From positions 1 to 64,000 of the forward strand of contig NZ_KB899978.1 of assembly GCF_000378485.1 (NCBI RefSeq): DNA of 64,000 bases, read 5' to 3'. This stretch comes from Flavobacterium rivuli WB 3.3-2 = DSM 21788 (GTDB lineage Bacteria > Bacteroidota > Bacteroidia > Flavobacteriales > Flavobacteriaceae). Both the position numbers and the translations under genes were made by a program. Under the pieces are notes generated by a model. That model was given only the letters and a program-made list of their open reading frames with translations. It did no database searches and had not been told where the DNA came from. Positions 1 through 64,000 of this stretch are shown piece by piece (position 1 is the stretch's first letter; each line of letters starts with the position of its first letter).

Positions 1-182
1 AAAAGCATTTTGGGATGGTACCCAGGATTTCCTTCTTTACTATAGGCTTCAAGTAACGGCTGGATATTTATTTTCTCTACAACGGAGTTAATAACCCGGA
101 CCGGATGATGCGCAGGTATTAATTCATCAAACGAATGAGGGAAAAGAGTCGACTGGTTCTGGTTGTAGGGCTTAAATTTCAT
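1..182 (-). CDS. IS1182-family transposase, N-terminal part (cut by window edge)
   Basis: Read on the minus strand from an ATG at 182, the first 60 codons begin MKFKPYNQNQSTLFPHSFDE and continue with an IPAHHPVRVI segment and a GNPGYHPKML segment. I recognise this as the conserved N-terminal domain of IS1182-family (IS5-like DDE) transposases. The DDE catalytic domain lies outside the window, so whether the element is intact cannot be judged. A terminator-like hairpin on the same strand lies about 70 bp upstream of the start (250-276), so the gene's own promoter should lie between 182 and 250. The terminal inverted repeat of the element is not identifiable with only one end visible. Confidence 0.88.
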   Translation of the reverse strand, partial: MKFKPYNQNQSTLFPHSFDELIPAHHPVRVINSVVEKINIQPLLEAYSKEGNPGYHPKML

Positions 183-249
183 CGCTTAAAATATTGATAA
201 TCAATACTTGAATATAATAAAAAATAAACTTTCTGCCAAAAAAATGCAT

Positions 250-276
250 AAAAAAACCGCCTCAGTTTTGAGACGG
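250..276 (-). terminator. Rho-independent terminator upstream of the transposase
   Basis: On the minus strand the stem CCGTCTCA / TGAGGCGG with an AAAC loop is followed by seven T. One pair is a G-U wobble on this strand but a C-A mismatch on the plus strand, so the hairpin favours minus-strand RNA. It points toward the transposase gene and would block transcription entering the element from outside, unless it is the terminator of a gene removed by the insertion. Confidence 0.7.
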
Positions 277-379
277 CTTCGTTGTTTTGTACCACCTTAT
301 TACCGGCAATGTAAAAAATATTTTAATACCTTCCCAACCTGTTATCGCTACAAGTGCTCTATATATAAAAAGATACAAA

Positions 380-2620
380 ATGAAAGCAACTCCTTACTTA
401 AAAAAGCTATTGCCTTTAGTGTTTATAGCCATATTGCTATATCCGTTTACTATAGTAGGACAATCTGTAAAAGAAAAAATTGAAGGCGTTATTTATGATG
501 AATTTAAAAAACCTATAGCTAATGTAGAAGTATTTAATGTAACCAGTGGTTTTGTAACAGTATCTGATATTGATGGGCACTTTGCTGTTATTGGCAAAAA
601 GGGAAATTTGCTGCGTTTTACATATCCGTCAAAAATAACCAAAGAGGTTACTGCACCAGTATCTAAAAACCTGAAAGTATATTTTGACGATGCTAAAAAA
701 ATAGCCGAAACTGCCAGAAAGAAACAGGAAAAGCTGGATAGGGATAATGCACGGTTTAACAAGAGGGAAGAAAAAAGGCGCCTTGAAAGAGAAAAAAACA
801 GGCAAATACTACAGGCAAAAACAGACCATAAAAATCATGGTAATGTTTACAACAAGGCTGTTTATGGTCAGGTATTAGACGATTATGGTATGCCACTACC
901 CGGCACTGTGATAAAAATTAAGGGAACAACAACAGAAGTACAAACAGATTTTGATGGTAATTATGGCATTGATGCTAAAATGGGCAATGTTCTAATTTTT
1001 AGCTTTATCGGGTATGACAGTGTAGAGGCTACCGTAACCGAGCGGATAATAAACGTTGAAATGCCATCTAATGTAACTTTAGATGAGGTTGTGGTAAATG
1101 CTTACAGGAGCACTCCAAAAGCATACAGTAGTGCTGCTGTAACTACAGTTACCAGCAAAACTATTGAGGGCAGGCCAGGCGCAACTGTTGCTGAAACTTT
1201 AAAAAGCACCGTTCCCGGAATTGCAGTAGAAATGTCGGCAGATTATGCAGTACATAAAGAACCTGCAAGTAGCGTAAAAAGCAACATAAAATCTCAAAAA
1301 GCCGGACAGCTTACTGCAGGTGAGGTTAACGATTTTAGTAAATGGGAATACTGGGAAGGGCTCACTAAGGCAGAGCTTGCAGAATGGTCTAAACTCTGGG
1401 TAATGCTGCCTGCCTACAGATATTCTATAGTGCTTACAAATACCGAAGGGTACCCTATTGTAAACAAAACCGTACACCTTACAGATGCTGCCAAAACAAA
1501 GCTATGGACATCACGTACTGATAATACCGGCCGCGCAGAGTTGTGGTATGAACCTACAGACCTTTCTTTAAATAAAGATGAGCCTAACCTGCAAATTATC
1601 GACGATAAGGACACCGTAATTGTAAAGGATCCGAAGGAATTTCATAAAGGGCTTAATACCTTTACTTACAAAGAAAAATGCAGTGATTTGCAAAAGGTAA
1701 ACATTGCCTTTATGGTAGACGCCACAGGATCTATGGGCGATGAAATTGCTTACCTGCAGGCCGAACTTAACGATGTAATAAACCGAACCAAAGAGGCATT
1801 GCCAAAGGTAGACCTAACTATGGGCAGTGTTTTTTACAGAGATTTTGAAGATGACTACCTTATAAAAGCCTTTGACCTGACCGATAGAGTACCGGATGTA
1901 ATTTCTTTTATACAAAAGCAGGGGGCCAATGGCGGGGGCGATTATCCGGAAGCAGTTATTGAGGCATACGAAGCGGCTATAGATAATATGTCGTGGGATG
2001 ATGATGCACGTGCAAAATTACTGTTCGTGGTACTTGATGCGCCGCCGCATTATAGTGCAAAGAACGTAACACGACTACAAAACCTTGCCATAAAAGCATC
2101 TGAAAAAGGGATACGGATAATACCTATTGCAGCAAGCGGCATAGATAAAAGCACCGAATATTTAATGCGCGCTATGGCACTGCAAACTAACGGAACCTAC
2201 CTGTTTATTACCAACCACAGTGGCATAGGCAACGATCATATTGCCCCATCTACAGATAGTTATAAAGTAGAAATGCTCAATGACCTTATATTGCGGGTAA
2301 TAGTACAATTTACTGCCGTTAATGATTGTAAGGATAGCCAGCTTGCCACCAACGCTAAAATTGAAGAGCAGCTAACCACTACCGATGAGGTTAAATGGAG
2401 CTACTACCCTAACCCCACAAGTGGCTTAATAACTGTAGATACAGACCATCAGGCCACAGCACTTTATCTGTTTGACACCACTGGTAAATTAGTGTTGTAC
2501 AGGGATACAAAAGCTAAGCAGTACAAACTGGACCTTTCAGGATTGCCTAATGCGGTTTATTATTTAAAAGTAGATGTTGGTGATACATCACTTATGGGGA
2601 AAATAATTAAGACGTTGTAA
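380..2620 (+). CDS. T9SS-secreted vWA-domain protein with TonB-receptor-like N-terminal modules
   Basis: A 746-residue predicted secreted protein. I start it at 380 because MKATPYLKKLLPLVFIAILL is a clear signal peptide; an in-frame ATG at 287 would place 31 odd residues before it. Order of parts: carboxypeptidase-regulatory-like beta-sandwich (about 34-105), a Lys/Glu/Arg-rich likely coiled coil (about 108-155), a second such domain (about 163-235) running into a stretch like the start of a SusC/TonB plug (TSKTIEGRPGATVAETLKS), a third Ig-like segment (about 345-440), a von Willebrand A domain with MIDAS motif DATGSMG (Asp447), and a type A T9SS sorting domain (YYPNPTSG). No receptor barrel is present. 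Probable calcium- or magnesium-dependent surface binding protein; the partner is unknown. Confidence 0.85.
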   Translation: MKATPYLKKLLPLVFIAILLYPFTIVGQSVKEKIEGVIYDEFKKPIANVEVFNVTSGFVTVSDIDGHFAVIGKKGNLLRFTYPSKITKEVTAPVSKNLKVYFDDAKKIAETARKKQEKLDRDNARFNKREEKRRLEREKNRQILQAKTDHKNHGNVYNKAVYGQVLDDYGMPLPGTVIKIKGTTTEVQTDFDGNYGIDAKMGNVLIFSFIGYDSVEATVTERIINVEMPSNVTLDEVVVNAYRSTPKAYSSAAVTTVTSKTIEGRPGATVAETLKSTVPGIAVEMSADYAVHKEPASSVKSNIKSQKAGQLTAGEVNDFSKWEYWEGLTKAELAEWSKLWVMLPAYRYSIVLTNTEGYPIVNKTVHLTDAAKTKLWTSRTDNTGRAELWYEPTDLSLNKDEPNLQIIDDKDTVIVKDPKEFHKGLNTFTYKEKCSDLQKVNIAFMVDATGSMGDEIAYLQAELNDVINRTKEALPKVDLTMGSVFYRDFEDDYLIKAFDLTDRVPDVISFIQKQGANGGGDYPEAVIEAYEAAIDNMSWDDDARAKLLFVVLDAPPHYSAKNVTRLQNLAIKASEKGIRIIPIAASGIDKSTEYLMRAMALQTNGTYLFITNHSGIGNDHIAPSTDSYKVEMLNDLILRVIVQFTAVNDCKDSQLATNAKIEEQLTTTDEVKWSYYPNPTSGLITVDTDHQATALYLFDTTGKLVLYRDTKAKQYKLDLSGLPNAVYYLKVDVGDTSLMGKIIKTL

Positions 2621-2623
2621 TTT

Positions 2624-2680
2624 GGCAGGGTTTTAAACGGACAACGCGGTTAAAAATCCTGTCAGCTAAAAATCTGACAA
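2624..2680. repeat. Intergenic palindromic element
   Basis: An imperfect inverted repeat (GGCAGGGTTTTAA at 2624-2636 against TTAAAAATCCTGTC at 2650-2663, allowing G-U pairs and one bulge) is followed by a shorter one (TGTCAG / CTGACA). There is no T-run after it, so it is not a standard terminator, although it lies just after the vWA gene stop. It may be a dispersed intergenic palindrome. Confidence 0.5.
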
Positions 2681-2695
2681 TGTGATATTATATTC

Positions 2696-2703
2696 TATCT
2701 TTG
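2696..2703 (+). promoter_or_regulatory. -7 promoter element (TATCTTTG) for the DUF1456 gene
   Basis: Exact match to the Bacteroidota -7 consensus TAnnTTTG, followed by C, 16 bp before the ATG at 2720. No convincing -33 TTG is seen at the usual spacing. Confidence 0.65.
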
Positions 2704-2719
2704 CACAAAATAACATTAG

Positions 2720-3157
2720 ATGAATAATAACGACGTATTTAAAAAATTACGTGTAGCGCTGCAGCTTCGCGACGACCAGATAATAGAGATATTAAATCTT
2801 GTAGATTTCAGGATCGCCAAGGCAGAGTTAGGCGCGTTCTTTCGTGCCGAAGACCATCCTAATTACATGGAGTGCGGCGACCAGGTATTGCGCAATTTTT
2901 TAAATGGCCTTATTATACACCTGCGTGGTACTAAAGAAAACCCTACCAATGCCGCCGACGTTATTGCTAAAAATGCTGAAGCCTTAAAACAGCCACGTGC
3001 CGAAAAGCCTGCCGGCAAACCGGCTGCACCAAGGCCTAAATCTAACAGTGGAGCAAAAAAAGGCCCAAGCCAGAATAAGAAATATGATAAGGCTAAAAAA
3101 CCTGCTCCCATTGTAGAGAACGTAAAATTTAACAACGGCAAGAATAAAAAAGGATAA
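2720..3157 (+). CDS. DUF1456 family protein (YehS-like)
   Basis: 145 residues. The first ~70 (NDVFKKLRVALQLRDDQIIE, then FFRAEDHPNYMECGDQVLRNF) match the small helical DUF1456 domain of E. coli YehS. YehS carries two copies; here one copy is followed by a Lys/Pro/Ala-rich basic tail (about residues 85-145) likely to be disordered and perhaps nucleic-acid binding. The function of the family is not established. It is transcribed alone: its own promoter is at 2696 and a terminator follows at 3181. Confidence 0.85.
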   Translation: MNNNDVFKKLRVALQLRDDQIIEILNLVDFRIAKAELGAFFRAEDHPNYMECGDQVLRNFLNGLIIHLRGTKENPTNAADVIAKNAEALKQPRAEKPAGKPAAPRPKSNSGAKKGPSQNKKYDKAKKPAPIVENVKFNNGKNKKG

Positions 3158-3180
3158 CCTTTTTTAATATATTATACTGC

Positions 3181-3206
3181 AAGCTGTTCTTAGGGGCAGC
3201 TTTTTT
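3181..3206 (+). terminator. Rho-independent terminator after the DUF1456 gene
   Basis: Stem AAGCTG (3181-3186) / CAGCTT (3197-3202) running into six T. Confidence 0.75.
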
Positions 3207-3233
3207 GTTTTACAAGTACTAAATTTTGTACTT

Positions 3234-3241
3234 TAGCTTTG
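3234..3241 (+). promoter_or_regulatory. -7 promoter element (TAGCTTTG) for the lipoprotein-PhyH-DUF4269 unit
   Basis: Exact TAnnTTTG, 16 bp before the TTG start at 3258. The spacing to the start equals that at 2696/2720, which supports the TTG start choice. Confidence 0.65.
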
Positions 3242-3257
3242 TTTTAATCTATGTAAA

Positions 3258-3803
3258 TTGAAATACCTAATCTTGATTATTTTTGTTATATGTGTTTGTT
3301 CCTGCAAAACGAACAACCTCGTTTATACAAACGGAATTAATGAAACTTTACAATTAGAGCATAAAGCTACTTTAAAATACACGAAGATAACCGGGCACAC
3401 AGGAAGTTGTGAATGGCTAACTTATAGTCTTAAAAACGACACACTAAACATTCAAAGCAACACAATTACCATAGGAAGCCGGAATGCGATTAATAACGGG
3501 AATGTTTACGGACAAATGTTTAAATTATATAATGACAGCTTAGTGAATGTAGCTAACGGCATCTCTTTTTATAGCACTGAATATCTTAAAAAAAAGAATA
3601 AGCTTCTGGCGAAAAAAAAGCTTTATATGTACGTGATTTTTGAGGGCAAAAAACATAAAATCACTAAGCGCAATATAGAACACAGTATTTTAAGGAAAAT
3701 AGATTATTTCAGTTACACTACAAGCACCATAGACCCACAAGTTGCACATGCATTATATAATATACCTCTTAATTATATCACATTAGAGTTTACCAGGAAA
3801 TAA
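3258..3803 (+). CDS. Hypothetical lipoprotein
   Basis: 181 residues starting at a TTG codon; an ATG seven bases upstream is followed at once by a stop, and no other early ATG exists. Translation from TTG gives a lipoprotein signal (KYLILIIFVICVCSC) with the lipidated Cys at about position 16. The mature part is Lys-rich with predicted beta strands and no domain I recognise. It is the first gene of a probable operon: its stop codon is one base from the start of the PhyH gene. Confidence 0.7.
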   Translation: MKYLILIIFVICVCSCKTNNLVYTNGINETLQLEHKATLKYTKITGHTGSCEWLTYSLKNDTLNIQSNTITIGSRNAINNGNVYGQMFKLYNDSLVNVANGISFYSTEYLKKKNKLLAKKKLYMYVIFEGKKHKITKRNIEHSILRKIDYFSYTTSTIDPQVAHALYNIPLNYITLEFTRK

Positions 3804-3804
3804 T

Positions 3805-4530
3805 ATGACATGGAACCACTATAAAACTGAAGTTGAAGCTAATGGCTTTGCTGTTATTGACACCATTTATACTGATCATGAAATTGGAGATATAATATCG
3901 GTAATAGAAAAAACGGAAGCCCGTGGCGAAACCTTTAGGAAATCTGCCGACCTTTTTGCTATTCGCCAGTTTTTAAAAGAAATTCCGGATGTGCTTCCCC
4001 TGCTTTTAAACAGCAGGCTTAAAGATGTTATAAGTACCATTTTTGGAAGTGATTATTTTGTCGTAAAGTCAATTTATTTTGATAAACCCGCAGCATCAAA
4101 TTGGTTTGTGGCTTATCATCAGGATCTAACCATATCTGTAGATCAAAAAGCTGACATTCAAAATTTTGGGCCGTGGACGGTAAAGCAAAATCAGTTTGCC
4201 GTACAGCCGCCACTGCAAATACTTGAAAATATTTATACCATACGCATCCATCTCGACGAAACTAACAAGGATAATGGCGCGCTTAAAGTGGTTCCGCAAT
4301 CGCATTCTAAACAAATTTACAGGCCGGAAACCATTAATTGGGAAATTGAAACCGAGACCGTTTGCAATGTGAACAAAGGGGGCATCATGATAATGAAACC
4401 GTTATTATTACACAGCTCAGGCCGCACCATAAACAACGGCAGGCGCAGGGTTATACACATAGAGTTTAGTTCGGCACAACTGCCGGAACCATTGCAGTGG
4501 GCAGAAAAATCGGCCCTCAATTTAAATTAG
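3805..4530 (+). CDS. Phytanoyl-CoA dioxygenase (PhyH) family protein
   Basis: 241 residues. PhyH-family enzymes are non-haem Fe(II)/2-oxoglutarate oxygenases that hydroxylate varied small molecules. The iron triad is visible: HQD in AYHQDLTIS (about residues 106-108) and the distal His in PLLLHSSGRT; the Arg that binds 2-oxoglutarate is probably in the following GRRRVIHIEF. The domain fills the whole protein, so it is complete. It sits between a lipoprotein and a DUF4269 gene, one base from each. The substrate cannot be read from the sequence; PhyH members in bacteria often act in secondary metabolism. Confidence 0.88.
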   Translation: MTWNHYKTEVEANGFAVIDTIYTDHEIGDIISVIEKTEARGETFRKSADLFAIRQFLKEIPDVLPLLLNSRLKDVISTIFGSDYFVVKSIYFDKPAASNWFVAYHQDLTISVDQKADIQNFGPWTVKQNQFAVQPPLQILENIYTIRIHLDETNKDNGALKVVPQSHSKQIYRPETINWEIETETVCNVNKGGIMIMKPLLLHSSGRTINNGRRRVIHIEFSSAQLPEPLQWAEKSALNLN

Positions 4531-4531
4531 C

Positions 4532-5050
4532 ATGCAGTTGTTTAATACTATAAACTATCTGCAGCTGGGTACATTACTACAGCAACAGGCCTATACTGTA
4601 TTAACAGCTAATACTATTATGGAAAAGCTGCAGGACTTTACCCCCATTCTTGCCGGAACGATCCCGTTAAATATAGATATTGAGGGCAGCGACCTTGATA
4701 TTTTGTGTTATTGGGAGGATGAAGCTGATTTTGTGAAAACGATTCGGGATAATTTTAAAGACTATGATGGTTTTACATTACAGCAGGTTATCATAAATAA
4801 TCAAAAGACGGTTTTGGCAAATTTTTGGTATAATGGTTTTGAGGTTGAGGTTTTTGGGCAAAACATTCCGGTTAAAGAGCAAATGGGGTATTTGCACATG
4901 ATTGCAGAATATAAAATCCTGCAACAAGAGGGCGAAGATTTCAGGAAGCAAGTCATTGCCTTAAAAAGAGCGGGATACAAAACAGAACCCGCTTTTGCAA
5001 AACTACTAAATTTAAAAGGGGATCCTTACATTGCGATCTTGCAATATTAG
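4532..5050 (+). CDS. DUF4269 family protein (nucleotidyltransferase-like)
   Basis: 172 residues covering a complete DUF4269 domain. The segment AGTIPLNIDIEGSDLDILCY has the G-S-D-x-D pattern of the nucleotidyltransferase fold, and a later acidic strand (GFEVEVFGQ) could supply the third carboxylate. No activity is established for this family, so nucleotidyl transfer is only an inference from the motif. Third and last gene of the tight unit begun at 3258. Confidence 0.82.
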   Translation: MQLFNTINYLQLGTLLQQQAYTVLTANTIMEKLQDFTPILAGTIPLNIDIEGSDLDILCYWEDEADFVKTIRDNFKDYDGFTLQQVIINNQKTVLANFWYNGFEVEVFGQNIPVKEQMGYLHMIAEYKILQQEGEDFRKQVIALKRAGYKTEPAFAKLLNLKGDPYIAILQY

Positions 5051-5372
5051 TTCATCGGCCACCTTTATCTCTTCTTTGAGAGGCAACCAACTTCAAGCTG
5101 AATTATTTAAATTCTTACAAGTAATTACCTAACGACTACATTTTGCACTCTTCGCAATAACCAGACACTTTTTACTACAACGATTGAATTATAATCATAA
5201 ATTTCTAATTTCATGATACTAAGAAAAGTTGATTTTTATTTTTAATTAGATAAAACGTAAAAATTTAAACATACCTCAAATTAAATTGCAAATTTTTAAA
5301 ATTAATTTAAAATTTATATAAATTTGACAAGTGTAAAATTTACATTTATAAATCTAACCAAAATTTATTCTG
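5051..5372. other. AT-rich intergenic stretch, no gene seen
   Basis: About 320 bp, strongly AT-rich toward the 3' end. An imperfect -7 box (TACATTTA, 5341-5348) precedes the ATG at 5373. No terminator hairpin was found after the DUF4269 gene. Confidence 0.5.
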
Positions 5373-6620
5373 ATGAAAAGAAAATTACTTAAAAGTACGT
5401 TTTTTATGATCCCATTTTCGGCATTGTTATTTGCAGCACCCACCAGTGCCTATGCGCAAACTTATAACTGGAACGGAGGAAGCAGCAACTTTTACCTTGA
5501 ATCTAACTGGACAAGTACTCAGGGCGCTGTGGTGTTTGATGATTCGTCCTTTAAAACCGTTCGTACTAACGATAGTGGCACTTCTCCTGTAATTAACTCA
5601 ACAGTAGCGTGGCAACCCGGTATATTCGATACTACGGCGGGTAATCTTACCATTAACGCCGACTTTAATATTTATTTTAATGATAAACTAAACGGCACAG
5701 TTACAGTAAACAGTGGCGCAAATTTTACATGCCGCAATATATTTCGTGTAGGACGCGAGGGCACCGGCGTCTTAAACATTAATGGAATAGTGAGATGTTT
5801 GCATGAAACTAACTTCCAGAGTATTTTTATTGGGGCAAAACAAGGCGGAAATGGCACTGTAAACGTTAACGATGGCGGATTTCTTAGTGGTGGTTACCAG
5901 TTAGAGGTTGGCACGAGAGATTTTTACCCAACGGGCGCACTTAACGTAAGCACAGGCGGTACTGCAGAGGCTTACTGGGTTACCGCTATAGGCCCCAGCG
6001 GTACTATAAATGTAAACGGAGGTACCGTAAACACCGGTCAATTACTTATTGTAGGAGATCTGTATCTTGATGACACAGCTAATCCGGGTACTCTGGGAAG
6101 TATTGTAGGCAGCATTAATATAAATTCCGGAGTACTTAACGTTAATCAGAATGACCTTGCAGAGCCTGGACTAAATATTAATGCTAACGGCAAAATAATG
6201 ATAGATGGTGGTAGCCTGATTATAAAAAGAACCGGCACTGACTTTTCTGAAATTGTAAACGATTATGTAACAAATGGGCAAATTACTGCTGCTCCGGGCA
6301 AACAAATTGTTACCGGTTATGATGGCGTGTTTACTACAGTTACTGCCCAGGCTATATCGGGCGTTAAATCGGCTGTTAAAAATAAGTATAGTGTTTTCCC
6401 GAATCCTGCTGAGAATATTGTTACAATTAGTGCAGATAAAGGCACAGCCGAAAACTTTAATATTGAAGTAGTAAACCTACTTGGCGAAACAGTAATGCGA
6501 GCTACTGCGGTAAATACAATCAGCCACAATTTAAACATAGGTAATTTAGCAACGGGAATGTATGTATTAAAAATAAATACCGCATCATCTGCAAGTACAT
6601 GTAGAATAATAAAGAAATAG
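5373..6620 (+). CDS. Secreted repetitive beta-helix-like protein, T9SS type A sorting domain
   Basis: 415 residues with a signal peptide (about 1-29, ending SAYAQ). Residues about 30-320 are rich in Gly, Asn and Thr with short repeats of the type GTVNVNDGG, GTINVNGGTV and GSININSGVL, the spacing expected of a right-handed beta-helix of autotransporter type. The last ~80 residues form a type A T9SS sorting domain (YSVFPNPAENIVTI, NLATGMYVLKI). It is probably released or anchored at the cell surface. No enzymatic motif is visible. A strong terminator follows at 6651. Confidence 0.82.
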   Translation: MKRKLLKSTFFMIPFSALLFAAPTSAYAQTYNWNGGSSNFYLESNWTSTQGAVVFDDSSFKTVRTNDSGTSPVINSTVAWQPGIFDTTAGNLTINADFNIYFNDKLNGTVTVNSGANFTCRNIFRVGREGTGVLNINGIVRCLHETNFQSIFIGAKQGGNGTVNVNDGGFLSGGYQLEVGTRDFYPTGALNVSTGGTAEAYWVTAIGPSGTINVNGGTVNTGQLLIVGDLYLDDTANPGTLGSIVGSININSGVLNVNQNDLAEPGLNINANGKIMIDGGSLIIKRTGTDFSEIVNDYVTNGQITAAPGKQIVTGYDGVFTTVTAQAISGVKSAVKNKYSVFPNPAENIVTISADKGTAENFNIEVVNLLGETVMRATAVNTISHNLNIGNLATGMYVLKINTASSASTCRIIKK

Positions 6621-6650
6621 TTTTTGTGTTGAGTTAGTTTAGTTAATTAA

Positions 6651-6686
6651 ATCGCTTTCATATTTCATCCTGAAAGCGATTTTTTA
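6651..6686 (+). terminator. Rho-independent terminator
   Basis: Perfect 11-bp stem AATCGCTTTCA (6651-6661) / TGAAAGCGATT (6672-6682) ending in a T-run. Confidence 0.88.
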
Positions 6687-6878
6687 ATATATGCAACTTT
6701 GCTAATTAAGCAAGTGGCAGAGAAGTGTTAAAAACGGTGTGGCATATTGTAGTATTTATAACATTTGTACTGGCAATATCGTAAAACAGGTATAAAATAA
6801 TGTTAACTAACGTTTTGTAAACTACCTGCGCAGCAGGTGTTTTGTAATTTTATGAAAATAGTTAAGGGCCTTACTCCC

Positions 6879-9083
6879 ATGACGAAAACAAATTTCATGA
6901 AAATTATTACCGTTTCTTACAGGTTGCCCCTGTCTATAAAAACGCAAAACCGAAAAACAACCATAACTCAAAGTGCCGGAGGACTGGCCACAGCAATACT
7001 ATCTTATTCAGAAAAAAGTGAAGCCGACCTTACATGGGTGGGTGTGGCAGATTTCGAGGAAAATACATGGGAGAAAAATAAAGACAGCTTCCCAAAAACA
7101 TTTGACGTTGAACCCGTTTTCCTTGATAAAAAACTCAATAAAAACTTCTATAACATATTCAGTAACTCTGTACTTTGGGCTTTATTTCACTATTTCCCAT
7201 CGTTTGTAGAGTATAATGATGAAGCTTTTGAGGCTTATGTAGCAGCCAATGCCATTGTTGCCCAAAAAATAAATGAAATTTATGAGCCCGGCGATATTGT
7301 CTGGATCCATGATTACCATTTCCTTGGCCTTGCCAAATTAGTGCGGGAATACCACCCTGATGCAAAAATCGGATTCTTCCTGCACATCCCCTTCCCTAAC
7401 TTTGAAATTTTCAGGATACTGCCCAATAAGGCCAAACGATATATACTTGAAGGCATTTTAGGTGCTAACCTTGCCGGCTTTCATACCTGGGACAACGCCA
7501 TCCATTTTACAGAGTGTGTAGAAAAAATACTTGGCCTGCCACAGCGCAGCTTTTTATTCAGCCAGGATTCACACCACACTAAGGTGGGCTCCTTCCCTAT
7601 CAGCATCGACTTTGATAAATTTTACGATGCCTATAACCGCGATAATGTTGTGGCATTGAGAGATGAAATTAACGGACTATACCAAGACAAAAAGATAATT
7701 TTCTCGGTAGACAGGCTGGATTATACTAAGGGTATAAACAACCGCCTTTATGCTTTTGAACGTTTTTTAGAAAAATATCCGGAATGGAAAGAAAAAGTGG
7801 TGTTCCTGCTTGTAATCGTACCGTCGCGGGAAGAAATAGGTAAGTATGGTGAACGTAAAAAGATCATAGAGCTTAACGTGGGCCGTATAAATGGTGCTAT
7901 GGGTAATTATAAATGGACACCTGTAGTGTACCAGTACCAGGCGGTAGATTTTGACAGGCTAATCGCCCTTTACACCAGCGCGCATGTTGCATTGATATCG
8001 CCCGTTCGCGATGGTATGAACCTTGTTGCAAAAGAGTATGTGGCATCGCGACAGGATAAACGTGGTGTATTGATACTTAGTAGCATGGCAGGAGCGGCAA
8101 AAGAGTTACAGGAGGCTATTACCATTAACCCGTTTGATACAGAACTTACCGGCGATAAAATTGCCCTTGCCCTAAATATGAGCGAAGAGGAGCAGGAACG
8201 CCGTATGGAACGCATGCAAAAATATCTTAAAAAGCACGATGTGTTTAAATGGGCTACCCATTTTCTTAGCGAAACAGAAGCTGCACATAAGCAGGACACC
8301 AATGCTGTACCATTAGACATTGAGCAAAAAAAATTGCTGCTTACTACATATGAACATGCTACCAAACGCCTGTTGTTAATTGATTTTGATGGTACCCTTG
8401 TAAACCTGCAGCCAAGGCCGGAAATGGCTGTGCCTGATGAAAACCTTTTAAATTTACTCGCAAAACTGGCGGCCGACCCACGCAACGAGGTATGGATTGT
8501 AAGTGGCCGCGATAAAAATTTCTTAGAAAAGTGGCTGGGGCATTTGCCTATTGGGCTTGTGGCAGAGCATGGCGGTTACATAAAACGCGATGGCTGGCAC
8601 TCTATAATTCAGGGAGTACCCGAGTGGAAAGACCGTGTTATAGATGTAATGCAGGAATATGTAGACCGCAATAACGAAAGCTTTATTGAGGTTAAAGAAT
8701 TTGGCGTGGCATGGCATTACCGCAAGGTAGACGAGAAGCAGGGATTTCTTACATCGCGCGAGTTACTTACATTGCTTAAAAACCACCTGTACAATACCCC
8801 AACCCAAATTATAGACGGTAATAAGGTAATAGAGGTAAAACACTTTATGGCGCATAAAGGCACTACCTGCCGTGATAATATTTTATGTGGCGACCATGAC
8901 TTCGTGTTGGCATTTGGCGATGATAAAACCGATGAAGACCTTTTTGAACAGCTTACAGGTAATAACCAGTTTTCTATAAAAGTAGGCCCCGGCAATACGG
9001 CAGCTAACTTCAGGTTACCTTCTGTAGAGAAGGTACTGGAATTTTTACACGAGCTGGAAGACAGCCCCGTAGTCTTAAAGTAA
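6879..9083 (+). CDS. otsAB: Bifunctional trehalose-6-phosphate synthase/phosphatase
   Basis: About 734 residues from the ATG at 6879; ATGs at 6852 and 6897 are also possible. The N-terminal ~480 residues are a GT20 glucosyltransferase (HIPFPNFEIFRIL, VDRLDYTKGI, SPVRDGMNLVAKEYVA), which makes trehalose-6-phosphate from UDP-glucose and glucose-6-phosphate. The C-terminal ~240 residues are a HAD phosphatase with nucleophile motif DFDGT (Asp502) and the metal motif GDDKTDEDLF. Both sets of catalytic motifs are present, so one polypeptide should make trehalose, an osmo- and desiccation protectant. The fusion is common in Bacteroidota. It stands alone, followed by a terminator at 9106. Confidence 0.95.
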   Translation: MTKTNFMKIITVSYRLPLSIKTQNRKTTITQSAGGLATAILSYSEKSEADLTWVGVADFEENTWEKNKDSFPKTFDVEPVFLDKKLNKNFYNIFSNSVLWALFHYFPSFVEYNDEAFEAYVAANAIVAQKINEIYEPGDIVWIHDYHFLGLAKLVREYHPDAKIGFFLHIPFPNFEIFRILPNKAKRYILEGILGANLAGFHTWDNAIHFTECVEKILGLPQRSFLFSQDSHHTKVGSFPISIDFDKFYDAYNRDNVVALRDEINGLYQDKKIIFSVDRLDYTKGINNRLYAFERFLEKYPEWKEKVVFLLVIVPSREEIGKYGERKKIIELNVGRINGAMGNYKWTPVVYQYQAVDFDRLIALYTSAHVALISPVRDGMNLVAKEYVASRQDKRGVLILSSMAGAAKELQEAITINPFDTELTGDKIALALNMSEEEQERRMERMQKYLKKHDVFKWATHFLSETEAAHKQDTNAVPLDIEQKKLLLTTYEHATKRLLLIDFDGTLVNLQPRPEMAVPDENLLNLLAKLAADPRNEVWIVSGRDKNFLEKWLGHLPIGLVAEHGGYIKRDGWHSIIQGVPEWKDRVIDVMQEYVDRNNESFIEVKEFGVAWHYRKVDEKQGFLTSRELLTLLKNHLYNTPTQIIDGNKVIEVKHFMAHKGTTCRDNILCGDHDFVLAFGDDKTDEDLFEQLTGNNQFSIKVGPGNTAANFRLPSVEKVLEFLHELEDSPVVLK

Positions 9084-9105
9084 CTTCACTCTTACATAAT
9101 GTATT

Positions 9106-9138
9106 GGGCTGTGCGCTATGAGTCTGCAGCCCTTTTTT
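9106..9138 (+). terminator. Rho-independent terminator after otsAB
   Basis: Stem GGGCTG (9106-9111) / CAGCCC (9127-9132) followed by six T. Confidence 0.8.
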
Positions 9139-9203
9139 ATTTGATAATATCTAAGAGCTTTTCAAATTCAGTATCTTTATCATTCCACAAAACACTATCT
9201 AAA

Positions 9204-10025
9204 ATGAACAACCATTTACTTATCCTTTTCCTGATGCTTTCGGGCAGCCTTGCCTTCGCGCAAAAAACAGAATATGATACGAAAACCAATATTCGGTATT
9301 ATGATGATACTCAGTATAAAAATGATGCTTACAAAGCCGAACGCTGCATTTTAGATATTTATTATCCTAAAAATACCAAAGGCTTTGCTACGATTTTATG
9401 GTTTCATGGCGGGGGCATTACACAGGGAAGCAAAGAAATTCCACAGGCATTAAAAGATAAAGGCTACTGCATTATAGGTGTGGGTTACCGCCTTAGCCCT
9501 AATGTAAAGGCACCGGCTTATATAGAAGACAGTGCTGCCGCGGTGGCCTGGGCATTTAATAATATTGCTAAATACGGTGGCGACCCTGATAAAATATTTC
9601 TCTCAGGGCATTCTGCCGGCGGATACCTTGACCTGATGGTAGGGCTTGATAAAAAATGGCTGGCTAAATATAATATTGATGCCAACAGGATTGCGGGGCT
9701 GATACCTTTTAGTCCGCAATGCATTACACATTTTACGGTTCGTAAAGAAAATGGCATACCCGAGAAGCAACCTGTAATAGACCAGTATGCACCGCTGTAC
9801 TGGGTTCGTGGCGATGCTCCGCCAATACTGCTTATTACCGGTAACCGTGAAATGGAATTACTGGGCCGCTATGACGAAAATGCTTATATGGAACGCATGA
9901 TGAAACTTAACGGGCAGAAAGACATCCGCCTTTTTGAACTTGACGGCTACGGGCACAACATGGCCGATCCTGCTTATCCTTTGTTACTTATTGAGGTAAA
10001 AAGGGTTCTGGATATGAAAAAATAA
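9204..10025 (+). CDS. Secreted alpha/beta-hydrolase (esterase/lipase-like)
   Basis: 273 residues from the ATG at 9204, chosen because it begins a signal peptide (NNHLLILFLMLSGSLAFAQ); the longer frame from 9099 runs through the preceding terminator. Alpha/beta-hydrolase fold of the BD-FAE / hormone-sensitive-lipase-like type: oxyanion motif WFHGGGI, nucleophile elbow GHSAGG (Ser in LSGHSAGGYL) and a C-terminal His in GYGHNM; the acid is probably the Asp or Glu in the ITGNREMELLGRYD region. Likely a periplasmic carboxylesterase acting on acylated sugars or small esters; the substrate is not determinable. Confidence 0.88.
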   Translation: MNNHLLILFLMLSGSLAFAQKTEYDTKTNIRYYDDTQYKNDAYKAERCILDIYYPKNTKGFATILWFHGGGITQGSKEIPQALKDKGYCIIGVGYRLSPNVKAPAYIEDSAAAVAWAFNNIAKYGGDPDKIFLSGHSAGGYLDLMVGLDKKWLAKYNIDANRIAGLIPFSPQCITHFTVRKENGIPEKQPVIDQYAPLYWVRGDAPPILLITGNREMELLGRYDENAYMERMMKLNGQKDIRLFELDGYGHNMADPAYPLLLIEVKRVLDMKK

Positions 10026-10030
10026 ATTCT

Positions 10031-10058
10031 CAATTGGAAATGGGCAACTGGCAACAGG
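10031..10058 (+). repeat. Four-unit heptamer array (CAAYNGG type)
   Basis: Directly after the esterase stop codon come four 7-base units: CAATTGG, AAATGGG, CAACTGG, CAACAGG. The same heptamer forms a 14-unit array after the pfkB gene at 60890. Confidence 0.6.
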
Positions 10059-10210
10059 CTTTTCTTACACAAATTTAATATAGTAAACTACTGCAAGTGA
10101 AATGCTACGGATTATTAACTGTGTTTTTCTTCTCGTAAAGCAATCGCAAGGCACGAAGTGATCTCATAATTCTTGGTTGATTAATATAGTTAGACTGTAT
10201 GAAGTTTTAA

Positions 10211-10408
10211 CACAAAGAACACCAAGTATTTCACGGGGGTACACAAAGCTAAACAGGACACATTGCACAAAGATGACAATCCTGACTGCCAGGATTGAAG
10301 AACACAAAGCTTTGCTACCAGCTTCGTGCCCTCCCGCCTACGGCGGAATATGTATCCCTTTATTCATGCAACTTCGTGCCCTTCGTGAAATACTTGGTGT
10401 TCTTTGTG
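10211..10408. repeat. Element bounded by perfect 25-bp inverted repeats
   Basis: The left arm 10211-10235 (starting CACAAAGAACACCAAG) is the exact reverse complement of the right arm 10384-10408 (starting CGTGAAATACTTGGTG). The 148-bp interior holds two further hairpins and the phrase CTTCGTGCCC twice (about 10322-10331 and 10372-10381). The arms resemble the widely dispersed CTTCGTG/CTTTGTGGT repeats of many Bacteroidota and cyanobacterial genomes. No transposase is present, so it would be a non-autonomous or structural element. Confidence 0.7.
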
Positions 10409-10532
10409 GTAAAGAAACAAGGTTGAATTATGTAATAAAACTAATGTATATTAATAATTGGTATTACTTAGTAAGATCATGAGATTGCTCCTTGTTTTGT
10501 AATGACCAATTCCTTATATCTAAACTATTGTG

Positions 10533-10556
10533 AGAGACGTATAGCAATGCGTCTCT
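10533..10556. repeat. AGAGACG/CGTCTCT palindrome
   Basis: Seven-base stem with a 10-base loop. The sequence resembles the GTAGAGACGC-type palindromic intergenic repeats known from several phyla. Not T-tailed. Confidence 0.5.
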
Positions 10557-10563
10557 ACAAAAC

Positions 10564-10594
10564 AAAAAAATCCTGAACTTTCGTTCAGGATTTT
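10564..10594 (-). terminator. Rho-independent terminator of sucC
   Basis: Perfect 10-bp stem AATCCTGAAC / GTTCAGGATT with a four-base loop; on the minus strand it is followed by a run of T (plus-strand A-run 10564-10570), about 60 bp after the sucC stop. Confidence 0.88.
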
Positions 10595-10655
10595 CTATAT
10601 GTAAGGTTGAGATTTCTCCTTTCGTCGAAATGGAACAACCGTATTTATTTAATTA

Positions 10656-11849
10656 TTATGCTAATGCAGCTTTAACCTGGTCAGCCGCTTCCTGGAACTG
10701 TGTAGCAGAAAGGATTGGCATACCTGAGTTATCAATGATTTCTTTAGCAAGCTCTGCATTGGTACCCTGTAAACGTACAATAATAGGCACTTTAATAGTA
10801 TCGCCCATGTTTTTGTAAGCATCTACAACACCTTGTGCTACACGGTCGCAACGTACAATACCACCAAAGATGTTGATAAGGATTGCTTTTACGTTAGGAT
10901 CTTTAAGGATAATACGGAAAGCAGTCTCCACACGTTTAGCATCTGCAGTACCACCTACGTCAAGGAAGTTAGCCGGCTCAAAACCTGCATATTTAATAAG
11001 GTCCATAGTTGCCATAGCAAGGCCTGCGCCGTTTACCATACAACCTACAGTACCATCAAGATCTACATAGTTAAGGCCAACTTCTTTAGCTTCAACTTCA
11101 ATAGGGTTCTCTTCAAGTACATCGCGCATTTCGGCATATTTTTTCTGGCGGTATAATGCGTTGTCATCAAGAACAACTTTAGCATCTACTGCAAGTATTT
11201 TATTATCAGATGTTTTAAGCACCGGATTGATCTCGAACATAGAAGCATCACTATCAATATATGCATTGTAAAGAGAAGCAATAAATGCAGTCATTTCTTT
11301 AAACGCGTTGCCGCTAAGGCCAAGGTTAAAAGCAATCCTGCGTGCCTGGAAACCCTGCAGGCCTACAGCCGGGTCTATTTCTTCTGTAAAAATAAGGTGT
11401 GGAGTGTGCTCTGCAACTTCTTCAATATCCATACCACCTTCGGTAGAATACATGATCATGTTACGGCCTTTACCCCTGTTTAATAAAACAGAAACATAAA
11501 ATTCTGAAGTTTCACTTTCTCCCGGATAGTAAACATCCTCTGCAATAAGTACTTTGTGTACTCTTTTACCTGTAGGAGGAGTTTGTGGAGTTATAAGATC
11601 CATACCAATAATTTGTCCGGCAATTTCTTCTACCTGCTGTAAGCTTTTAGCCAGCTTTACGCCTCCGCCTTTACCGCGTCCACCGGCATGTACCTGTGCT
11701 TTAACAACATACCAACTTGTACCTGTCTGGGCAGTAAGTTCTTTAGCAGCAGCAAGAGCCTCTGCAGGGCTATTGGCAACTATACCGCGCTGTACGCGCA
11801 CGCCATGGCTTGCCAGTATTTCTTTTCCCTGATATTCGTGTAAATTCAT
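10656..11849 (-). CDS. sucC: Succinate-CoA ligase (ADP-forming) beta subunit
   Basis: 397 residues from the ATG at 11849 (MNLHEYQGKEILASHG), the canonical start of the family; the open frame extends 18 codons further upstream without protein character. ATP-grasp domain N-terminally (VVKAQVHAGGRGKGGGVK) and the C-terminal CoA-ligase domain with NIFGGIVRCDRVAQGV. With the alpha subunit it makes succinate and ATP from succinyl-CoA in the TCA cycle. sucD is not adjacent in this window, so the two subunits are encoded apart here. Length is normal for the family. Confidence 0.96.
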   Translation of the reverse strand: MNLHEYQGKEILASHGVRVQRGIVANSPAEALAAAKELTAQTGTSWYVVKAQVHAGGRGKGGGVKLAKSLQQVEEIAGQIIGMDLITPQTPPTGKRVHKVLIAEDVYYPGESETSEFYVSVLLNRGKGRNMIMYSTEGGMDIEEVAEHTPHLIFTEEIDPAVGLQGFQARRIAFNLGLSGNAFKEMTAFIASLYNAYIDSDASMFEINPVLKTSDNKILAVDAKVVLDDNALYRQKKYAEMRDVLEENPIEVEAKEVGLNYVDLDGTVGCMVNGAGLAMATMDLIKYAGFEPANFLDVGGTADAKRVETAFRIILKDPNVKAILINIFGGIVRCDRVAQGVVDAYKNMGDTIKVPIIVRLQGTNAELAKEIIDNSGMPILSATQFQEAADQVKAALA

Positions 11850-11880
11850 ATTAAATGCGTTTATCTTATTAAAAGTGGAA

Positions 11881-11888
11881 CAAAAATA
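11881..11888 (-). promoter_or_regulatory. -7 promoter element (TATTTTTG) for sucC
   Basis: Exact TAnnTTTG on the minus strand, 31 bp upstream of the sucC ATG. No clear -33 element. Confidence 0.55.
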
Positions 11889-12192
11889 ATAAATTACATC
11901 CAATGGCAGAAAGTATTTTTAAGATTTATCTGTTTAAAAATCGTATCTTTCTTTTTTAAATAAATAGTAACATATTACGCAACCTTTTTACTAACGTTAC
12001 ATCTAACTATAAGAACTGGGCGTGAAAAACTTTAACCATCATAGTGTATTATTTAATATTACATCTATGAAATTTATTAATTAGGGTATTTATAGTTTAA
12101 CCTGTTACTGCTTACAAAATATACAAAACCACCTTGCTTTTATACTCACCACCAACTGAAAGCACAACGTGTACCACACTAAAACAAGAAGT

Positions 12193-12312
12193 ATGAAAGA
12201 TTTACTACTACTGCCATTAGCCATTATTGTTCTTATTTTTGTACGTAAAAACGATGATACAGATTACACTTATATTTGGGACGAAACCAAACAGCCTGAA
12301 AAAGCATTGTAA
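12193..12312 (+). CDS. Possible 39-residue small membrane protein
   Basis: An ATG frame of 39 codons in the sucC-lysA gap. It encodes a short hydrophobic N-terminal helix (KDLLLLPLAIIVLIFV, about residues 2-17) followed by a polar acidic tail ending in EKAL. One membrane span with a charged tail is typical of bacterial small membrane proteins. There is no similarity I can name and no clear -7 box upstream. The alternative is chance. Confidence 0.4.
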   Translation: MKDLLLLPLAIIVLIFVRKNDDTDYTYIWDETKQPEKAL

Positions 12313-12384
12313 TAAAAACAAATAATCAATTAAAAGTTATATTTACAACATTTTGTTATATTTTGTTAATCTTCTTTTGTTCAC

Positions 12385-12415
12385 TTGTTTGAGAAGTATT
12401 TGATTCCTAATTTTG
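12385..12415 (+). promoter_or_regulatory. Complete flavobacterial promoter of lysA
   Basis: The -7 box TAATTTTG (12408-12415) matches TAnnTTTG exactly, and a TTG at 12385-12387 stands 20 bp upstream, within the TTG-N17-23-TAnnTTTG pattern described for Flavobacterium. The lysA ATG follows 20 bp downstream. Confidence 0.75.
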
Positions 12416-12435
12416 TAACTCAGAATTAACGTATT

Positions 12436-13665
12436 ATGGAATCGAAAGAGCTTTTAGGATTAGCCGAACAATTTGGGAGTCCGCTGTATGTTTACGACGC
12501 GGCAAAAATACAATCGCAATACCACCGGTTAGAAAAAGCATTTGCTAAGGTAAAGCACCTGCGCATCAACTATGCCATGAAGGCATTAAGCAATATATCG
12601 GTTTTAAAGCTGCTTAAGCAAATGGGTTCCGGGCTTGATACAGTTTCTATACAAGAGGTACAACTGGGCTTGCTTGCAGGCTTTTCGCCCGATATGATCA
12701 TCTATACGCCAAACGGGGTATCGATGGAAGAGATAGAAGAAGTTGCTGCTCTGGGTGTGCAAATTAACATAGACAATCTTTCTATATTGGAGCAATTTGG
12801 CGCCAAACATCCTTCTACGCCGGTATGCATCCGTATAAACCCGCATGTTATGGCTGGCGGTAACAGCAACATATCGGTAGGCCATATAGACAGTAAATTT
12901 GGTATCTCTATACATCAAATGCCACACCTGTTGCGTATTGTGCAAAACACCGGTATGCATATTAACGGTATACACATGCATACAGGATCTGACATTCTTG
13001 ATATCGAAGTATTTCTTTATGCTGCCGAGATATTATTTGATACTGCGGTACACTTTAAAGAGCTTGAATTCCTTGATTTTGGAAGTGGCTTTAAAGTGCC
13101 TTATAAAAAAGACGACATACAAACCGATATTGAAGAACTGGGCAAAAAATTAAGCAAACGCTTTAATGCTTTTTGTACCGAATATGGCCGTGACCTAACC
13201 CTTACTTTCGAACCCGGTAAATTCCTGGTTAGCGAGGCAGGTTTCTTTTTAGCTAAAGTTAATGTGGTAAAGCAAACAACATCTACCGTTTTTGCAGGTA
13301 TAGACAGTGGTTTTAACCACCTTATCCGCCCCATGCTTTATGGTTCGCACCATCATATAGAAAATATAAGCAACCCTAAAGGTAAGGAGCGTTTTTATAG
13401 TGTGGTAGGTTACATTTGCGAAACTGATACCTTTGCAAACAATCGCCGTATTGCCGAAATTAATGAGGGCGATTTGCTTTGTTTCCGCAATGCTGGGGCT
13501 TACTGCTTTTCTATGTCGAGCAATTACAATTCGAGAGTGCGCCCGGCAGAGGTATTATGGTATGAAGGTAAAGGGCATTTGATTCGTGAAAGGGAAACAT
13601 TTGAGGATATTACCCGCAACCAGGTTATACTGGACTTTGAGCCTGTTACGGCAGCGAGTGTTTAA
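12436..13665 (+). CDS. lysA: Diaminopimelate decarboxylase
   Basis: 409 residues, a fold-type III PLP enzyme that converts meso-diaminopimelate to lysine, the last step of lysine synthesis. The PLP lysine is Lys49 in NYAMKAL; HMHTGSDI is the family His/Ser motif of the TIM barrel; DFGSGFKVPY and EPGKFLV supply PLP-phosphate contacts; NAGAYCFSMSSNYNSRVRPA near the C-terminus carries the substrate-binding Tyr and the active-site Cys region. Length is normal. It is a single gene with its own promoter and terminator. Confidence 0.95.
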   Translation: MESKELLGLAEQFGSPLYVYDAAKIQSQYHRLEKAFAKVKHLRINYAMKALSNISVLKLLKQMGSGLDTVSIQEVQLGLLAGFSPDMIIYTPNGVSMEEIEEVAALGVQINIDNLSILEQFGAKHPSTPVCIRINPHVMAGGNSNISVGHIDSKFGISIHQMPHLLRIVQNTGMHINGIHMHTGSDILDIEVFLYAAEILFDTAVHFKELEFLDFGSGFKVPYKKDDIQTDIEELGKKLSKRFNAFCTEYGRDLTLTFEPGKFLVSEAGFFLAKVNVVKQTTSTVFAGIDSGFNHLIRPMLYGSHHHIENISNPKGKERFYSVVGYICETDTFANNRRIAEINEGDLLCFRNAGAYCFSMSSNYNSRVRPAEVLWYEGKGHLIRERETFEDITRNQVILDFEPVTAASV

Positions 13666-13691
13666 ATAAATTTATATATAGTTTTTTACTG

Positions 13692-13722
13692 AAAAGCCGT
13701 GCTGTAAAGTGCGGCTTTTTTG
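13692..13722 (+). terminator. Rho-independent terminator of lysA
   Basis: Stem AAAGCCG / CGGCTTT around a 12-base loop, running into T. Confidence 0.8.
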
Positions 13723-13737
13723 CACTTTGCTGAATTT

Positions 13738-13776
13738 CAAAAATGAAAGAGGCCTGAACAAATTAATGATCAGGCC
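13738..13776 (-). terminator. Possible terminator of the T9SS gene at 13805
   Basis: Stem GGCCTGA (13751-13757) / TCAGGCC (13770-13776), perfect over 7 bp. On the minus strand the tail is TCTTTCATTTTT, only moderately T-rich. Confidence 0.5.
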
Positions 13777-13804
13777 ATCCCCTCAGAAAAAAACACATAT
13801 TCAC

Positions 13805-14875
13805 TTATTGTTTCACTACTTTTAGTGTTGCAGTCTCATTGCCAGATGTTACTTTAACAAAATAGTGACCTGCATTAAGGCCTGTCATATCTATTTGAGC
13901 ATTAGCAGTATTAAGCTCTTTATTTAAAACATTCTGTCCCATAACGTTATATACGCTTGCTGAAGATAAATTTTGTTGTGCAACTAAATTTACAACGCCG
14001 TTAGTTGGGTTAGGATAATATTTTAAGCCTATTTTATTAAATGAATCAAGACCTAAAACAGCAGTAACCGCACCCATAACGTTTGATGTTATAGAAGTGG
14101 CCGTTGCATTAGTAGCACGAACCCTGTAAAAATATTGTGTATTAGCCGTTAAACCCTCAACCGCCTGAGAAACGCCATCAACAGCCAGGTTTTGATATCC
14201 CTCTACAAAAGTATCAAACTCTAAAGATGTACTAACGTCTAAAAGAAACCCCGTTGCACCGGCAACACCACCCCAGTTTGCTTTAAAGCTTGTAGATGTA
14301 ATGTCTGTAGGTGCAGTAGTCACAGTAGGCGATAAAATTTGCTCATCACTTGTTGGGGTTATACTTATATTATCAATAAATGCCCTTTTTTCGGTAGTTT
14401 CAATAATAATTCTTGAATTATCCTGCCCACTTGTAAAGTTTAAAGTTACCCTTTCCCAATCCTGGTCTATCGTAGCTGTATACGTAATAAACTGCATTTC
14501 CTGACCGGTAACAATTACTTTAACCTGATTTTCTACAGTTGTCCATCCTTTAACATCAAAAGATAATGTAAACATGCCTCCGTTTACACTTAAATCCATG
14601 TAAGGAGTTATTACATATCCTAAGTTTGCCGAATCGTTACCGTTTCCTAATCGCAGCGCGCCACCAGCCTGAAATGTTCTCCACGCAATAGCGAAATTAG
14701 AATTTGCTGTCCACGGTGTATCCGACCCTGTCAGGGTAGTATTATCGCCAACAGTTATAGAACTAAAATCTTCAGAATAAATAGGCGTTTGTGCATTTAT
14801 GTTTTTACCACAAAGCATCATTGCTGATACTAAGCAAAGTTTAAACAGGTTTTGTAAGCTGGTAATTTTTTTCAT
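13805..14875 (-). CDS. Secreted choice-of-anchor/FnIII protein, T9SS type A sorting domain
   Basis: 356 residues. Signal peptide about 1-28 (ends GKNINAQ). Residues about 30-180 form a jelly-roll-like domain of the cleaved-adhesin/choice-of-anchor type (starts PIYSEDFSSITVGDNTTL, contains TLSFDVKGWT and DNISITPTSD). Residues about 185-275 are a fibronectin type III domain (SFKANWGGVAGATGFLLDVS, TQYFYRVRATN). The C-terminus has a type A sorting domain (LKYYPNPTNGVVNLV, GLNAGHYFVKV). Probably a surface-exposed carbohydrate- or protein-binding protein; the ligand is unknown. Confidence 0.85.
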   Translation of the reverse strand: MKKITSLQNLFKLCLVSAMMLCGKNINAQTPIYSEDFSSITVGDNTTLTGSDTPWTANSNFAIAWRTFQAGGALRLGNGNDSANLGYVITPYMDLSVNGGMFTLSFDVKGWTTVENQVKVIVTGQEMQFITYTATIDQDWERVTLNFTSGQDNSRIIIETTEKRAFIDNISITPTSDEQILSPTVTTAPTDITSTSFKANWGGVAGATGFLLDVSTSLEFDTFVEGYQNLAVDGVSQAVEGLTANTQYFYRVRATNATATSITSNVMGAVTAVLGLDSFNKIGLKYYPNPTNGVVNLVAQQNLSSASVYNVMGQNVLNKELNTANAQIDMTGLNAGHYFVKVTSGNETATLKVVKQ

Positions 14876-15219
14876 AGCAATTTTGTTAATTAATGATTGA
14901 TCCCGAAATTTTACTTCGATTTCGTTTGTGTGTTATAGAAAACAAATGTGAAGTTTTTAAGGCAATATCAATAAAAAAAACGACGAATTGGAGGGACATC
15001 GCTACGGAAAAATGGGGACAACAGTATAAATTATGCATTTTTAACAAAAATGCCAATTATTAGAAGTGTAATATCAAAAATAAAATTACATCCATCCTCA
15101 GTAAAATTACAGGCAGTTGTAATTCATTATCAATATTAGATCGAAATACCCAAATATATTTTATGCCAATTTCAACTTTACATTATCATATTAATTTTAA
15201 AAAATATTATTTTAGCCGT
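14876..15219. other. Divergent intergenic region
   Basis: About 340 bp between divergently transcribed genes, AT-rich. It should hold both promoters, but no exact TAnnTTTG box was found. A short GC-richer patch at about 14981-15020 contains ACGACGAATT and CGCTACGG. Confidence 0.4.
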
Positions 15220-16809
15220 ATGCGCACCTCTACCTATATCAAAATATTATTGTTAACATTCTGCTTAGCTAATATCAATTTGGCTATGGCTCAGGAAATC
15301 ACAAAGACACCTTTGCAGCTTTGCCAGAACTTAATAGATAAAGGCAACAGGGCAAAAAAAACGGGAGATTACACAAAGGCATTAGAATATTACTCTGAAG
15401 CAGAAATACTCGCCGAAAACGAACAATGGCAACAGGAACTTTTTGACATAAAGAATAATATTGGTGTAGTATATGCAAGCCTTTCTAACTATGGCGAGGC
15501 ACGCGGGTATTATGAACAGGCACTACAAATTGCCAGCAAAGATCCTAAAGACAATCTTGTTATGGTTCTCAATAATATTGCCAACACTTATAGCTATGAA
15601 AATGACTATCGCAATGCCATAAAGTATTTTACAGATGCTTATAACAACCCCAAGGCTAACAACTCTGAAAATGCCAGTACATTTCTTGCCATAAACATAT
15701 CTGATAATTACAACAAGCTTGGCGATTATAAGCAGGCCCGCAATTATTTAGACAAAGTGGGTGAGTTTAAAAAATCGGGTAAAGTAGCACAGTTCTGGCG
15801 GTTAAACTATGCCGAAACTTTTTATATAGAGGGCAACTACAACGAGGCAGAAAAGATGATGTTGGATTTACTGAGCGACAGCGCTAATGAAAAAGACACC
15901 GATAGTTATGTATACTCTACAGAGCTGCTTAGTAAAATATACACTAAAAAGAACAATCCTGCCAAGGCAATTTTTTATGCCAAAGAAGGATTGCAGCACA
16001 GCTTTAAAATGAAGGCAAGGATAGACCTTTATGATAGGCTATCGGGATTATACTTCGGGCAAAAAGACTACGCCGCTGCATCAAAATATAAAGATTCGGT
16101 TATTGCTACTAAAGATTCTATAGCCTCTTTAGTTAATAAAGAACTGTTTGAAACCAATCGTATTAAACTTAAAATTCAGCGCTACCAAAATGAGTTAAAA
16201 ATCAATAGGGAGAAACAGGGTAATGAACGCACCTTATTTATTCTTGTAATAATCTTTAGCATTATACTGTTCTTTTTTATTTACAGGGTTTTAAAGAACA
16301 GGCTGTTAAAACAAAAGCAGGAAAAGATCATTACCGAGAACCAACAGAAGATAATAGAGCTGGAACTTGACCATTTAAAAAATAACATTGCTGAGAAAAA
16401 CCGTAAGCTAAGTGCAAAGGCATTATACCTTTCGGGCCGTAACGAACTCATAGAAGAGGTTATTAATTCTGTATCCCAAATAAAAGAAGTTTCCCAAAAC
16501 CAGGAAGTAGCAAACTATATTAAATCGCTTAAAGAGTACCTTAAAACCGATGCTGAGTGGGATGATTTTATTACCTATTTCGAAAAGGTTAATCCTGCAT
16601 TTTTAAGCACGTTAAAAACAAAACACCCGCAGCTAAACCCTGCCGATATACGGTTTATATGTTATCTGTATATGAACCTCGACCTAAAGGAAATAAGTAA
16701 TATATTTAGTATTACCGTAGAGGCCGGCAAGAAGAGGAAACAGCGTATTGCCAAAAAAATGGAAGTAGAAGCCGAAGAATTACATAATTATATATTGAAG
16801 CTTTCGTAG
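15220..16809 (+). CDS. TPR sensor-regulator with membrane anchor and C-terminal LuxR-like HTH
   Basis: 529 residues from the ATG at 15220 (signal-like RTSTYIKILLLTFCLA); a start at 15163 would put 19 extra residues before the signal. Residues about 25-320 are tetratricopeptide repeats (GDYTKALEYYSEAEILAE, NYGEARGYYEQALQIA) expected in the periplasm. One transmembrane helix (TLFILVIIFSIILFFFIY) is followed by a coiled coil and a C-terminal domain that aligns with LuxR-like helix-turn-helix regulators of Bacteroidota (LNPADIRFICYLYMNLDLKE). This architecture suggests a one-component membrane-bound transcription factor. The target is unknown. It converges with the 2TM operon. Confidence 0.8.
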   Translation: MRTSTYIKILLLTFCLANINLAMAQEITKTPLQLCQNLIDKGNRAKKTGDYTKALEYYSEAEILAENEQWQQELFDIKNNIGVVYASLSNYGEARGYYEQALQIASKDPKDNLVMVLNNIANTYSYENDYRNAIKYFTDAYNNPKANNSENASTFLAINISDNYNKLGDYKQARNYLDKVGEFKKSGKVAQFWRLNYAETFYIEGNYNEAEKMMLDLLSDSANEKDTDSYVYSTELLSKIYTKKNNPAKAIFYAKEGLQHSFKMKARIDLYDRLSGLYFGQKDYAAASKYKDSVIATKDSIASLVNKELFETNRIKLKIQRYQNELKINREKQGNERTLFILVIIFSIILFFFIYRVLKNRLLKQKQEKIITENQQKIIELELDHLKNNIAEKNRKLSAKALYLSGRNELIEEVINSVSQIKEVSQNQEVANYIKSLKEYLKTDAEWDDFITYFEKVNPAFLSTLKTKHPQLNPADIRFICYLYMNLDLKEISNIFSITVEAGKKRKQRIAKKMEVEAEELHNYILKLS

Positions 16810-16833
16810 CTAAATATAATCTAATAACTACAG

Positions 16834-17151
16834 CTATTCCCACTTCTCTTTACTCCCACCATCCTTATCCATTATCTCCCTAATTTTGCGGTCTTCCCAG
16901 TTGGATCCGAAAAACACATCGGTGCCAAAAACGCCAAAAGCATGAATGGCAAGGCCAAGCCCCCAAAAGATTGCCGTAGAAAAAGTTTCGAAGCTTAAAA
17001 ATTCTTCTCCCGGTTCAAGGTCGCGCCAGTGCATAGCTATCAGCAAAATATTAATTATAATATATACCGCAAGGTGCTTATAAAACCCCTTAATAGACTT
17101 TACTTTTTTAAGTGCCCTCTCTACTCTTCTTTGATCTTCTAAATTTTCCAT
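16834..17151 (-). CDS. 2TM domain-containing protein
   Basis: 105 residues: a charged N-terminal helix (RVERALKKVKSIKGFYKHLA), two predicted transmembrane helices (about 26-42 and 60-80) and the family tail WEDRKIREIMDKDG. This is the 2TM domain found alone or at the C-terminus of LytS-like histidine kinases in Flavobacteria; its role is unknown. Last gene of the operon that begins at 19880, 13 bp after the preceding 2TM gene. Confidence 0.88.
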   Translation of the reverse strand: MENLEDQRRVERALKKVKSIKGFYKHLAVYIIINILLIAMHWRDLEPGEEFLSFETFSTAIFWGLGLAIHAFGVFGTDVFFGSNWEDRKIREIMDKDGGSKEKWE

Positions 17152-17164
17152 TTCTTATAATTTG

Positions 17165-17461
17165 TTAGCCGTTGTGGCCGTTGTTTCTGTCTTTCTCCAT
17201 CAGTTCCTTAAGTTTACGATCTTCCCAGTCTTTGCCTACAAAAGGTATGTACCCAAAAGCGCCTATGCCATGAAAAACCAACGCCGTACCCCAACCGGAA
17301 AGCGAGAACCAAAACCAGTGAAACTCCGGCATTGTAGTTAGGTTTACATAAACCAGGATGGGTATTACAATACAGTAACACATAAGGTTATAATAAAAAC
17401 CCCTTATTTCGCGCACTTTACTTTTTGCCTTTTTATAGGCTATGCTATCTATATTTTCCAT
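17165..17461 (-). CDS. 2TM domain-containing protein
   Basis: 98 residues with the same plan as its neighbours: KVREIRGFYYNLMCY at the start of the first helix, a second helix around WFSLSGWGTALVFHGIGAFG, and the tail WEDRKLKELMEKD. The WGxxxxFHGxxxF pattern is shared by all four 2TM copies in this operon. Third stand-alone copy counting from the kinase is the next gene at 17151. Confidence 0.88.
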   Translation of the reverse strand: MENIDSIAYKKAKSKVREIRGFYYNLMCYCIVIPILVYVNLTTMPEFHWFWFSLSGWGTALVFHGIGAFGYIPFVGKDWEDRKLKELMEKDRNNGHNG

Positions 17462-17516
17462 AATGTTTTCATTATTAATTATTGGTATTGAAAACTGCGA
17501 CTGTGACTAAAAACTA

Positions 17517-17816
17517 TTACTGCCACTTACTATCTTTTTCTTTTTCTATAAGCTCTTCTATTTTGCGCTCTTCCCAGTCTTTACCTAAAAAAGGCGTCAT
17601 GTTAAAAACGCTTAAACCATGAAAGGCAATAGGTATACCCCAGCCCAATACGGGCCACAAAAACCATAAGTAAAAAGGATAGGTAATTAAATTAATTGTC
17701 ATAAGTACACCCATTACTACAACATAAGCCATAAGGTGCATGTAAAAAATCTTCATTTCCTTAACCTGCTTTTTTACTTTATTAAGTACTAAAGCATCGT
17801 TATTTTTTGTTTCCAT
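17517..17816 (-). CDS. 2TM domain-containing protein
   Basis: 99 residues from the ATG at 17816 (METKNNDALVLNKVKKQ). An upstream ATG at 17885 would overlap the kinase stop and adds 23 residues without 2TM character. Closest of the three to the C-terminal domain of the kinase: both contain GWGI, FHG/IHG, SVFN and PFLG followed by WEERK and end SKWQ/SKWR, which suggests recent duplication of the kinase tail. 59 bp after the kinase stop. Confidence 0.86.
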   Translation of the reverse strand: METKNNDALVLNKVKKQVKEMKIFYMHLMAYVVVMGVLMTINLITYPFYLWFLWPVLGWGIPIAFHGLSVFNMTPFLGKDWEERKIEELIEKEKDSKWQ

Positions 17817-17875
17817 TTTATTGATTTTGATTTGATTGATGATTGAACACTGATTACCGCGATTGTTTATTAAAT

Positions 17876-19219
17876 TTACCTCCACTTGCTGTTTCTTTCT
17901 TTTTCCAGCAGTTCTTTTACTTTACGCTCTTCCCACCCCGATCCTAAAAACGGCATGTAATTAAAAACGCTCATGCCATGTATTGCCACCCCTATACCCC
18001 ACCCCAATGCCGGATATAAAAACCAAAGATGTTCTGCGCTTGTGGCAAGGTTTACTATAGTAAGGCCGGTAATAATTACCACATAAGAAAAGAGGTTGCC
18101 ATAAAACCCTTTTATCTCTTCTACTTTTTTCTGCGCTTTATAATAGCTTGTATCTTTTTCGTTATATACTGGTTCCATGATATTTACCTGTTTAGTTAAT
18201 ACGGGGAGTTTTACTGTAAAATGTTTTTCGGTTTGTTCTATCTGCACCTGCCGGGCAGTAATAATGGCATAACGGCTTATAATGTTTTGCAGCCCCACAC
18301 CCTTGCGATCCTGCAATACTTCCTTTTTCTGGAAATCGTTTTGCACTACAAGGTAACCACCTTCTTCATAAATTCTAATGTGTAGTGGCCTTTCCTGGCT
18401 TACTACATTATGCTTAACTGTGTTTTCTAACAACAGCTGTAAAGACAGTGGCACTACCCTTGCATCCGGGCTCGAAATAGTGAGGGGCAACTCATAAAAA
18501 ACACTATTTTCAAACCTCATTTTAAGCAGGTTCATATAGGTTTTGGCAAAAGCCAGCTCCTCATCTATACTCACTAATTCTTTATCTTTCTGCTCTAATA
18601 CGTAACGGTATACTTTAGACAGTGATGTAGTAAATTTTTGTGCACTGTCGGGGTTTTCTTCAATAAGCGAGCTAAGCACATTAAGGCTGTTAAACAAAAA
18701 GTGAGGGTCTATCTGGTTTTTTAATGTCTCAAACTTTGCCGAAGCCGTACCTGCAATTATCTTTTGCTGCTTTACCCTGTTCTCCTGAAACTTTTTATAA
18801 AAATGGAACAGGTGCAGTGAGAATGTAATTACTATGGTAATGATCATAGCAATATAGTAATTGCTAAGACGCTCTTCCAGTACAAAATACACAAACGTTT
18901 TACCCTCTATAACAACATCTTCAAACACCCGTAAAAAAAACACAATAATTATAGATACTATAAAAGAACTTACAAAGCCCACTAACAGCCTTTTAACCGA
19001 TAGCACTGCATTGTTAAACACCCTGTCCATTACCATAAACACAACGGCATTACCCAGGTGCAACAATATGGTGTATAACATTATAAACAGGAACTGGCGC
19101 GGTATATCGTCATTCCAACCAAGTGGCCTGCCCCCTGCCACCGCGATAAGGTACAGCACTATAAATATAATGACACCAAGGCCCAGCGCACGAAGAAATT
19201 CTTTTGATACTATTTTCAT
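17876..19219 (-). CDS. LytS/YehU-type sensor histidine kinase with C-terminal 2TM domain
   Basis: 447 residues. Four predicted transmembrane helices (about 11-28, 43-64, 77-97, 121-141), then the His_kinase core with phospho-acceptor His173 in DPHFLFNSLN, an N-box LLLENTVKHN (about 262-271) and a short ATPase region with GVGLQNIISRY. Residues about 350-447 are a fused 2TM domain. Kinases of this family nearly always act through a LytTR response regulator; none is encoded beside it here. It lies in an operon after a TPR-like periplasmic protein and before three free 2TM proteins. The signal sensed is unknown. Confidence 0.9.
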   Translation of the reverse strand: MKIVSKEFLRALGLGVIIFIVLYLIAVAGGRPLGWNDDIPRQFLFIMLYTILLHLGNAVVFMVMDRVFNNAVLSVKRLLVGFVSSFIVSIIIVFFLRVFEDVVIEGKTFVYFVLEERLSNYYIAMIITIVITFSLHLFHFYKKFQENRVKQQKIIAGTASAKFETLKNQIDPHFLFNSLNVLSSLIEENPDSAQKFTTSLSKVYRYVLEQKDKELVSIDEELAFAKTYMNLLKMRFENSVFYELPLTISSPDARVVPLSLQLLLENTVKHNVVSQERPLHIRIYEEGGYLVVQNDFQKKEVLQDRKGVGLQNIISRYAIITARQVQIEQTEKHFTVKLPVLTKQVNIMEPVYNEKDTSYYKAQKKVEEIKGFYGNLFSYVVIITGLTIVNLATSAEHLWFLYPALGWGIGVAIHGMSVFNYMPFLGSGWEERKVKELLEKERNSKWR

Positions 19220-19256
19220 TACAGGTATTATTTATTGGCTGTAGCCAATTTTATCT

Positions 19257-19880
19257 TTATTTACCGCACTCTGCAAGAGCGGCTTCTGCCCTTTCTTTAC
19301 CCCATTTTGGGCTAAACGGCGTTTCCGGTTTAAAGTTAGCAAAAAGACTAATAGAGCGTTCAATCTCGGCACACATTGGTTTGGTGTCATTCCCAAAAAA
19401 CTTAGCCGACCCTATTGCAAATTGCGCCTTATTAAACACTACCCTTGGGTTATTTGGCGCAATAACAATTGCTTTGGCATACAGTTCGTTAGTAGGTGCC
19501 GAAAGTTTCATTCCGTTAGTCATCGGGTCTGCCACGATCCAGGCTGTGTTTATCATAGCCTGCATTACAAGCAGTTCGGCATTATCAGGCGAAAGCGCAT
19601 CTGCAGTATCCTGTGCAGATTGTGCTTTGGCAAGCAGCGCGCTGATAGTTTGTTTATCTTTAGTCTTAAAAGCCTCGGTAGTGTTTACAAGGGCAACATA
19701 ATATAATGGCAGCCAGTTGGTTTTTTCGGCTGCGGCTATCCTTTCAAAAAGTGCCGATGCCTCGGTAGCTTTATCCTCTTCCCACAGGCCGAATGCTTGT
19801 TTCATACCTGTTTCATATTGCGATTGTGCATTAACTACATTACACATAAAAAAGATAAAAAGGGTAATTGCTCGTATCAT
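19257..19880 (-). CDS. Periplasmic TPR-like protein
   Basis: 207 residues from the ATG at 19880, which begins a signal peptide (IRAITLFIFFMCNVVNAQ). The rest is Ala-rich helical with TPR-like pairs (ATEASALFERIAAAEKTNWL, ELYAKAIVIAPNNPRVVFNK). No enzyme motif. It is the first gene of the operon, 37 bp upstream of the LytS-type kinase, and might report on the envelope to that kinase; this is inference from position only. Confidence 0.75.
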   Translation of the reverse strand: MIRAITLFIFFMCNVVNAQSQYETGMKQAFGLWEEDKATEASALFERIAAAEKTNWLPLYYVALVNTTEAFKTKDKQTISALLAKAQSAQDTADALSPDNAELLVMQAMINTAWIVADPMTNGMKLSAPTNELYAKAIVIAPNNPRVVFNKAQFAIGSAKFFGNDTKPMCAEIERSISLFANFKPETPFSPKWGKERAEAALAECGK

Positions 19881-20000
19881 AACTTTAAATTTTAATTGGT
19901 TGTTGTTTTTTGATAGAACAAAGGTGCACACTATTTGCACTTAATAAAAAAGCTTCTTACCCAGTTGTAGATTTTAAGGGATGAGTTGTAAATAATTAAG

Positions 20001-20008
20001 TAACTTTG
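20001..20008 (+). promoter_or_regulatory. -7 promoter element (TAACTTTG) of the toxin-antitoxin operon
   Basis: Exact TAnnTTTG, 23 bp before the antitoxin ATG. No clear -33 TTG at the right distance. Confidence 0.6.
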
Positions 20009-20031
20009 TGTAATCACGTAATTATATTGCT

Positions 20032-20295
20032 ATGGAAATGCTGTTGCTAAAAGGAAAATCTAAAGAAGACATGAGGCTTATAGCAGATCTTGCCATAAAA
20101 ATTGGCATGACTGTAGAGTATGTACCCGATGAAGTTAGTTACACTACCATAAATGAACCGGAAGCTCTTGCCGAATGGAATAATTTGTCTGCAAATCAAC
20201 AACAGGGATTATTAGATGCTATTGAAGATGTAAAGTTAAACGGTGGCAAGAAACATGACGATGTTATGAAAGCAATGCGGAAGAAGTATGAGTAA
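20032..20295 (+). CDS. Putative type II antitoxin
   Basis: 87 residues, acidic and helical, located just upstream of and overlapping by 8 bp a RelE/ParE-type toxin gene. This is the usual order and coupling of type II antitoxins, which bind and mask the toxin and repress the shared promoter. The N-terminal half (GKSKEDMRLIADLAIKIGM) may be the DNA-binding or dimerising part; the C-terminal half (LSANQQQGLLDAIEDVK) likely contacts the toxin. I do not recognise a named antitoxin family with certainty. Confidence 0.75.
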   Translation: MEMLLLKGKSKEDMRLIADLAIKIGMTVEYVPDEVSYTTINEPEALAEWNNLSANQQQGLLDAIEDVKLNGGKKHDDVMKAMRKKYE

Positions 20296-20584
20296 GGAAA
20301 TTATCTGGTCTTCGGCAGCTGAAAATGACTTAATAAAAATTTTAGACTACCTTAACCTTAATTGGAATACTAAGGTAACCAATTCTTTTCTTGATATTTT
20401 AGGCAAAAATATTTCTCAGGTATCTTTTACACCTGACCTATTTCCCGTTTTTAATAAATCGCTTAACATTAGGAAATGTGTTATTACAAAACACAACACT
20501 TTGTATTATGAAAATCACTATTCAGAAATAGTTATTCTTAGAATATACGATGTACGTCAAAACCCTGATAAATTAAAATTCTAA
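20288..20584 (+). CDS. RelE/ParE-family toxin
   Basis: 98 residues. The N-terminus KEIIWSSAAENDLIKILDYL and the later strands KCVITKHNTLYYEN and IVILRIYDVRQNPDKL follow the RelE/ParE fold (helical hairpin, then a beta sheet, ending in the RxDVRxNP motif). RelE members cut mRNA on the ribosome and ParE members poison gyrase; the sequence alone does not decide which. It overlaps the antitoxin gene by 8 bp, so translation is coupled. Confidence 0.85.
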   Translation: MSKEIIWSSAAENDLIKILDYLNLNWNTKVTNSFLDILGKNISQVSFTPDLFPVFNKSLNIRKCVITKHNTLYYENHYSEIVILRIYDVRQNPDKLKF

Positions 20585-20611
20585 TAAATACTTTCTAAAC
20601 TATAATTAGGC

Positions 20612-20619
20612 TAAATTTG
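20612..20619 (+). promoter_or_regulatory. -7 promoter element (TAAATTTG) of the DUF1877 gene
   Basis: Exact TAnnTTTG, 23 bp before the ATG at 20643. Confidence 0.55.
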
Positions 20620-20642
20620 GGAAGACGATAATTAAGCTAATT

Positions 20643-21182
20643 ATGAGCCAAAGCGCAACCCTGTATTTAATAAGCAATGAACGATTTGAATTGCTTGAAG
20701 ACAACCCTGATAAAAGTAAAATACAAGCTTTATCTTATGGTGATGAAACCTTTGAACAAACCCATGAAGGAGTAAGCTTTTTACTCGAAAAATTCTTTAA
20801 AGGCGAAGACCTTACCCTCATAAAAGAAATTTTTGAACCTACAGAGTTTATTGGCGAGGGCCTTGACGACGATCTTTATGAATCGCACACGGTAGATGAT
20901 ATTGAGAAGTTTGAAGAAAGCGCTATTTACTACCTCGACCCTATACAGATAGCACGCATTAATGTGTTGCTCAATTCTTTAAACATATCTATTGTTTTAA
21001 ACGCTTATAACTCGGCTGAATTTAACAATAACGGTGTATATCCAGAAGTATGGCATGACGACGAAAGCGAAAGCAAGGCCTTTAACAAAGCACACTTGAA
21101 AGAAAGCCTTGAGAGCCTGGTTCATTTTTTTAAAGCCGCAGCCACCGCAGATGATTATGTGCTGGTATCTGTAGGGTATTAG
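20643..21182 (+). CDS. DUF1877 family protein (YfbM-like)
   Basis: 179 residues matching the YfbM family: SQSATLYLISNERFELLED at the start, YLDPIQIARINVLLNSL in the middle (where the family has the xLxxxxV-type helix) and NGVYPEVW near the end. Acidic, soluble, cytoplasmic. No biochemical role is established for the family. It is convergent with the M23 peptidase gene, only 5 bp between stops, with no terminator between them. Confidence 0.83.
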   Translation: MSQSATLYLISNERFELLEDNPDKSKIQALSYGDETFEQTHEGVSFLLEKFFKGEDLTLIKEIFEPTEFIGEGLDDDLYESHTVDDIEKFEESAIYYLDPIQIARINVLLNSLNISIVLNAYNSAEFNNNGVYPEVWHDDESESKAFNKAHLKESLESLVHFFKAAATADDYVLVSVGY

Positions 21183-21187
21183 ACAGC

Positions 21188-22342
21188 TTATCCTTTAATT
21201 TCTCTTACCAGGCTTTTATGTATAAATGCTTTTTTACCTGCCGGGGTTTGTATGTGCAGCCAGTCATTATTTTGTCCTAACAGAGCCACAGTATCGTTAG
21301 CTGTTAGAGCGCCAAGTGTGTTCGACTTTGTATCCGGCGCCTGGCGCAAATTAGCAGTACCCTTTACTTTAAGCTGGGTGGTTTTAAAGCTGCGGCTGAA
21401 TTTTGCTTCGGTAACAGGATTTGTTTGGTACACAAACGGCAACGGATTAATCGCACCACTCTGGTAAATCCCGAAATGCAGGTGCGGTGGCGTAGTTTTG
21501 GCATTGCCCGTATTGCCCACAAAACCCAGCGTGTCCCCCGTTTTCACATTCATACCGCCCTGTACAGCAATGCTGTCGAGATGTGCATAATATAGCGACT
21601 TACCAAATAATCCGTCTCGTAACCAAACCTGCCTGCCGCCCAGGCCGCGCTCGCCGGTAAAACTTATAGTTCCGTTTGTAACAGCTACAACAGGCGTACC
21701 TTTTTTGGCAAAAATATCAATCCCTTCATGATTGCGTTTGCCACCATCGCGCTCCATTCCCCAAAAACTGCCTATAGCCGCATTGCCTTTACCCGCTACA
21801 GGAAAAGCATACAATGGCCGCTTATTAAGGCTTATAAAAAAATCGGTATTGGCCAATACTTCAGGCTGAATGATAATTTTATACATACCGGTTTCAGCAA
21901 CCTTAAATTCTAAAGTACTATCCCCTGTTGTATTGCTTTCGGCATGTTCCCATCCGGAAGCTCTTTGTTCAAATACATTCATAAAAACACGCTGGCTTAC
22001 AGAGTCTTTTACTACATTGGCAACCAGCACCTCGCCCTCTTCAAGCTGAAAAGTATAAGCATAAGTGCGGTTACTGTAAGGTACAAAATCTCCCCTCTCA
22101 CCATAAGGCAGTGTTACTTGCAGGCTATCGGCAATTGCATTACTATATGCCGATTCCCATGCCATAAATTGTTCCTTGTTATCTTTAAATTCGCGGGCAT
22201 ACACCTCGCGCGCCGTTGGGTTTGTTATGGCATCGGCTACTTTAGTAAATCCGGTAGAAATACCAGAGCAGCCCGAACATGATATTATAAGCACCAGCGC
22301 AATGGCTGTTGCTATGCTGTAAACTACATTTTTCTTTTTCAC
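21188..22342 (-). CDS. M23 family metallopeptidase with C-terminal SH3-like domain (lipoprotein)
   Basis: 384 residues. A lipoprotein signal ends at Cys22 (ALVLIISC). Residues about 60-165 are a beta-rich PPC-like domain. Residues about 185-305 are a LytM/M23 zinc peptidase with ligand motifs NHEGIDIF (His, Asp) and HLHFG, plus the catalytic-region YYAHLD. Residues about 320-384 are a bacterial SH3 domain (KGTANLRQAPDTKSNTLG) that would bind cell-wall peptides. All zinc ligands are present, so it should be an active peptidoglycan endopeptidase acting in the periplasm, or an LPS-side envelope enzyme. Confidence 0.93.
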   Translation of the reverse strand: MKKKNVVYSIATAIALVLIISCSGCSGISTGFTKVADAITNPTAREVYAREFKDNKEQFMAWESAYSNAIADSLQVTLPYGERGDFVPYSNRTYAYTFQLEEGEVLVANVVKDSVSQRVFMNVFEQRASGWEHAESNTTGDSTLEFKVAETGMYKIIIQPEVLANTDFFISLNKRPLYAFPVAGKGNAAIGSFWGMERDGGKRNHEGIDIFAKKGTPVVAVTNGTISFTGERGLGGRQVWLRDGLFGKSLYYAHLDSIAVQGGMNVKTGDTLGFVGNTGNAKTTPPHLHFGIYQSGAINPLPFVYQTNPVTEAKFSRSFKTTQLKVKGTANLRQAPDTKSNTLGALTANDTVALLGQNNDWLHIQTPAGKKAFIHKSLVREIKG

Positions 22343-22419
22343 AACTGCTATTATGCAGATACTGTGCCATATTTTGTTAATAATTATTGTGCCTCACAAC
22401 GGCTTTACGGTTTAAGGCT

Positions 22420-22427
22420 TAATTTTG
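22420..22427 (+). promoter_or_regulatory. -7 promoter element (TAATTTTG) of the GH127 gene
   Basis: Exact TAnnTTTG followed by C; the ATG is 85 bp downstream, so the transcript would carry a fairly long leader. Confidence 0.55.
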
Positions 22428-22512
22428 CACTACAACGCAAACGTTTACTTAAAATTTTTAAATTTAAATTATAAAGTGTACTTTTAACATTTATTACAAA
22501 TAGCAATAAATC

Positions 22513-24858
22513 ATGATTAAAAATATATGGGGCATTGTAAGCCTTACTCTAATTACCACCACTTTAAGCATCGCACAAACATCTCAATTAAAAAGTTTCG
22601 CCTTATCTGACGTTCGGCTAACAGATAGCCAGTTTAAAAAAGCCCAACAGACAGATATGGGCTATATATTAGACATGGATATGGATAAACTTCTTGCTCC
22701 TTATTATACTGAGGCCGGGCTTACCCCTAAAAAAGAAAGCTATGGCAACTGGGAAAACAGCGGGCTTAACGGGCATATAGGCGGGCACTACCTATCTGCA
22801 CTGGCCGATATGTATGCTGCTACAGGCAATCCTGAATTGCTGCGCAGGCTTAATTATATGGTTGATGCGCTTGAAGAATGCCAAAATGCCAACGGCGACG
22901 GCTACATAGGTGGTGTACCCAGAGGCAAGGTCTTTTGGAAAAATATTAGTGAGGGCAAGGTTGAAGCTATGAATGGCCAGTGGGTACCTTTTTATAACAT
23001 ACATAAAGTATATGCAGGCCTAATAGATGCTTACAGGGTTGCAGGCATACCAAAAGCAAAAGTACTCCTTATTAAGTATGCCGACTGGCTGGATAACCTT
23101 ACTGCCAAACTAAGCGACGACCAATTGCAAATAATATTGCGCGATGAACACGGCGGCATGAATGAATCGTTAGCCGAAGTTGCTGAGATTACCGGCGATA
23201 AAAAATACATGGTTTTAGCCAAACGTTTTTCGCACAGGGCAATACTAAATCCATTGCTACATAAAAAAGATTCGCTTACTGGGTTGCATGCCAATACCCA
23301 GATACCTAAAGTTATAGGATTTATGGAAATTGCCCAAGCCGAACAAAATGCTGAATGGGCCGGTGCTGCGGATTTCTTTTGGAATACGGTAACACACAAC
23401 AGGTCGGTTTCCTTTGGCGGTAACAGTGTTAGGGAACATTTTAATCCGTCAGATAATTTTGAGACGATGATAGAAGACCGCGAAGGGCCGGAAACCTGTA
23501 ACTCCTATAATATGCTAAAGCTAACCAAACAGTTATTTTTAGCTAACCCAAAAGGAGCGTACATGGATTATTATGAGCGCACGCTGTACAATCATATATT
23601 ATCTTCTCAAAACCCGGATGGCGGCTTTGTATATTTTACACCTATACGCCCAAGGCATTACCGCGTATATTCTCAGGCACAGGAAGGCATGTGGTGTTGT
23701 GTAGGCTCCGGAATGGAAAATCATGGCAAGTATGGCGAAATGATATATGCGCATAGCGATAATGCCCTATATGTAAACCTATATATACCATCTACATTAT
23801 ACTGGAATGACATGGGTGCAGTTGTAGAACAAAAAACCGACTTCCCTTATAAAAATTCATCCGAAATTAAATTTAAGCTAAAGAAGCCTACAAAGTTTGC
23901 CGTTCATTTACGTTACCCCTCGTGGGTTAAACCAGGCGAACTGAAAGTGCTGGTTAACGGCAGGCAAAGAAAATCTATTACCATTAAAGACTCCTATGTT
24001 ATTGTGGAGGCTAACTGGAGAAATGACGATGTTATTAAAGTAGTACTGCCTATGGAAACTAAGGCAGAGCAGTTACCAGATAATTCACAATTCGTTTCTT
24101 TTGTGCATGGCCCAATAGTTTTAGCCGCAGCAACAGGAATGTCAGAAATGGAAGGCCTGCTTGCCGATGACAGCCGCATGGGACACATTGCCCACGGACC
24201 GCTGTACCCTATGAACGAAGCACCACTTATAGTTTCGGCAGATAAAGACCTTGCACCATTGGTAAAAACAAATGACCTTAGCAAACTGTCATTCAACATT
24301 AGTGATGTTACGTATCAGGACAAATACAAGAATTTAAACCTTGTACCTTTTAATACCCTGCACAATACACGCTATGTTATATACTGGCCATTTACCACGC
24401 CAGACGGTTTGGTTAAAATGCAGGCCGATGTTAAAGCTAAAGAAGAAGCTGCACTTAAGCTGGACCAGATTACTGTAGATAAAGTTACGGCAGGAGAGCA
24501 GCAACCGGAATCTGACCATGGATATAAATTCGAAAATTCTGATAAAGGTATTTACAAAGACCGCCACTTTAGGAGTGCTCGCGGCTGGTTTAGCTACGAT
24601 TTAAAAAATTCCTCGGCCACTGCAAAAACACTTCGTGTAACTTATACTGTTGCGCGCAATAATACAAACTTTGAAATCTTTATAAATGACACCTTGCTAA
24701 CCACCGTTGACCTGAAAGATAAAAAACAAGGCGATTTTTTTGATATAGAATATACTTTACCCGCAACATTAAAAAACCCGAACATTATTAATGTAAAGTT
24801 TACTGCAAAACCAAACTCGCAAACTGCCAATATTTATGATGTAAGGTTGCTACAATAA
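22513..24858 (+). CDS. Glycoside hydrolase family 127 (beta-L-arabinofuranosidase-like)
   Basis: 781 residues with a signal peptide (about 1-21). The (alpha/alpha)6 domain shows the family's zinc-cysteine site: Glu327 and Cys329 in GPETCNSYN and the Cys395-Cys396 pair in MWCCVGSGMEN. These match Glu338, Cys340, Cys417 and Cys418 of Bifidobacterium HypBA1, where one cysteine is the nucleophile. GH127 enzymes release beta-L-arabinofuranose from plant cell-wall glycoproteins and pectin side chains. Beta domains fill the C-terminal third. No T9SS sorting domain is present, so it is periplasmic. It stands just upstream of the adhesin array. Confidence 0.92.
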   Translation: MIKNIWGIVSLTLITTTLSIAQTSQLKSFALSDVRLTDSQFKKAQQTDMGYILDMDMDKLLAPYYTEAGLTPKKESYGNWENSGLNGHIGGHYLSALADMYAATGNPELLRRLNYMVDALEECQNANGDGYIGGVPRGKVFWKNISEGKVEAMNGQWVPFYNIHKVYAGLIDAYRVAGIPKAKVLLIKYADWLDNLTAKLSDDQLQIILRDEHGGMNESLAEVAEITGDKKYMVLAKRFSHRAILNPLLHKKDSLTGLHANTQIPKVIGFMEIAQAEQNAEWAGAADFFWNTVTHNRSVSFGGNSVREHFNPSDNFETMIEDREGPETCNSYNMLKLTKQLFLANPKGAYMDYYERTLYNHILSSQNPDGGFVYFTPIRPRHYRVYSQAQEGMWCCVGSGMENHGKYGEMIYAHSDNALYVNLYIPSTLYWNDMGAVVEQKTDFPYKNSSEIKFKLKKPTKFAVHLRYPSWVKPGELKVLVNGRQRKSITIKDSYVIVEANWRNDDVIKVVLPMETKAEQLPDNSQFVSFVHGPIVLAAATGMSEMEGLLADDSRMGHIAHGPLYPMNEAPLIVSADKDLAPLVKTNDLSKLSFNISDVTYQDKYKNLNLVPFNTLHNTRYVIYWPFTTPDGLVKMQADVKAKEEAALKLDQITVDKVTAGEQQPESDHGYKFENSDKGIYKDRHFRSARGWFSYDLKNSSATAKTLRVTYTVARNNTNFEIFINDTLLTTVDLKDKKQGDFFDIEYTLPATLKNPNIINVKFTAKPNSQTANIYDVRLLQ

Positions 24859-24884
24859 TTCTGTATTAATTACACCTATATATT

Positions 24885-24915
24885 AAGGACAATCCATAAA
24901 GATTGTCCTTTTTTT
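24885..24915 (+). terminator. Rho-independent terminator after the GH127 gene
   Basis: Perfect stem GGACAATC / GATTGTCC followed by seven T. It separates the GH127 gene from the adhesin array. Confidence 0.9.
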
Positions 24916-25371
24916 AGTTTGTACCATATTCATTTAGAATAATGATGAAAGTTTTACGGTTTTTTAGCTATACATAACTGTAATAATATGTGTTAAGGTA
25001 ATAATCTGCTAAATCGACATTAATAAATTATTACTCATTGTATTTTGTTATAATTATAACCAAATATTGACTTTTTGTTGTAAAATAAATTCAATAAAAA
25101 TGGCTGAAAAAGCTATTAATATATGTTTTTGATAAGGAAACCTTAAAAAACACAAGATTTACATATTTTTAACCTTAAAAAATACATTGAAGTGTTTTTT
25201 AATTCTTAAGTTTTTGTAAATATTCCTCAAAAAAACAATAATTTACTCAGTTAGATTGAATTAATAATTACAAAACACCCTGATTTATAATTATTCACTA
25301 AATAATAATAACAAAGATTTAACATAAACATTAATTTGTATTTTAGGAAAACAAATATTTATGTACTACAA
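24916..25371. other. AT-rich promoter-bearing intergenic region
   Basis: About 455 bp with no gene. The last ~40 bp before the ATG at 25372 (TAATTTGTATTTTAGG, then ACAAATATTTATGTA) are closely matched upstream of the next gene (30959-30999), showing the leader was duplicated with the gene. Confidence 0.55.
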
Positions 25372-28300
25372 ATGAAAAAAAACTACAATTCTTTACCGCG
25401 AGGTGCCGGCAACTTTTTGCCCCCACCAGAAAGTAACAGCAAAGCATTTGCGTGTTGGCTTTCTAATCATTTTAAAGGAAAAAATCTGCTGGTAGCAGCA
25501 TTCCTTTTCATGCTAAGTACCGTGCAGATTTTTGCACAAACCGGCGAAACATGTGCAACGGCAATAGACCTTGGCACACTTACCAGCCCCTTTAGCGGAA
25601 CTACAGTAGGTGCTGCTAATGACTACACACCGTCTTGCCAAACTTTCAGTTCTGCGGGCGATCTTGTTTACTCTGTATCTGTTCCTAACGGGTATACACT
25701 AAACATTGTACAAACTGTAAACAATTATGATTCGGTTCACTCCGTTTATTATGGAAGCTGCGATGCGCAAACTTTAATAGTTTGTCGTGATGACCCGGAT
25801 ACCCCATCTGACTTTAACGGACAATTAGCTCCTGTTGAATGGGAGAATGCTACAGGAAGTGACCAAACCGTATATTGGTACCAGGATGGCTATAACAACT
25901 ACACAGGTACTTTTACATTAACATGGAGCGTTACACCTCCACCTACTTGTAATATACCTACATCTGTTCTTGCAACAGTACTGTCTGCCACTACGGCAGA
26001 TTTAAGCTGGGGCGCTCCGGTAACAGGTACGGCTACTAACTATGAGTATGCCCTTACAAACTCTGCAACACCACCTGCAAGTGGTACTGTTACAACAGCA
26101 ACAACTGTTTATGGTGCTGCTATAACTGTAAACCAAAACACCTATTTGCATGTACGCACTAATTGTGGTACTACAGATGGTTACAGCGAGTGGGTAACAT
26201 TCTCTTTTTACTCTGGTATTTGTATTCCTGCATCTCCTTATGTTAACGGTACAGGTATTACTAATGTAGCCATAGGCAGCATAAATAATACTACCGGGCT
26301 GGAAGCTACTAACTACGGCAATTTTTCGAGCCAGATAGTAAATATAGGACAAGGTGTTACACAACAATTTAGTGTAACCTTTAATACTTTTGATTCTTAT
26401 AATGTAAAATTATGGGTAGACTGGAATGACAACCTAACCTTTGATGATGGTGAGGAAGTATTTAGTGGAGCGACCCCAACGGGCAATCCATCTACAATAA
26501 CAGGCTCTTTTACAGTTCCTGTTACAGCAGCATTAGGAAACCATAGGCTTAGGATAGGCGGAATGGTTTCATGGAGCGGTCAGCCGTTACCATGTGCTAC
26601 CACTGCTTACTATGGCGTTTATGAAGATTATACCGTAAATGTAACTACACCTCCTTCATGTTTTACACCGGTAGCTCCTACAGCTACTAACGTAAGTGCA
26701 GGAGTTATAAACATTGCATGGACAGCACCAACCCTTGGCACAACACCGGCAGGATATGAGTATGTAGTAGATACTACAGTTGCATCTCCGGCAAGCGGTA
26801 CTGCCGTTACTGGTACAAGCGTTAACAACGTTGCCGTTACTGTAAACGTAACTGGCTACCTGCATGTAAGGACAAGCTGCGGCAGTGGCGACTTTAGTGA
26901 GTGGGTAACAATACCATTTTACAATGGCGTTTGTATACCGGCTCCAACATCTGTAGATGGTCAGGGTATTACCAATGTAACTATTGGCAGTATAAACAAC
27001 ACTACCGGTACAGAAACCAATAACTATGGTAACTTTACCTCTCAAATTGTAAACGTAGGCCAGGGTGTTACCCAGCCATTCAGCATTACATTTGGCACAG
27101 GTGCAGATTATGTAACAAGAATTTGGGTTGACTGGAATGACGACCTTGATTTTGATGATGAAGGCGAAGAAATTTTCTTTGGCACATCTCCTGCAGGTAA
27201 CCCTGCAACACTGTCAGGTACATTTACCGTTCCTGTAACAGCAGCTTTAGGCAACCACCGTTTAAGGATTGGTGGTACAGACTACGGACCTACAACTCCA
27301 TGCTACAATGGTTCATGGGGTAGTTATGAAGATTACACAATAAATGTAACTCTTCCTCCTACATGCTTTACACCTGCTACCCCTCTTGGTGTGGCAACAG
27401 CATCTGGCGTTGCTAACCTTAGCTGGGTTGCCCCAACATTAGGCGGAGCTCCTGTAGGTTATGAGTATGCTGTAGATACTAACTTTGCATCTCCTGCAAG
27501 TGGTACTGCTATTACAGGTACATCTGTTACAGGTTACACAGGCATTGTAGACAATACATATTACTACCTTCATGTACGTACAAATTGTGGTACAGGCGAT
27601 TATAGCGAATGGGTTACATCTGCACGCTTCAGGTTCCTTCAGGGAGATACTTGTGCTACAGCAATAAGCCTTGATGCTTTAACAAGCCCGTTATCTTCTA
27701 CAACAGTTGGTGCCGGTAATGACTATACTCCATCATGTGGCTTTACTAATGCACCAGATATTTATTACTCTATAACAGTACCTAACGGTTATGTATTAGT
27801 TGCAGGCTTAACAGCAAGCAGCTATGATTCTGAACATGTATTATTTTATGGTGACTGTACTACACAAACTGAAATATTATGTACAGACGCCGAAACAGGA
27901 GATACTACATGGGAAAACACAACAGGCAGCACTCAAACAGTATATTGGGTACAGGATGGCTGGTCTTCTAACACAGGTACTTACACATTAGCGTGGACGT
28001 TAACACCGCCACCACCGTGTAATATACCAAGAAACGTTACCGGTACTATGGTTACACTTACAACAGCTAACATTAGCTGGACAGTTCCTGTAACAGGTAC
28101 TCCTGTAAGCTATGAATATGCTGTAACACAATCTGAAACTCCACCAGCTGCAGGCACAGTAACAACAACTATGTCTTTTACAGATGTAGCTACTGTAGCA
28201 AATGCATACAACTATGTACACGTACGTACAAATTGTGGTACTGATGGATACAGCGAGTGGGTTACTTACCAGTTTTACTCTGGCCACTGTATACCTAACA

Positions 28301-30618
28301 GCTTATATACAGAATACTATAACATTGTAGCATTTACTACTACAACAGGTTTTAGTAACATATCTAATACTGAAGAGCAATTAGTAGCTTACACAAACAA
28401 CTTTGACACTATGGTGGTTAGCCAGGAGCCGGGAGGAAGTTTTGGTTACACAGTTACTATAGACTCTTACACTGCTGTTGATATTTGGATTGACTGGAAC
28501 AATGACCTTGATTTTGATGATGAAGGCGAATTTATAAGGACGCATGAAAACCAGAATTTTGTTAATGCCGACTTTACAAATACAATTTCTATACCTGGTG
28601 TTATAGCACAGGGCAATTACAGGATGAGGCTACGTTCCCGTTCTACATGGAACACAGGCAGCCCTTGTGGACAATATGATTACGGTACAGCTCAGGATTA
28701 TGCCATTAACATTGGCGATCCTCCTACATGTTATGTTCCCGTAACTGTAACCGGCGTAGGTGTTTCATCTGGTGTTGCTAACTTAAGCTGGGCATCTCAG
28801 GGTCTTGGAAGCGATCCTGTAGGATATGAGTATTTTGTTACAACATCTACTACAAGCCCGGAATCTGGTACTGCAATAACAGGAACATCTGTTCCGGGAT
28901 ATACAGGAATTATAGACAACACATGGTATTACCTTCATGTAAGGACAAACTGTGGCGACGGAGATTACAGCCAGTGGGCTATTTCGCCAAGGTTTAGATA
29001 CCTTGCAGGAGATACATGTGCAAGCGCTATAGATCTTGCTACACAAACAAGCCCTTACAGCTACAGCACAGTAGGAGCCGGTAACGACTTTACAAGCTCT
29101 TGTAATACATGGGGTACTGCACCGGACCTATATTACTCTATGGTTGTTCCTAACGGATATACTTTTGTAATAGGTTTATCAACAGGTTATGATGCTGTAC
29201 ATACTGTATTTGTAGGTAGCTGCGACGATAGCGACCTGATTGTATGTACTGACAATGACTCTGATACAACAACTTGGGAAAATACAACAGGAAGTACTCA
29301 AACTGTTTATTGGGTACAGGATGGTTATGGCACAAGCACGGGTACATTTACCTTAACATGGACGCTAACACCTCCTCCTACATGCGACAGGCCAAGAGCA
29401 CTTGATGTAAACCTTACATCGCTTACTACTACAGATGCAAGCTGGGATGTACCTAATACAGGAACACCTGTAGGTTATGAGTATGCTGTAACAACATCTG
29501 CTACGCCTCCTGCAAGTGGTACTTATACTACTGCAACATCGGCCACAGGTATAACAGTAACTCCTAACGTAAACAGCTTCCTGCATGTACGCACAGTTTG
29601 TAGTGAAGCAGATGGCAACAGTATATGGGTATCTATACCGTTCTTTAGCGGTTACTGTGTACCAAGCAATACAACATCTACTGCTTATTACATTACAGGT
29701 GTAACTTCTACAGGCGGAGAAACTAACTTTGCAAGTACAAGTACAGGCTTTAGTGCATTTACTGATAATACGGCTACGCACTCAGTTTCTACATACCCTG
29801 GTGGTTCATTCTCGCTACAGGCTACAACGCCTACAGCTGCTGACAACTTTATATACAGCGTATGGATAGACTGGAATAATAACTTTGACTTTACCGATGA
29901 GGGAGAGCGAGTTATAAACACAGGTTATTTAATTACACCGGCAACACTTGGCACTATAACTGTACCAATGACAGTTGTTCCGGGTACATACAGGATGAGG
30001 ATTAGAAATGCTCACTTTGGTGCTCCGGTACCTGCATGTGGAGAACAGGGATCTGGCGAGGCAGAAGATTACACATTAGAGGTAGTACCGGCTCCAAGCT
30101 GTTTCCCTCCTTATGGCGCAACAATAACAACTACAGATCCTGGTTATGCTAATCTTAGCTGGTCTCCGCCATTAATAGGTGGTACTCCTTCAGGATATGA
30201 GTATGTATTTAGCACATCTTCTACTCCTCCTACAGGTAATGGTACACCAAGCGCATCTTTCTTTGTTGGAGATGTAGAGTACAACCCTTTACAATCTGTA
30301 TACCTGTTTGTTCGCAGCAGCTGCGGCGGTGGCGACTACAGTACATGGGTTACTGCACAAATTCTTGGTACTGAATCGAAAGACTTCCTTGCTAACAGCA
30401 TAGTTGTTTATAAAGAAGGCAGTGCAATTAACATTACATCTGGTAATACATTAATGAAAGGTGTTACAATTTATGACACCCGCGGCAGGAAGCTTTATAG
30501 CCAGGCCGACATTAACAATACAGAAGTTGCACTTACAGGCCTGCAAATACAACAGCAGGTAGTAATTGTAGAAGTTGATACTCCAAGAGGTAAAGTAAGT
30601 AAACGAATAGTTTTCTAA
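25372..30618 (+). CDS. Giant GEVED/FnIII surface protein, T9SS type C sorting signal
   Basis: 1748 residues from the ATG at 25372. The signal peptide is long (about 56 residues, ending TVQIFAQ), with an extended polar n-region. The mature protein alternates three beta-sandwich units: PPC-like domains starting GDTCA (about 57-193, 757-881, 1210-1335), FnIII-like domains ending in a HVRT-C-G motif (seven copies) and GEVED domains (about 285-430, 522-664, 972-1117, 1427-1574) with an Asp-rich DWNDDLDFDDEGE loop. The last ~80 residues are a type C T9SS signal (GVTIYDTRGRKLYSQ, ending KVSKRIVF). Probable long surface adhesin. Paralogous to the next gene. Confidence 0.92.
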   Translation: MKKNYNSLPRGAGNFLPPPESNSKAFACWLSNHFKGKNLLVAAFLFMLSTVQIFAQTGETCATAIDLGTLTSPFSGTTVGAANDYTPSCQTFSSAGDLVYSVSVPNGYTLNIVQTVNNYDSVHSVYYGSCDAQTLIVCRDDPDTPSDFNGQLAPVEWENATGSDQTVYWYQDGYNNYTGTFTLTWSVTPPPTCNIPTSVLATVLSATTADLSWGAPVTGTATNYEYALTNSATPPASGTVTTATTVYGAAITVNQNTYLHVRTNCGTTDGYSEWVTFSFYSGICIPASPYVNGTGITNVAIGSINNTTGLEATNYGNFSSQIVNIGQGVTQQFSVTFNTFDSYNVKLWVDWNDNLTFDDGEEVFSGATPTGNPSTITGSFTVPVTAALGNHRLRIGGMVSWSGQPLPCATTAYYGVYEDYTVNVTTPPSCFTPVAPTATNVSAGVINIAWTAPTLGTTPAGYEYVVDTTVASPASGTAVTGTSVNNVAVTVNVTGYLHVRTSCGSGDFSEWVTIPFYNGVCIPAPTSVDGQGITNVTIGSINNTTGTETNNYGNFTSQIVNVGQGVTQPFSITFGTGADYVTRIWVDWNDDLDFDDEGEEIFFGTSPAGNPATLSGTFTVPVTAALGNHRLRIGGTDYGPTTPCYNGSWGSYEDYTINVTLPPTCFTPATPLGVATASGVANLSWVAPTLGGAPVGYEYAVDTNFASPASGTAITGTSVTGYTGIVDNTYYYLHVRTNCGTGDYSEWVTSARFRFLQGDTCATAISLDALTSPLSSTTVGAGNDYTPSCGFTNAPDIYYSITVPNGYVLVAGLTASSYDSEHVLFYGDCTTQTEILCTDAETGDTTWENTTGSTQTVYWVQDGWSSNTGTYTLAWTLTPPPPCNIPRNVTGTMVTLTTANISWTVPVTGTPVSYEYAVTQSETPPAAGTVTTTMSFTDVATVANAYNYVHVRTNCGTDGYSEWVTYQFYSGHCIPNSLYTEYYNIVAFTTTTGFSNISNTEEQLVAYTNNFDTMVVSQEPGGSFGYTVTIDSYTAVDIWIDWNNDLDFDDEGEFIRTHENQNFVNADFTNTISIPGVIAQGNYRMRLRSRSTWNTGSPCGQYDYGTAQDYAINIGDPPTCYVPVTVTGVGVSSGVANLSWASQGLGSDPVGYEYFVTTSTTSPESGTAITGTSVPGYTGIIDNTWYYLHVRTNCGDGDYSQWAISPRFRYLAGDTCASAIDLATQTSPYSYSTVGAGNDFTSSCNTWGTAPDLYYSMVVPNGYTFVIGLSTGYDAVHTVFVGSCDDSDLIVCTDNDSDTTTWENTTGSTQTVYWVQDGYGTSTGTFTLTWTLTPPPTCDRPRALDVNLTSLTTTDASWDVPNTGTPVGYEYAVTTSATPPASGTYTTATSATGITVTPNVNSFLHVRTVCSEADGNSIWVSIPFFSGYCVPSNTTSTAYYITGVTSTGGETNFASTSTGFSAFTDNTATHSVSTYPGGSFSLQATTPTAADNFIYSVWIDWNNNFDFTDEGERVINTGYLITPATLGTITVPMTVVPGTYRMRIRNAHFGAPVPACGEQGSGEAEDYTLEVVPAPSCFPPYGATITTTDPGYANLSWSPPLIGGTPSGYEYVFSTSSTPPTGNGTPSASFFVGDVEYNPLQSVYLFVRSSCGGGDYSTWVTAQILGTESKDFLANSIVVYKEGSAINITSGNTLMKGVTIYDTRGRKLYSQADINNTEVALTGLQIQQQVVIVEVDTPRGKVSKRIVF

Positions 30619-30640
30619 TTTATTTACCCTTATAATATTA

Positions 30641-30675
30641 GCCGGCCGGTACAATTGTACCGGCCGGCTTTTTTT
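30641..30675 (+). terminator. Rho-independent terminator, perfect 12-bp stem
   Basis: GCCGGCCGGTAC / GTACCGGCCGGC with an AATT loop and seven T. It makes the two paralogous adhesin genes separate transcription units. Confidence 0.92.
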
Positions 30676-30999
30676 ATATAAATACGTGTAATAATCTATT
30701 TATAGAGATCAATTATAAAGAAAACAAACATTAATACCTCAAAAAACTATTTTTTGACAATAATCAGCATAAATCTTAGATTTTTATAACTGAAAATAGT
30801 AAATATTCATCATGACATTAACAATTGTTACAGGCATTAAAATAAATATTTAGCACAAAACACACTATTCAATACACTCGTTTTGCGTATTTATTTAACA
30901 AATTCTGTTTTTATTAATTATTCTTTAATTAACCATTTACATAAACTTAACATTATATAATAATTGTATTTTTAAAGCACACAAATATTATGTATTAAA
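30676..30999. other. AT-rich intergenic region with duplicated leader
   Basis: About 320 bp without a gene. The segment before the ATG (TAATTGTATTTTTAAAG, then ACAAATATTATGTA) copies the leader of the preceding adhesin gene. Confidence 0.5.
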
Positions 31000-33900
31000 A
31001 TGAAAAAAAATTACAACTTGTTACCTAAGAACCCACAAAACTTATTGTGGCGGTTAGGTGGAAATGAGCATCCTGATGAAGGAAGCCCACCTCCGGTTTT
31101 TGTCAAAAAAAGCTCTTTGCTTATCACGGCAATGCTTTTTATGTTTGCAACTGCGCAAAGTTTTGCACAGACTTCGTACTGTACCCCGGCACCTACATCT
31201 GTAGATAACCAGGGTATTATTAATGTTACCATAGGTTCCATTAACAACACTACTGTTGCAGAGGCTGGCCGTTATGGCGATTATTCTGCTCAAATTGTAA
31301 ATGTAGGCCAGACTGTTACCCAGCCGTTTAGTATTACATTTGGAACAGGCTACACGTATGATACAAAAATATGGGTAGACTGGAATAATGATTTTGATTT
31401 TGATGATGAAGGTGAACAGGTTTATTTTGGCACATCTAACAATGCTAACCCAACAACGCTATCGGGTAGTTTTACCGTTCCTGCAACTGCATCATTAGGC
31501 AACCACCGTGTAAGGATAGGTGGCCTGGATGATGGCGGCACTGCCGGTATAAGAGTGACACCATGCTACACCGGTACTTACGGAAGCTATGAAGATTACA
31601 CTATAAATGTTACCGTTCCACCTGCCTGTTTTACACCGGCAAATGCTGCCGCTGTAGTAACGGCAGCAAATAATGCTAACCTTAGCTGGGCAGCACCTAC
31701 ACAAGGCACAACCCCTGTAGGTTACGAATATGCTGTAGATACAAATTTAGCGGCGCCTGCAAGTGGTACAGCAGTAACTACAACATCTGTTACAGGCTAT
31801 ACGGGTTTTGCAGATAACACTAACTATTACCTTCACGTTAGGACAAACTGTGGTGAAGGCAGTTATAGCGACTGGGTTACTTCTCCAGCATTTAGATATA
31901 TTGGCGGAGATACCTGTGCTAATGCTATAAGCCTTGACACGCTTACAAGCCCATTATCTTCTACAACTGCAGGTGCAGCTAATGATTATACAGCATCTTG
32001 TAACTTTAGCAGTGCACAAACGCCCGATTTATTTTACTCTATAGTAGTTCCTGCAGGGTATAAATTATCAATAGGCCAGACTGCAAACAACTACGACTCT
32101 GTACATTCTGCATTTTACGGTACCTGCGAAAGCAATACCCAACTTGTATGTTATGATTACCCTGAATTACCGGCCGATGGCGCTGCGGCAACATTAGTTT
32201 GGGAAAACACAACAGGTAGTACACAAACTGTATACTGGGTTCAGGATAGCTACAATGCTGCCGGAGGAACATTTACACTGGCATGGACGTTAACTCCGCC
32301 ACCGGCTTGTAATATACCTACCGCAGTAACTGCTCAGTTAGTATCTGCAACACAGGCTAACTTAAGCTGGGGCGTACCTGTAACAGGTACACCAACAGGT
32401 TATCAGTATGCTGTTACAACAACAGCTACAGCACCAGAAAGTGGCACTGCTACAACAGCAACTTCTGTTGCAGGTGTAACAGTTACAGCAAACCAGACTA
32501 ATTACCTACACGTTCGCACAGCTTGTGGCGACTCAGGGTTTAGTACGTGGGTTACCTACGCATTTTTTGCAGGATATTGTACACCGGCACCTACATCTGT
32601 AGATAACCAGGGTATAATAAATGTAACAATAGGTACTATTAATAACACTACTGTTGCAGAACCTGGCCGTTATGGCGATTATACTGCACAAATTGTAAAT
32701 GTGGGCCAGGGAGTTACCCAGCCATTTAGCATTACTCTTGGCACAGGCTATACTTATGACACAAGAATGTGGATAGACTGGAATGATGACCTTGATTTTA
32801 ACGATGAAGGTGAGCAGGTTTTCTCTACAGAATCTTCAAATGCTAACCCTGTAACGTTAACAGGCTCATTTACAGTTCCTGCAAATGCAATTTTAGGCAA
32901 TCACAGGATAAGGATAGGCGGTCAGGATAACGGACCTACTACTCCTTGTTACACAGGATCTTATGGTACTTTTGAAGACTATACTATAAACGTTACGCTA
33001 CCTCCTGCTTGTTTTACACCTGCTAACGCGTTAGGTGTAGCAACAGCATCGGGCTTAGCTAACCTTAGCTGGACAGCTCCAACTCTTGGAACTACACCTA
33101 CAGGTTATGAGTATGTTGTAGATACAGTTGCTACAGCCCCTACTGTGGCCGGTACCACTGTTACAGCAACAACTGTTACAGGATATACAGGAATAGTAGA
33201 TGGTACATTTTACTATCTACACGTAAGGACTAATTGTGGCGGCGGTAACTATAGCGAATGGATTACATCTGCTGCATTTAGATACCTTCCGGGAGATACT
33301 TGTGCTACAGCTATAAGCCTTGACGCTTTAACAAGCCCATTATCATCTACAACAGTAGGCGCGGGTAATGACTATGCACCTACATGTAGTTTTAGTAATG
33401 CAGCAGATTTGCTATACTCTATAACTGTTCCTGTAGGATATACACTATCTATTGGCCAAACGGCTAATAACTACGATACTGTACACTCTGCATTTTATGG
33501 AACTTGCGAAAACCGTACAGTATTAACATGTGCTGATTATCCTGAGTTGCCTTCTGAAGGAGCAGCAGCTACTTTAGTTTGGGAAAACACAACTTCTGCC
33601 ACTCAAACAGTGTACTGGGTACAGGATGGTTACGGTAGCGCAACCGGTACATTTACATTAGGATGGACGTTAACTCCGCCACCTGCATGTAACGTGCCTA
33701 CTGCCGTTAGTGCTGTATTAACTAATACCACTACGGCTACTGTTAGCTGGGCTGGCCCTATAACAGGAACAGCAGCCGGTTACGAGTATGCAGTAACAAA
33801 CAATGCTACACCACCGGCAACGGGTACAGCTACAACAGAAACTTCTATTACAGGCATACCGGTAACTTTAAACATTTATTCTTACCTGCACGTTCGCACA

Positions 33901-36900
33901 GCTTGTGGCGAAACAGGATTTAGCGAATGGGTAACTTTCCGTTTCTACTCTGGTTACTGTATACCTGCACCTACATCTGTAGATGGTATTGGTATTACTA
34001 ACGTAACTATTGGCAGTATAAACAACACTACCGTTGCAGAAGCAAATAACTATGGTAACTATTCTGACCAGATTGTAAATGTGGGCCAGGGTGTTACACA
34101 ACCATTCAGCATTACATTTAGCACAGGCTACACGTATGACACTAAAATATGGGTAGACTGGAATAACGACCTTGATTTTGACGATGAAGGCGAACAAATT
34201 TTCTTTGGCACATCTTTAGCTCCAAACCCTTCTACATTATCTGGCACCTTCACAGTTCCGGCAACGGCAACTTTAGGTCAGCACAGGTTAAGGATAGGCG
34301 GACTTGATTTTGGCGATACAAATGGTATAAACGTTACTCCATGCTACACCGGATCTTACGGCAGCTACGAAGATTATACTATTAACGTTACTACACCTCC
34401 CGTATGTTTTACACCTACAGCACCTACAGCAGTTAATGCAAGTGCAGGATTTGTAAACATAAGCTGGACAGCGCCAACTCTTGGCGGTACTCCTGCAGGA
34501 TATGAGTATGTTGTAGACACTACGGTAGGCGCTCCTACCGTAAGCGGAACTGCTACTACCGAAACATCTGTTGCAAACGTAGTTGCACCTGTTAACGTAA
34601 GAGGTTACCTTCACGTAAGGACTAACTGTGGTAACGGCGATTACAGCGAGTGGGTAACTACTTCATTCTACAATGGCGTATGTATTCCTGCCCCTACATC
34701 TGTAGATGGTTTAGGTATTACTAACGTAGCTATTGGCAGCATTAATAACGCTACAGGATCTGAACCGGGCCGTTATGGCGATTACTCTTCTCAAATAGTA
34801 AACGTAGGCCAGGGTGTTACACAAGCGTTTGAAATTACATACAGCACAGGTTACACTTATGACACTAAAATATGGGTAGACTGGAATGATGACCTTGATT
34901 TTGACGATGCAGGTGAGCAGGTTTACTTTGGCACTTCTTTAGCCGCTAACCCTACTATATTAGCCGGTACATTTACTGTTCCTGCAACGGCAGCTTTAGG
35001 CCCGCACAGGTTAAGGATAGGTGGTCTTGATTTTGGCGATACAAATGGTGTTAACGTTACTCCATGCTATACCGGAACTTACGGTAGCTACGAAGATTAT
35101 ACTATTAACGTAACTACTCCACCATCTTGCTTTACTCCTACTAATGCTGTTGGTGCTGCTACAGCATCTAACACAGCTAACCTTAGCTGGACTGCCCCAA
35201 CATTAGGCGGTACTCCTGTAGGTTATGAGTATGTAGTAGATACTTTTGCAGCTGCCCCTGCAACAGCGGGTACAGCATCTGCAACAACAACTGTTACAGG
35301 TTACACAGGCATAGTAGATAATACGTACTACTACCTTCACGTAAGGACAAATTGTGGCGAAGGCGACTTCAGCGAGTGGATTACATCTCCGCGCTTCAGG
35401 TTCCTTTTAGGCGATACGTGTCTTACTGCTGTAAGCCTTGATGGGCAAACTTCTCCTTACTCATCTACAACTGTAGGTGCAGGTAATGATTATACCCCTA
35501 CTTGTAGCTTTAGCAATGCTCCTGAGTTATTTTACTCTTTAACAGTACCTAATGGCTACACAGTAACTATAGGGTTAACTGCAAACGGATACGACTCTGT
35601 ACACTCTGTATTCTACGGTAGCTGTGCATCTCAGACAGCTTTAGATTGTACTGATACAGAAATTGTGAATACTGTGTGGGAAAACGTTACCGGTAGTTCT
35701 CAAACACTATACTGGGTACAGGATGGTTACGGTTCTAACAGCGGTACATTTACATTAGCCTGGTCATTAGTGCCACCGGTTACATGTGATAAACCAAGGG
35801 CTCTTGCAGTACAGCTTACATCGCTTACAACTGCAAACCTTAGCTGGACAGTGCCTAACACAGGCAGCCCTGAAGGTTATGAGTATGCAATTACATCATC
35901 GGAGACACCTCCGGCAAGTGGTACATTTAACGCTACTACTACGGTAACAAACGTAACTGTAACGCCTAACGTTGCTCAATACCTGCACGTACGTTCTGCA
36001 TGTGGTACTACAGACGGATTTAGTGTATGGGTTACAATTCCGTTCTTTAGCGGATACTGTGTACCTACAAACACTGTATCTACTGCATACTACATTACAG
36101 GTGTAACTACTACTGGTGGCAGTACTAACATTGCTTCTACAAGTACTGCATTTAGTGCATTTACAGATTATACTGCTACACAAACAGTTTCTAACTATGC
36201 AGGAGAATCATTTAATGTTCAGGTTACAGCACCAACAACTACAGACCAATACCTGTATAGTGTTTGGGTAGACTGGAACAATGATTTTGATTTTGACGAT
36301 CTTGGCGAAAGGGTAATCAATACCGGTTACTTATTTAGCCCTGCAAACATAGGCACGGTAACTATACCGGTTGGTACACCTGTAGGAACTTACAGGATGA
36401 GGATAAGAAATGCACATACAGGTTCTCCGGTACCGGCATGTGGCGAGCAGGGAAGCGGCGAAGCTGAAGATTACACTTTGGTTGTAGAAGCTACACCATC
36501 ATGCGTAGCTCCTTTTGGCCTTAGCATAACCCCTACAGATCCCGGCTTTGCTAACCTTAGCTGGAGCCCATCATTATTAGGTGGCGCACCTTTAGGCTAT
36601 GAGTATGCCTTTGGCACATCGTCTACACCACCGGCAGGCAATGGTACACCAAGCGCATCATTCTTTGTGGGCGATGCACCATACAACCCTGCGGTATCTG
36701 TATACTTATTTGTTCGCACAGTATGCGGTGAAGGAGATTACAGTGAATGGGCAACATTTTCAGTACTTGATCTTGTATCGCCAGAACTTCTTTCTAACAG
36801 CGTGATTGTTTATAAAGACGGTAACACCATTAATGTTACAAGCGGTACTACTCAGGTAACGGGTGTAACTATTTATGATACCCGCGGAAGAAAACTGTAC

Positions 36901-37017
36901 GACCAGGCTGCTAACAGCAACAATGTTGTTATTAACGACCTGCAGATACAGCAACAGGTAATTATATTAGAAATTAATACCACAAAAGGTAAAGTAAGCA
37001 AAAGAATAATTTTCTAA
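31000..37017 (+). CDS. Giant GEVED/FnIII surface protein, T9SS type C sorting signal (paralogue)
   Basis: 2005 residues; signal peptide of about 57 residues (starts KKNYNLLPKNPQN, ends TAQSFAQ), related to that of the preceding gene. Order: GEVED, FnIII, PPC-like, FnIII, GEVED, FnIII, PPC-like, FnIII, GEVED, FnIII, GEVED, FnIII, PPC-like, FnIII, GEVED, FnIII, then the type C signal (GVTIYDTRGRKLYDQ). That is five GEVED, three PPC-like and eight FnIII units. The final GEVED (VPTNTVSTAYYITG) is the divergent type also found last in the paralogue. Internal copies are so alike at DNA level that perfect repeats over 30 bp occur (31186-31217 and 32584-32615). Function inferred: adhesion to surfaces or glycans. 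Confidence 0.92.
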   Translation: MKKNYNLLPKNPQNLLWRLGGNEHPDEGSPPPVFVKKSSLLITAMLFMFATAQSFAQTSYCTPAPTSVDNQGIINVTIGSINNTTVAEAGRYGDYSAQIVNVGQTVTQPFSITFGTGYTYDTKIWVDWNNDFDFDDEGEQVYFGTSNNANPTTLSGSFTVPATASLGNHRVRIGGLDDGGTAGIRVTPCYTGTYGSYEDYTINVTVPPACFTPANAAAVVTAANNANLSWAAPTQGTTPVGYEYAVDTNLAAPASGTAVTTTSVTGYTGFADNTNYYLHVRTNCGEGSYSDWVTSPAFRYIGGDTCANAISLDTLTSPLSSTTAGAANDYTASCNFSSAQTPDLFYSIVVPAGYKLSIGQTANNYDSVHSAFYGTCESNTQLVCYDYPELPADGAAATLVWENTTGSTQTVYWVQDSYNAAGGTFTLAWTLTPPPACNIPTAVTAQLVSATQANLSWGVPVTGTPTGYQYAVTTTATAPESGTATTATSVAGVTVTANQTNYLHVRTACGDSGFSTWVTYAFFAGYCTPAPTSVDNQGIINVTIGTINNTTVAEPGRYGDYTAQIVNVGQGVTQPFSITLGTGYTYDTRMWIDWNDDLDFNDEGEQVFSTESSNANPVTLTGSFTVPANAILGNHRIRIGGQDNGPTTPCYTGSYGTFEDYTINVTLPPACFTPANALGVATASGLANLSWTAPTLGTTPTGYEYVVDTVATAPTVAGTTVTATTVTGYTGIVDGTFYYLHVRTNCGGGNYSEWITSAAFRYLPGDTCATAISLDALTSPLSSTTVGAGNDYAPTCSFSNAADLLYSITVPVGYTLSIGQTANNYDTVHSAFYGTCENRTVLTCADYPELPSEGAAATLVWENTTSATQTVYWVQDGYGSATGTFTLGWTLTPPPACNVPTAVSAVLTNTTTATVSWAGPITGTAAGYEYAVTNNATPPATGTATTETSITGIPVTLNIYSYLHVRTACGETGFSEWVTFRFYSGYCIPAPTSVDGIGITNVTIGSINNTTVAEANNYGNYSDQIVNVGQGVTQPFSITFSTGYTYDTKIWVDWNNDLDFDDEGEQIFFGTSLAPNPSTLSGTFTVPATATLGQHRLRIGGLDFGDTNGINVTPCYTGSYGSYEDYTINVTTPPVCFTPTAPTAVNASAGFVNISWTAPTLGGTPAGYEYVVDTTVGAPTVSGTATTETSVANVVAPVNVRGYLHVRTNCGNGDYSEWVTTSFYNGVCIPAPTSVDGLGITNVAIGSINNATGSEPGRYGDYSSQIVNVGQGVTQAFEITYSTGYTYDTKIWVDWNDDLDFDDAGEQVYFGTSLAANPTILAGTFTVPATAALGPHRLRIGGLDFGDTNGVNVTPCYTGTYGSYEDYTINVTTPPSCFTPTNAVGAATASNTANLSWTAPTLGGTPVGYEYVVDTFAAAPATAGTASATTTVTGYTGIVDNTYYYLHVRTNCGEGDFSEWITSPRFRFLLGDTCLTAVSLDGQTSPYSSTTVGAGNDYTPTCSFSNAPELFYSLTVPNGYTVTIGLTANGYDSVHSVFYGSCASQTALDCTDTEIVNTVWENVTGSSQTLYWVQDGYGSNSGTFTLAWSLVPPVTCDKPRALAVQLTSLTTANLSWTVPNTGSPEGYEYAITSSETPPASGTFNATTTVTNVTVTPNVAQYLHVRSACGTTDGFSVWVTIPFFSGYCVPTNTVSTAYYITGVTTTGGSTNIASTSTAFSAFTDYTATQTVSNYAGESFNVQVTAPTTTDQYLYSVWVDWNNDFDFDDLGERVINTGYLFSPANIGTVTIPVGTPVGTYRMRIRNAHTGSPVPACGEQGSGEAEDYTLVVEATPSCVAPFGLSITPTDPGFANLSWSPSLLGGAPLGYEYAFGTSSTPPAGNGTPSASFFVGDAPYNPAVSVYLFVRTVCGEGDYSEWATFSVLDLVSPELLSNSVIVYKDGNTINVTSGTTQVTGVTIYDTRGRKLYDQAANSNNVVINDLQIQQQVIILEINTTKGKVSKRIIF

Positions 37018-37047
37018 GCTGCTGATAATTTTTAAAGCCTAAATACT

Positions 37048-37079
37048 AAGCCCCACGCAATTGCGTGGGGCTTTTTTAT
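37048..37079 (+). terminator. Rho-independent terminator
   Basis: AAGCCCCACGC / GCGTGGGGCTT with an AATT loop and T-run, 30 bp after the adhesin stop. Confidence 0.9.
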
Positions 37080-37170
37080 TTTTGGCATGGCATGTGCTGC
37101 AAAATGCCGATTTATTAATTTGATAAAAAAGTTACCTAAATGTAAAACCATTAATAAAAAACATACGTAT

Positions 37171-37227
37171 ATGAGTTTAAATGCATTGCCCCAAGCAAAT
37201 AAACAAAAAGCCATTCAATTAAAGTAA
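37171..37227 (+). CDS. Possible 18-residue microprotein between two terminators
   Basis: ATG frame of 18 codons (MSLNALPQANKQKAIQLK), polar and basic. It stands alone between the terminator at 37048 and another terminator hairpin 19 bp after its stop (37246). A terminator with no gene in front would be unexplained, so either this frame or an untranslated small RNA of about 100-150 nt is likely transcribed here. No exact -7 box; TTAATTTG at 37115-37122 differs from TAnnTTTG by one base. Confidence 0.35.
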   Translation: MSLNALPQANKQKAIQLK

Positions 37228-37245
37228 GGTGTGGTTTTATGGCTT

Positions 37246-37278
37246 CCCTCCTCTTTTTATTAAAGTGGAGGGTTTTTT
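37246..37278 (+). terminator. Rho-independent terminator of a small transcript
   Basis: Stem CCCTCCTCTTT / AAAGTGGAGGG with one mismatch, then six T. It lies 229 bp after the adhesin stop and beyond that gene's own terminator. Confidence 0.75.
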
Positions 37279-37351
37279 ATTAACACAAATTTATGACATT
37301 GTTAATAGTTTTATAACATTTATCCTCAAAATTAACTATTTAGAAATGCAG

Positions 37352-37380
37352 TTTGTCGGATAAATATATACTTTTGTCGG
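37352..37380 (+). promoter_or_regulatory. TTTGTCGG direct repeat, 21-bp period
   Basis: TTTGTCGG occurs at 37352-37359 and 37373-37380, start to start 21 bp, 67 bp upstream of the ATG at 37419. Both copies are in the same orientation. Related repeats stand before the genes at 43743 and 49576. The second copy overlaps an exact -7 box (TACTTTTG, 37369-37376), so either the box or the proposed operator may be fortuitous. Confidence 0.55.
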
Positions 37381-37418
37381 TACACAATTTTATTCCCCTA
37401 TAAAACTCAAATTTAATT

Positions 37419-40400
37419 ATGCAGAAAAATTTACAAAAACAATTTTCTAAACTACTGATGCTGGTCGCATTACTGTTTGGAGTAAACTCTTCAGCACAAG
37501 TCTGGAGGTATGATTTCGGAACTGGCGAAGGCACTTACACCACTGTTGCGGCTTCTACTTCATTTTTACCCGCGGCTCCAACCAATGGAGGAACATCGAG
37601 AATTAGGATGGGAACTAACTCTGGCAACGCCGGTAGTTTTGTACTTGCAAATCCAGGTCTAACCTCGTTAGGTACTGACAGTGAATTACAATTCAGTTCG
37701 AATGTTAGTTCGACTTCGGCAAGTAAATTTTCGATTTATGATTATAGTCCAACAAAAGTTGGATATATGAAATTTAAAATTGCATTTGCTGGCGGTACTA
37801 ACGGAGTGTATCAACTCGTGCTGGGTGATGGTGGTGCATATTCTGATAATAGTCAAATATTTCCCTCTTCAACACAAATTTTCGCAGGTATAAAATGGAC
37901 ATTAGGAAGTTCAAACGCTATAACATATAATGTTATAAATGGTTCAGCATACGGAACAACAGGTATTACTAATGCTACAAGTTTATTTACTCAGAACACT
38001 TCCACGATTTATAATGTGGAAATATACATGAATAACTCCAATAGTTCTACCACAACAACATATGCAAGAGGTAGTGAATCTTTCACTTTAGCGAATGCAA
38101 CATGGGATCTATGGGTAAATGGTACAAGAGTTGGAGCTGGCTTATCAAAAGGCTCTCAATCTGCTAATAGCAACATTGATTCATTTATGTATTTTCATCA
38201 GGACAGCTCTTCTACTCCCGGAACTATATATATTGATGATATAGAATATTCAAACATATTAGGCTCATCAGTTACAACAACTGCTGCAACTGCCCTTACT
38301 GCCACAAGTGCAACTTTAAATGGTACTATAAACCCTAATAATACAGGTGCTGTAAATGCTAAATTTCAGTACGGTACAGCTACAGGTGTTTATGGTACAG
38401 CAGTAGATGCCACTACCCCAACGATTGCTAATGGCACAACCGCTACTTCAATATCTTTACCAATCACAAGTCTTGCTGTAAATACCCAGTACTTTTTTAG
38501 GGCGGTAGGTACACAGGGAACTCCGGTTACTACTACTAACGGTGGTGAACAAAATTTCTATACACTTGCAAACGCACCAGGTGCGCCTACGATAGGTAAT
38601 GCTACACTTACATCTTTAAATGTTACAATTGCACCAAATAGCAACCCGGCAAACACTACTTATGTAATAAGAGTAGTTAATGGCGGCACCACTCAATACG
38701 TGCAATCAAATGGTACTTTAGGAGCGTCTGAACCTGCAACACCAAGTACATCAACATCTGTAAACGTAACAGGCCTTGCCAATGCTACAACATATACATT
38801 TAGCGTAAAAGCTAAAAATGGTGCAGGTACAGATACTGCTTACAGCACAACTACAGATGGTACTACATTAGCTAACACCTCTCCTACTATAACAACAGGT
38901 GGTACAATTGCTGCTTTAAGCACAACTTATGGTACAGCTACGGCTACACCGGGACAGTTTACAGTAAGCAGCTTAAACTTAACAAACGATATTGCAGTTA
39001 CTGCACCTGCAGGTTACGAATTTTCATTAAGTGCAGGAGGTGCGGGTACTTATACTCCATCGGTAACAGTACCGCAAAACACGACTAATACAATTGTTTA
39101 TATTCGCCTTGCTGCTACTGCACCTGCTGCTACATACAGTGGCACCGGTAACGTTGTAACATTAACAAGCGGTAGTACAACAATAACAAAAGCAATTACG
39201 AATAGTACAGTTGCCCAAAAAGCACTTACGATTTCTGGCTTAACAAGTATTGGCACAAAAGTGTATGACGGCACAGCTACTGCTGTAGTTACAGGAACTC
39301 CTGTATTATCGGCGACTGCAAATGGCGATGCTATTACTTTAGGTGGTACACCAGTATATGTGTTTACTGGTAACAATGCTAATGTAGGAACCGCTAAACC
39401 AGTAACCGCTTCAGGCTTTACACTTAGCGGTACTAATGCTGCTAACTATAGCCTTACACAACCTACAGGCCTTACAAGTAGTGTTACAGCTAAACCGGTA
39501 ACTATAGATAATGCTGCTGCTCAAAATAAACCTTATGATGCATTACAAACTGCAGTAGTAAGCGGTACTGTAAATGGTGCCATTAGCCAAGACGATGTTA
39601 CTGTAAGCACTACAGGACAGTTTACACAGGCTTCGGTAGGCGATAATATTACTGTAAACGGCTTTACTTTAACCGGTGCACAGGCAGGTAACTATATCCT
39701 TACACAACAGCCTACAGTTGTTGCTAATATTACTAAAGGCATAAACAATCTTGCAAGTGCTGCAATAAACTTAGGTTTAAATGTATCATATAACTTACCA
39801 GGTACAACTATAACTTCAATTTCAGATGCAGCTTACACCTATAGTTTAACCGCTTCATCCGCAGTAACTCTTAGCCAAAACACTTTAACTACAAGTGCTA
39901 CAACTGTGGGCTCTGCCACATTAACTATTACTCAGGCAGAAACGGCTAACTATCTTGGAAAAACTATAACTGTTCCTGTGAATGTATCAACAATAACTTA
40001 TGTTGATGGCGATTACAGAACAACAGGTACTGGTAACTGGGTTGCAAGTAATGCTACGCCAGCCATTTGGGAACGTTACAATGGTAGTTCATGGGTTGTT
40101 TCAAATTCTCCACCATTTAATACTGCTGCAAATATTTACGTAGCAAATGGCAATATATTAACTACATCTGCTTCTTTCGCAAATTCTGTAAATATTAAAG
40201 TTTTAAATGGAGGTTCATTTATAAGTAGACATAACTCTACTGCTAAATCTGTATATATCTATACCGGCGGAACATTTACGTTCCAGGACAATGCTTTAAC
40301 AATATCAACGAATTTTGATATTGAAGATGGTGGAAATTTTATATTTGATTATGATGCAAACCCAGGAGCAGGATTGAATATATGGAATGGTGTCGAAAAC

Positions 40401-43400
40401 TTTCGTCCTAATTCAAATTTTATTATTAGAAGCCACAAAACTGGAGCGGATCAATATTTTCTACCTATAGCAGATACAAGAATCACGGGACAATTATATA
40501 ATGGGGTAACTTCATATTTTGGAAATCTAATTATAGAATCTGAAGTGAGGTTAACCTTAAATAACTTCAATAACAAAACTTTGACTCATGGTAATCTTGA
40601 AATAAAACCAAGCGTAAATAGTACTTTTATTTACGGAAGCGTTGTTTGGACTGTAGGTGGCAACTTACTTATTAATCAATCTACTGGAACTACTACTGCA
40701 AGAACTATAAATCTAACAGCTGGAAACAATTCTGGTGCAGTAACCTTAAACATTAAGGGCGATATAATTAATAATTCAAAAAACACATTTAGACTTTCGA
40801 GCGGCAGCGGTACAGTTGCAGTTAACGTGGATGGAAACATTACTTTAAATGACGAAGGTAAGCTTGATTTAAACTCTGTGGGCACATCAACACTTAATGT
40901 AAAAGGCGATGTTTCGGCAACTGCAAGTGCTGTTATATATGCGACTGCTGCAACCGCAACTCTAAACCTTAATGGTACAGGTAATGGGTTAACTGATGCT
41001 ACTACACAAACTATAGATGTTGCAAGTACTGCTACTAACAGAAATCAAAATATTAACTTTTTCGCTAAAAGCGGTTCTTATGTTAAACTTTTAAACCGTG
41101 ATTTTGAACTTGGAACAGGTTCTAAAGTTACAGTTGAAAATGGAAGTACTATTGATTTTGGTTTCAACCTAACAACACCTCTTGTAGTTAAAGCAGTGAC
41201 AGGTGCAACTAATACAGCATTTCAAACTGCTACAAACAGTACATTAAAAGTAACATCTGAGAATGGTGTAAATGGTAATGCTGCTTCAACAGGTAACGTG
41301 CAGGTAGCTACCACTACTTATCATGCTAATACTAATTACTACTTTGTAGGCAGTACTACTTTACCACAAGTATTTGGTAACGGTTTCTCTTCTGCAAGAA
41401 ATATCTACATCGAGAAATCTAACGCTACCGATGTTGTTAGTGCTTCTCAAAACGTTGGTTCGATAGCAGAACTACATGTTAACACAGGTGTATTAAGCGC
41501 AGGTGCTTTTAAATTAGGCGGTACAACTACAACTCTTACAATACCTGCTAATGGTAAATATGTAACTGCCGGTACAGGTACTAAACCGGATGCCGAAGGA
41601 GTATATTCTTTAAGTGCTGCATCTACTGTAGAATTTACAGGATCAGACGCTACAGATATCCGCACTACGCCTACTTATGGTAAAGTACTTGTTACAGGTA
41701 CTAACGTAGGTACAGATGTAGCTACAAGTGGCCTTAAGTTTACTACAGGTGGCGCGTTTGAGGTTACTAACGGTTCTAAATTTAAAGTAGCTCAGGCAAC
41801 AGGTTTTAATGGTGGTACTGCTACTGCTGTTACTACTACAGGAACTCCTGCTATAACGCTTGGCGAAACAAGTACGGTAGAATACACAGGTACTGCTGCA
41901 CAAACTATTACTGCTTTTAACACTACTACTGGCGAAGGCACAGAAGGTTACGGTAACTTAACTGTAAAAAATTCTGGTATCACAACGCTTGGTGCTTACC
42001 TTATATATGCAAGAAACGATGTTAAATTAGAGGGTACTACTGCAGCCCTTACTATAAACACAGGGTACACCCTTAAAGTTAAAAACCAGTTTGTTACTAA
42101 CGGCAATACTGTTCTTATAGAAAACAACGGTGCACTATTACAAACAAATGACGTGGTTAATAGCGGCGAAATTGATGTACTAAAAAACGGCAACCATTTA
42201 TACAGGTATGATTATACATTATGGTCTTCTCCTGTATTTGGTTCGCAAAAACTTAATCAGTTTTCTCCTTCTACAGTGTCAACACGTTTTTACGATTATG
42301 GTGTTGTTAATAATACAGGTTACTACTTAAACATACCTAATGGCGATGTAACATTTACACGGGCTAAAGGTTATTTAATACGCATGCCCGATGTAGAACC
42401 TCAGATTCCTGGATATTATACCATAGAAACACCATTTACATTTGTAGGTAATTTTGAAGGAACACCAAATAACGGAAACATTGCTATTGCCGCTAACACT
42501 GCTGCAAGCCGCTATACTGCTGTGGGTAACCCTTACCCATCGCCTATTAGTGTTGTAGATTTCTTTACTACAAACAGCGAGGTAATAAATGCAGGTTCAG
42601 GTATCTATTTCTGGAGGAAAAAGAATGGTGCCAACACATCGTCTTATGCTACACTTACTCTTGCGGGTTACACTAATGCAGGCTACCACGCAAATCCTGC
42701 ACCAGGAAATAACTCTGCAGACCAGGCACAGTTCTTTACAGGCAATCAGGATGGCTGGTTAATTTCTCAGGGCCAGGGCTTCTTTGTAAGGACTAAAGAA
42801 AATTTATCGGGTACGCCTCAAATTACATTTAACAATGGTATGAGAAGGGCTGCGCCTACAAGTGGCACACAGGCTTTCTTTAGGACGGCACAGTCTACAA
42901 CATCGCGTTTATGGTTAAACATAACTAATGCTAATGACGAGTACAGCCAGTCGGCAATTGCTTATATTGACGGTACTACAACAGGCCTTGATTATGGTTA
43001 TGACGGTAGGCAGTTCTCTGATGCTAACGGAATATCTTTATACTCTTTAGCCGAGGATACTAAACTTTCTATACAGGCAAGGCCTTTATTTGAAAACTCG
43101 GATGTTGTGCCAATGGGCTATGTTGCCGATGTTGCAGGACAGCTTACTATTGCTCTTGACCATACCGATGGTGTATTTAGCAATGGCCAGGACGTTTATT
43201 TAAGAGATAACGTGTTAGGCCTGATACATAATGTTACAGAAGGTGCTTATACTTTTGCTACAGAGGCCGGTACATTTAACGAAAGGTTTGATGTAGTGTA
43301 CACTGCAGATGCTTTAGGTACTACTAACCCTGTACTAAATGCTAACAGCGTAATTATATACAAAGATGGTAACTCGCTAAACATTAATGCCGGTAACAGC

Positions 43401-43568
43401 ATTATTAACGGTGTTACGGTATTTGATATTCGCGGCAGGCAACTACAAAGCAAAACAGGCGTAAATGCTGCACAAACAGTGCTTACAGGCCTTGATGTTG
43501 CACAGCAGGTATTAATTATAGAAGTTACTACAGATCATGGTAAAGTAAGCAAAAAGATAGTTTACTAA
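37419..43568 (+). CDS. Giant mosaic surface protein (FnIII, YDG, beta-helix, shared C-terminal module), T9SS type C
   Basis: 2049 residues. Signal peptide about 1-27 (ends NSSAQ). Residues about 28-285 form a beta-rich domain I cannot name (WRYDFGTGEGTYTTV). Two FnIII-like domains follow (about 286-480), an Ig-like domain (TTYGTATATPGQFTVSSL), two YDG domains (KVYDGTATAVVTGTP and NKPYDALQTAVVSGTV, about 600-780), and a long Thr/Asn/Ala-rich beta-helix-like stalk (about 850-1530). The last ~480 residues are the module shared with the next three genes (YRYDYTLWSSPV, NPYPSPISVVDFF, YFWRKKNG, GQGFFVRTKE) plus a type C signal ending KVSKKIVY. Confidence 0.9.
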   Translation: MQKNLQKQFSKLLMLVALLFGVNSSAQVWRYDFGTGEGTYTTVAASTSFLPAAPTNGGTSRIRMGTNSGNAGSFVLANPGLTSLGTDSELQFSSNVSSTSASKFSIYDYSPTKVGYMKFKIAFAGGTNGVYQLVLGDGGAYSDNSQIFPSSTQIFAGIKWTLGSSNAITYNVINGSAYGTTGITNATSLFTQNTSTIYNVEIYMNNSNSSTTTTYARGSESFTLANATWDLWVNGTRVGAGLSKGSQSANSNIDSFMYFHQDSSSTPGTIYIDDIEYSNILGSSVTTTAATALTATSATLNGTINPNNTGAVNAKFQYGTATGVYGTAVDATTPTIANGTTATSISLPITSLAVNTQYFFRAVGTQGTPVTTTNGGEQNFYTLANAPGAPTIGNATLTSLNVTIAPNSNPANTTYVIRVVNGGTTQYVQSNGTLGASEPATPSTSTSVNVTGLANATTYTFSVKAKNGAGTDTAYSTTTDGTTLANTSPTITTGGTIAALSTTYGTATATPGQFTVSSLNLTNDIAVTAPAGYEFSLSAGGAGTYTPSVTVPQNTTNTIVYIRLAATAPAATYSGTGNVVTLTSGSTTITKAITNSTVAQKALTISGLTSIGTKVYDGTATAVVTGTPVLSATANGDAITLGGTPVYVFTGNNANVGTAKPVTASGFTLSGTNAANYSLTQPTGLTSSVTAKPVTIDNAAAQNKPYDALQTAVVSGTVNGAISQDDVTVSTTGQFTQASVGDNITVNGFTLTGAQAGNYILTQQPTVVANITKGINNLASAAINLGLNVSYNLPGTTITSISDAAYTYSLTASSAVTLSQNTLTTSATTVGSATLTITQAETANYLGKTITVPVNVSTITYVDGDYRTTGTGNWVASNATPAIWERYNGSSWVVSNSPPFNTAANIYVANGNILTTSASFANSVNIKVLNGGSFISRHNSTAKSVYIYTGGTFTFQDNALTISTNFDIEDGGNFIFDYDANPGAGLNIWNGVENFRPNSNFIIRSHKTGADQYFLPIADTRITGQLYNGVTSYFGNLIIESEVRLTLNNFNNKTLTHGNLEIKPSVNSTFIYGSVVWTVGGNLLINQSTGTTTARTINLTAGNNSGAVTLNIKGDIINNSKNTFRLSSGSGTVAVNVDGNITLNDEGKLDLNSVGTSTLNVKGDVSATASAVIYATAATATLNLNGTGNGLTDATTQTIDVASTATNRNQNINFFAKSGSYVKLLNRDFELGTGSKVTVENGSTIDFGFNLTTPLVVKAVTGATNTAFQTATNSTLKVTSENGVNGNAASTGNVQVATTTYHANTNYYFVGSTTLPQVFGNGFSSARNIYIEKSNATDVVSASQNVGSIAELHVNTGVLSAGAFKLGGTTTTLTIPANGKYVTAGTGTKPDAEGVYSLSAASTVEFTGSDATDIRTTPTYGKVLVTGTNVGTDVATSGLKFTTGGAFEVTNGSKFKVAQATGFNGGTATAVTTTGTPAITLGETSTVEYTGTAAQTITAFNTTTGEGTEGYGNLTVKNSGITTLGAYLIYARNDVKLEGTTAALTINTGYTLKVKNQFVTNGNTVLIENNGALLQTNDVVNSGEIDVLKNGNHLYRYDYTLWSSPVFGSQKLNQFSPSTVSTRFYDYGVVNNTGYYLNIPNGDVTFTRAKGYLIRMPDVEPQIPGYYTIETPFTFVGNFEGTPNNGNIAIAANTAASRYTAVGNPYPSPISVVDFFTTNSEVINAGSGIYFWRKKNGANTSSYATLTLAGYTNAGYHANPAPGNNSADQAQFFTGNQDGWLISQGQGFFVRTKENLSGTPQITFNNGMRRAAPTSGTQAFFRTAQSTTSRLWLNITNANDEYSQSAIAYIDGTTTGLDYGYDGRQFSDANGISLYSLAEDTKLSIQARPLFENSDVVPMGYVADVAGQLTIALDHTDGVFSNGQDVYLRDNVLGLIHNVTEGAYTFATEAGTFNERFDVVYTADALGTTNPVLNANSVIIYKDGNSLNINAGNSIINGVTVFDIRGRQLQSKTGVNAAQTVLTGLDVAQQVLIIEVTTDHGKVSKKIVY

Positions 43569-43590
43569 ACCCGTAGTTTTATTATAAAAG

Positions 43591-43624
43591 TCCCCGGTAA
43601 ATTAATTTTTACCGGGGATTTTTG
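43591..43624 (+). terminator. Rho-independent terminator
   Basis: TCCCCGGTAAA / TTTACCGGGGA stem with T-run, 23 bp after the stop. Confidence 0.9.
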
Positions 43625-43644
43625 TTTTTGTTAAAGGAGTGCAC

Positions 43645-43677
43645 TTCGCCGATAAATGTCTCATATTCAACGATAAA
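43645..43677 (+). promoter_or_regulatory. TTCGCCGATAAA / TTCAACGATAAA direct repeat, 21-bp period
   Basis: Two 12-base copies (43645-43656, 43666-43677) identical at 10 of 12 positions and exactly 21 bp apart, 98 bp upstream of the ATG at 43743. A near-consensus -7 box TTTCTTTG (43714-43721) follows. Same motif family as at 37352 and 49387. Confidence 0.6.
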
Positions 43678-43742
43678 AAATTTTATTGTTTTAAGGAGCA
43701 TCTGTAGTCTCAGTTTCTTTGTTTTATAAAAATGGAGAAATT

Positions 43743-46700
43743 ATGACAACAAATCGACTCACGAATGCACTTAGTGCATTTTTAACAATTGTGCTCTTAT
43801 TGACTGCGAGCCAGTCTTTTGCACAAACAAAACAATTTGCGACCACTTATGTTACATCGGCGTATGTGGTAGGCTCTACAGCCGGAGCAAATGACACTGA
43901 TCTTGCAACCTCTGCAAAATTAAGATCTAATGTGGTTTTGGCAATCCCGCCAATAATACAGGCATCGTATACTGAATCTTTTATTGAATTACAGTATCCT
44001 GCACCTATATCTGCAGATGTTACCACTTACATAAAAATTGGTATGACGGACAACTCCCTGCTAACAGGATTAATAGGAGGTAATTTAGGTAATTTAGTGA
44101 ATAATGTTGTAGGAGTAGTTGCAGGCCAGCAGGGAATTACTGTTGAGGCTAAAAATGGTGCAACCGTAGCTTTTGCTTCCAGCAGTAACTTTGGACAGCC
44201 AAGGCTAAGAATTGTGACAGACAATGCTGCAACACCAAACTATTATATAAAGGTATCTCCCGGTGCTACATACGATAGGATAAGAATACATAATACAGTA
44301 AACGCAGGTCTGCTTTCACAAAAGGATCTGGATGTATACGGTGCATTTTATGTTACCGGTGCCCCTACTTGCCAAACGGGCACTTATACATCTTATGACG
44401 CAACAGCAGGACTTGTATCTTTACTCGGATCTGGTGTAACAAACATTCGCAGGGCAATTGATGGAGATGCTTCTACATTTTCAAGGATATCTCTTGGTAC
44501 TCTTGCAGTAGGTACTTATGTAGAGCAGAGTGTATACTTTGATGGTCCTTCTTCAACTTCAGATAAATATAATATTAAGCTTAAATTAGACCCATCATTA
44601 TTAAGTTTAAACATAAACTTATTACGCCAGGCGGTAACCATCATTGCTTATAAAGGCGGTTCGCAGGTTTATAGCACAACACTCGATGAGCAGGCGCTCC
44701 TTCATTTGTACATTGGCACCGATCTTTTAGCTCAAAGGCCTGTGGGAATACAAATAGCCCCGGGAGTAGCCGCAGACAGGATTACCGTAAGATATGCCAG
44801 CCTTGCAGGTGTAGGTCTTACACAAAACCTTGACTTATATGAAGTTGTAAAGGGAGATTTTGGTACTGCAATAACTATTAATGGTGGTACAGCCATTACC
44901 GGCGGAGCATCTGCATTGTTAAATCAAACGGTATCTTTAACAGCCAGCACTACAGGCTGTTCTAACACAGGCCCTTATACCTACTTATGGTCTACAGGAG
45001 CTACTACTGCTACAATACCAGCCCCTACAAATGCCGCTGGCGATACAGTATATACTGTTACTGTAACAGATGCATTTGGCACCAAAAAAACAAATCAGGT
45101 TACTATTAAAGTATTGCCTCCTCCGGTTGGTGGTTCTATAGGCAATGGCCAGGGAATATGCAGCGGAGACCTTGCTCCTAACCTAACATTAATAAACTAT
45201 ACAGGTGTTATTGTGCGTTGGGAAGGATCTACATCGCCCACATTTGCCGCAGGTACTATTCAAAATTACACCAATACTACAGCACAGTTAACAGGTGCAG
45301 AGATAGGCGCTTTAAACGCTACAAAATATATAAGGGCTGTGGTTGGAAATAGCGGCTATGCAGATGTATACAGTAGTACTGCCACGTTTACAGTAAAATC
45401 TACAACATGGAACGGTACAGCCTGGAGTAACGGTGTGCCGGATATGACAACATCGATCATTATATCTGGTAACTATAATGGCACCACAAACTTAGACGGA
45501 TGCAGCCTTACAGTAAACAATGGTGCTGTAGTAACAATAGCTTCAGACAAGACGGTAACATTAAACAAGTTTGTAAATGTTGCAACAGGCAGTAGCTTCA
45601 CTCTTGAGCACAATGCACACCTAATACAGCAAACGAATGCAGTTAACACTGGTAACATTACGCAAAAAAGAAATAGCTCTACATTATTCAGGTACGATTA
45701 TACGTTATGGTCATCGCCGGTAGACGGGCAGCAACTACATGACTTTTCTCAAAATACATTAAATGAGCGTTTTTATGAATACGGAATATCAAATAATGCA
45801 GAGTATTACCTACCGGTAAATCCGCAAACTAATTTTGAAGCCGGTAAAGGATATTTAATACGTATGCCAAATGATATTGGAGTACCATCATATTATAACA
45901 TTCTAACTACTACCGTATTTACAGGTATATTTACCGGAAACCCTCACAATGGCACTATAACAAGGCCATTATCAACATCAGTGAACCGTTGGAATGCTAT
46001 CGGAAACCCTTATCCGTCTCCTATAGGTGTAACTGCTTTCTTTGATGCTAACGTTGGTGTGCTTCAATCAGGAACAGCATTGTATTTTTGGAGAAAGAAA
46101 AACAATACCAATGCCACAAGCTATGCTACTTTAACAAAAGTAAGTTATGCGGCTAACCAGGCAAGCGGAGGCCTACCGGGAGAGAATGCATACGGAGGTT
46201 CTCAATGGACAAGCTTTTTTCAAACAACGGCTACTGCAGATTGGGTAATTAATCCGGGACAGGGCTTTTTTGTAAAAACAGCTGCAAATTTAACCAGCCC
46301 TGTAGTTACGTTTAATAATGCTATGAGGAGAGGAAATATACATAACACGCAGTTTTTCAGGACCGTAGAACCTGACCAGATGTCACGTATGTGGATAAAC
46401 CTTGCCGGTACAAATATTGATGCTTACAGCCAGATATCTATTGCATACACAAGCGATGCAACTCTTGGCCTTGATTATGGCAGCGATGGTATGCTGTTTA
46501 ACAACGGTGGTAACATATCATTATATACTATGGTAGATGACAACAGGCTAACAATTGAAGCAAGGCCGGCATTTACTGATACTGATATTGTTGGCTTAGG
46601 CTATAACGCTATAGAGGCAGGAGAATTTACATTTAGCCTTGATAGCAAAGATGGTGTTTTTGCAGACGGACAGGATATATTTTTAAGGGATAACCTGCTT

Positions 46701-47051
46701 GGCACTATTACTAACATTACTAATGGTAACTATGTATTTACCACCGATGCCGGAAGGTTTAACGACAGGTTTGAACTTTTATATACAACTGATGCACTGG
46801 GTACAGAAACCCCTGCGCTTAACGCTAATACAGTAATTGTATTTAAAGAAGGATCTTCTTTAAACATTAATGCAGGTACTGCACAAATAAGTAATGTAAC
46901 TGTTTATGACATAAGAGGCAGGAAGCTTTACAGCCAAAACGGCACAAATGCAACTACCGCTACTGTTACAGGCCTGCAGGCTGCACAGGAAGTACTTATT
47001 GTAGAAATTAATACAGACAAAGGAACAGTAAGCAAAAAAGTAGTTTACTAA
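43743..47051 (+). CDS. Surface protein with duplicated N-terminal beta domain, PKD/Ig-like domains and shared C-terminal module, T9SS type C
   Basis: 1102 residues from the ATG at 43743; an in-frame ATG 8 codons earlier precedes no better signal. Signal peptide about 1-28 (ends TASQSFAQ). The N-terminal ~350 residues seem to be two diverged copies of one module: each ends alike (YDRIRIHNTV...KDLDVYGAF and ADRITVRYASL...NLDLYEVV). Next come a PKD-like domain (GPYTYLWSTGATTATI) and an Ig-like domain with ICSGDLAPNLTLINYTG. From about 557 the shared module runs to the end (TTWNGTAWSNG, FRYDYTLWSSPV, GQGFFVKTA), with a type C signal ending TVSKKVVY. No homologous fold can be named for the N-terminal modules. 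Confidence 0.88.
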   Translation: MTTNRLTNALSAFLTIVLLLTASQSFAQTKQFATTYVTSAYVVGSTAGANDTDLATSAKLRSNVVLAIPPIIQASYTESFIELQYPAPISADVTTYIKIGMTDNSLLTGLIGGNLGNLVNNVVGVVAGQQGITVEAKNGATVAFASSSNFGQPRLRIVTDNAATPNYYIKVSPGATYDRIRIHNTVNAGLLSQKDLDVYGAFYVTGAPTCQTGTYTSYDATAGLVSLLGSGVTNIRRAIDGDASTFSRISLGTLAVGTYVEQSVYFDGPSSTSDKYNIKLKLDPSLLSLNINLLRQAVTIIAYKGGSQVYSTTLDEQALLHLYIGTDLLAQRPVGIQIAPGVAADRITVRYASLAGVGLTQNLDLYEVVKGDFGTAITINGGTAITGGASALLNQTVSLTASTTGCSNTGPYTYLWSTGATTATIPAPTNAAGDTVYTVTVTDAFGTKKTNQVTIKVLPPPVGGSIGNGQGICSGDLAPNLTLINYTGVIVRWEGSTSPTFAAGTIQNYTNTTAQLTGAEIGALNATKYIRAVVGNSGYADVYSSTATFTVKSTTWNGTAWSNGVPDMTTSIIISGNYNGTTNLDGCSLTVNNGAVVTIASDKTVTLNKFVNVATGSSFTLEHNAHLIQQTNAVNTGNITQKRNSSTLFRYDYTLWSSPVDGQQLHDFSQNTLNERFYEYGISNNAEYYLPVNPQTNFEAGKGYLIRMPNDIGVPSYYNILTTTVFTGIFTGNPHNGTITRPLSTSVNRWNAIGNPYPSPIGVTAFFDANVGVLQSGTALYFWRKKNNTNATSYATLTKVSYAANQASGGLPGENAYGGSQWTSFFQTTATADWVINPGQGFFVKTAANLTSPVVTFNNAMRRGNIHNTQFFRTVEPDQMSRMWINLAGTNIDAYSQISIAYTSDATLGLDYGSDGMLFNNGGNISLYTMVDDNRLTIEARPAFTDTDIVGLGYNAIEAGEFTFSLDSKDGVFADGQDIFLRDNLLGTITNITNGNYVFTTDAGRFNDRFELLYTTDALGTETPALNANTVIVFKEGSSLNINAGTAQISNVTVYDIRGRKLYSQNGTNATTATVTGLQAAQEVLIVEINTDKGTVSKKVVY

Positions 47052-47079
47052 AAATATTCGAACCCCTCCATGTTTGAAG

Positions 47080-47117
47080 TCCCCGTTGCATTTATTGTAG
47101 CGGGGATTTCGTCTTTT
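47080..47117 (+). terminator. Possible Rho-independent terminator
   Basis: Six-base stem TCCCCG / CGGGGA with a 15-base loop and an interrupted T-run (TTTCGTCTTTT), 28 bp after the stop. It is the weak member of the series of terminators that end these genes. Confidence 0.6.
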
Positions 47118-47436
47118 AATGCAGCACCTGTTATAAAAGCATTTTGAAAAAAAACGGATACTATAAAGACAGTTCACTACTGTGTTTATCAAATTTAAAT
47201 TATTAAAAATCTAACAGGATATTTCTTATATAACTAATAATATTTAATTTATTCATAATACAGTTCGTCTATAGTTAAATTTTGCATAACTTGCACCAAA
47301 CAAGCAAATAACGCTGCCCGCCTGCACAAAAAAGCCATTCGTCGAAATATGAAGGAATAATGTGGGACATCGTTGTTTATTTGTATAAGAATTACCAAGG
47401 CAACCTGGTAATAGCACCCCAACAAAATTACTACTG
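47118..47436. other. Intergenic region with TTCGTCGA-like sites
   Basis: No gene seen in about 320 bp. It contains TTCGTCTATA (47264-47273) and TTCGTCGAAA (47338-47347), single copies of the motif that is repeated upstream of the neighbouring genes, and a near-consensus -7 box TTTATTTG (47376-47383) 38 bp after the latter. Confidence 0.5.
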
Positions 47437-49203
47437 ATGAAAATTTTTACTACACCTCTTAACCTTAAGTTTCTTTGCTTAGCAATGGTATTTATGCTTT
47501 GTGGCACTTTAGCCGCAAATGCACAAAACAATACAACCGGCGGATGTAGCGTTACTACTACATGGAACGGTACTGCATGGAGTAATGGAGAACCTAATAC
47601 AGGAGTAAGAGCAGTTATAACAGGTAACTTTACATCATCAGCAAATATTTTTGCTTGTAACTTAACAGTAAACAACGGTGCACACGTTACCATATCGGCA
47701 GGAACAACCCTTACAGTAAATAATGAAATATCAGTAAACAGTAATTCTTTACTTGTAATACAAAACAATGCCAACCTTGTACAAATAAACGATAGTGCTG
47801 TTAACAATGGTACTATTACTGTTTTAAGAAACAGCTCTTCACTTTACAGGTTAGATTATACACTATGGTCTTCTCCTGTAAGCGGCCAGCAACTACAATC
47901 TTTTTCTCCGGCTACCTCATCAAATCGTTTTTACAATTACACTTACAGCACAGACAATAGCGGTAACGTATCTGAAATGTATAGTAGTGTTAATGCTGCT
48001 GCTAATTTTGAAACAGGAAAATCTTATCTTATACGTATGCCAAATGCAGATAATGCATCAGGCTATAATAATGGTACAACAGCATTAACATTTCAGGGCA
48101 GCTTTACAGGCGTACCAACAAATGGCACTGTTACAAAAACACTTGCTACACTGGGAAACAGGTATACTGCTGTGGGAAACCCTTATGCCTCTGCAATCAA
48201 CGTTCAGGATTTTTTTGCTGCAAACAGCGAAGTTTTAGATCCTGCTGCCGGTTTATACTTTTGGAGAAAGAAAAATGACACCAATGCAGGCAGCTATGCT
48301 ACACTTACAAGAGATGCTTATGTTTACAACCATGCTAACGGTCAGGAGCAATTTGGCGGCGAGCAGTGGGACGAATTATTTAATGAAGCGTCTTCTCAAA
48401 ACTGGGTAATAAACCCTGGCCAGGGATTTTTAGTTAAAACTGCCGAAGGAGTTGCTAACCCGCAACTTGTATTTAACAACGCCATGCGAAGGGGGGATGT
48501 ACACAACAACCAGTTTTTCAGGACTGCGGAAGATGATCAAAAATCGCGTGTATGGCTTAATTTAACCGGTAATGATGCTTTTAGCCAGACTGCAATAGTA
48601 TATAGTAATACGGCCACTACAGGTTTAGACTATGGCAGGGACGGAAAACTAATAACAAGCGGTACTGTTGCATTTTACTCTATTGCAGATGCTACTGACC
48701 TAACAATCCAGGCACGCCCGGCTTTTCAAAACAATGATGTTGTAGTAATGGGTTACATGGCAAACACAGCCGGTAACTATACCGTAAGCATGCACCGTAA
48801 AGATGGTATATTTACAGAAGGACAAAATATATACATAAAAGATAACGTAACAGGAGCTATACACAATCTTAATAACGACGATTACTCTTTTACTACTGCG
48901 GCAGGTACATTTAACGACAGGTTTACTGTAGTATATACTACAGAAGTTTTAGGGAACAACACTCCCGCAATTACAAATAATGATGTTATTGTTTACAAAC
49001 AAAATGCTGCAATTAACATATCTGCAGGTACTAACCAGATTACAGATGTGGCGGTATACGATATAAGTGGCAGAAAACTGTATGGCAGCAGTAGCGTTAA
49101 TGCTTCTCAAACCGTAATCAACGGATTGCAGGTTGCCCAGGAAATGCTGATCGTTGAAATAAATACTGTTAAAGGTAAAGTAAGTAAAAAAATACTATTC
49201 TAA
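47437..49203 (+). CDS. Minimal member of the shared-module surface protein family, T9SS type C
   Basis: 588 residues: signal peptide (about 1-30, ends LAANAQ), a short linker and then only the module found at the C-terminus of the flanking proteins. The module starts with a beta-helix-like part (TTWNGTAWSNGEPNTG, LTVNNGAHVTISAGTTLTV), then LYRLDYTLWSSPV, a PYASAINVQDFF segment, YFWRKKNDTNAGSYATLTR, GQGFLVKTAEG, FNNAMRRGD and the type C signal ending KVSKKILF. Because this gene has no other domain, it defines the limits of the module (about 550 residues) and shows that it can be made and exported alone. Function unknown. Confidence 0.88.
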   Translation: MKIFTTPLNLKFLCLAMVFMLCGTLAANAQNNTTGGCSVTTTWNGTAWSNGEPNTGVRAVITGNFTSSANIFACNLTVNNGAHVTISAGTTLTVNNEISVNSNSLLVIQNNANLVQINDSAVNNGTITVLRNSSSLYRLDYTLWSSPVSGQQLQSFSPATSSNRFYNYTYSTDNSGNVSEMYSSVNAAANFETGKSYLIRMPNADNASGYNNGTTALTFQGSFTGVPTNGTVTKTLATLGNRYTAVGNPYASAINVQDFFAANSEVLDPAAGLYFWRKKNDTNAGSYATLTRDAYVYNHANGQEQFGGEQWDELFNEASSQNWVINPGQGFLVKTAEGVANPQLVFNNAMRRGDVHNNQFFRTAEDDQKSRVWLNLTGNDAFSQTAIVYSNTATTGLDYGRDGKLITSGTVAFYSIADATDLTIQARPAFQNNDVVVMGYMANTAGNYTVSMHRKDGIFTEGQNIYIKDNVTGAIHNLNNDDYSFTTAAGTFNDRFTVVYTTEVLGNNTPAITNNDVIVYKQNAAINISAGTNQITDVAVYDISGRKLYGSSSVNASQTVINGLQVAQEMLIVEINTVKGKVSKKILF

Positions 49204-49237
49204 TTTCCTCCAAGTCAATTTTTATATATTGACTTTC

Positions 49238-49272
49238 TCCCCACTGTAGTAGTAGCAGTGGGGATTTTTTTT
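49238..49272 (+). terminator. Rho-independent terminator
   Basis: TCCCCACTG / CAGTGGGGA stem with eight T, 35 bp after the stop. Confidence 0.9.
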
Positions 49273-49386
49273 GATTAAATATTTATTATTTAATTAATTA
49301 CAGATACTCGAAAGTAAATCTTAAAGATGTGTTAAATACTTTGCTTAATCATCTACACCAATAAACATTGAGGATTAAACTACCAC

Positions 49387-49455
49387 TCGTCGACAAATAA
49401 ATATATTCGTCGAAGAAAACAACATGCTTTATCGAAAAATTATACAACTCGTCGA
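49387..49455 (+). promoter_or_regulatory. Four-copy TCGTCGA direct-repeat array, 20/22/20-bp spacing
   Basis: TCGTCGA at 49387, 49407 and 49449, and TTATCGA at 49429, all in one orientation: two pairs with 20 bp inside each pair and 22 bp between pairs. A near-consensus -7 box TTCCTTTG (49485-49492) follows 36 bp after the last copy. Helically phased direct repeats of this kind suit a dimeric activator of the LytTR type. The rest of the intergenic region (49273-49575) shows no gene. Confidence 0.65.
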
Positions 49456-49575
49456 ATAGTTAAAAGTTAATCCAAATGGCGCACTTCCTTTGTAGTGTCA
49501 TTAAGATTAAAGCATTTATTTACCCGAATATCACCCAATAATTAATTACTAAAATTATCTAAAAAATAAATAACC

Positions 49576-52500
49576 ATGGAATGTCATTACAAGATTACTA
49601 AACTTGCTATGCTATTGATGTTTTTTGTAACAGCCGGCATGTATGCACAGGCGCCTACAGTAACATCTTTTTCGCCTACGGTAGTTACACAAAAATCGGT
49701 TGTTACCATTACCGGTACAAACCTTGGTAACGTTACAGCCGTAAAATTTGGCGGTACTGCCGCCACATCTTTTACTGCAACTGCTACAAGCATTACTGCA
49801 ATTGTAGCATCGGGTACATCTGGTGTTGTTAGTGTTACTAACCCAACAGGTACTGCATCATCAACTGCCAGTATAACTTATGTAGCTCCTGCAGCTACAG
49901 CAGCCACTAATGCGGTAACGCGCGTTATGACAGACTGGGGAGGCTATTGGTCATCTACTACAACATCGTCTGAAACAGCAAGACAGCCTAATACCCACCA
50001 TAACCTTACCGGTTTTACCGTTAATAATGGTACAACCTACTCTACCGGGGTAGATGATGCCACACTTACTACAAGGCTGGGCGGTAGTAACATGTATGCA
50101 CACTCTGATTTTAGGGCGTTACCTGTAAACAGCATTAGTGGCAGCACAGGCCCATCAAGCTACCTTGCTATGGGAAGCCTTATAGACGGAAGCGTTAGCA
50201 CAGCTACATATACAGCACCCGGTGTTGCCGGACTGCGTGTTAAAGATGTTTTAATTGATGGTATTAAAGGCCTTGATTTAGGTACAGGTGTAACAAACTT
50301 AAGTGCCAGCGCAGTACTGTCTTTTAACGTAAACAGTATAGTTCCTGAAAAAATAATTGATGCCGAACCGGATATCCTTATTACCCAGATAGCTTCGCCA
50401 AGCAGCAATGCCGACCTTTATTATTTTACAGATGCAGCCGGAAATATTGTAGGTAACCCAATATCTGCAAACTTAAGCAGCATTGGTGCAGTAGGTACTT
50501 ACAGGCTGGATCTTTTTACACTTGCAACAAACTCTGCTTACTCTACTGTTACACCATCTGCCTCGTTTGAAAATAACGGCACCAGGGAAATCAGGATGAT
50601 TGCCTTTAAACTAACAGATTTTGGTATTACCTCTGCCACAGCTACCGGCATAACACAATTTAAATGCATACCGGGTGGCGATAGCGATACAGCCTTTACA
50701 GCATATAACGCTGCCTCTTTTATAATCCCTGCGCCGGTTATTACTGTACAGCCAACATCTCAGGTAGTATGTACGGGTACAGGCAGTGCTACATTTAGCC
50801 TTACAGCCACAGGCACAGGCCTTTCTTACCAATGGAAAAAAAATGGTGTTGATATTGCCAACGCAACGTCATCATCTTATACTGTAGAAAGTACAGCAGC
50901 AAACGTAGCGGCTTACAGTGTTGTTGTTAGCAACGAATCAGGATCGGTAGCAAGCCAGATAGCTTACCTTAACACTCTTATTTCAGCGCAGCCTGCATCT
51001 GCAACAACATGCCAGGCATCGCCTACTACACTTAGCATAGCAGTAAACGGAGCAAGCTTAACCTACCAGTGGTACTCTAACACTGCTAACACTACTACAG
51101 GCAGCACACTAATTGCGAATGCTACAACATCGAGCTATACTCCTGCCGTAAATGCATCAGGTATTACCTACTATTACTGTATTGTTAACAACAATAACAC
51201 AGCATGTGCAAGGGTTACGTCAAATATCGTTTCGGTAACCGTATCGGCAACATCAGCAGCAGGAACAATATCCGGCAACCAGGCAATATGCAGCGGTACA
51301 ACAGCAACAGTAAGCCTTACAGGTTACACAGGCTCTATACAATGGCAGGAATCATCAGACAATAGTAACTGGGCTGCCGTAACAACAGGTACAGGTGGTA
51401 CTACAGCAACTTATACTACAGCTGCACTTACAGCAATACGATATTACAGGGCTGTAGTAACAAGCGGAACTTGCAGCAGTACAACATCGGGCACATCAAC
51501 AATTAGCATTACACCGGTTTCTGTTGCAGGCACACCATCGGCAAACCAAACAATATGCAGTGGCACAACCGCTACAGTAAGCATTACAGGTTATACCGGT
51601 ACTATACAATGGCAGCAATCTGCTAACAACAGTACATGGACTAACATTGATGGGGCAACATCTGCAAGCTATACATCTAATGCAATTACAGCTACTACAT
51701 ACTATAAAGCAGTGGTTACAAGCGGTACATGCAGCAGTGCAACATCGGGTACTATAACTGTAAACATATCTCCGCTATCTGTAGCCGGCAGAACATCTGC
51801 TAACCAGGCTCTTTGCCCTAACACAGCAACAAGCATAAACATTGCACAATATACAGGAAGCATACAGTGGCAACAATCTGCAGATGCTACTATATGGGTT
51901 AACGTAAGTGGTGGCAATGGCGCTACAAGTGCAGTATACACTACACCTGCCCTTACTGCTACAACGTACTACAGGGCTTTAGCAACCAGTGGCACTTGCA
52001 GTAGTGCAACATCTGCTACTATAACCATTACGGTAAACAACATTTTAATCTGGACAGGATATGTAAGCACCGCCTGGAACACGGCAGAAAACTGGGCTTG
52101 TGGTGTACTGCCTACCTTAAACGATGCTGTATCTATACCGGCTAATGCTACACGCCAGCCTACCGTTTCGGGCATAGTAGGCCTTGCAAAAAGCCTTACA
52201 ATAGAAAATGGTGCAAACCTGACCGTTCTTACAGGCGGATCGTTAAAAGTTGCAAACGCTGTTACCGTTGCTAATGGAGCTAACATGATAGTTGAAGATA
52301 ATGGAGCCCTTATACAGGTTAATGATATAGCAAATAGCGGCAAAATTGATGTTCTTAAAAACAGCAATCCATTATACAGGCTTGACTATACTATGTGGTC
52401 TTCGCCGGTAAGGGAACAAAACCTGCAAAATTTTTCACCACAAACTGTATCTACACGTTTTTACGAATACAAATGTATTTTTGATACTTCTTTACAAAGG

Positions 52501-53733
52501 TATAACGAATATTACACTACTGTAGACCCTGCAAATACATCTTTTGAAACAGGAAAAGGATATCTTATACGTATGCCGGATATTGACGATGCAACAGGAT
52601 ATAATAACGGAGCAGCATCTATAATACTACCGGGTACTTTTACAGGTATACCTAATAATGGAACTGTAAACAGGGCAGCCTCTTTAAACGGCAAACGTTT
52701 TACAGCAGTAGGTAACCCTTACCCTTCACCTATTAGCCTTGTAGATTTTTACACACAAAACTCAGGCGTAATAGATGGTAACTCTGCATTATACTTCTGG
52801 AGAAAAAGGAACAATTACAGGATGTCGTCTTATGTAACTATAACAATGGCTTCTTATACGGCTAACAGGGCAGGATCTGGCGGTACAGAACAGGCTTCTT
52901 TTTACACAGGAGATAACAGTGACTGGTTAATAGCACAGGGACAGGGCTTTATTGTAAAAGCACAAAGAAATCCATCTGTAACAAACATTACCTTTAACAA
53001 TAGCATGAGAAGAGCTGTACCTACAACAGGAAGGCAGGCTTTTTTCAGGGAAGGTCAATCTACAACATCACGCCTTTGGCTAAACCTTACCGGTAGCGAA
53101 ACCGCTTTTAGCCAGGCTGCCATAGCTTACATGGATGGCGCAACAACAGGCCTTGACTATGGTTATGATGGCGAACAGCTTGCAGGAGACGATGAAATAG
53201 CATTGTATACAATTGCAGATGACAGTAATCTTGCTATACAGGCAAGGCCGGTATTTACTCCAAATGATGTAGTAACTGTAGGTTATATAGCAAATGTAAC
53301 CGGAGAATATGCCCTGAGCCTTGACCATACGGAAGGTGTATTTACTACAGGACAGGAAATTTACCTTAAGGATAACACTACTAATACTGTACAAAATATT
53401 ACCGACGGAGCGTATGCATTTACATCTGAAGCAGGTACGTTTAACAGCAGGTTCGAATTACTATATACAAACGATGCTTTAGGGGTTAATACACCTGTAA
53501 TTACAAGCAAAGAGGTTATTGTTTATAAAGAAGGATCTGTTATTAATATATCTGCAGGTACTACAGAAATTACAGATGTAACAATATATGATGTAAGGGG
53601 CAGGAAACTGCTTAACAAAGACAACGTAAAAGCTGCACAAACTGTAATTAGTGGTTTGCAGGCTGCACAGGAAGTTTTAATTGTAGAAATTAATACCGTA
53701 AAAGGAAAAGTAAGTAAAAAGATCGTTTTTTAA
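49576..53733 (+). CDS. IPT/Ig-repeat surface protein with shared C-terminal module, T9SS type C
   Basis: 1385 residues. Signal peptide about 1-25 (ends GMYAQ). Residues about 26-105 are an IPT/TIG domain (PTVTSFSPTVVTQKSVVTIT). Residues about 110-390 have no family I can name (DWGGYWSSTTTSSETARQPN). Ig-like domains follow (about 392-560), then three tandem repeats of ~90 residues that start ICSGTTATVS or LCPNTATSIN and contain SIQWQQS and TSGTCSS (about 560-830). The shared module begins near ILIWTGYVSTAWNTAENWAC and includes YRLDYTMWSSPV, YFWRKRNNYRMSSYVT and GQGFIVKAQ; the type C signal ends KVSKKIVF. Last gene of the array. Confidence 0.9.
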   Translation: MECHYKITKLAMLLMFFVTAGMYAQAPTVTSFSPTVVTQKSVVTITGTNLGNVTAVKFGGTAATSFTATATSITAIVASGTSGVVSVTNPTGTASSTASITYVAPAATAATNAVTRVMTDWGGYWSSTTTSSETARQPNTHHNLTGFTVNNGTTYSTGVDDATLTTRLGGSNMYAHSDFRALPVNSISGSTGPSSYLAMGSLIDGSVSTATYTAPGVAGLRVKDVLIDGIKGLDLGTGVTNLSASAVLSFNVNSIVPEKIIDAEPDILITQIASPSSNADLYYFTDAAGNIVGNPISANLSSIGAVGTYRLDLFTLATNSAYSTVTPSASFENNGTREIRMIAFKLTDFGITSATATGITQFKCIPGGDSDTAFTAYNAASFIIPAPVITVQPTSQVVCTGTGSATFSLTATGTGLSYQWKKNGVDIANATSSSYTVESTAANVAAYSVVVSNESGSVASQIAYLNTLISAQPASATTCQASPTTLSIAVNGASLTYQWYSNTANTTTGSTLIANATTSSYTPAVNASGITYYYCIVNNNNTACARVTSNIVSVTVSATSAAGTISGNQAICSGTTATVSLTGYTGSIQWQESSDNSNWAAVTTGTGGTTATYTTAALTAIRYYRAVVTSGTCSSTTSGTSTISITPVSVAGTPSANQTICSGTTATVSITGYTGTIQWQQSANNSTWTNIDGATSASYTSNAITATTYYKAVVTSGTCSSATSGTITVNISPLSVAGRTSANQALCPNTATSINIAQYTGSIQWQQSADATIWVNVSGGNGATSAVYTTPALTATTYYRALATSGTCSSATSATITITVNNILIWTGYVSTAWNTAENWACGVLPTLNDAVSIPANATRQPTVSGIVGLAKSLTIENGANLTVLTGGSLKVANAVTVANGANMIVEDNGALIQVNDIANSGKIDVLKNSNPLYRLDYTMWSSPVREQNLQNFSPQTVSTRFYEYKCIFDTSLQRYNEYYTTVDPANTSFETGKGYLIRMPDIDDATGYNNGAASIILPGTFTGIPNNGTVNRAASLNGKRFTAVGNPYPSPISLVDFYTQNSGVIDGNSALYFWRKRNNYRMSSYVTITMASYTANRAGSGGTEQASFYTGDNSDWLIAQGQGFIVKAQRNPSVTNITFNNSMRRAVPTTGRQAFFREGQSTTSRLWLNLTGSETAFSQAAIAYMDGATTGLDYGYDGEQLAGDDEIALYTIADDSNLAIQARPVFTPNDVVTVGYIANVTGEYALSLDHTEGVFTTGQEIYLKDNTTNTVQNITDGAYAFTSEAGTFNSRFELLYTNDALGVNTPVITSKEVIVYKEGSVINISAGTTEITDVTIYDVRGRKLLNKDNVKAAQTVISGLQAAQEVLIVEINTVKGKVSKKIVF

Positions 53734-53755
53734 TTTTTGATAGTTATTATTATTT

Positions 53756-53788
53756 ATCCCCGCTGTACCACTACAGCGGGGATTTTTG
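53756..53788 (+). terminator. Rho-independent terminator ending the array
   Basis: ATCCCCGCTGTA / TACAGCGGGGAT, a perfect 12-bp stem with T-run. Confidence 0.92.
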
Positions 53789-53860
53789 TTTACTGCCAAA
53801 TTCATTTAAAAATTTATTGCTACTTTTATTTCCATTTCCAAAAAAATCCAATCTAAAATT

Positions 53861-55690
53861 ATGTACAAAAAATTTATCCTCACTTACCTGCTGTTGCAGT
53901 CCATTGCATTATTTGCCCAGCAAAATTTGCTGGTTAATGTATACAGCCGGCCAGTACAAAGCCTTAACGGCAAATGGAATTATATTGTAGACCCTTATGA
54001 AAACGGCTATTATAACTACCGCTACGAGCCGTTTGACAAACAGGAAAAACCATCTAAAAGTGCTTTTTTTATGAATGCCAAACAGGAAGACAAAACAGAA
54101 CTTTTAGAATACAATTTTGACAAATCGCCTACGCTAAATGTACCGGGCGACTGGAATACCCAAACCGACAGCCTCTTTTTTTATGAGGGCACTTTATGGT
54201 ATAAAAAGTCTTTTGATTACGTAAGCAAAAAGGAAGGCAACAGGGCATTTTTATATTTTGGTGCCGTAAATTACCATGCCGATGTGTATCTTAATGGCAA
54301 AAAACTGGGCACACATACCGGTGGCTTTACCCCTTTTAATTTTGAGGTTACCGGCAAACTTAAAGACAAAGATAATTTTGTTGTCGTTAAGGTAGATAAT
54401 AAACGCTGTAAAGAATGTGTACCTACACTTAATACCGACTGGTTTAACTATGGTGGCATTACCCGCGATGTGCAGTTGGTAGAGGTTGCCGCCACGTTTA
54501 TACGAGAGTATGAAATTCAGCTAAACCCTAAAAATAATAAGCAACTTACCGGGTTTATTAAACTTGATGGGCAGGCTGCCGCCAATAAAAAAATTACGGT
54601 AACTATTCCTGAACTTAAAATAAAAAAACAAATTACCACCGATGGCGATGGTACCGCCCAGGTAACTATTGACGTTAAAAATGTAAAATACTGGTCGCCC
54701 GAAAATCCACATCTTTATAATGTATTGATTACTGCCGGAGATGATGTTTTGAGTGATAAAATTGGTTTCAGGACTATTACAACAAAAGGGCATAACATTG
54801 TGCTTAACGGCAAAAATGTATTTTTAAGGGGAATTTGTATTCATGAAGAAAGCCCCAATAATGGCAAGAGGGTAAGCACTATAGAGGATGCACGCACGTT
54901 GCTTACATGGGCTAAAGATCTTGGCTGTAACTATGTAAGGCTTGCTCATTACCCGCATAATGAACACATGTTACGCCTGGCCGATGAAATGGGTATTCTT
55001 GTTTGGGAAGAGATCCCTGTGTACTGGACTATAGACTGGAAAAATGCAGACACGTATGCCAATGCCGAAAATCAGTTAACAGAGGTTATAACACGCGACA
55101 GGAACAGGGCATCGGTTATTATATGGTCTATGGCAAATGAAACACCATCGCTACCCGAACGTAATACTTTTTTAGGAAAATTAGCTAAGCATTCCCGTAG
55201 TATGGACCCTACCCGGCTTATAAGTGCCGCCATGGAACAAAGCAATTATGAAGGCAACCCACTTGTAAAAACTATCGACGATCCTTTTGCTGATGTGGTA
55301 GATGTACTTAGCTTTAACCAATACATAGGCTGGTATGATGGCCTGCCAGAAAAATGCAACGAGGTAACGTGGAAAATAACACAGGATAAACCGGTAGTAA
55401 TATCTGAGTTTGGTGCCGATGCAAAAGCCGGTTACCATGCTGATAAACTTACCCGCTTTAGCGAAGAATATCAGGAAGACCTGTATGTGCAAACCCTTAA
55501 AATGCTGAGCAAAATTGAACAGTTACAGGGCTTGTCGCCGTGGATATTAAAAGATTTCCGTTCGCCGCGCAGGCAGTTGCCCGGATTACAGGACGGCTGG
55601 AACCGAAAAGGATTATACAGTGATAAAGGCGAAAAGAAAAAGGCTTTTTATATACTTAAAGCTTTTTATGATGCTAAGGCAAAACAGTAA
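53861..55690 (+). CDS. Glycoside hydrolase family 2, probable beta-glucuronidase
   Basis: 609 residues with a signal peptide (about 1-20). GH2 order is intact: sugar-binding jelly roll (about 25-210), Ig-like domain (about 215-310), TIM barrel (about 315-600). The acid/base is Glu427 in WSMANETP and the nucleophile Glu516 in VISEFGAD. A WNRKG motif (Asn581, Lys583) aligns with the Asn-x-Lys pair of E. coli and gut beta-glucuronidases that recognises the uronic-acid carboxylate, which favours glucuronidase over galactosidase. No T9SS signal, so probably periplasmic. It follows the adhesin array, 127 bp after the last stop. Confidence 0.9.
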   Translation: MYKKFILTYLLLQSIALFAQQNLLVNVYSRPVQSLNGKWNYIVDPYENGYYNYRYEPFDKQEKPSKSAFFMNAKQEDKTELLEYNFDKSPTLNVPGDWNTQTDSLFFYEGTLWYKKSFDYVSKKEGNRAFLYFGAVNYHADVYLNGKKLGTHTGGFTPFNFEVTGKLKDKDNFVVVKVDNKRCKECVPTLNTDWFNYGGITRDVQLVEVAATFIREYEIQLNPKNNKQLTGFIKLDGQAAANKKITVTIPELKIKKQITTDGDGTAQVTIDVKNVKYWSPENPHLYNVLITAGDDVLSDKIGFRTITTKGHNIVLNGKNVFLRGICIHEESPNNGKRVSTIEDARTLLTWAKDLGCNYVRLAHYPHNEHMLRLADEMGILVWEEIPVYWTIDWKNADTYANAENQLTEVITRDRNRASVIIWSMANETPSLPERNTFLGKLAKHSRSMDPTRLISAAMEQSNYEGNPLVKTIDDPFADVVDVLSFNQYIGWYDGLPEKCNEVTWKITQDKPVVISEFGADAKAGYHADKLTRFSEEYQEDLYVQTLKMLSKIEQLQGLSPWILKDFRSPRRQLPGLQDGWNRKGLYSDKGEKKKAFYILKAFYDAKAKQ

Positions 55691-55693
55691 AAC

Positions 55694-55730
55694 AAATTGG
55701 CAGGCTTTGATGCCTGCCAATTTGTTTTTA
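55694..55730. terminator. Bidirectional terminator between convergent genes
   Basis: Perfect 12-bp stem AAATTGGCAGGC / GCCTGCCAATTT with TTTG TTTTT on the plus side. It serves the GH2 gene and lies at the end of the minus-strand Coa1-like gene. Confidence 0.8.
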
Positions 55731-56126
55731 TTCAATATTCATTTCCTGCGTATGCCATCCTGCGTTGTCTTTTATAAGGTATACAAATACAGTAATGTCT
55801 TTTTTTTGCCCCTCAACTTTAATAGATAAGTTAGCTTCTCCTGCATCGTTAACTGTTTTTATCTGACCTGTAACAAAATAACCAAAGTCTTTTATACCCC
55901 CGGTTTGTTTTTGTACGTTGGCATCCTGCTTTATAGACTCGACAGCCGTTTTATAAGCATCGCTTTTTTTCATCAGGCTGCCTCCAAGAAACATTAATGC
56001 TGCTCCAATTACTATAATTGAAGGAATAACAATGGCTATTATTTTACGTGATTTTTTCTTTTGCTGCTCTTTCTGTGCTTTAAAGTAAGCAGCAGGATCA
56101 TTTTTAAAGTCTGGGACATTGTTCAT
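55728..56126 (-). CDS. Cytochrome c oxidase assembly factor Coa1-like membrane protein
   Basis: 132 residues: a polar basic N-terminus (about 1-28), one transmembrane helix (IIAIVIPSIIVIGAALMFLG, about 29-49) and a C-terminal domain with alternating strands (GYFVTGQIKTVNDAGEANLS, ITVFVYLIKDNAGWH). This is the plan of the Coa1/TIMM21-like proteins annotated in many Flavobacteria. In mitochondria Coa1 assists cytochrome oxidase assembly; the bacterial role is unproven, and no oxidase gene is adjacent. Confidence 0.65.
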   Translation of the reverse strand: MNNVPDFKNDPAAYFKAQKEQQKKKSRKIIAIVIPSIIVIGAALMFLGGSLMKKSDAYKTAVESIKQDANVQKQTGGIKDFGYFVTGQIKTVNDAGEANLSIKVEGQKKDITVFVYLIKDNAGWHTQEMNIE

Positions 56127-56187
56127 TTTGTTGGTGTTTGTTATAAATATTAGATGAGTAAACTAAACAATAGCTTGTTATTATTAC

Positions 56188-56216
56188 AAAAAGAGCCACG
56201 CAAAACGTGGCTCTTT
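56188..56216 (-). terminator. Rho-independent terminator of the murA operon
   Basis: AAAGAGCCACG / CGTGGCTCTTT stem with a five-base loop; T-rich on the minus strand (AAAAA on the plus strand before it). Confidence 0.82.
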
Positions 56217-56239
56217 CAATATGCAGTAGGATTAAAAAC

Positions 56240-57550
56240 TTAATCTATCCTTGTAATTTTTGCACCAAGAGCTATTAGCCTTTCGTCTATACGCTCATAA
56301 CCGCGGTCTATCTGGTCGCTGTTTTGTATAGTACTTACACCCTTAGCAGACAATGCAGCGATAAGTAATGATATACCCGCTCTGATATCTGGCGATGACA
56401 TAAGGATACCTTTTAGTTTCGATTTAAAATCAAGCCCTATAACGGTAGCCCTGTGCGGGTCGCAAAGAATGATCTTAGCACCCATATCTATAAGCCTGTC
56501 TACAAAGAACAAGCGGCTTTCAAACATTTTTTGGTGTATAAGCACCTCTCCCCTTGCCTGCGTGGCAACGGTTAATACAATACTTAAAAGATCCGGCGTA
56601 AAGCCCGGCCATGGCGCGTCTGACACGGTAAGGATAGAGCCGTCTATATAGTTCTGAATTTCATAACCATCAGTATGAGCAGGAATATAAATATCGTCTC
56701 CCCTGCGCTCTAAGGTTATGCCCAGCTTACGGAAAACGTTAGGTATTACACCCAGGTTATCCCAGCTAACATCTTTAATGGTAATTTCGCTCTGTGTCAT
56801 TGCAGCAAGGCCTATCCAACTGCCTATCTCTATCATATCGGGCAATATGCGGTGTTCGCATCCACCTAAAGTATCTACACCTTCTATTTCTAAAAGGTTA
56901 GACCCTATACCTGTAATTTTTGCACCCATGCTGTTTAGCATTTTGCAAAGCTGTTGCAGGTAAGGTTCGCAGGCGGCATTGTATATAGTGGTTTTGCCCT
57001 GTGCTAATACGGCAGCCATAACAATATTTGCTGTGCCGGTTACAGATGCTTCATCAAGCAGCATGTAAGTACCCTGAAGCCTCTCTGCCTCTACACCATA
57101 AAAATGGTCTTCTTCGTTATAGCGAAATTTAGCACCAAGGTTTATAAAGCCTTCAAAGTGGGTATCTAACCTTCTTCTGCCTATTTTGTCGCCACCCGGC
57201 TTAGGGATATAACCTTTGCCAAAACGGGCTAAAAGTGGGCCTACGATCATTATAGAACCCCTTAGCGACGAACCTTCTTTTTTAAACGCTTCACTTTCAA
57301 GATAAGACAGGTTTACCTCATCTGCCTGAAAAGTGTACGACCCGTGCTCCAGTTTTTGAATTTTAACTCCCAGGTTGCCCAGTAAGGCAATAAGCTTGTT
57401 AACATCAATAATATCGGGTATGTTTGTAATGGTTACTTTTTCGGGGGTAAGCAATACAGTGTTAAGCACCTGTAAAGCTTCGTTTTTAGCGCCTTGCGGC
57501 TTTATTTCGCCCTTAAGAGGGGCACCTCCTTCAATTTTAAATGTTCCCAT
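56240..57550 (-). CDS. murA: UDP-N-acetylglucosamine 1-carboxyvinyltransferase (MurA), Cys-to-Asp form
   Basis: 436 residues, the first committed enzyme of peptidoglycan synthesis, transferring enolpyruvate from PEP to UDP-GlcNAc in the cytoplasm. Conserved QGAKNEAL (Lys22, Asn23) and the inside-out beta/alpha repeats are intact. The catalytic-loop residue that is Cys115 in E. coli (PGGCTIG) is Asp121 here (PGGDKIG). Fosfomycin alkylates that Cys; Asp-type MurA enzymes, known in Mycobacterium, Chlamydia and Borrelia, are active but insensitive. Third gene of a DUF493-DUF4290-murA operon with 18-19 bp gaps. Confidence 0.95.
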   Translation of the reverse strand: MGTFKIEGGAPLKGEIKPQGAKNEALQVLNTVLLTPEKVTITNIPDIIDVNKLIALLGNLGVKIQKLEHGSYTFQADEVNLSYLESEAFKKEGSSLRGSIMIVGPLLARFGKGYIPKPGGDKIGRRRLDTHFEGFINLGAKFRYNEEDHFYGVEAERLQGTYMLLDEASVTGTANIVMAAVLAQGKTTIYNAACEPYLQQLCKMLNSMGAKITGIGSNLLEIEGVDTLGGCEHRILPDMIEIGSWIGLAAMTQSEITIKDVSWDNLGVIPNVFRKLGITLERRGDDIYIPAHTDGYEIQNYIDGSILTVSDAPWPGFTPDLLSIVLTVATQARGEVLIHQKMFESRLFFVDRLIDMGAKIILCDPHRATVIGLDFKSKLKGILMSSPDIRAGISLLIAALSAKGVSTIQNSDQIDRGYERIDERLIALGAKITRID

Positions 57551-57568
57551 GCAGCGGTAAAAATGTTA

Positions 57569-58270
57569 TTATTTGCGGTTGTTATTATTTTGATTATTAG
57601 ATCGTATGTTATTGCCCATACGTTGCATTTTTTGCCTTGGGTTAATTGTAAACTGTGTTTTATTGCTCAGTTTTTTGTTAACCTTCATAAGGTCTATAGA
57701 TGTAGACAGTTCTTCATCTGCAGCAAGCAGGTTTATTTTACCACCACTAAGTTCCATAAGATGTTCAAAAATAACATCGTCTTTAACCGTGTCTTTATTC
57801 CAGCTTAGGTAGCTTTTTTTCATGTGGTTTGCAATCACAATAATGAGTGCGTTCTTCATTTCGCCATCTTCCCAGCTATTGGCAACATCTATCATGTTCT
57901 TAATGTTATTGCCATAAAAGCGATATTTAGGAAAGTTTTGAGGATACCCTAACGGCCCCGGCTTAACATTAAGCACTTCGCGCGATGGTGTAGGATAGGG
58001 TGAATCAACATCCAGTTTAAAATCAGACATTATAAATATCTGGTCCCATAGCTTGTGCTGAAAATCGGGCACATCGCGCAGGTGCGGGTTTAGCCCCCCC
58101 ATAACGCCTATAATGTATTTTGCGGCCTTGTTGCGCTCGTTCCTGTCTTCCAGCGCCACTGCCTGCTCAATTAGCTTTTGCAGGTGGCGGCCATATTCGG
58201 GAATGATAAGATGCGGCCTTTCGGCATTATATTCAAGAAAATTAACTGCTTCTTCCGGGGTATATCTCAT
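57569..58270 (-). CDS. DUF4290 domain-containing protein
   Basis: 233 residues, a Bacteroidota-specific family usually next to murA, as here. The domain fills residues 1-195 (YTPEEAVNFLEYNAERPHLI, YGRHLQKLIEQAVALEDRNE, MGGLNPHLRDVPDFQHKLWD); the tail (about 195-233) is basic and ends in an Asn/Arg-rich low-complexity stretch. Helical and probably cytoplasmic. The function is unknown; the constant linkage to murA suggests a link to cell-wall synthesis. Confidence 0.9.
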   Translation of the reverse strand: MRYTPEEAVNFLEYNAERPHLIIPEYGRHLQKLIEQAVALEDRNERNKAAKYIIGVMGGLNPHLRDVPDFQHKLWDQIFIMSDFKLDVDSPYPTPSREVLNVKPGPLGYPQNFPKYRFYGNNIKNMIDVANSWEDGEMKNALIIVIANHMKKSYLSWNKDTVKDDVIFEHLMELSGGKINLLAADEELSTSIDLMKVNKKLSNKTQFTINPRQKMQRMGNNIRSNNQNNNNRK

Positions 58271-58289
58271 AATGTGAAGTTTGGGTATT

Positions 58290-58574
58290 TTATAAAGATA
58301 TAATACCTTCTATAGATGACATTTGCAAATACTTATCTATTACAGCCTGAGCATTCTCCATCCGTACGTTTATAGAAACGCTGGTATATTTACCATTTTT
58401 AGAAGCCCGTGTATCTATCACGGCTCCCATATTATTATAGGCTTCTTCTATCTCTACGATCTTGTTGCCATCTGTAGGTACAATAAATTTAAATAAATAT
58501 TCTGACGGCCACTCTGTAGACCTTGCCAGCTCTTCTTTAAGCCTGGCATAAAACTCTTCGCTCTTGTTATCCAT
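58290..58574 (-). CDS. DUF493 family protein (YbeD-like)
   Basis: 94 residues with the ferredoxin-like DUF493 fold (YLFKFIVPTD, KYTSVSINVRMENAQAVIDK). E. coli YbeD is a small regulatory-like domain protein of unknown role. First gene of the operon leading into DUF4290 and murA; an exact -7 box lies 18 bp upstream of the ATG. Confidence 0.88.
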   Translation of the reverse strand: MDNKSEEFYARLKEELARSTEWPSEYLFKFIVPTDGNKIVEIEEAYNNMGAVIDTRASKNGKYTSVSINVRMENAQAVIDKYLQMSSIEGIISL

Positions 58575-58592
58575 TCGTCATTAAAATAAAGG

Positions 58593-58600
58593 CAAATATA
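58593..58600 (-). promoter_or_regulatory. -7 promoter element (TATATTTG) of the DUF493-DUF4290-murA operon
   Basis: Exact TAnnTTTG followed by C on the minus strand, 18 bp before the DUF493 ATG. Confidence 0.65.
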
Positions 58601-58764
58601 CATTATCCCGCACTAACTTTATTAAAAAATAGCAAGCCGGGTTTATTTTAGGAAAAATTAAAAAAATTAAATTACAAAAGCAACTTTTTAAAGAGATAAC
58701 ATTAGCCAGGCTGCAAATTTGTGCCCCGTATATTGCTATACTTAGTTGCTCATTACATTTATGT

Positions 58765-59070
58765 TTAACCCTTATTCATTATTAAAAGAAGGGTAATTAA
58801 TGCAGCAATTATAACAACATAGTAACTGTAGTTTATAATCCTGCTTAAAAATGTACGGTTTCGAAAAAGCCGTAATACGACAAATACAGATGTGCCCATA
58901 ATAAAATTGAGGGATATCCAAACGGGATATATTTGTAATAACTGTAAGCTGCCTCCACCAAAAGCACTATTTAACCCCATGCTTAACAGTATGCCAAACA
59001 CCACTAACCACATAAAATAGAGCCCTACTAATATGTGATAAGCAACATGTTTTAAATCGTAATTTTTCAT
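58765..59070 (-). CDS. Hypothetical three-helix membrane protein
   Basis: 101 residues from the ATG at 59070 (KNYDLKHVAYHILVGLYFMW); a start four codons upstream is possible. Three predicted transmembrane helices (about 11-31, 44-64, 76-97) with short polar loops and no conserved motif I recognise. It is a single gene between the murA operon and a long AT-rich gap. Confidence 0.65.
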   Translation of the reverse strand: MKNYDLKHVAYHILVGLYFMWLVVFGILLSMGLNSAFGGGSLQLLQIYPVWISLNFIMGTSVFVVLRLFRNRTFLSRIINYSYYVVIIAALITLLLIMNKG

Positions 59071-59520
59071 TTTATAATACAATATGGGGCAAAACAGTGT
59101 GCTGGTTTTGTTTATTTTAAAAATAAATCAAAAATTATACCAGCCAAAATTAATATTTATCATTTAAATAAACGTGGCATTACTACTTTTATTACCACAT
59201 CATGTATATTACAAAATCATCTGCTAAAAATGTTAAAACATCTTTAATTATAAGATTTGTGGTTATGCATATTGATTTTTAAGCATAAAAGAACATGGTA
59301 AACATACTCTGACTGCATTATTTAACATAAAACTGATTTATAATTAATATATGCATTATTCTCATCATCAGGAGTATTTTACACCAACATTACGAAATAA
59401 ATATTATATTGTATGTAAAACATTAACAAAAAATTATCTACTTTTATACCATAAATTTTTTGGCCCCCTGAAGAATTTACCGTGTACCCCCTTTAAAAAA
59501 CTAATTTTACTATTTGCAAC
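59071..59520. other. AT-rich intergenic stretch, no gene seen
   Basis: About 450 bp, very AT-rich with no open frame of note, no terminator hairpin and no exact -7 box. TACTATTTGC at 59509-59518, just before the next ATG, resembles a -7 box with one extra base. Confidence 0.5.
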
Positions 59521-59826
59521 ATGAAGCTAAAAGAACTTAAAGTTTGGCTGGACAAACTGACCGCTGAAGAACTTGAAAAAGAACTTTTGTACAACTCTAT
59601 GGATTATGGCATTTCTGGCCATGTAAGTGAAATAAACCGTACAGATGACAACCTTTACTATGTAGGAGATGAGCCTGTATTATTACATACCAGCGAAGAC
59701 CTGCGTAAACGCGGTTTTACCGAAAAACAAATTGCTGAACTTGATGTTGAAATTCCGCAAGGATGCTACTATATAGAGCTTAGCAACGAATACAGTATAC
59801 TGGAAAGGTTTTTACACGAAAGATAA
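59521..59826 (+). CDS. Hypothetical protein
   Basis: 101 residues, acidic, soluble, no signal peptide. N-terminal helix KLKELKVWLDKLTAEELEKE, central strands (NLYYVGDEPVLLHTS) and a C-terminal helical tail (SNEYSILERFLHER). I do not recognise a family. It precedes the PfkB-type kinase gene by 98 bp on the same strand. Confidence 0.6.
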   Translation: MKLKELKVWLDKLTAEELEKELLYNSMDYGISGHVSEINRTDDNLYYVGDEPVLLHTSEDLRKRGFTEKQIAELDVEIPQGCYYIELSNEYSILERFLHER

Positions 59827-59924
59827 TAGTCAGGATTTTACATTGCGGCACTCTTAACACAATGTTAGGTAGTGTAAATGGTTTTATTTGGTACATTAGC
59901 TTTTACCAATAAACCAACCGTGCA

Positions 59925-60857
59925 ATGATAAAAAACATCCTTACTATTACCCTTAACCCTACAGTAGATAAAAGTTGTGCTGTAGACAATATAAAGCCCG
60001 AAAAAAAACTGCGCTGCACTGCGCCAAAATATGAACCCGGAGGCGGTGGGATAAATGTATCCCGCGGCCTTTCGCGGCTCGGCATAAAATCTACCGCATT
60101 ATTTTTATCCGGTGGCCGCACCGGCGAACTGCTCGAAAAATTACTTGATGAAGAAGGCGTTACCACAAGCCCTGTAAACGTTGCGGCCGAAACCCGCGAA
60201 AATTTTATCGTGGTAGACAAATCGCACAATGAGCAATACCGTTTCGGAATGCCCGGCGACACTGTTAGTGAGGAAGAAATTACAGCACTAACAAACAAGA
60301 TAAACAGCTACTCCCCTTTTCCTGAAATTGTTATTATAAGTGGCAGCCTGCCCAAAGGTATTGATGCGGCTTACATGCGCACGCTGGTAAAGAGCCTTAA
60401 AGCAAAAGGCGCAAAGGTTATTGCAGATACATCTGGCGATGCGCTTACAGAGGTACTTAAAGAAGGTGTATTCCTGCTTAAGCCTAACCTGGGCGAACTG
60501 AGCCTGCTTACAGGCCGCGAAGAACTGGATAATGAAAGTGCCGATGAAGCTGCAAAACAACTTATTGATGAAGGCAAGGCCGAAATTGTGGTGGTATCGT
60601 TAGGGCCGCAGGGTGCTTACCTTGTTAGCAAAGACGAATGTATACATGTACCGGCACCATCGGTTAAAAAACTAAGTACTGTGGGCGCAGGAGACAGCAT
60701 GGTGGCAGGAATGGTTTCTGTCTTAGCTAATGGGGGTAATCATGTACAAATGGCGCGCATGGGTGTTGCCTGCGGATCTGCAGCTACCATGAGTACCGGC
60801 ACCGGGCTGTTTACTAAAGAGAATGCGGAGAGGCTGTATAAATGGTTGTCAAAATAA
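59925..60857 (+). CDS. PfkB-family hexose kinase (1-phosphofructokinase / 6-phosphofructokinase 2-like)
   Basis: 310 residues, full-length ribokinase fold. The N-terminal substrate motif is [18 protein letters not shown]; the C-terminal signature [13 protein letters not shown] holds the catalytic Asp; KPNLGEL is the phosphate-binding segment shared with E. coli Pfk-2 and FruK. It phosphorylates a fructose or tagatose phosphate; the sequence resembles Pfk-2 most, but no fru operon neighbours are present to settle the substrate. A 14-unit heptamer repeat begins 33 bp after its stop. Confidence 0.87.
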
Positions 60858-60889
60858 ATATCAAATAACAATTTCCAAATTACAAACCG

Positions 60890-60991
60890 CAACAGGCAAT
60901 AGACAACAGGCAACAGGCAACAGGCAACAGGCAACAGGCAATAGGCAATAGGCAATAGGCAATAGGCAATGGGCAATGGGCAATGGGCAAT
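60890..60991 (+). repeat. Heptamer tandem repeat, 14 units plus a partial unit
   Basis: Perfectly in-register 7-base units. Order: CAACAGG, CAATAGA, then five CAACAGG, four CAATAGG, three CAATGGG and a partial CAAT. Variants are grouped in blocks, the trace of stepwise slippage or unequal exchange. It lies between pfkB (stop 60857) and the ATG at 61032, so unit number changes the spacing of any promoter upstream of that gene. The same unit occurs four times at 10031-10058. Confidence 0.92.
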
Positions 60992-61031
60992 ATTAAAAAA
61001 AATAAAACTACTCACATAAATAAGCAATTAT

Positions 61032-61313
61032 ATGAATTACCAGAACGCTAAAGATGCTTTTGATGAGCTTAAGAACTTTGAAGGCAAAGCCACCTTTAAG
61101 GGTGAAGATACAGTAATAACGTATTTTGTTTTATTACCTAAGCAAGATGTTGAAGATTTAAGTTTGAAACCTTTTTTAGAGCAATATACTGCAAGCGGCA
61201 GTTTTGAGATTGAAGGTAATCATGACGAACCTTATACTATTATAGCTATAAATACTGATGCAATGAAGTATAATAACGATACTGATTATTTCCTGACAAT
61301 GCTGATAAATTAA
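61032..61313 (+). CDS. Hypothetical protein
   Basis: 93 residues, acidic, no signal peptide or membrane helix. Predicted helix (NYQNAKDAFDELKNF), strands (KATFKGEDTVITYFVLLP), helix (QDVEDLSLKPFLEQY) and a final strand-helix. No family recognised. The start is 41 bp after the heptamer repeat; a terminator hairpin at 61372 follows. Confidence 0.6.
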   Translation: MNYQNAKDAFDELKNFEGKATFKGEDTVITYFVLLPKQDVEDLSLKPFLEQYTASGSFEIEGNHDEPYTIIAINTDAMKYNNDTDYFLTMLIN

Positions 61314-61371
61314 ATCCTGGATTGTTAGATTTTTTGATTACCAAAAATTCAGACATCCATTAGTAAACAAG

Positions 61372-61402
61372 AGCCTTTAGAAATTTATCTAAGGGCTTTT
61401 TG
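61372..61402 (+). terminator. Rho-independent terminator
   Basis: AGCCTTTAGA / TCTAAGGGCT stem (one G-U pair) followed by T-run. Confidence 0.75.
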
Positions 61403-61615
61403 TTTTAAAATCAGGATTGCCACGCTGCCACTTAATAAAGCATATTAGTTTACTGATTCACTTTTGTTTACCCCTTAAAACGGTTGCTATAATACCCCTC
61501 AAATTACACACAACAATTAATTAACAAACAACATATTAGCTACAAATTAAATTGCATAATAAAAAAAGCAATCTGATAGCGCTACAATAGTACAGTTAGC
61601 TTATCATTACAATAA

Positions 61616-61738
61616 ATGCGCGTCATTTTTTATTTAAAAAATGCATTTAAGGTTGTTAGTAAAACAGCCGCTTCAATCGAAATAGTTAAGGGATCGTTAC
61701 TAAATTTATTAACTAAATTTAATATTTTATTGGCATAG
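61616..61738 (+). CDS. Possible 40-residue small protein
   Basis: An ATG frame of 40 codons within the otherwise empty gap 61403-61804 (starts RVIFYLKNAFKVVSK, ends NLLTKFNILLA). Amphipathic and basic, without a clear membrane span. No upstream promoter box was found, and in AT-rich DNA such a frame can occur by chance. Confidence 0.2.
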   Translation: MRVIFYLKNAFKVVSKTAASIEIVKGSLLNLLTKFNILLA

Positions 61739-61804
61739 CGTTATTAAAGTTTAATAGATTAATCAAGCATCTTTGTAAAACAAAACCACCTAAAACATCA
61801 CACC

Positions 61805-62029
61805 ATGAAAACTACCATCGACTTAGCCACCATTAAGAGTTTTATCCTTACTAATGCATTATCAGAAAATGTTATGCTTATGCTTCACCCATCAAACTTT
61901 AATAAGCTTGTAAAACAGGGTACAAAAAGAGCTAAAGCGCTTTGTATATCTGGCATTAATATTATTGCAGATGATAACAACGAAGTTAGGGAAGGCGAAA
62001 TAGATATACTTGAAGTTAAATTTAACTAA
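61805..62029 (+). CDS. Hypothetical protein
   Basis: 74 residues (KTTIDLATIKSFILTNAL, HPSNFNKLVKQGTKRAKALC, NEVREGEIDILEVKFN). Compact alpha/beta, no signal peptide. CATCTTTG at 61769-61776 is one base from a -7 box and 28 bp upstream. I do not recognise a family. A large inverted repeat follows 8 bp after the stop. Confidence 0.55.
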   Translation: MKTTIDLATIKSFILTNALSENVMLMLHPSNFNKLVKQGTKRAKALCISGINIIADDNNEVREGEIDILEVKFN

Positions 62030-62037
62030 TAAATTAT

Positions 62038-62092
62038 CCTGACTTTTTAAATCAGAGCAAAAAACCACTTGCAGCTAATTTAAAAAGTCAGG
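62038..62092. repeat. Perfect 15-bp inverted repeat with 25-base loop
   Basis: CCTGACTTTTTAAAT (62038-62052) and ATTTAAAAAGTCAGG (62078-62092) between convergent genes. It could act as a terminator in both directions, although neither side has a long T-run beyond the stem. Confidence 0.75.
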
Positions 62093-62143
62093 GTAAAATT
62101 ATTCCTACTGCTTTTACAGCCTGTTTAAATATATTTCAAAAAT

Positions 62144-63304
62144 CTACAATTTTGCCTTTAGCATCCGGGCAGCCTGAGTATAGCCACCTTCGGCACCATC
62201 TACAAAATGTATATGCCCGTCGTCAAGATTACGCACATAGCAAGACATTATAGAAGCACCACTTATGTGTATGCCATAAATAATTTCACCATTAGCCTCC
62301 ATAACATTGAGCAGATTTTGTAAAGCAACACGTTGTTTTGCATTACCGGTTATAACTGTATTTATACGTCCGTCAATAACAAGGGTATCGCTCATATCTA
62401 CTAATGATTTAAGAAAATCCCTGCCTTTTTTAGTACTGAAATAAATGTAGCCGTAAAAAGTAACTATCCATGTTTTAAGCAACTCTAAAAATCTTATTTT
62501 TCCAAGCCTTGCACGCATCTCGTTACCTAATTTACTAAAGGTAGTTTTAAGCTTAAGCCTCCCTACAGATATGGGCTGCCGTATCTCGGGAGCTCCATAA
62601 AGCTCTTCCATTGCTTCCAGCACTTTTTTAAACACCACGGCTTGTTGCGATACCTCTTTAGCAATAATAAGTAACGTAACAATTTCTTCCTTATCTGCCG
62701 GCGGCGGAATTTTATCCCAGCGGCATTGCATACCACTCAGGTCTAATATGGTTTCCTGCGCTGCAAGCCCGGCAAACATGTAATCATCTCCCTTAATTAT
62801 TTTTTCGGCATAGTTAAGCCCGTTACCTAAAACTATAGGTATAGAGAACGTGGCAGAGCTACTGTATTTTGCAATGTGTATTTCATGGCCCTGTTCATAA
62901 ATATCTGCCACGGGCACTGTACCGGCACGCAGGCTAAGGTTAAAATTAGCAAGGGTATTATTTTTATACAAGGTAAGGGCATGCATAACTTTATGTATAA
63001 GTACCGGCGGCACAATAAAGGTAGCACCGTCTCCACCAAAGAAGAACGGAATAATAATATCCATGCCAAATGCTAAATTAAGTACGCTTACAATGCTGCC
63101 TGTGGCAATAAGGTTAACGTCTTCATGGCGGCCCTGCAGTACGGCATTTGTAGAGCCCGTAATATCTGTAATAACAACATGCCAGTCTGCCGGAACGATG
63201 CTAAACAATTTTTGCTTTACCAATAGCACATGCAAAGGCATTTTGTGTAAAGGTAATGCAGAATAAAATTGCTCGTTGGCGTCTGTCATTGTCTTTTGCA
63301 TCAT
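62144..63304 (-). CDS. DUF3095 family protein, class III nucleotide-cyclase-like
   Basis: 386 residues. The N-terminal half has VVITDITGSTNAV (Asp47) and PFFFGGDGATF (Asp92), the two metal-binding aspartates of class III nucleotide cyclases, 45 residues apart as in those enzymes (44 in mammalian adenylyl cyclase). The C-terminal half contains helices and a Lys/Arg-rich stretch (about 270-300) of unknown role. No activity is established for DUF3095. It follows a histidine kinase gene in the same direction by 95 bp, so both may belong to one signalling unit. Confidence 0.85.
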   Translation of the reverse strand: MMQKTMTDANEQFYSALPLHKMPLHVLLVKQKLFSIVPADWHVVITDITGSTNAVLQGRHEDVNLIATGSIVSVLNLAFGMDIIIPFFFGGDGATFIVPPVLIHKVMHALTLYKNNTLANFNLSLRAGTVPVADIYEQGHEIHIAKYSSSATFSIPIVLGNGLNYAEKIIKGDDYMFAGLAAQETILDLSGMQCRWDKIPPPADKEEIVTLLIIAKEVSQQAVVFKKVLEAMEELYGAPEIRQPISVGRLKLKTTFSKLGNEMRARLGKIRFLELLKTWIVTFYGYIYFSTKKGRDFLKSLVDMSDTLVIDGRINTVITGNAKQRVALQNLLNVMEANGEIIYGIHISGASIMSCYVRNLDDGHIHFVDGAEGGYTQAARMLKAKL

Positions 63305-63399
63305 AAATTGTTCTGTCTCTCAAAGTAACAACTTAAGATACTAATAAAATCTTAAAAGGCATTATTTCTGGTAAATTATATCTAACTGTATATACAGGG

Positions 63400-64000
63400 T
63401 TAAAAAAGCTGCGGAATGTAAATAGTAAATGTAGCACCGCAATTAAGCAGGCTGCTCGCCGTGATAACGCCTTTGTGGTTCTCTGTTATTTTTTTTACTA
63501 TGGTTAACCCAATACCTGTTCCCAACTGGACATCAGTAGTTTGCAGCCTTTGAAAAAGCCCGAATATCTTTTCGTTGTATTTATTATCAAAACCTATCCC
63601 GTTGTCGCAAATAGTAATACGGCAGTAATTAATATCAGCATCAAGTTTCTCATTATCAAACTTATGACCTCTATTAAGGTCGCTTTTAATATCTATAACG
63701 GGGGCAATATTATCTATAGAAAATTTAAGAGAATTAGAGAACAGGTTATAAAGCAACTGCCTAAACTGAAACGGGATAACGCTAACCTCATGGCTGCCGG
63801 AATATATTATTTGGGCCGCCTTGCTTTCTGTTTCGTCCTGCAGGTCATGCTTTACCTCATTAATAAGGTCGTTTAATGCTACTTTTTCAAACACTTTATC
63901 TGCTGCCGAAACCTGCGAATAAGACAGCAGGTCTTTTATAAGTGCACTCATCCGTGATGCCGAATTATTTATCTTATCAATATATAATTTGCCCTGCACG
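63400..64000 (-). CDS. Sensor histidine kinase, C-terminal part (cut by window edge)
   Basis: At least 199 residues visible; the gene continues beyond the right edge. It shows the end of a HisKA dimerisation domain (NNSASRMSALIKDLLSYSQV), the ATP-binding domain with N-box (LLYNLFSNSLKFS), G1 box (CDNGIGFDNKY), F-box (IFGLFQRLQ) and G2 box (GTGIGLTIVKKI). These resemble phytochrome- or PAS-type hybrid kinases of Bacteroidota; the sensor part is not in view. Confidence 0.92.
   Translation of the reverse strand, partial: VQGKLYIDKINNSASRMSALIKDLLSYSQVSAADKVFEKVALNDLINEVKHDLQDETESKAAQIIYSGSHEVSVIPFQFRQLLYNLFSNSLKFSIDNIAPVIDIKSDLNRGHKFDNEKLDADINYCRITICDNGIGFDNKYNEKIFGLFQRLQTTDVQLGTGIGLTIVKKITENHKGVITASSLLNCGATFTIYIPQLF

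Follow-up and report, generated by a model that had tools for sequence, protein, structure and literature searches.

Apparent separation of a LytTR regulator gene from its kinase-2TM operon in Flavobacterium rivuli

The described systems closest to the locus analyzed here are the LytS/LytTR-type two-component systems, exemplified by YpdA/YpdB of Escherichia coli, and the LytTR Regulatory Systems, such as HdrRM and BrsRM. According to the available part of PMC4847170, LytTR operators consist of two repeats of 9 to 11 nt with spacers of 11 to 13 nt, and in Bacteroides the operators of LytTR Regulatory System-like loci are placed 11 bp upstream of promoters ending in TATCTTTG (available part of PMC6193735). 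In an evolution study of Flavobacterium johnsoniae, all five coevolved lines carried mutations in a LytTR/kinase pair whose genes are neighbors by locus tag (PMC10197871, available sections); we do not equate this pair with the system described below. The accessible portions of PMC11237479 and PMC10057207 contain nothing on this system, and a search of titles and the openings of abstracts found no description of it. The literature search also found no paper that assigns a function to the family PF13239 (2TM), which occurs four times at the locus. PF13239 is a widespread membrane domain that is not known to have an assigned function.

The window, a stretch of 64,000 nt from contig C13 of the 4.49-Mb draft genome of Flavobacterium rivuli WB 3.3-2 (22 contigs; G000), carries the locus on its minus strand. 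The initial annotation had described a LytS-type kinase fused to a 2TM domain and followed by three free 2TM proteins, with no LytTR regulator. The kinase and 2TM genes were found exactly as described, all on the minus strand, and there is no LytTR gene beside them. As to the extent of the operon, these genes had been placed correctly, but the operon also has a gene ahead of them, which encodes a TPR-like protein. The features of the locus are as follows.

19958..19989, minus strand: predicted LytTR-type operator, two 9-bp repeats with a 21-bp period, one of the two strong sites in the genome
19919..19922, minus strand: TTTG of a Bacteroidota-type -7 box; the operator starts 67 nt away
19257..19880, minus strand: TPR-like protein of 207 aa, encoded at the head of the operon; inspection by eye suggests a signal peptide
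17876..19219, minus strand: histidine kinase, predicted 4 TM, PF06580, and a C-terminal 2TM hairpin
17517..17816, minus strand: first free 2TM protein, 99 aa from ATG, PF13239 (4.9e-28)
17165..17461, minus strand: middle free 2TM protein, 98 aa, PF13239 (5.5e-26)
16834..17151, minus strand: last free 2TM protein, 105 aa, PF13239 (1.5e-25); this copy adjoins LytTR in intact operons

The ORF tool had the first free 2TM gene begin at an upstream GTG (17517-17885, 122 aa). All four PF13239 copies cover nearly the full profile and score 89.5-97.5 bits, against a curated cutoff of 24.8. The TPR-like protein has only a sub-threshold match to a Pfam TPR family; at 118 of 129 kinase loci, the window locus included, a homolog encoded on the same strand precedes the kinase.

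In a Pfam profile search, the kinase matched His_kinase PF06580 at residues 161-239 (7e-26) and 2TM PF13239 at residues 361-439 (5e-27). These were its only matches at E<=0.01, and the 5TM sensor domain of LytS was absent from them; the term LytS-type is thus appropriate to the catalytic part of the kinase but not to a LytS sensor domain. Three residues are invariant in an alignment of 45 kinases: His173, the phospho-acceptor, Asn266, and the second-last residue, Trp446. The nearest homologs among the matches listed are from Flavobacterium, and the nearest solved structure to the kinase domain is the kinase domain of GanS (6swj). In the AlphaFold2 model (mean pLDDT 74), four long helices at the N terminus precede the kinase, and the hairpin forms the C terminus; because the pTM of the model is 0.38, the packing of the 2TM tail was left uninterpreted. 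The genome encodes 10 PF06580 kinases, nine of which abut a LytTR gene, and the kinase in the window is the sole exception.

The suggestion that the missing LytTR partner could be encoded elsewhere proved correct. The genome encodes 14 LytTR domains, and the search for orphan regulators that had been recommended yielded five unpaired LytTR genes, one of which lies inside the operon clade, namely a REC-LytTR gene at G000:C18:5261-6016 (251 aa). The encoded protein matches PF00072 (REC) and PF04397 (LytTR), its Asp53 aligns with the phospho-acceptor Asp of paired regulators, and it is 89% identical to the operon LytTR of Flavobacterium subsaxonicum and 90% identical to the LytTR protein of Flavobacterium sp. 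Sd200. A tree was built of 57 LytTR proteins, to which the rows had been thinned by taking every third locus after L118 and 9 of the 48 loci of a second set. In this tree the C18 and Sd200 proteins are paired (98, starred) within the operon clade, the operon-linked LytTR of F. subsaxonicum stands beside them (85, not starred), and the other 13 LytTR proteins of this genome fall outside the clade. A LytTR gene does belong to the operon in relatives, as the initial annotation had considered, but it was not simply lost here: judged from its sequence, the REC-LytTR gene on C18 is the displaced regulator of the operon.

Kinase and LytTR are linked in 139 of the 142 same-genus genomes for which both genes were listed, a count from which 7 of 150 listed kinase rows were left out; in 137 they lie on one strand, 368-2849 nt apart, and in two more they are linked but cut by contig ends. 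The three split genomes are those of F. rivuli, Sd200, and G016; apparent splits in G176 and G210 were both contig breaks. Among the best 80 of 589 relatives' loci, a sample biased to close relatives, LytTR lies downstream on the same strand in 77, the exceptions being L107 (Sd200), L115 (a MAG), and L153 (where the contig ends). LytTR also lies downstream in 47 of a second set of 48 loci, with L099 (G016) as the exception; these two sets overlap and their loci are related, so that the counts are not independent. In 199 same-genus genomes, LytTR is present in 159 of 159 with the kinase and in 5 of 40 without it, as read by eye at thresholds chosen after the tables had been viewed (E<=1e-60 for the kinase, E<=1e-75 for LytTR). 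Since genes of one operon co-occur anyway, this pattern is supportive and does not amount to proof. As for the five LytTR-only genomes, four are assemblies of about 230 or more contigs, and in one the gene lies 568 bases from a contig end.

The LytTR gene on C18 is flanked by PRiA4_ORF3-like and NA37 genes on the other strand and is followed by two mutually related genes, the first of which has a sub-threshold DoxX match. An adjoining PRiA4_ORF3-like gene and a DoxX-like gene downstream of LytTR are common to F. rivuli and Sd200. In 49 of 128 relatives' loci, the kinase has a PRiA4_ORF3-like gene on its upstream side, encoded on the opposite strand, and in 5 of the 128, two of them from one genome, a DoxX-like gene follows LytTR. 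Both new neighborhoods, that of the kinase block and that of LytTR, are common to F. rivuli and Sd200, and Sd200 alone among six relatives searched has close orthologs of the new neighbors of the block. The flanking genes and their sharing with Sd200 indicate that LytTR stayed and that the TPR-kinase-2TM block moved, in an ancestor common to the two strains. In the L115 MAG and in G016 the neighbors are different, and the splits there therefore appear to be independent of this one.

Upstream of the TPR gene we found the pattern ACARYTCATCC-N10-ACARYTSRGTA, which has two 9-bp half-sites and a 12-bp spacer, spans 32 bp, and fits the LytTR operator rule given in the available part of PMC4847170. 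The repeat was first spotted by eye in upstream sequences and then tested; a direct-repeat search of the upstream regions with identical 5-mers had missed it. Of the 118 regions upstream of the operon, 66 match the regular expression, compared with a mean of 0.23 and a maximum of 1 in shuffles, and the signal occurs almost solely at the 21-bp period. A position weight matrix (PWM) trained on these 66 regions gives 91 of the 118 a score higher than that of any of 2360 shuffled regions; 25 of the 91 are outside the training set, and the remaining 27 regions have no site above the null within 300 nt. At the 11 loci without a TPR gene, the best scores upstream of the kinase (7.8 to 40.8) exceed the shuffle maximum over a longer stretch than that of the shuffles. 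In 23 of 23 operon and receptor sites and at 83 of 91 operon loci, the distance between the start of the site and a TTTG is exactly 67 nt, and a scan for Sigma-70-type promoters showed no excess over shuffles. By our own reckoning from the Bacteroides promoter spacing, about 10 nt would lie between the repeats and the expected -33 element downstream of them, a placement like that of an activator. The site before the moved block has 0 mismatches in F. rivuli and 0 in Sd200. To judge by these matches, the 32-bp LytTR-type site moved together with the sensor block, which suggests that sensor and regulator still work together.

There are two strong sites in the genome of F. rivuli, the one before the sensor operon (C13:19959-19989) and another at C1:471107-471137; a third match, at C11:130742, has 3 mismatches and is not accompanied by a related gene. 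When up to 2 mismatches were allowed, the short pattern gave 32 matches in this genome compared with 27 for a control, which makes such matches meaningless. The C1 site precedes a gene for a TonB-dependent receptor (L106:895-3084; PF13715, PF07715, and PF00593), which has no match to a solved structure by sequence. Receptor sites had been kept out of motif building. In 14 genomes, the longer pattern has 28 matches, compared with 1 for the reversed pattern; 12 of the 28 directly precede the TPR gene, 11 precede the receptor gene, and 5 lie elsewhere. At 108 of 128 relatives' loci, the kinase is preceded by the receptor gene on the same strand (at 713-5818 nt), and in F. subsaxonicum the operon and receptor sites are about 129 kb apart on one contig. 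The operon site of Sd200 is its sole match to the longer pattern. The L115 MAG has no match to the strict pattern, and its upstream region passes a looser regular expression. G016 has one match, with 3 mismatches, before an unrelated gene; a weaker candidate site (score 10.1) is located there about 1 kb before the kinase. No such site was found upstream of the displaced LytTR gene in F. rivuli, Sd200, G102, or G016, which would take the regulator out of the proposed autoregulation. The regulator seems to have left the autoregulatory loop, and the sensor operon seems to have remained in it.

It had been speculated that the partner might act at the adhesins encoded in the window. The upstream regions of these genes, inspected by eye, are AT-rich only. 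In the window, the operator was found once, before the TPR gene, and nowhere before the adhesins; it scored 41.9 in the PWM scan, and the next best score was -7.1. A scan of the whole window with the generic LytTR consensus found no exact repeat pair and two with one mismatch (59560 and 26715, minus strand). The looser regular expression has two further matches, at 26129 (minus strand) and 28144 (plus strand), which both fall within the ORF 25336-30618 rather than in front of a gene. As no operator precedes the adhesins, the proposed link to them lacks support.

We suggest, with a probability of a little over three in four, that the window carries the sensor half of a LytS/LytTR-type system whose operon has been broken up and whose displaced LytTR controls both the sensor operon and the receptor gene in trans. 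The layout of the operon, the displacement and orthology of the regulator, and the site with its position are established from sequence, the sole kind of evidence used here. The ancestral order would have been the one seen in most relatives, with the TonB-dependent receptor gene followed by the TPR gene, the kinase, the free 2TM genes, and LytTR, and with one operator before the receptor gene and one before the TPR gene. The block would have moved in the ancestor of this strain and Sd200, leaving LytTR at the old site; the receptor gene would also have come to lie elsewhere in this genome, and both targets would have kept their operators. Four N-terminal helices together with the 2TM hairpin at the C terminus would anchor the kinase in the membrane. 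We infer that the kinase phosphorylates the C18 LytTR at Asp53 and that this regulator would bind the operators and activate the sensor operon and the receptor gene, a direction of regulation read solely from the placement of the sites. The free 2TM proteins may join the kinase hairpin and tune the assembly or activity of the kinase. The analysis suggests that the sensor genes and the displaced regulator still cooperate, controlling an outer-membrane importer.

The free 2TM proteins had been regarded as duplicated kinase tails. The first copy is indeed the nearest to the tail (53% identity, compared with 47% for the middle and 41% for the last copy), but the duplication is not a recent one in this strain. 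In a tree of 102 hairpins from 31 selected loci (hairpins of <60 aa dropped), whose support is limited by its 93 columns and many forks without resolution, kinase tails, last copies, and the first and middle copies of this strain cluster mainly by position. The last free copy falls in a starred clade of 13 last copies, and the middle one clusters with the same copy of Sd200 and F. subsaxonicum (support 87, not starred). Because the copies fall mostly in position-specific groups common to several species, a recent duplication of the kinase tail in this strain was ruled out; on this tree, the free 2TM proteins are mostly old, position-specific paralogs. Some middle copies of the L128/L131/L186 lineage, which lie amid kinase tails, may be later duplicates. 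Nor is the SKWQ/SKWR ending peculiar to the first free copy, since a second-last Trp is widespread: at 30 of the 31 selected loci (one fell out), 26 of the 30 kinase tails have it, as do 23 of the 26 last 2TM proteins and 15 of the 45 middle ones. A mechanical and approximate count of free copies at 129 loci, in which two hairpins may be contained in some ORFs of about 200 aa, gave 0 copies in 4 loci, 1 in 9, 2 in 60, 3 in 36, 4 in 19, and 7 in 1. At three of the four loci scored without a free copy, the stretch from kinase to LytTR contains an unmatched ORF (123-134 aa) that may be a divergent copy. A recognized 2TM tail is present on the kinase at 127 of 129 loci. A nearly constant tail together with variable free copies suits accessory subunits, and the free 2TM proteins are probably accessories of the kinase.

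It is unlikely that the free 2TM proteins instead inhibit LytTR itself, with the kinase having a secondary role. This would resemble the LytTR Regulatory Systems, which pair LytTR with a membrane inhibitor and whose repeats mostly have a 12-bp spacer and lie just upstream of promoters (PMC6193735, available part). However, the LytTR of this system has a receiver domain with an Asp, and the number of free copies varies (0 to 7), in contrast to the nearly constant tail of the kinase. Moreover, the 2TM genes observed at the three inferred splits remained with the kinase, and the displaced LytTR has no such gene next to it, an observation that is only suggestive given that the events are few and the gap before LytTR is often the longest.

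Still less likely is an uncoupled pair, in which the kinase block uses another regulator or the C18 LytTR another kinase. The genome does contain four other unpaired LytTR genes, and the LytTR gene has no upstream operator. However, those four genes lie outside the operon clade, the operator before the moved block is intact in both F. rivuli and Sd200, and LytTR is present in all 159 same-genus genomes with the kinase. Furthermore, kinase and LytTR both evidently stay under purifying selection after the split (dN/dS between F. rivuli and Sd200 of 0.097 for the kinase, with dS near saturation, and 0.035 for LytTR, with a near-saturated dS of 1.85). That the split is an assembly artifact is hardly credible even for a draft of 22 contigs, because both new neighborhoods are also found in Sd200 and the nearer contig end is 16.8 kb from the kinase block and 5.3 kb from the LytTR gene.

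Under the reading of a system broken up and acting in trans, PF13239 gains a concrete setting, as kinase tail and accessories with a named regulator, a defined predicted operator, and two predicted targets, and the locus offers a natural split in which a two-component system has parted from its regulator and apparently still works in trans. More tentatively, PF13239 hairpins might be a kinase-assembly module: the tail and the variable free hairpins would make up a hetero-oligomeric membrane sensor, and the response would be set by its composition (0 to 7 free copies). The regulon might be held together by shared operators though its genes are scattered over three chromosomal places.

The system shares with the LytTR Regulatory Systems the combination of LytTR with membrane proteins and direct repeats close upstream of a promoter (PMC6193735, available part). 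It differs from HdrRM and BrsRM in having a kinase and a receiver domain, which exclude its identity with these systems, and in that its membrane proteins are PF13239 hairpins. By the features tested, it is a variant form of the LytS/LytTR-type two-component systems. Like YpdA/YpdB of E. coli, it comprises a PF06580 kinase and a REC-LytTR regulator, its two 9-bp repeats with a 12-bp spacer are within the range given in the available part of PMC4847170, and a transport protein is among the predicted targets. In contrast to YpdA/YpdB, the kinase has no LytS 5TM domain and ends in a 2TM hairpin, the operon contains free 2TM and TPR-like proteins, the predicted target is a TonB-dependent receptor, and the genes are dispersed.

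AT-rich stretches precede the three large adhesin-like ORFs in the window:

25220-25240, AT-rich stretch before a large adhesin-like ORF
30735-30750, AT-rich stretch before a large adhesin-like ORF
37320-37335, AT-rich stretch before a large adhesin-like ORF

By eye, all three share a short CCTCAAAA-like element, which is possibly what the initial annotation described as LytTR-like repeats before the adhesins. At none of the three places in the window did the CCTCAAAA-like stretches match the predicted operator of the sensor operon.

The operon promoter is adjoined by a ParE-type toxin gene (PF05016) and a small gene before it, perhaps its antitoxin (window 20032-20584), which are oriented divergently from the operon; no such pair was seen at the corresponding place in Sd200 (L107). 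Elsewhere in the source genome, near the receptor gene bearing the second predicted operator, there is another kinase/LytTR pair (L106:4912-6355, G000:C1), which is short and scores weakly against the profiles. A fifth 2TM gene of the genome (G000:C2:434403-434642; L013, L201:9377) is divergent, stands apart from the kinase cluster and immediately precedes a gene that, as judged by inspection, resembles folA (dihydrofolate reductase).

In four loci from another family of the same taxonomic order (L061, L068, L072, and L074), a gap of 0.7-1 kb separates the first free 2TM gene from the later ones, leaving room for an additional gene. G019, a relative without the kinase, still has a stretch that matches LytTR in part (C12:82941-83462, 55% identity) and is interrupted by two stop codons, as if the kinase/LytTR system were in decay there.
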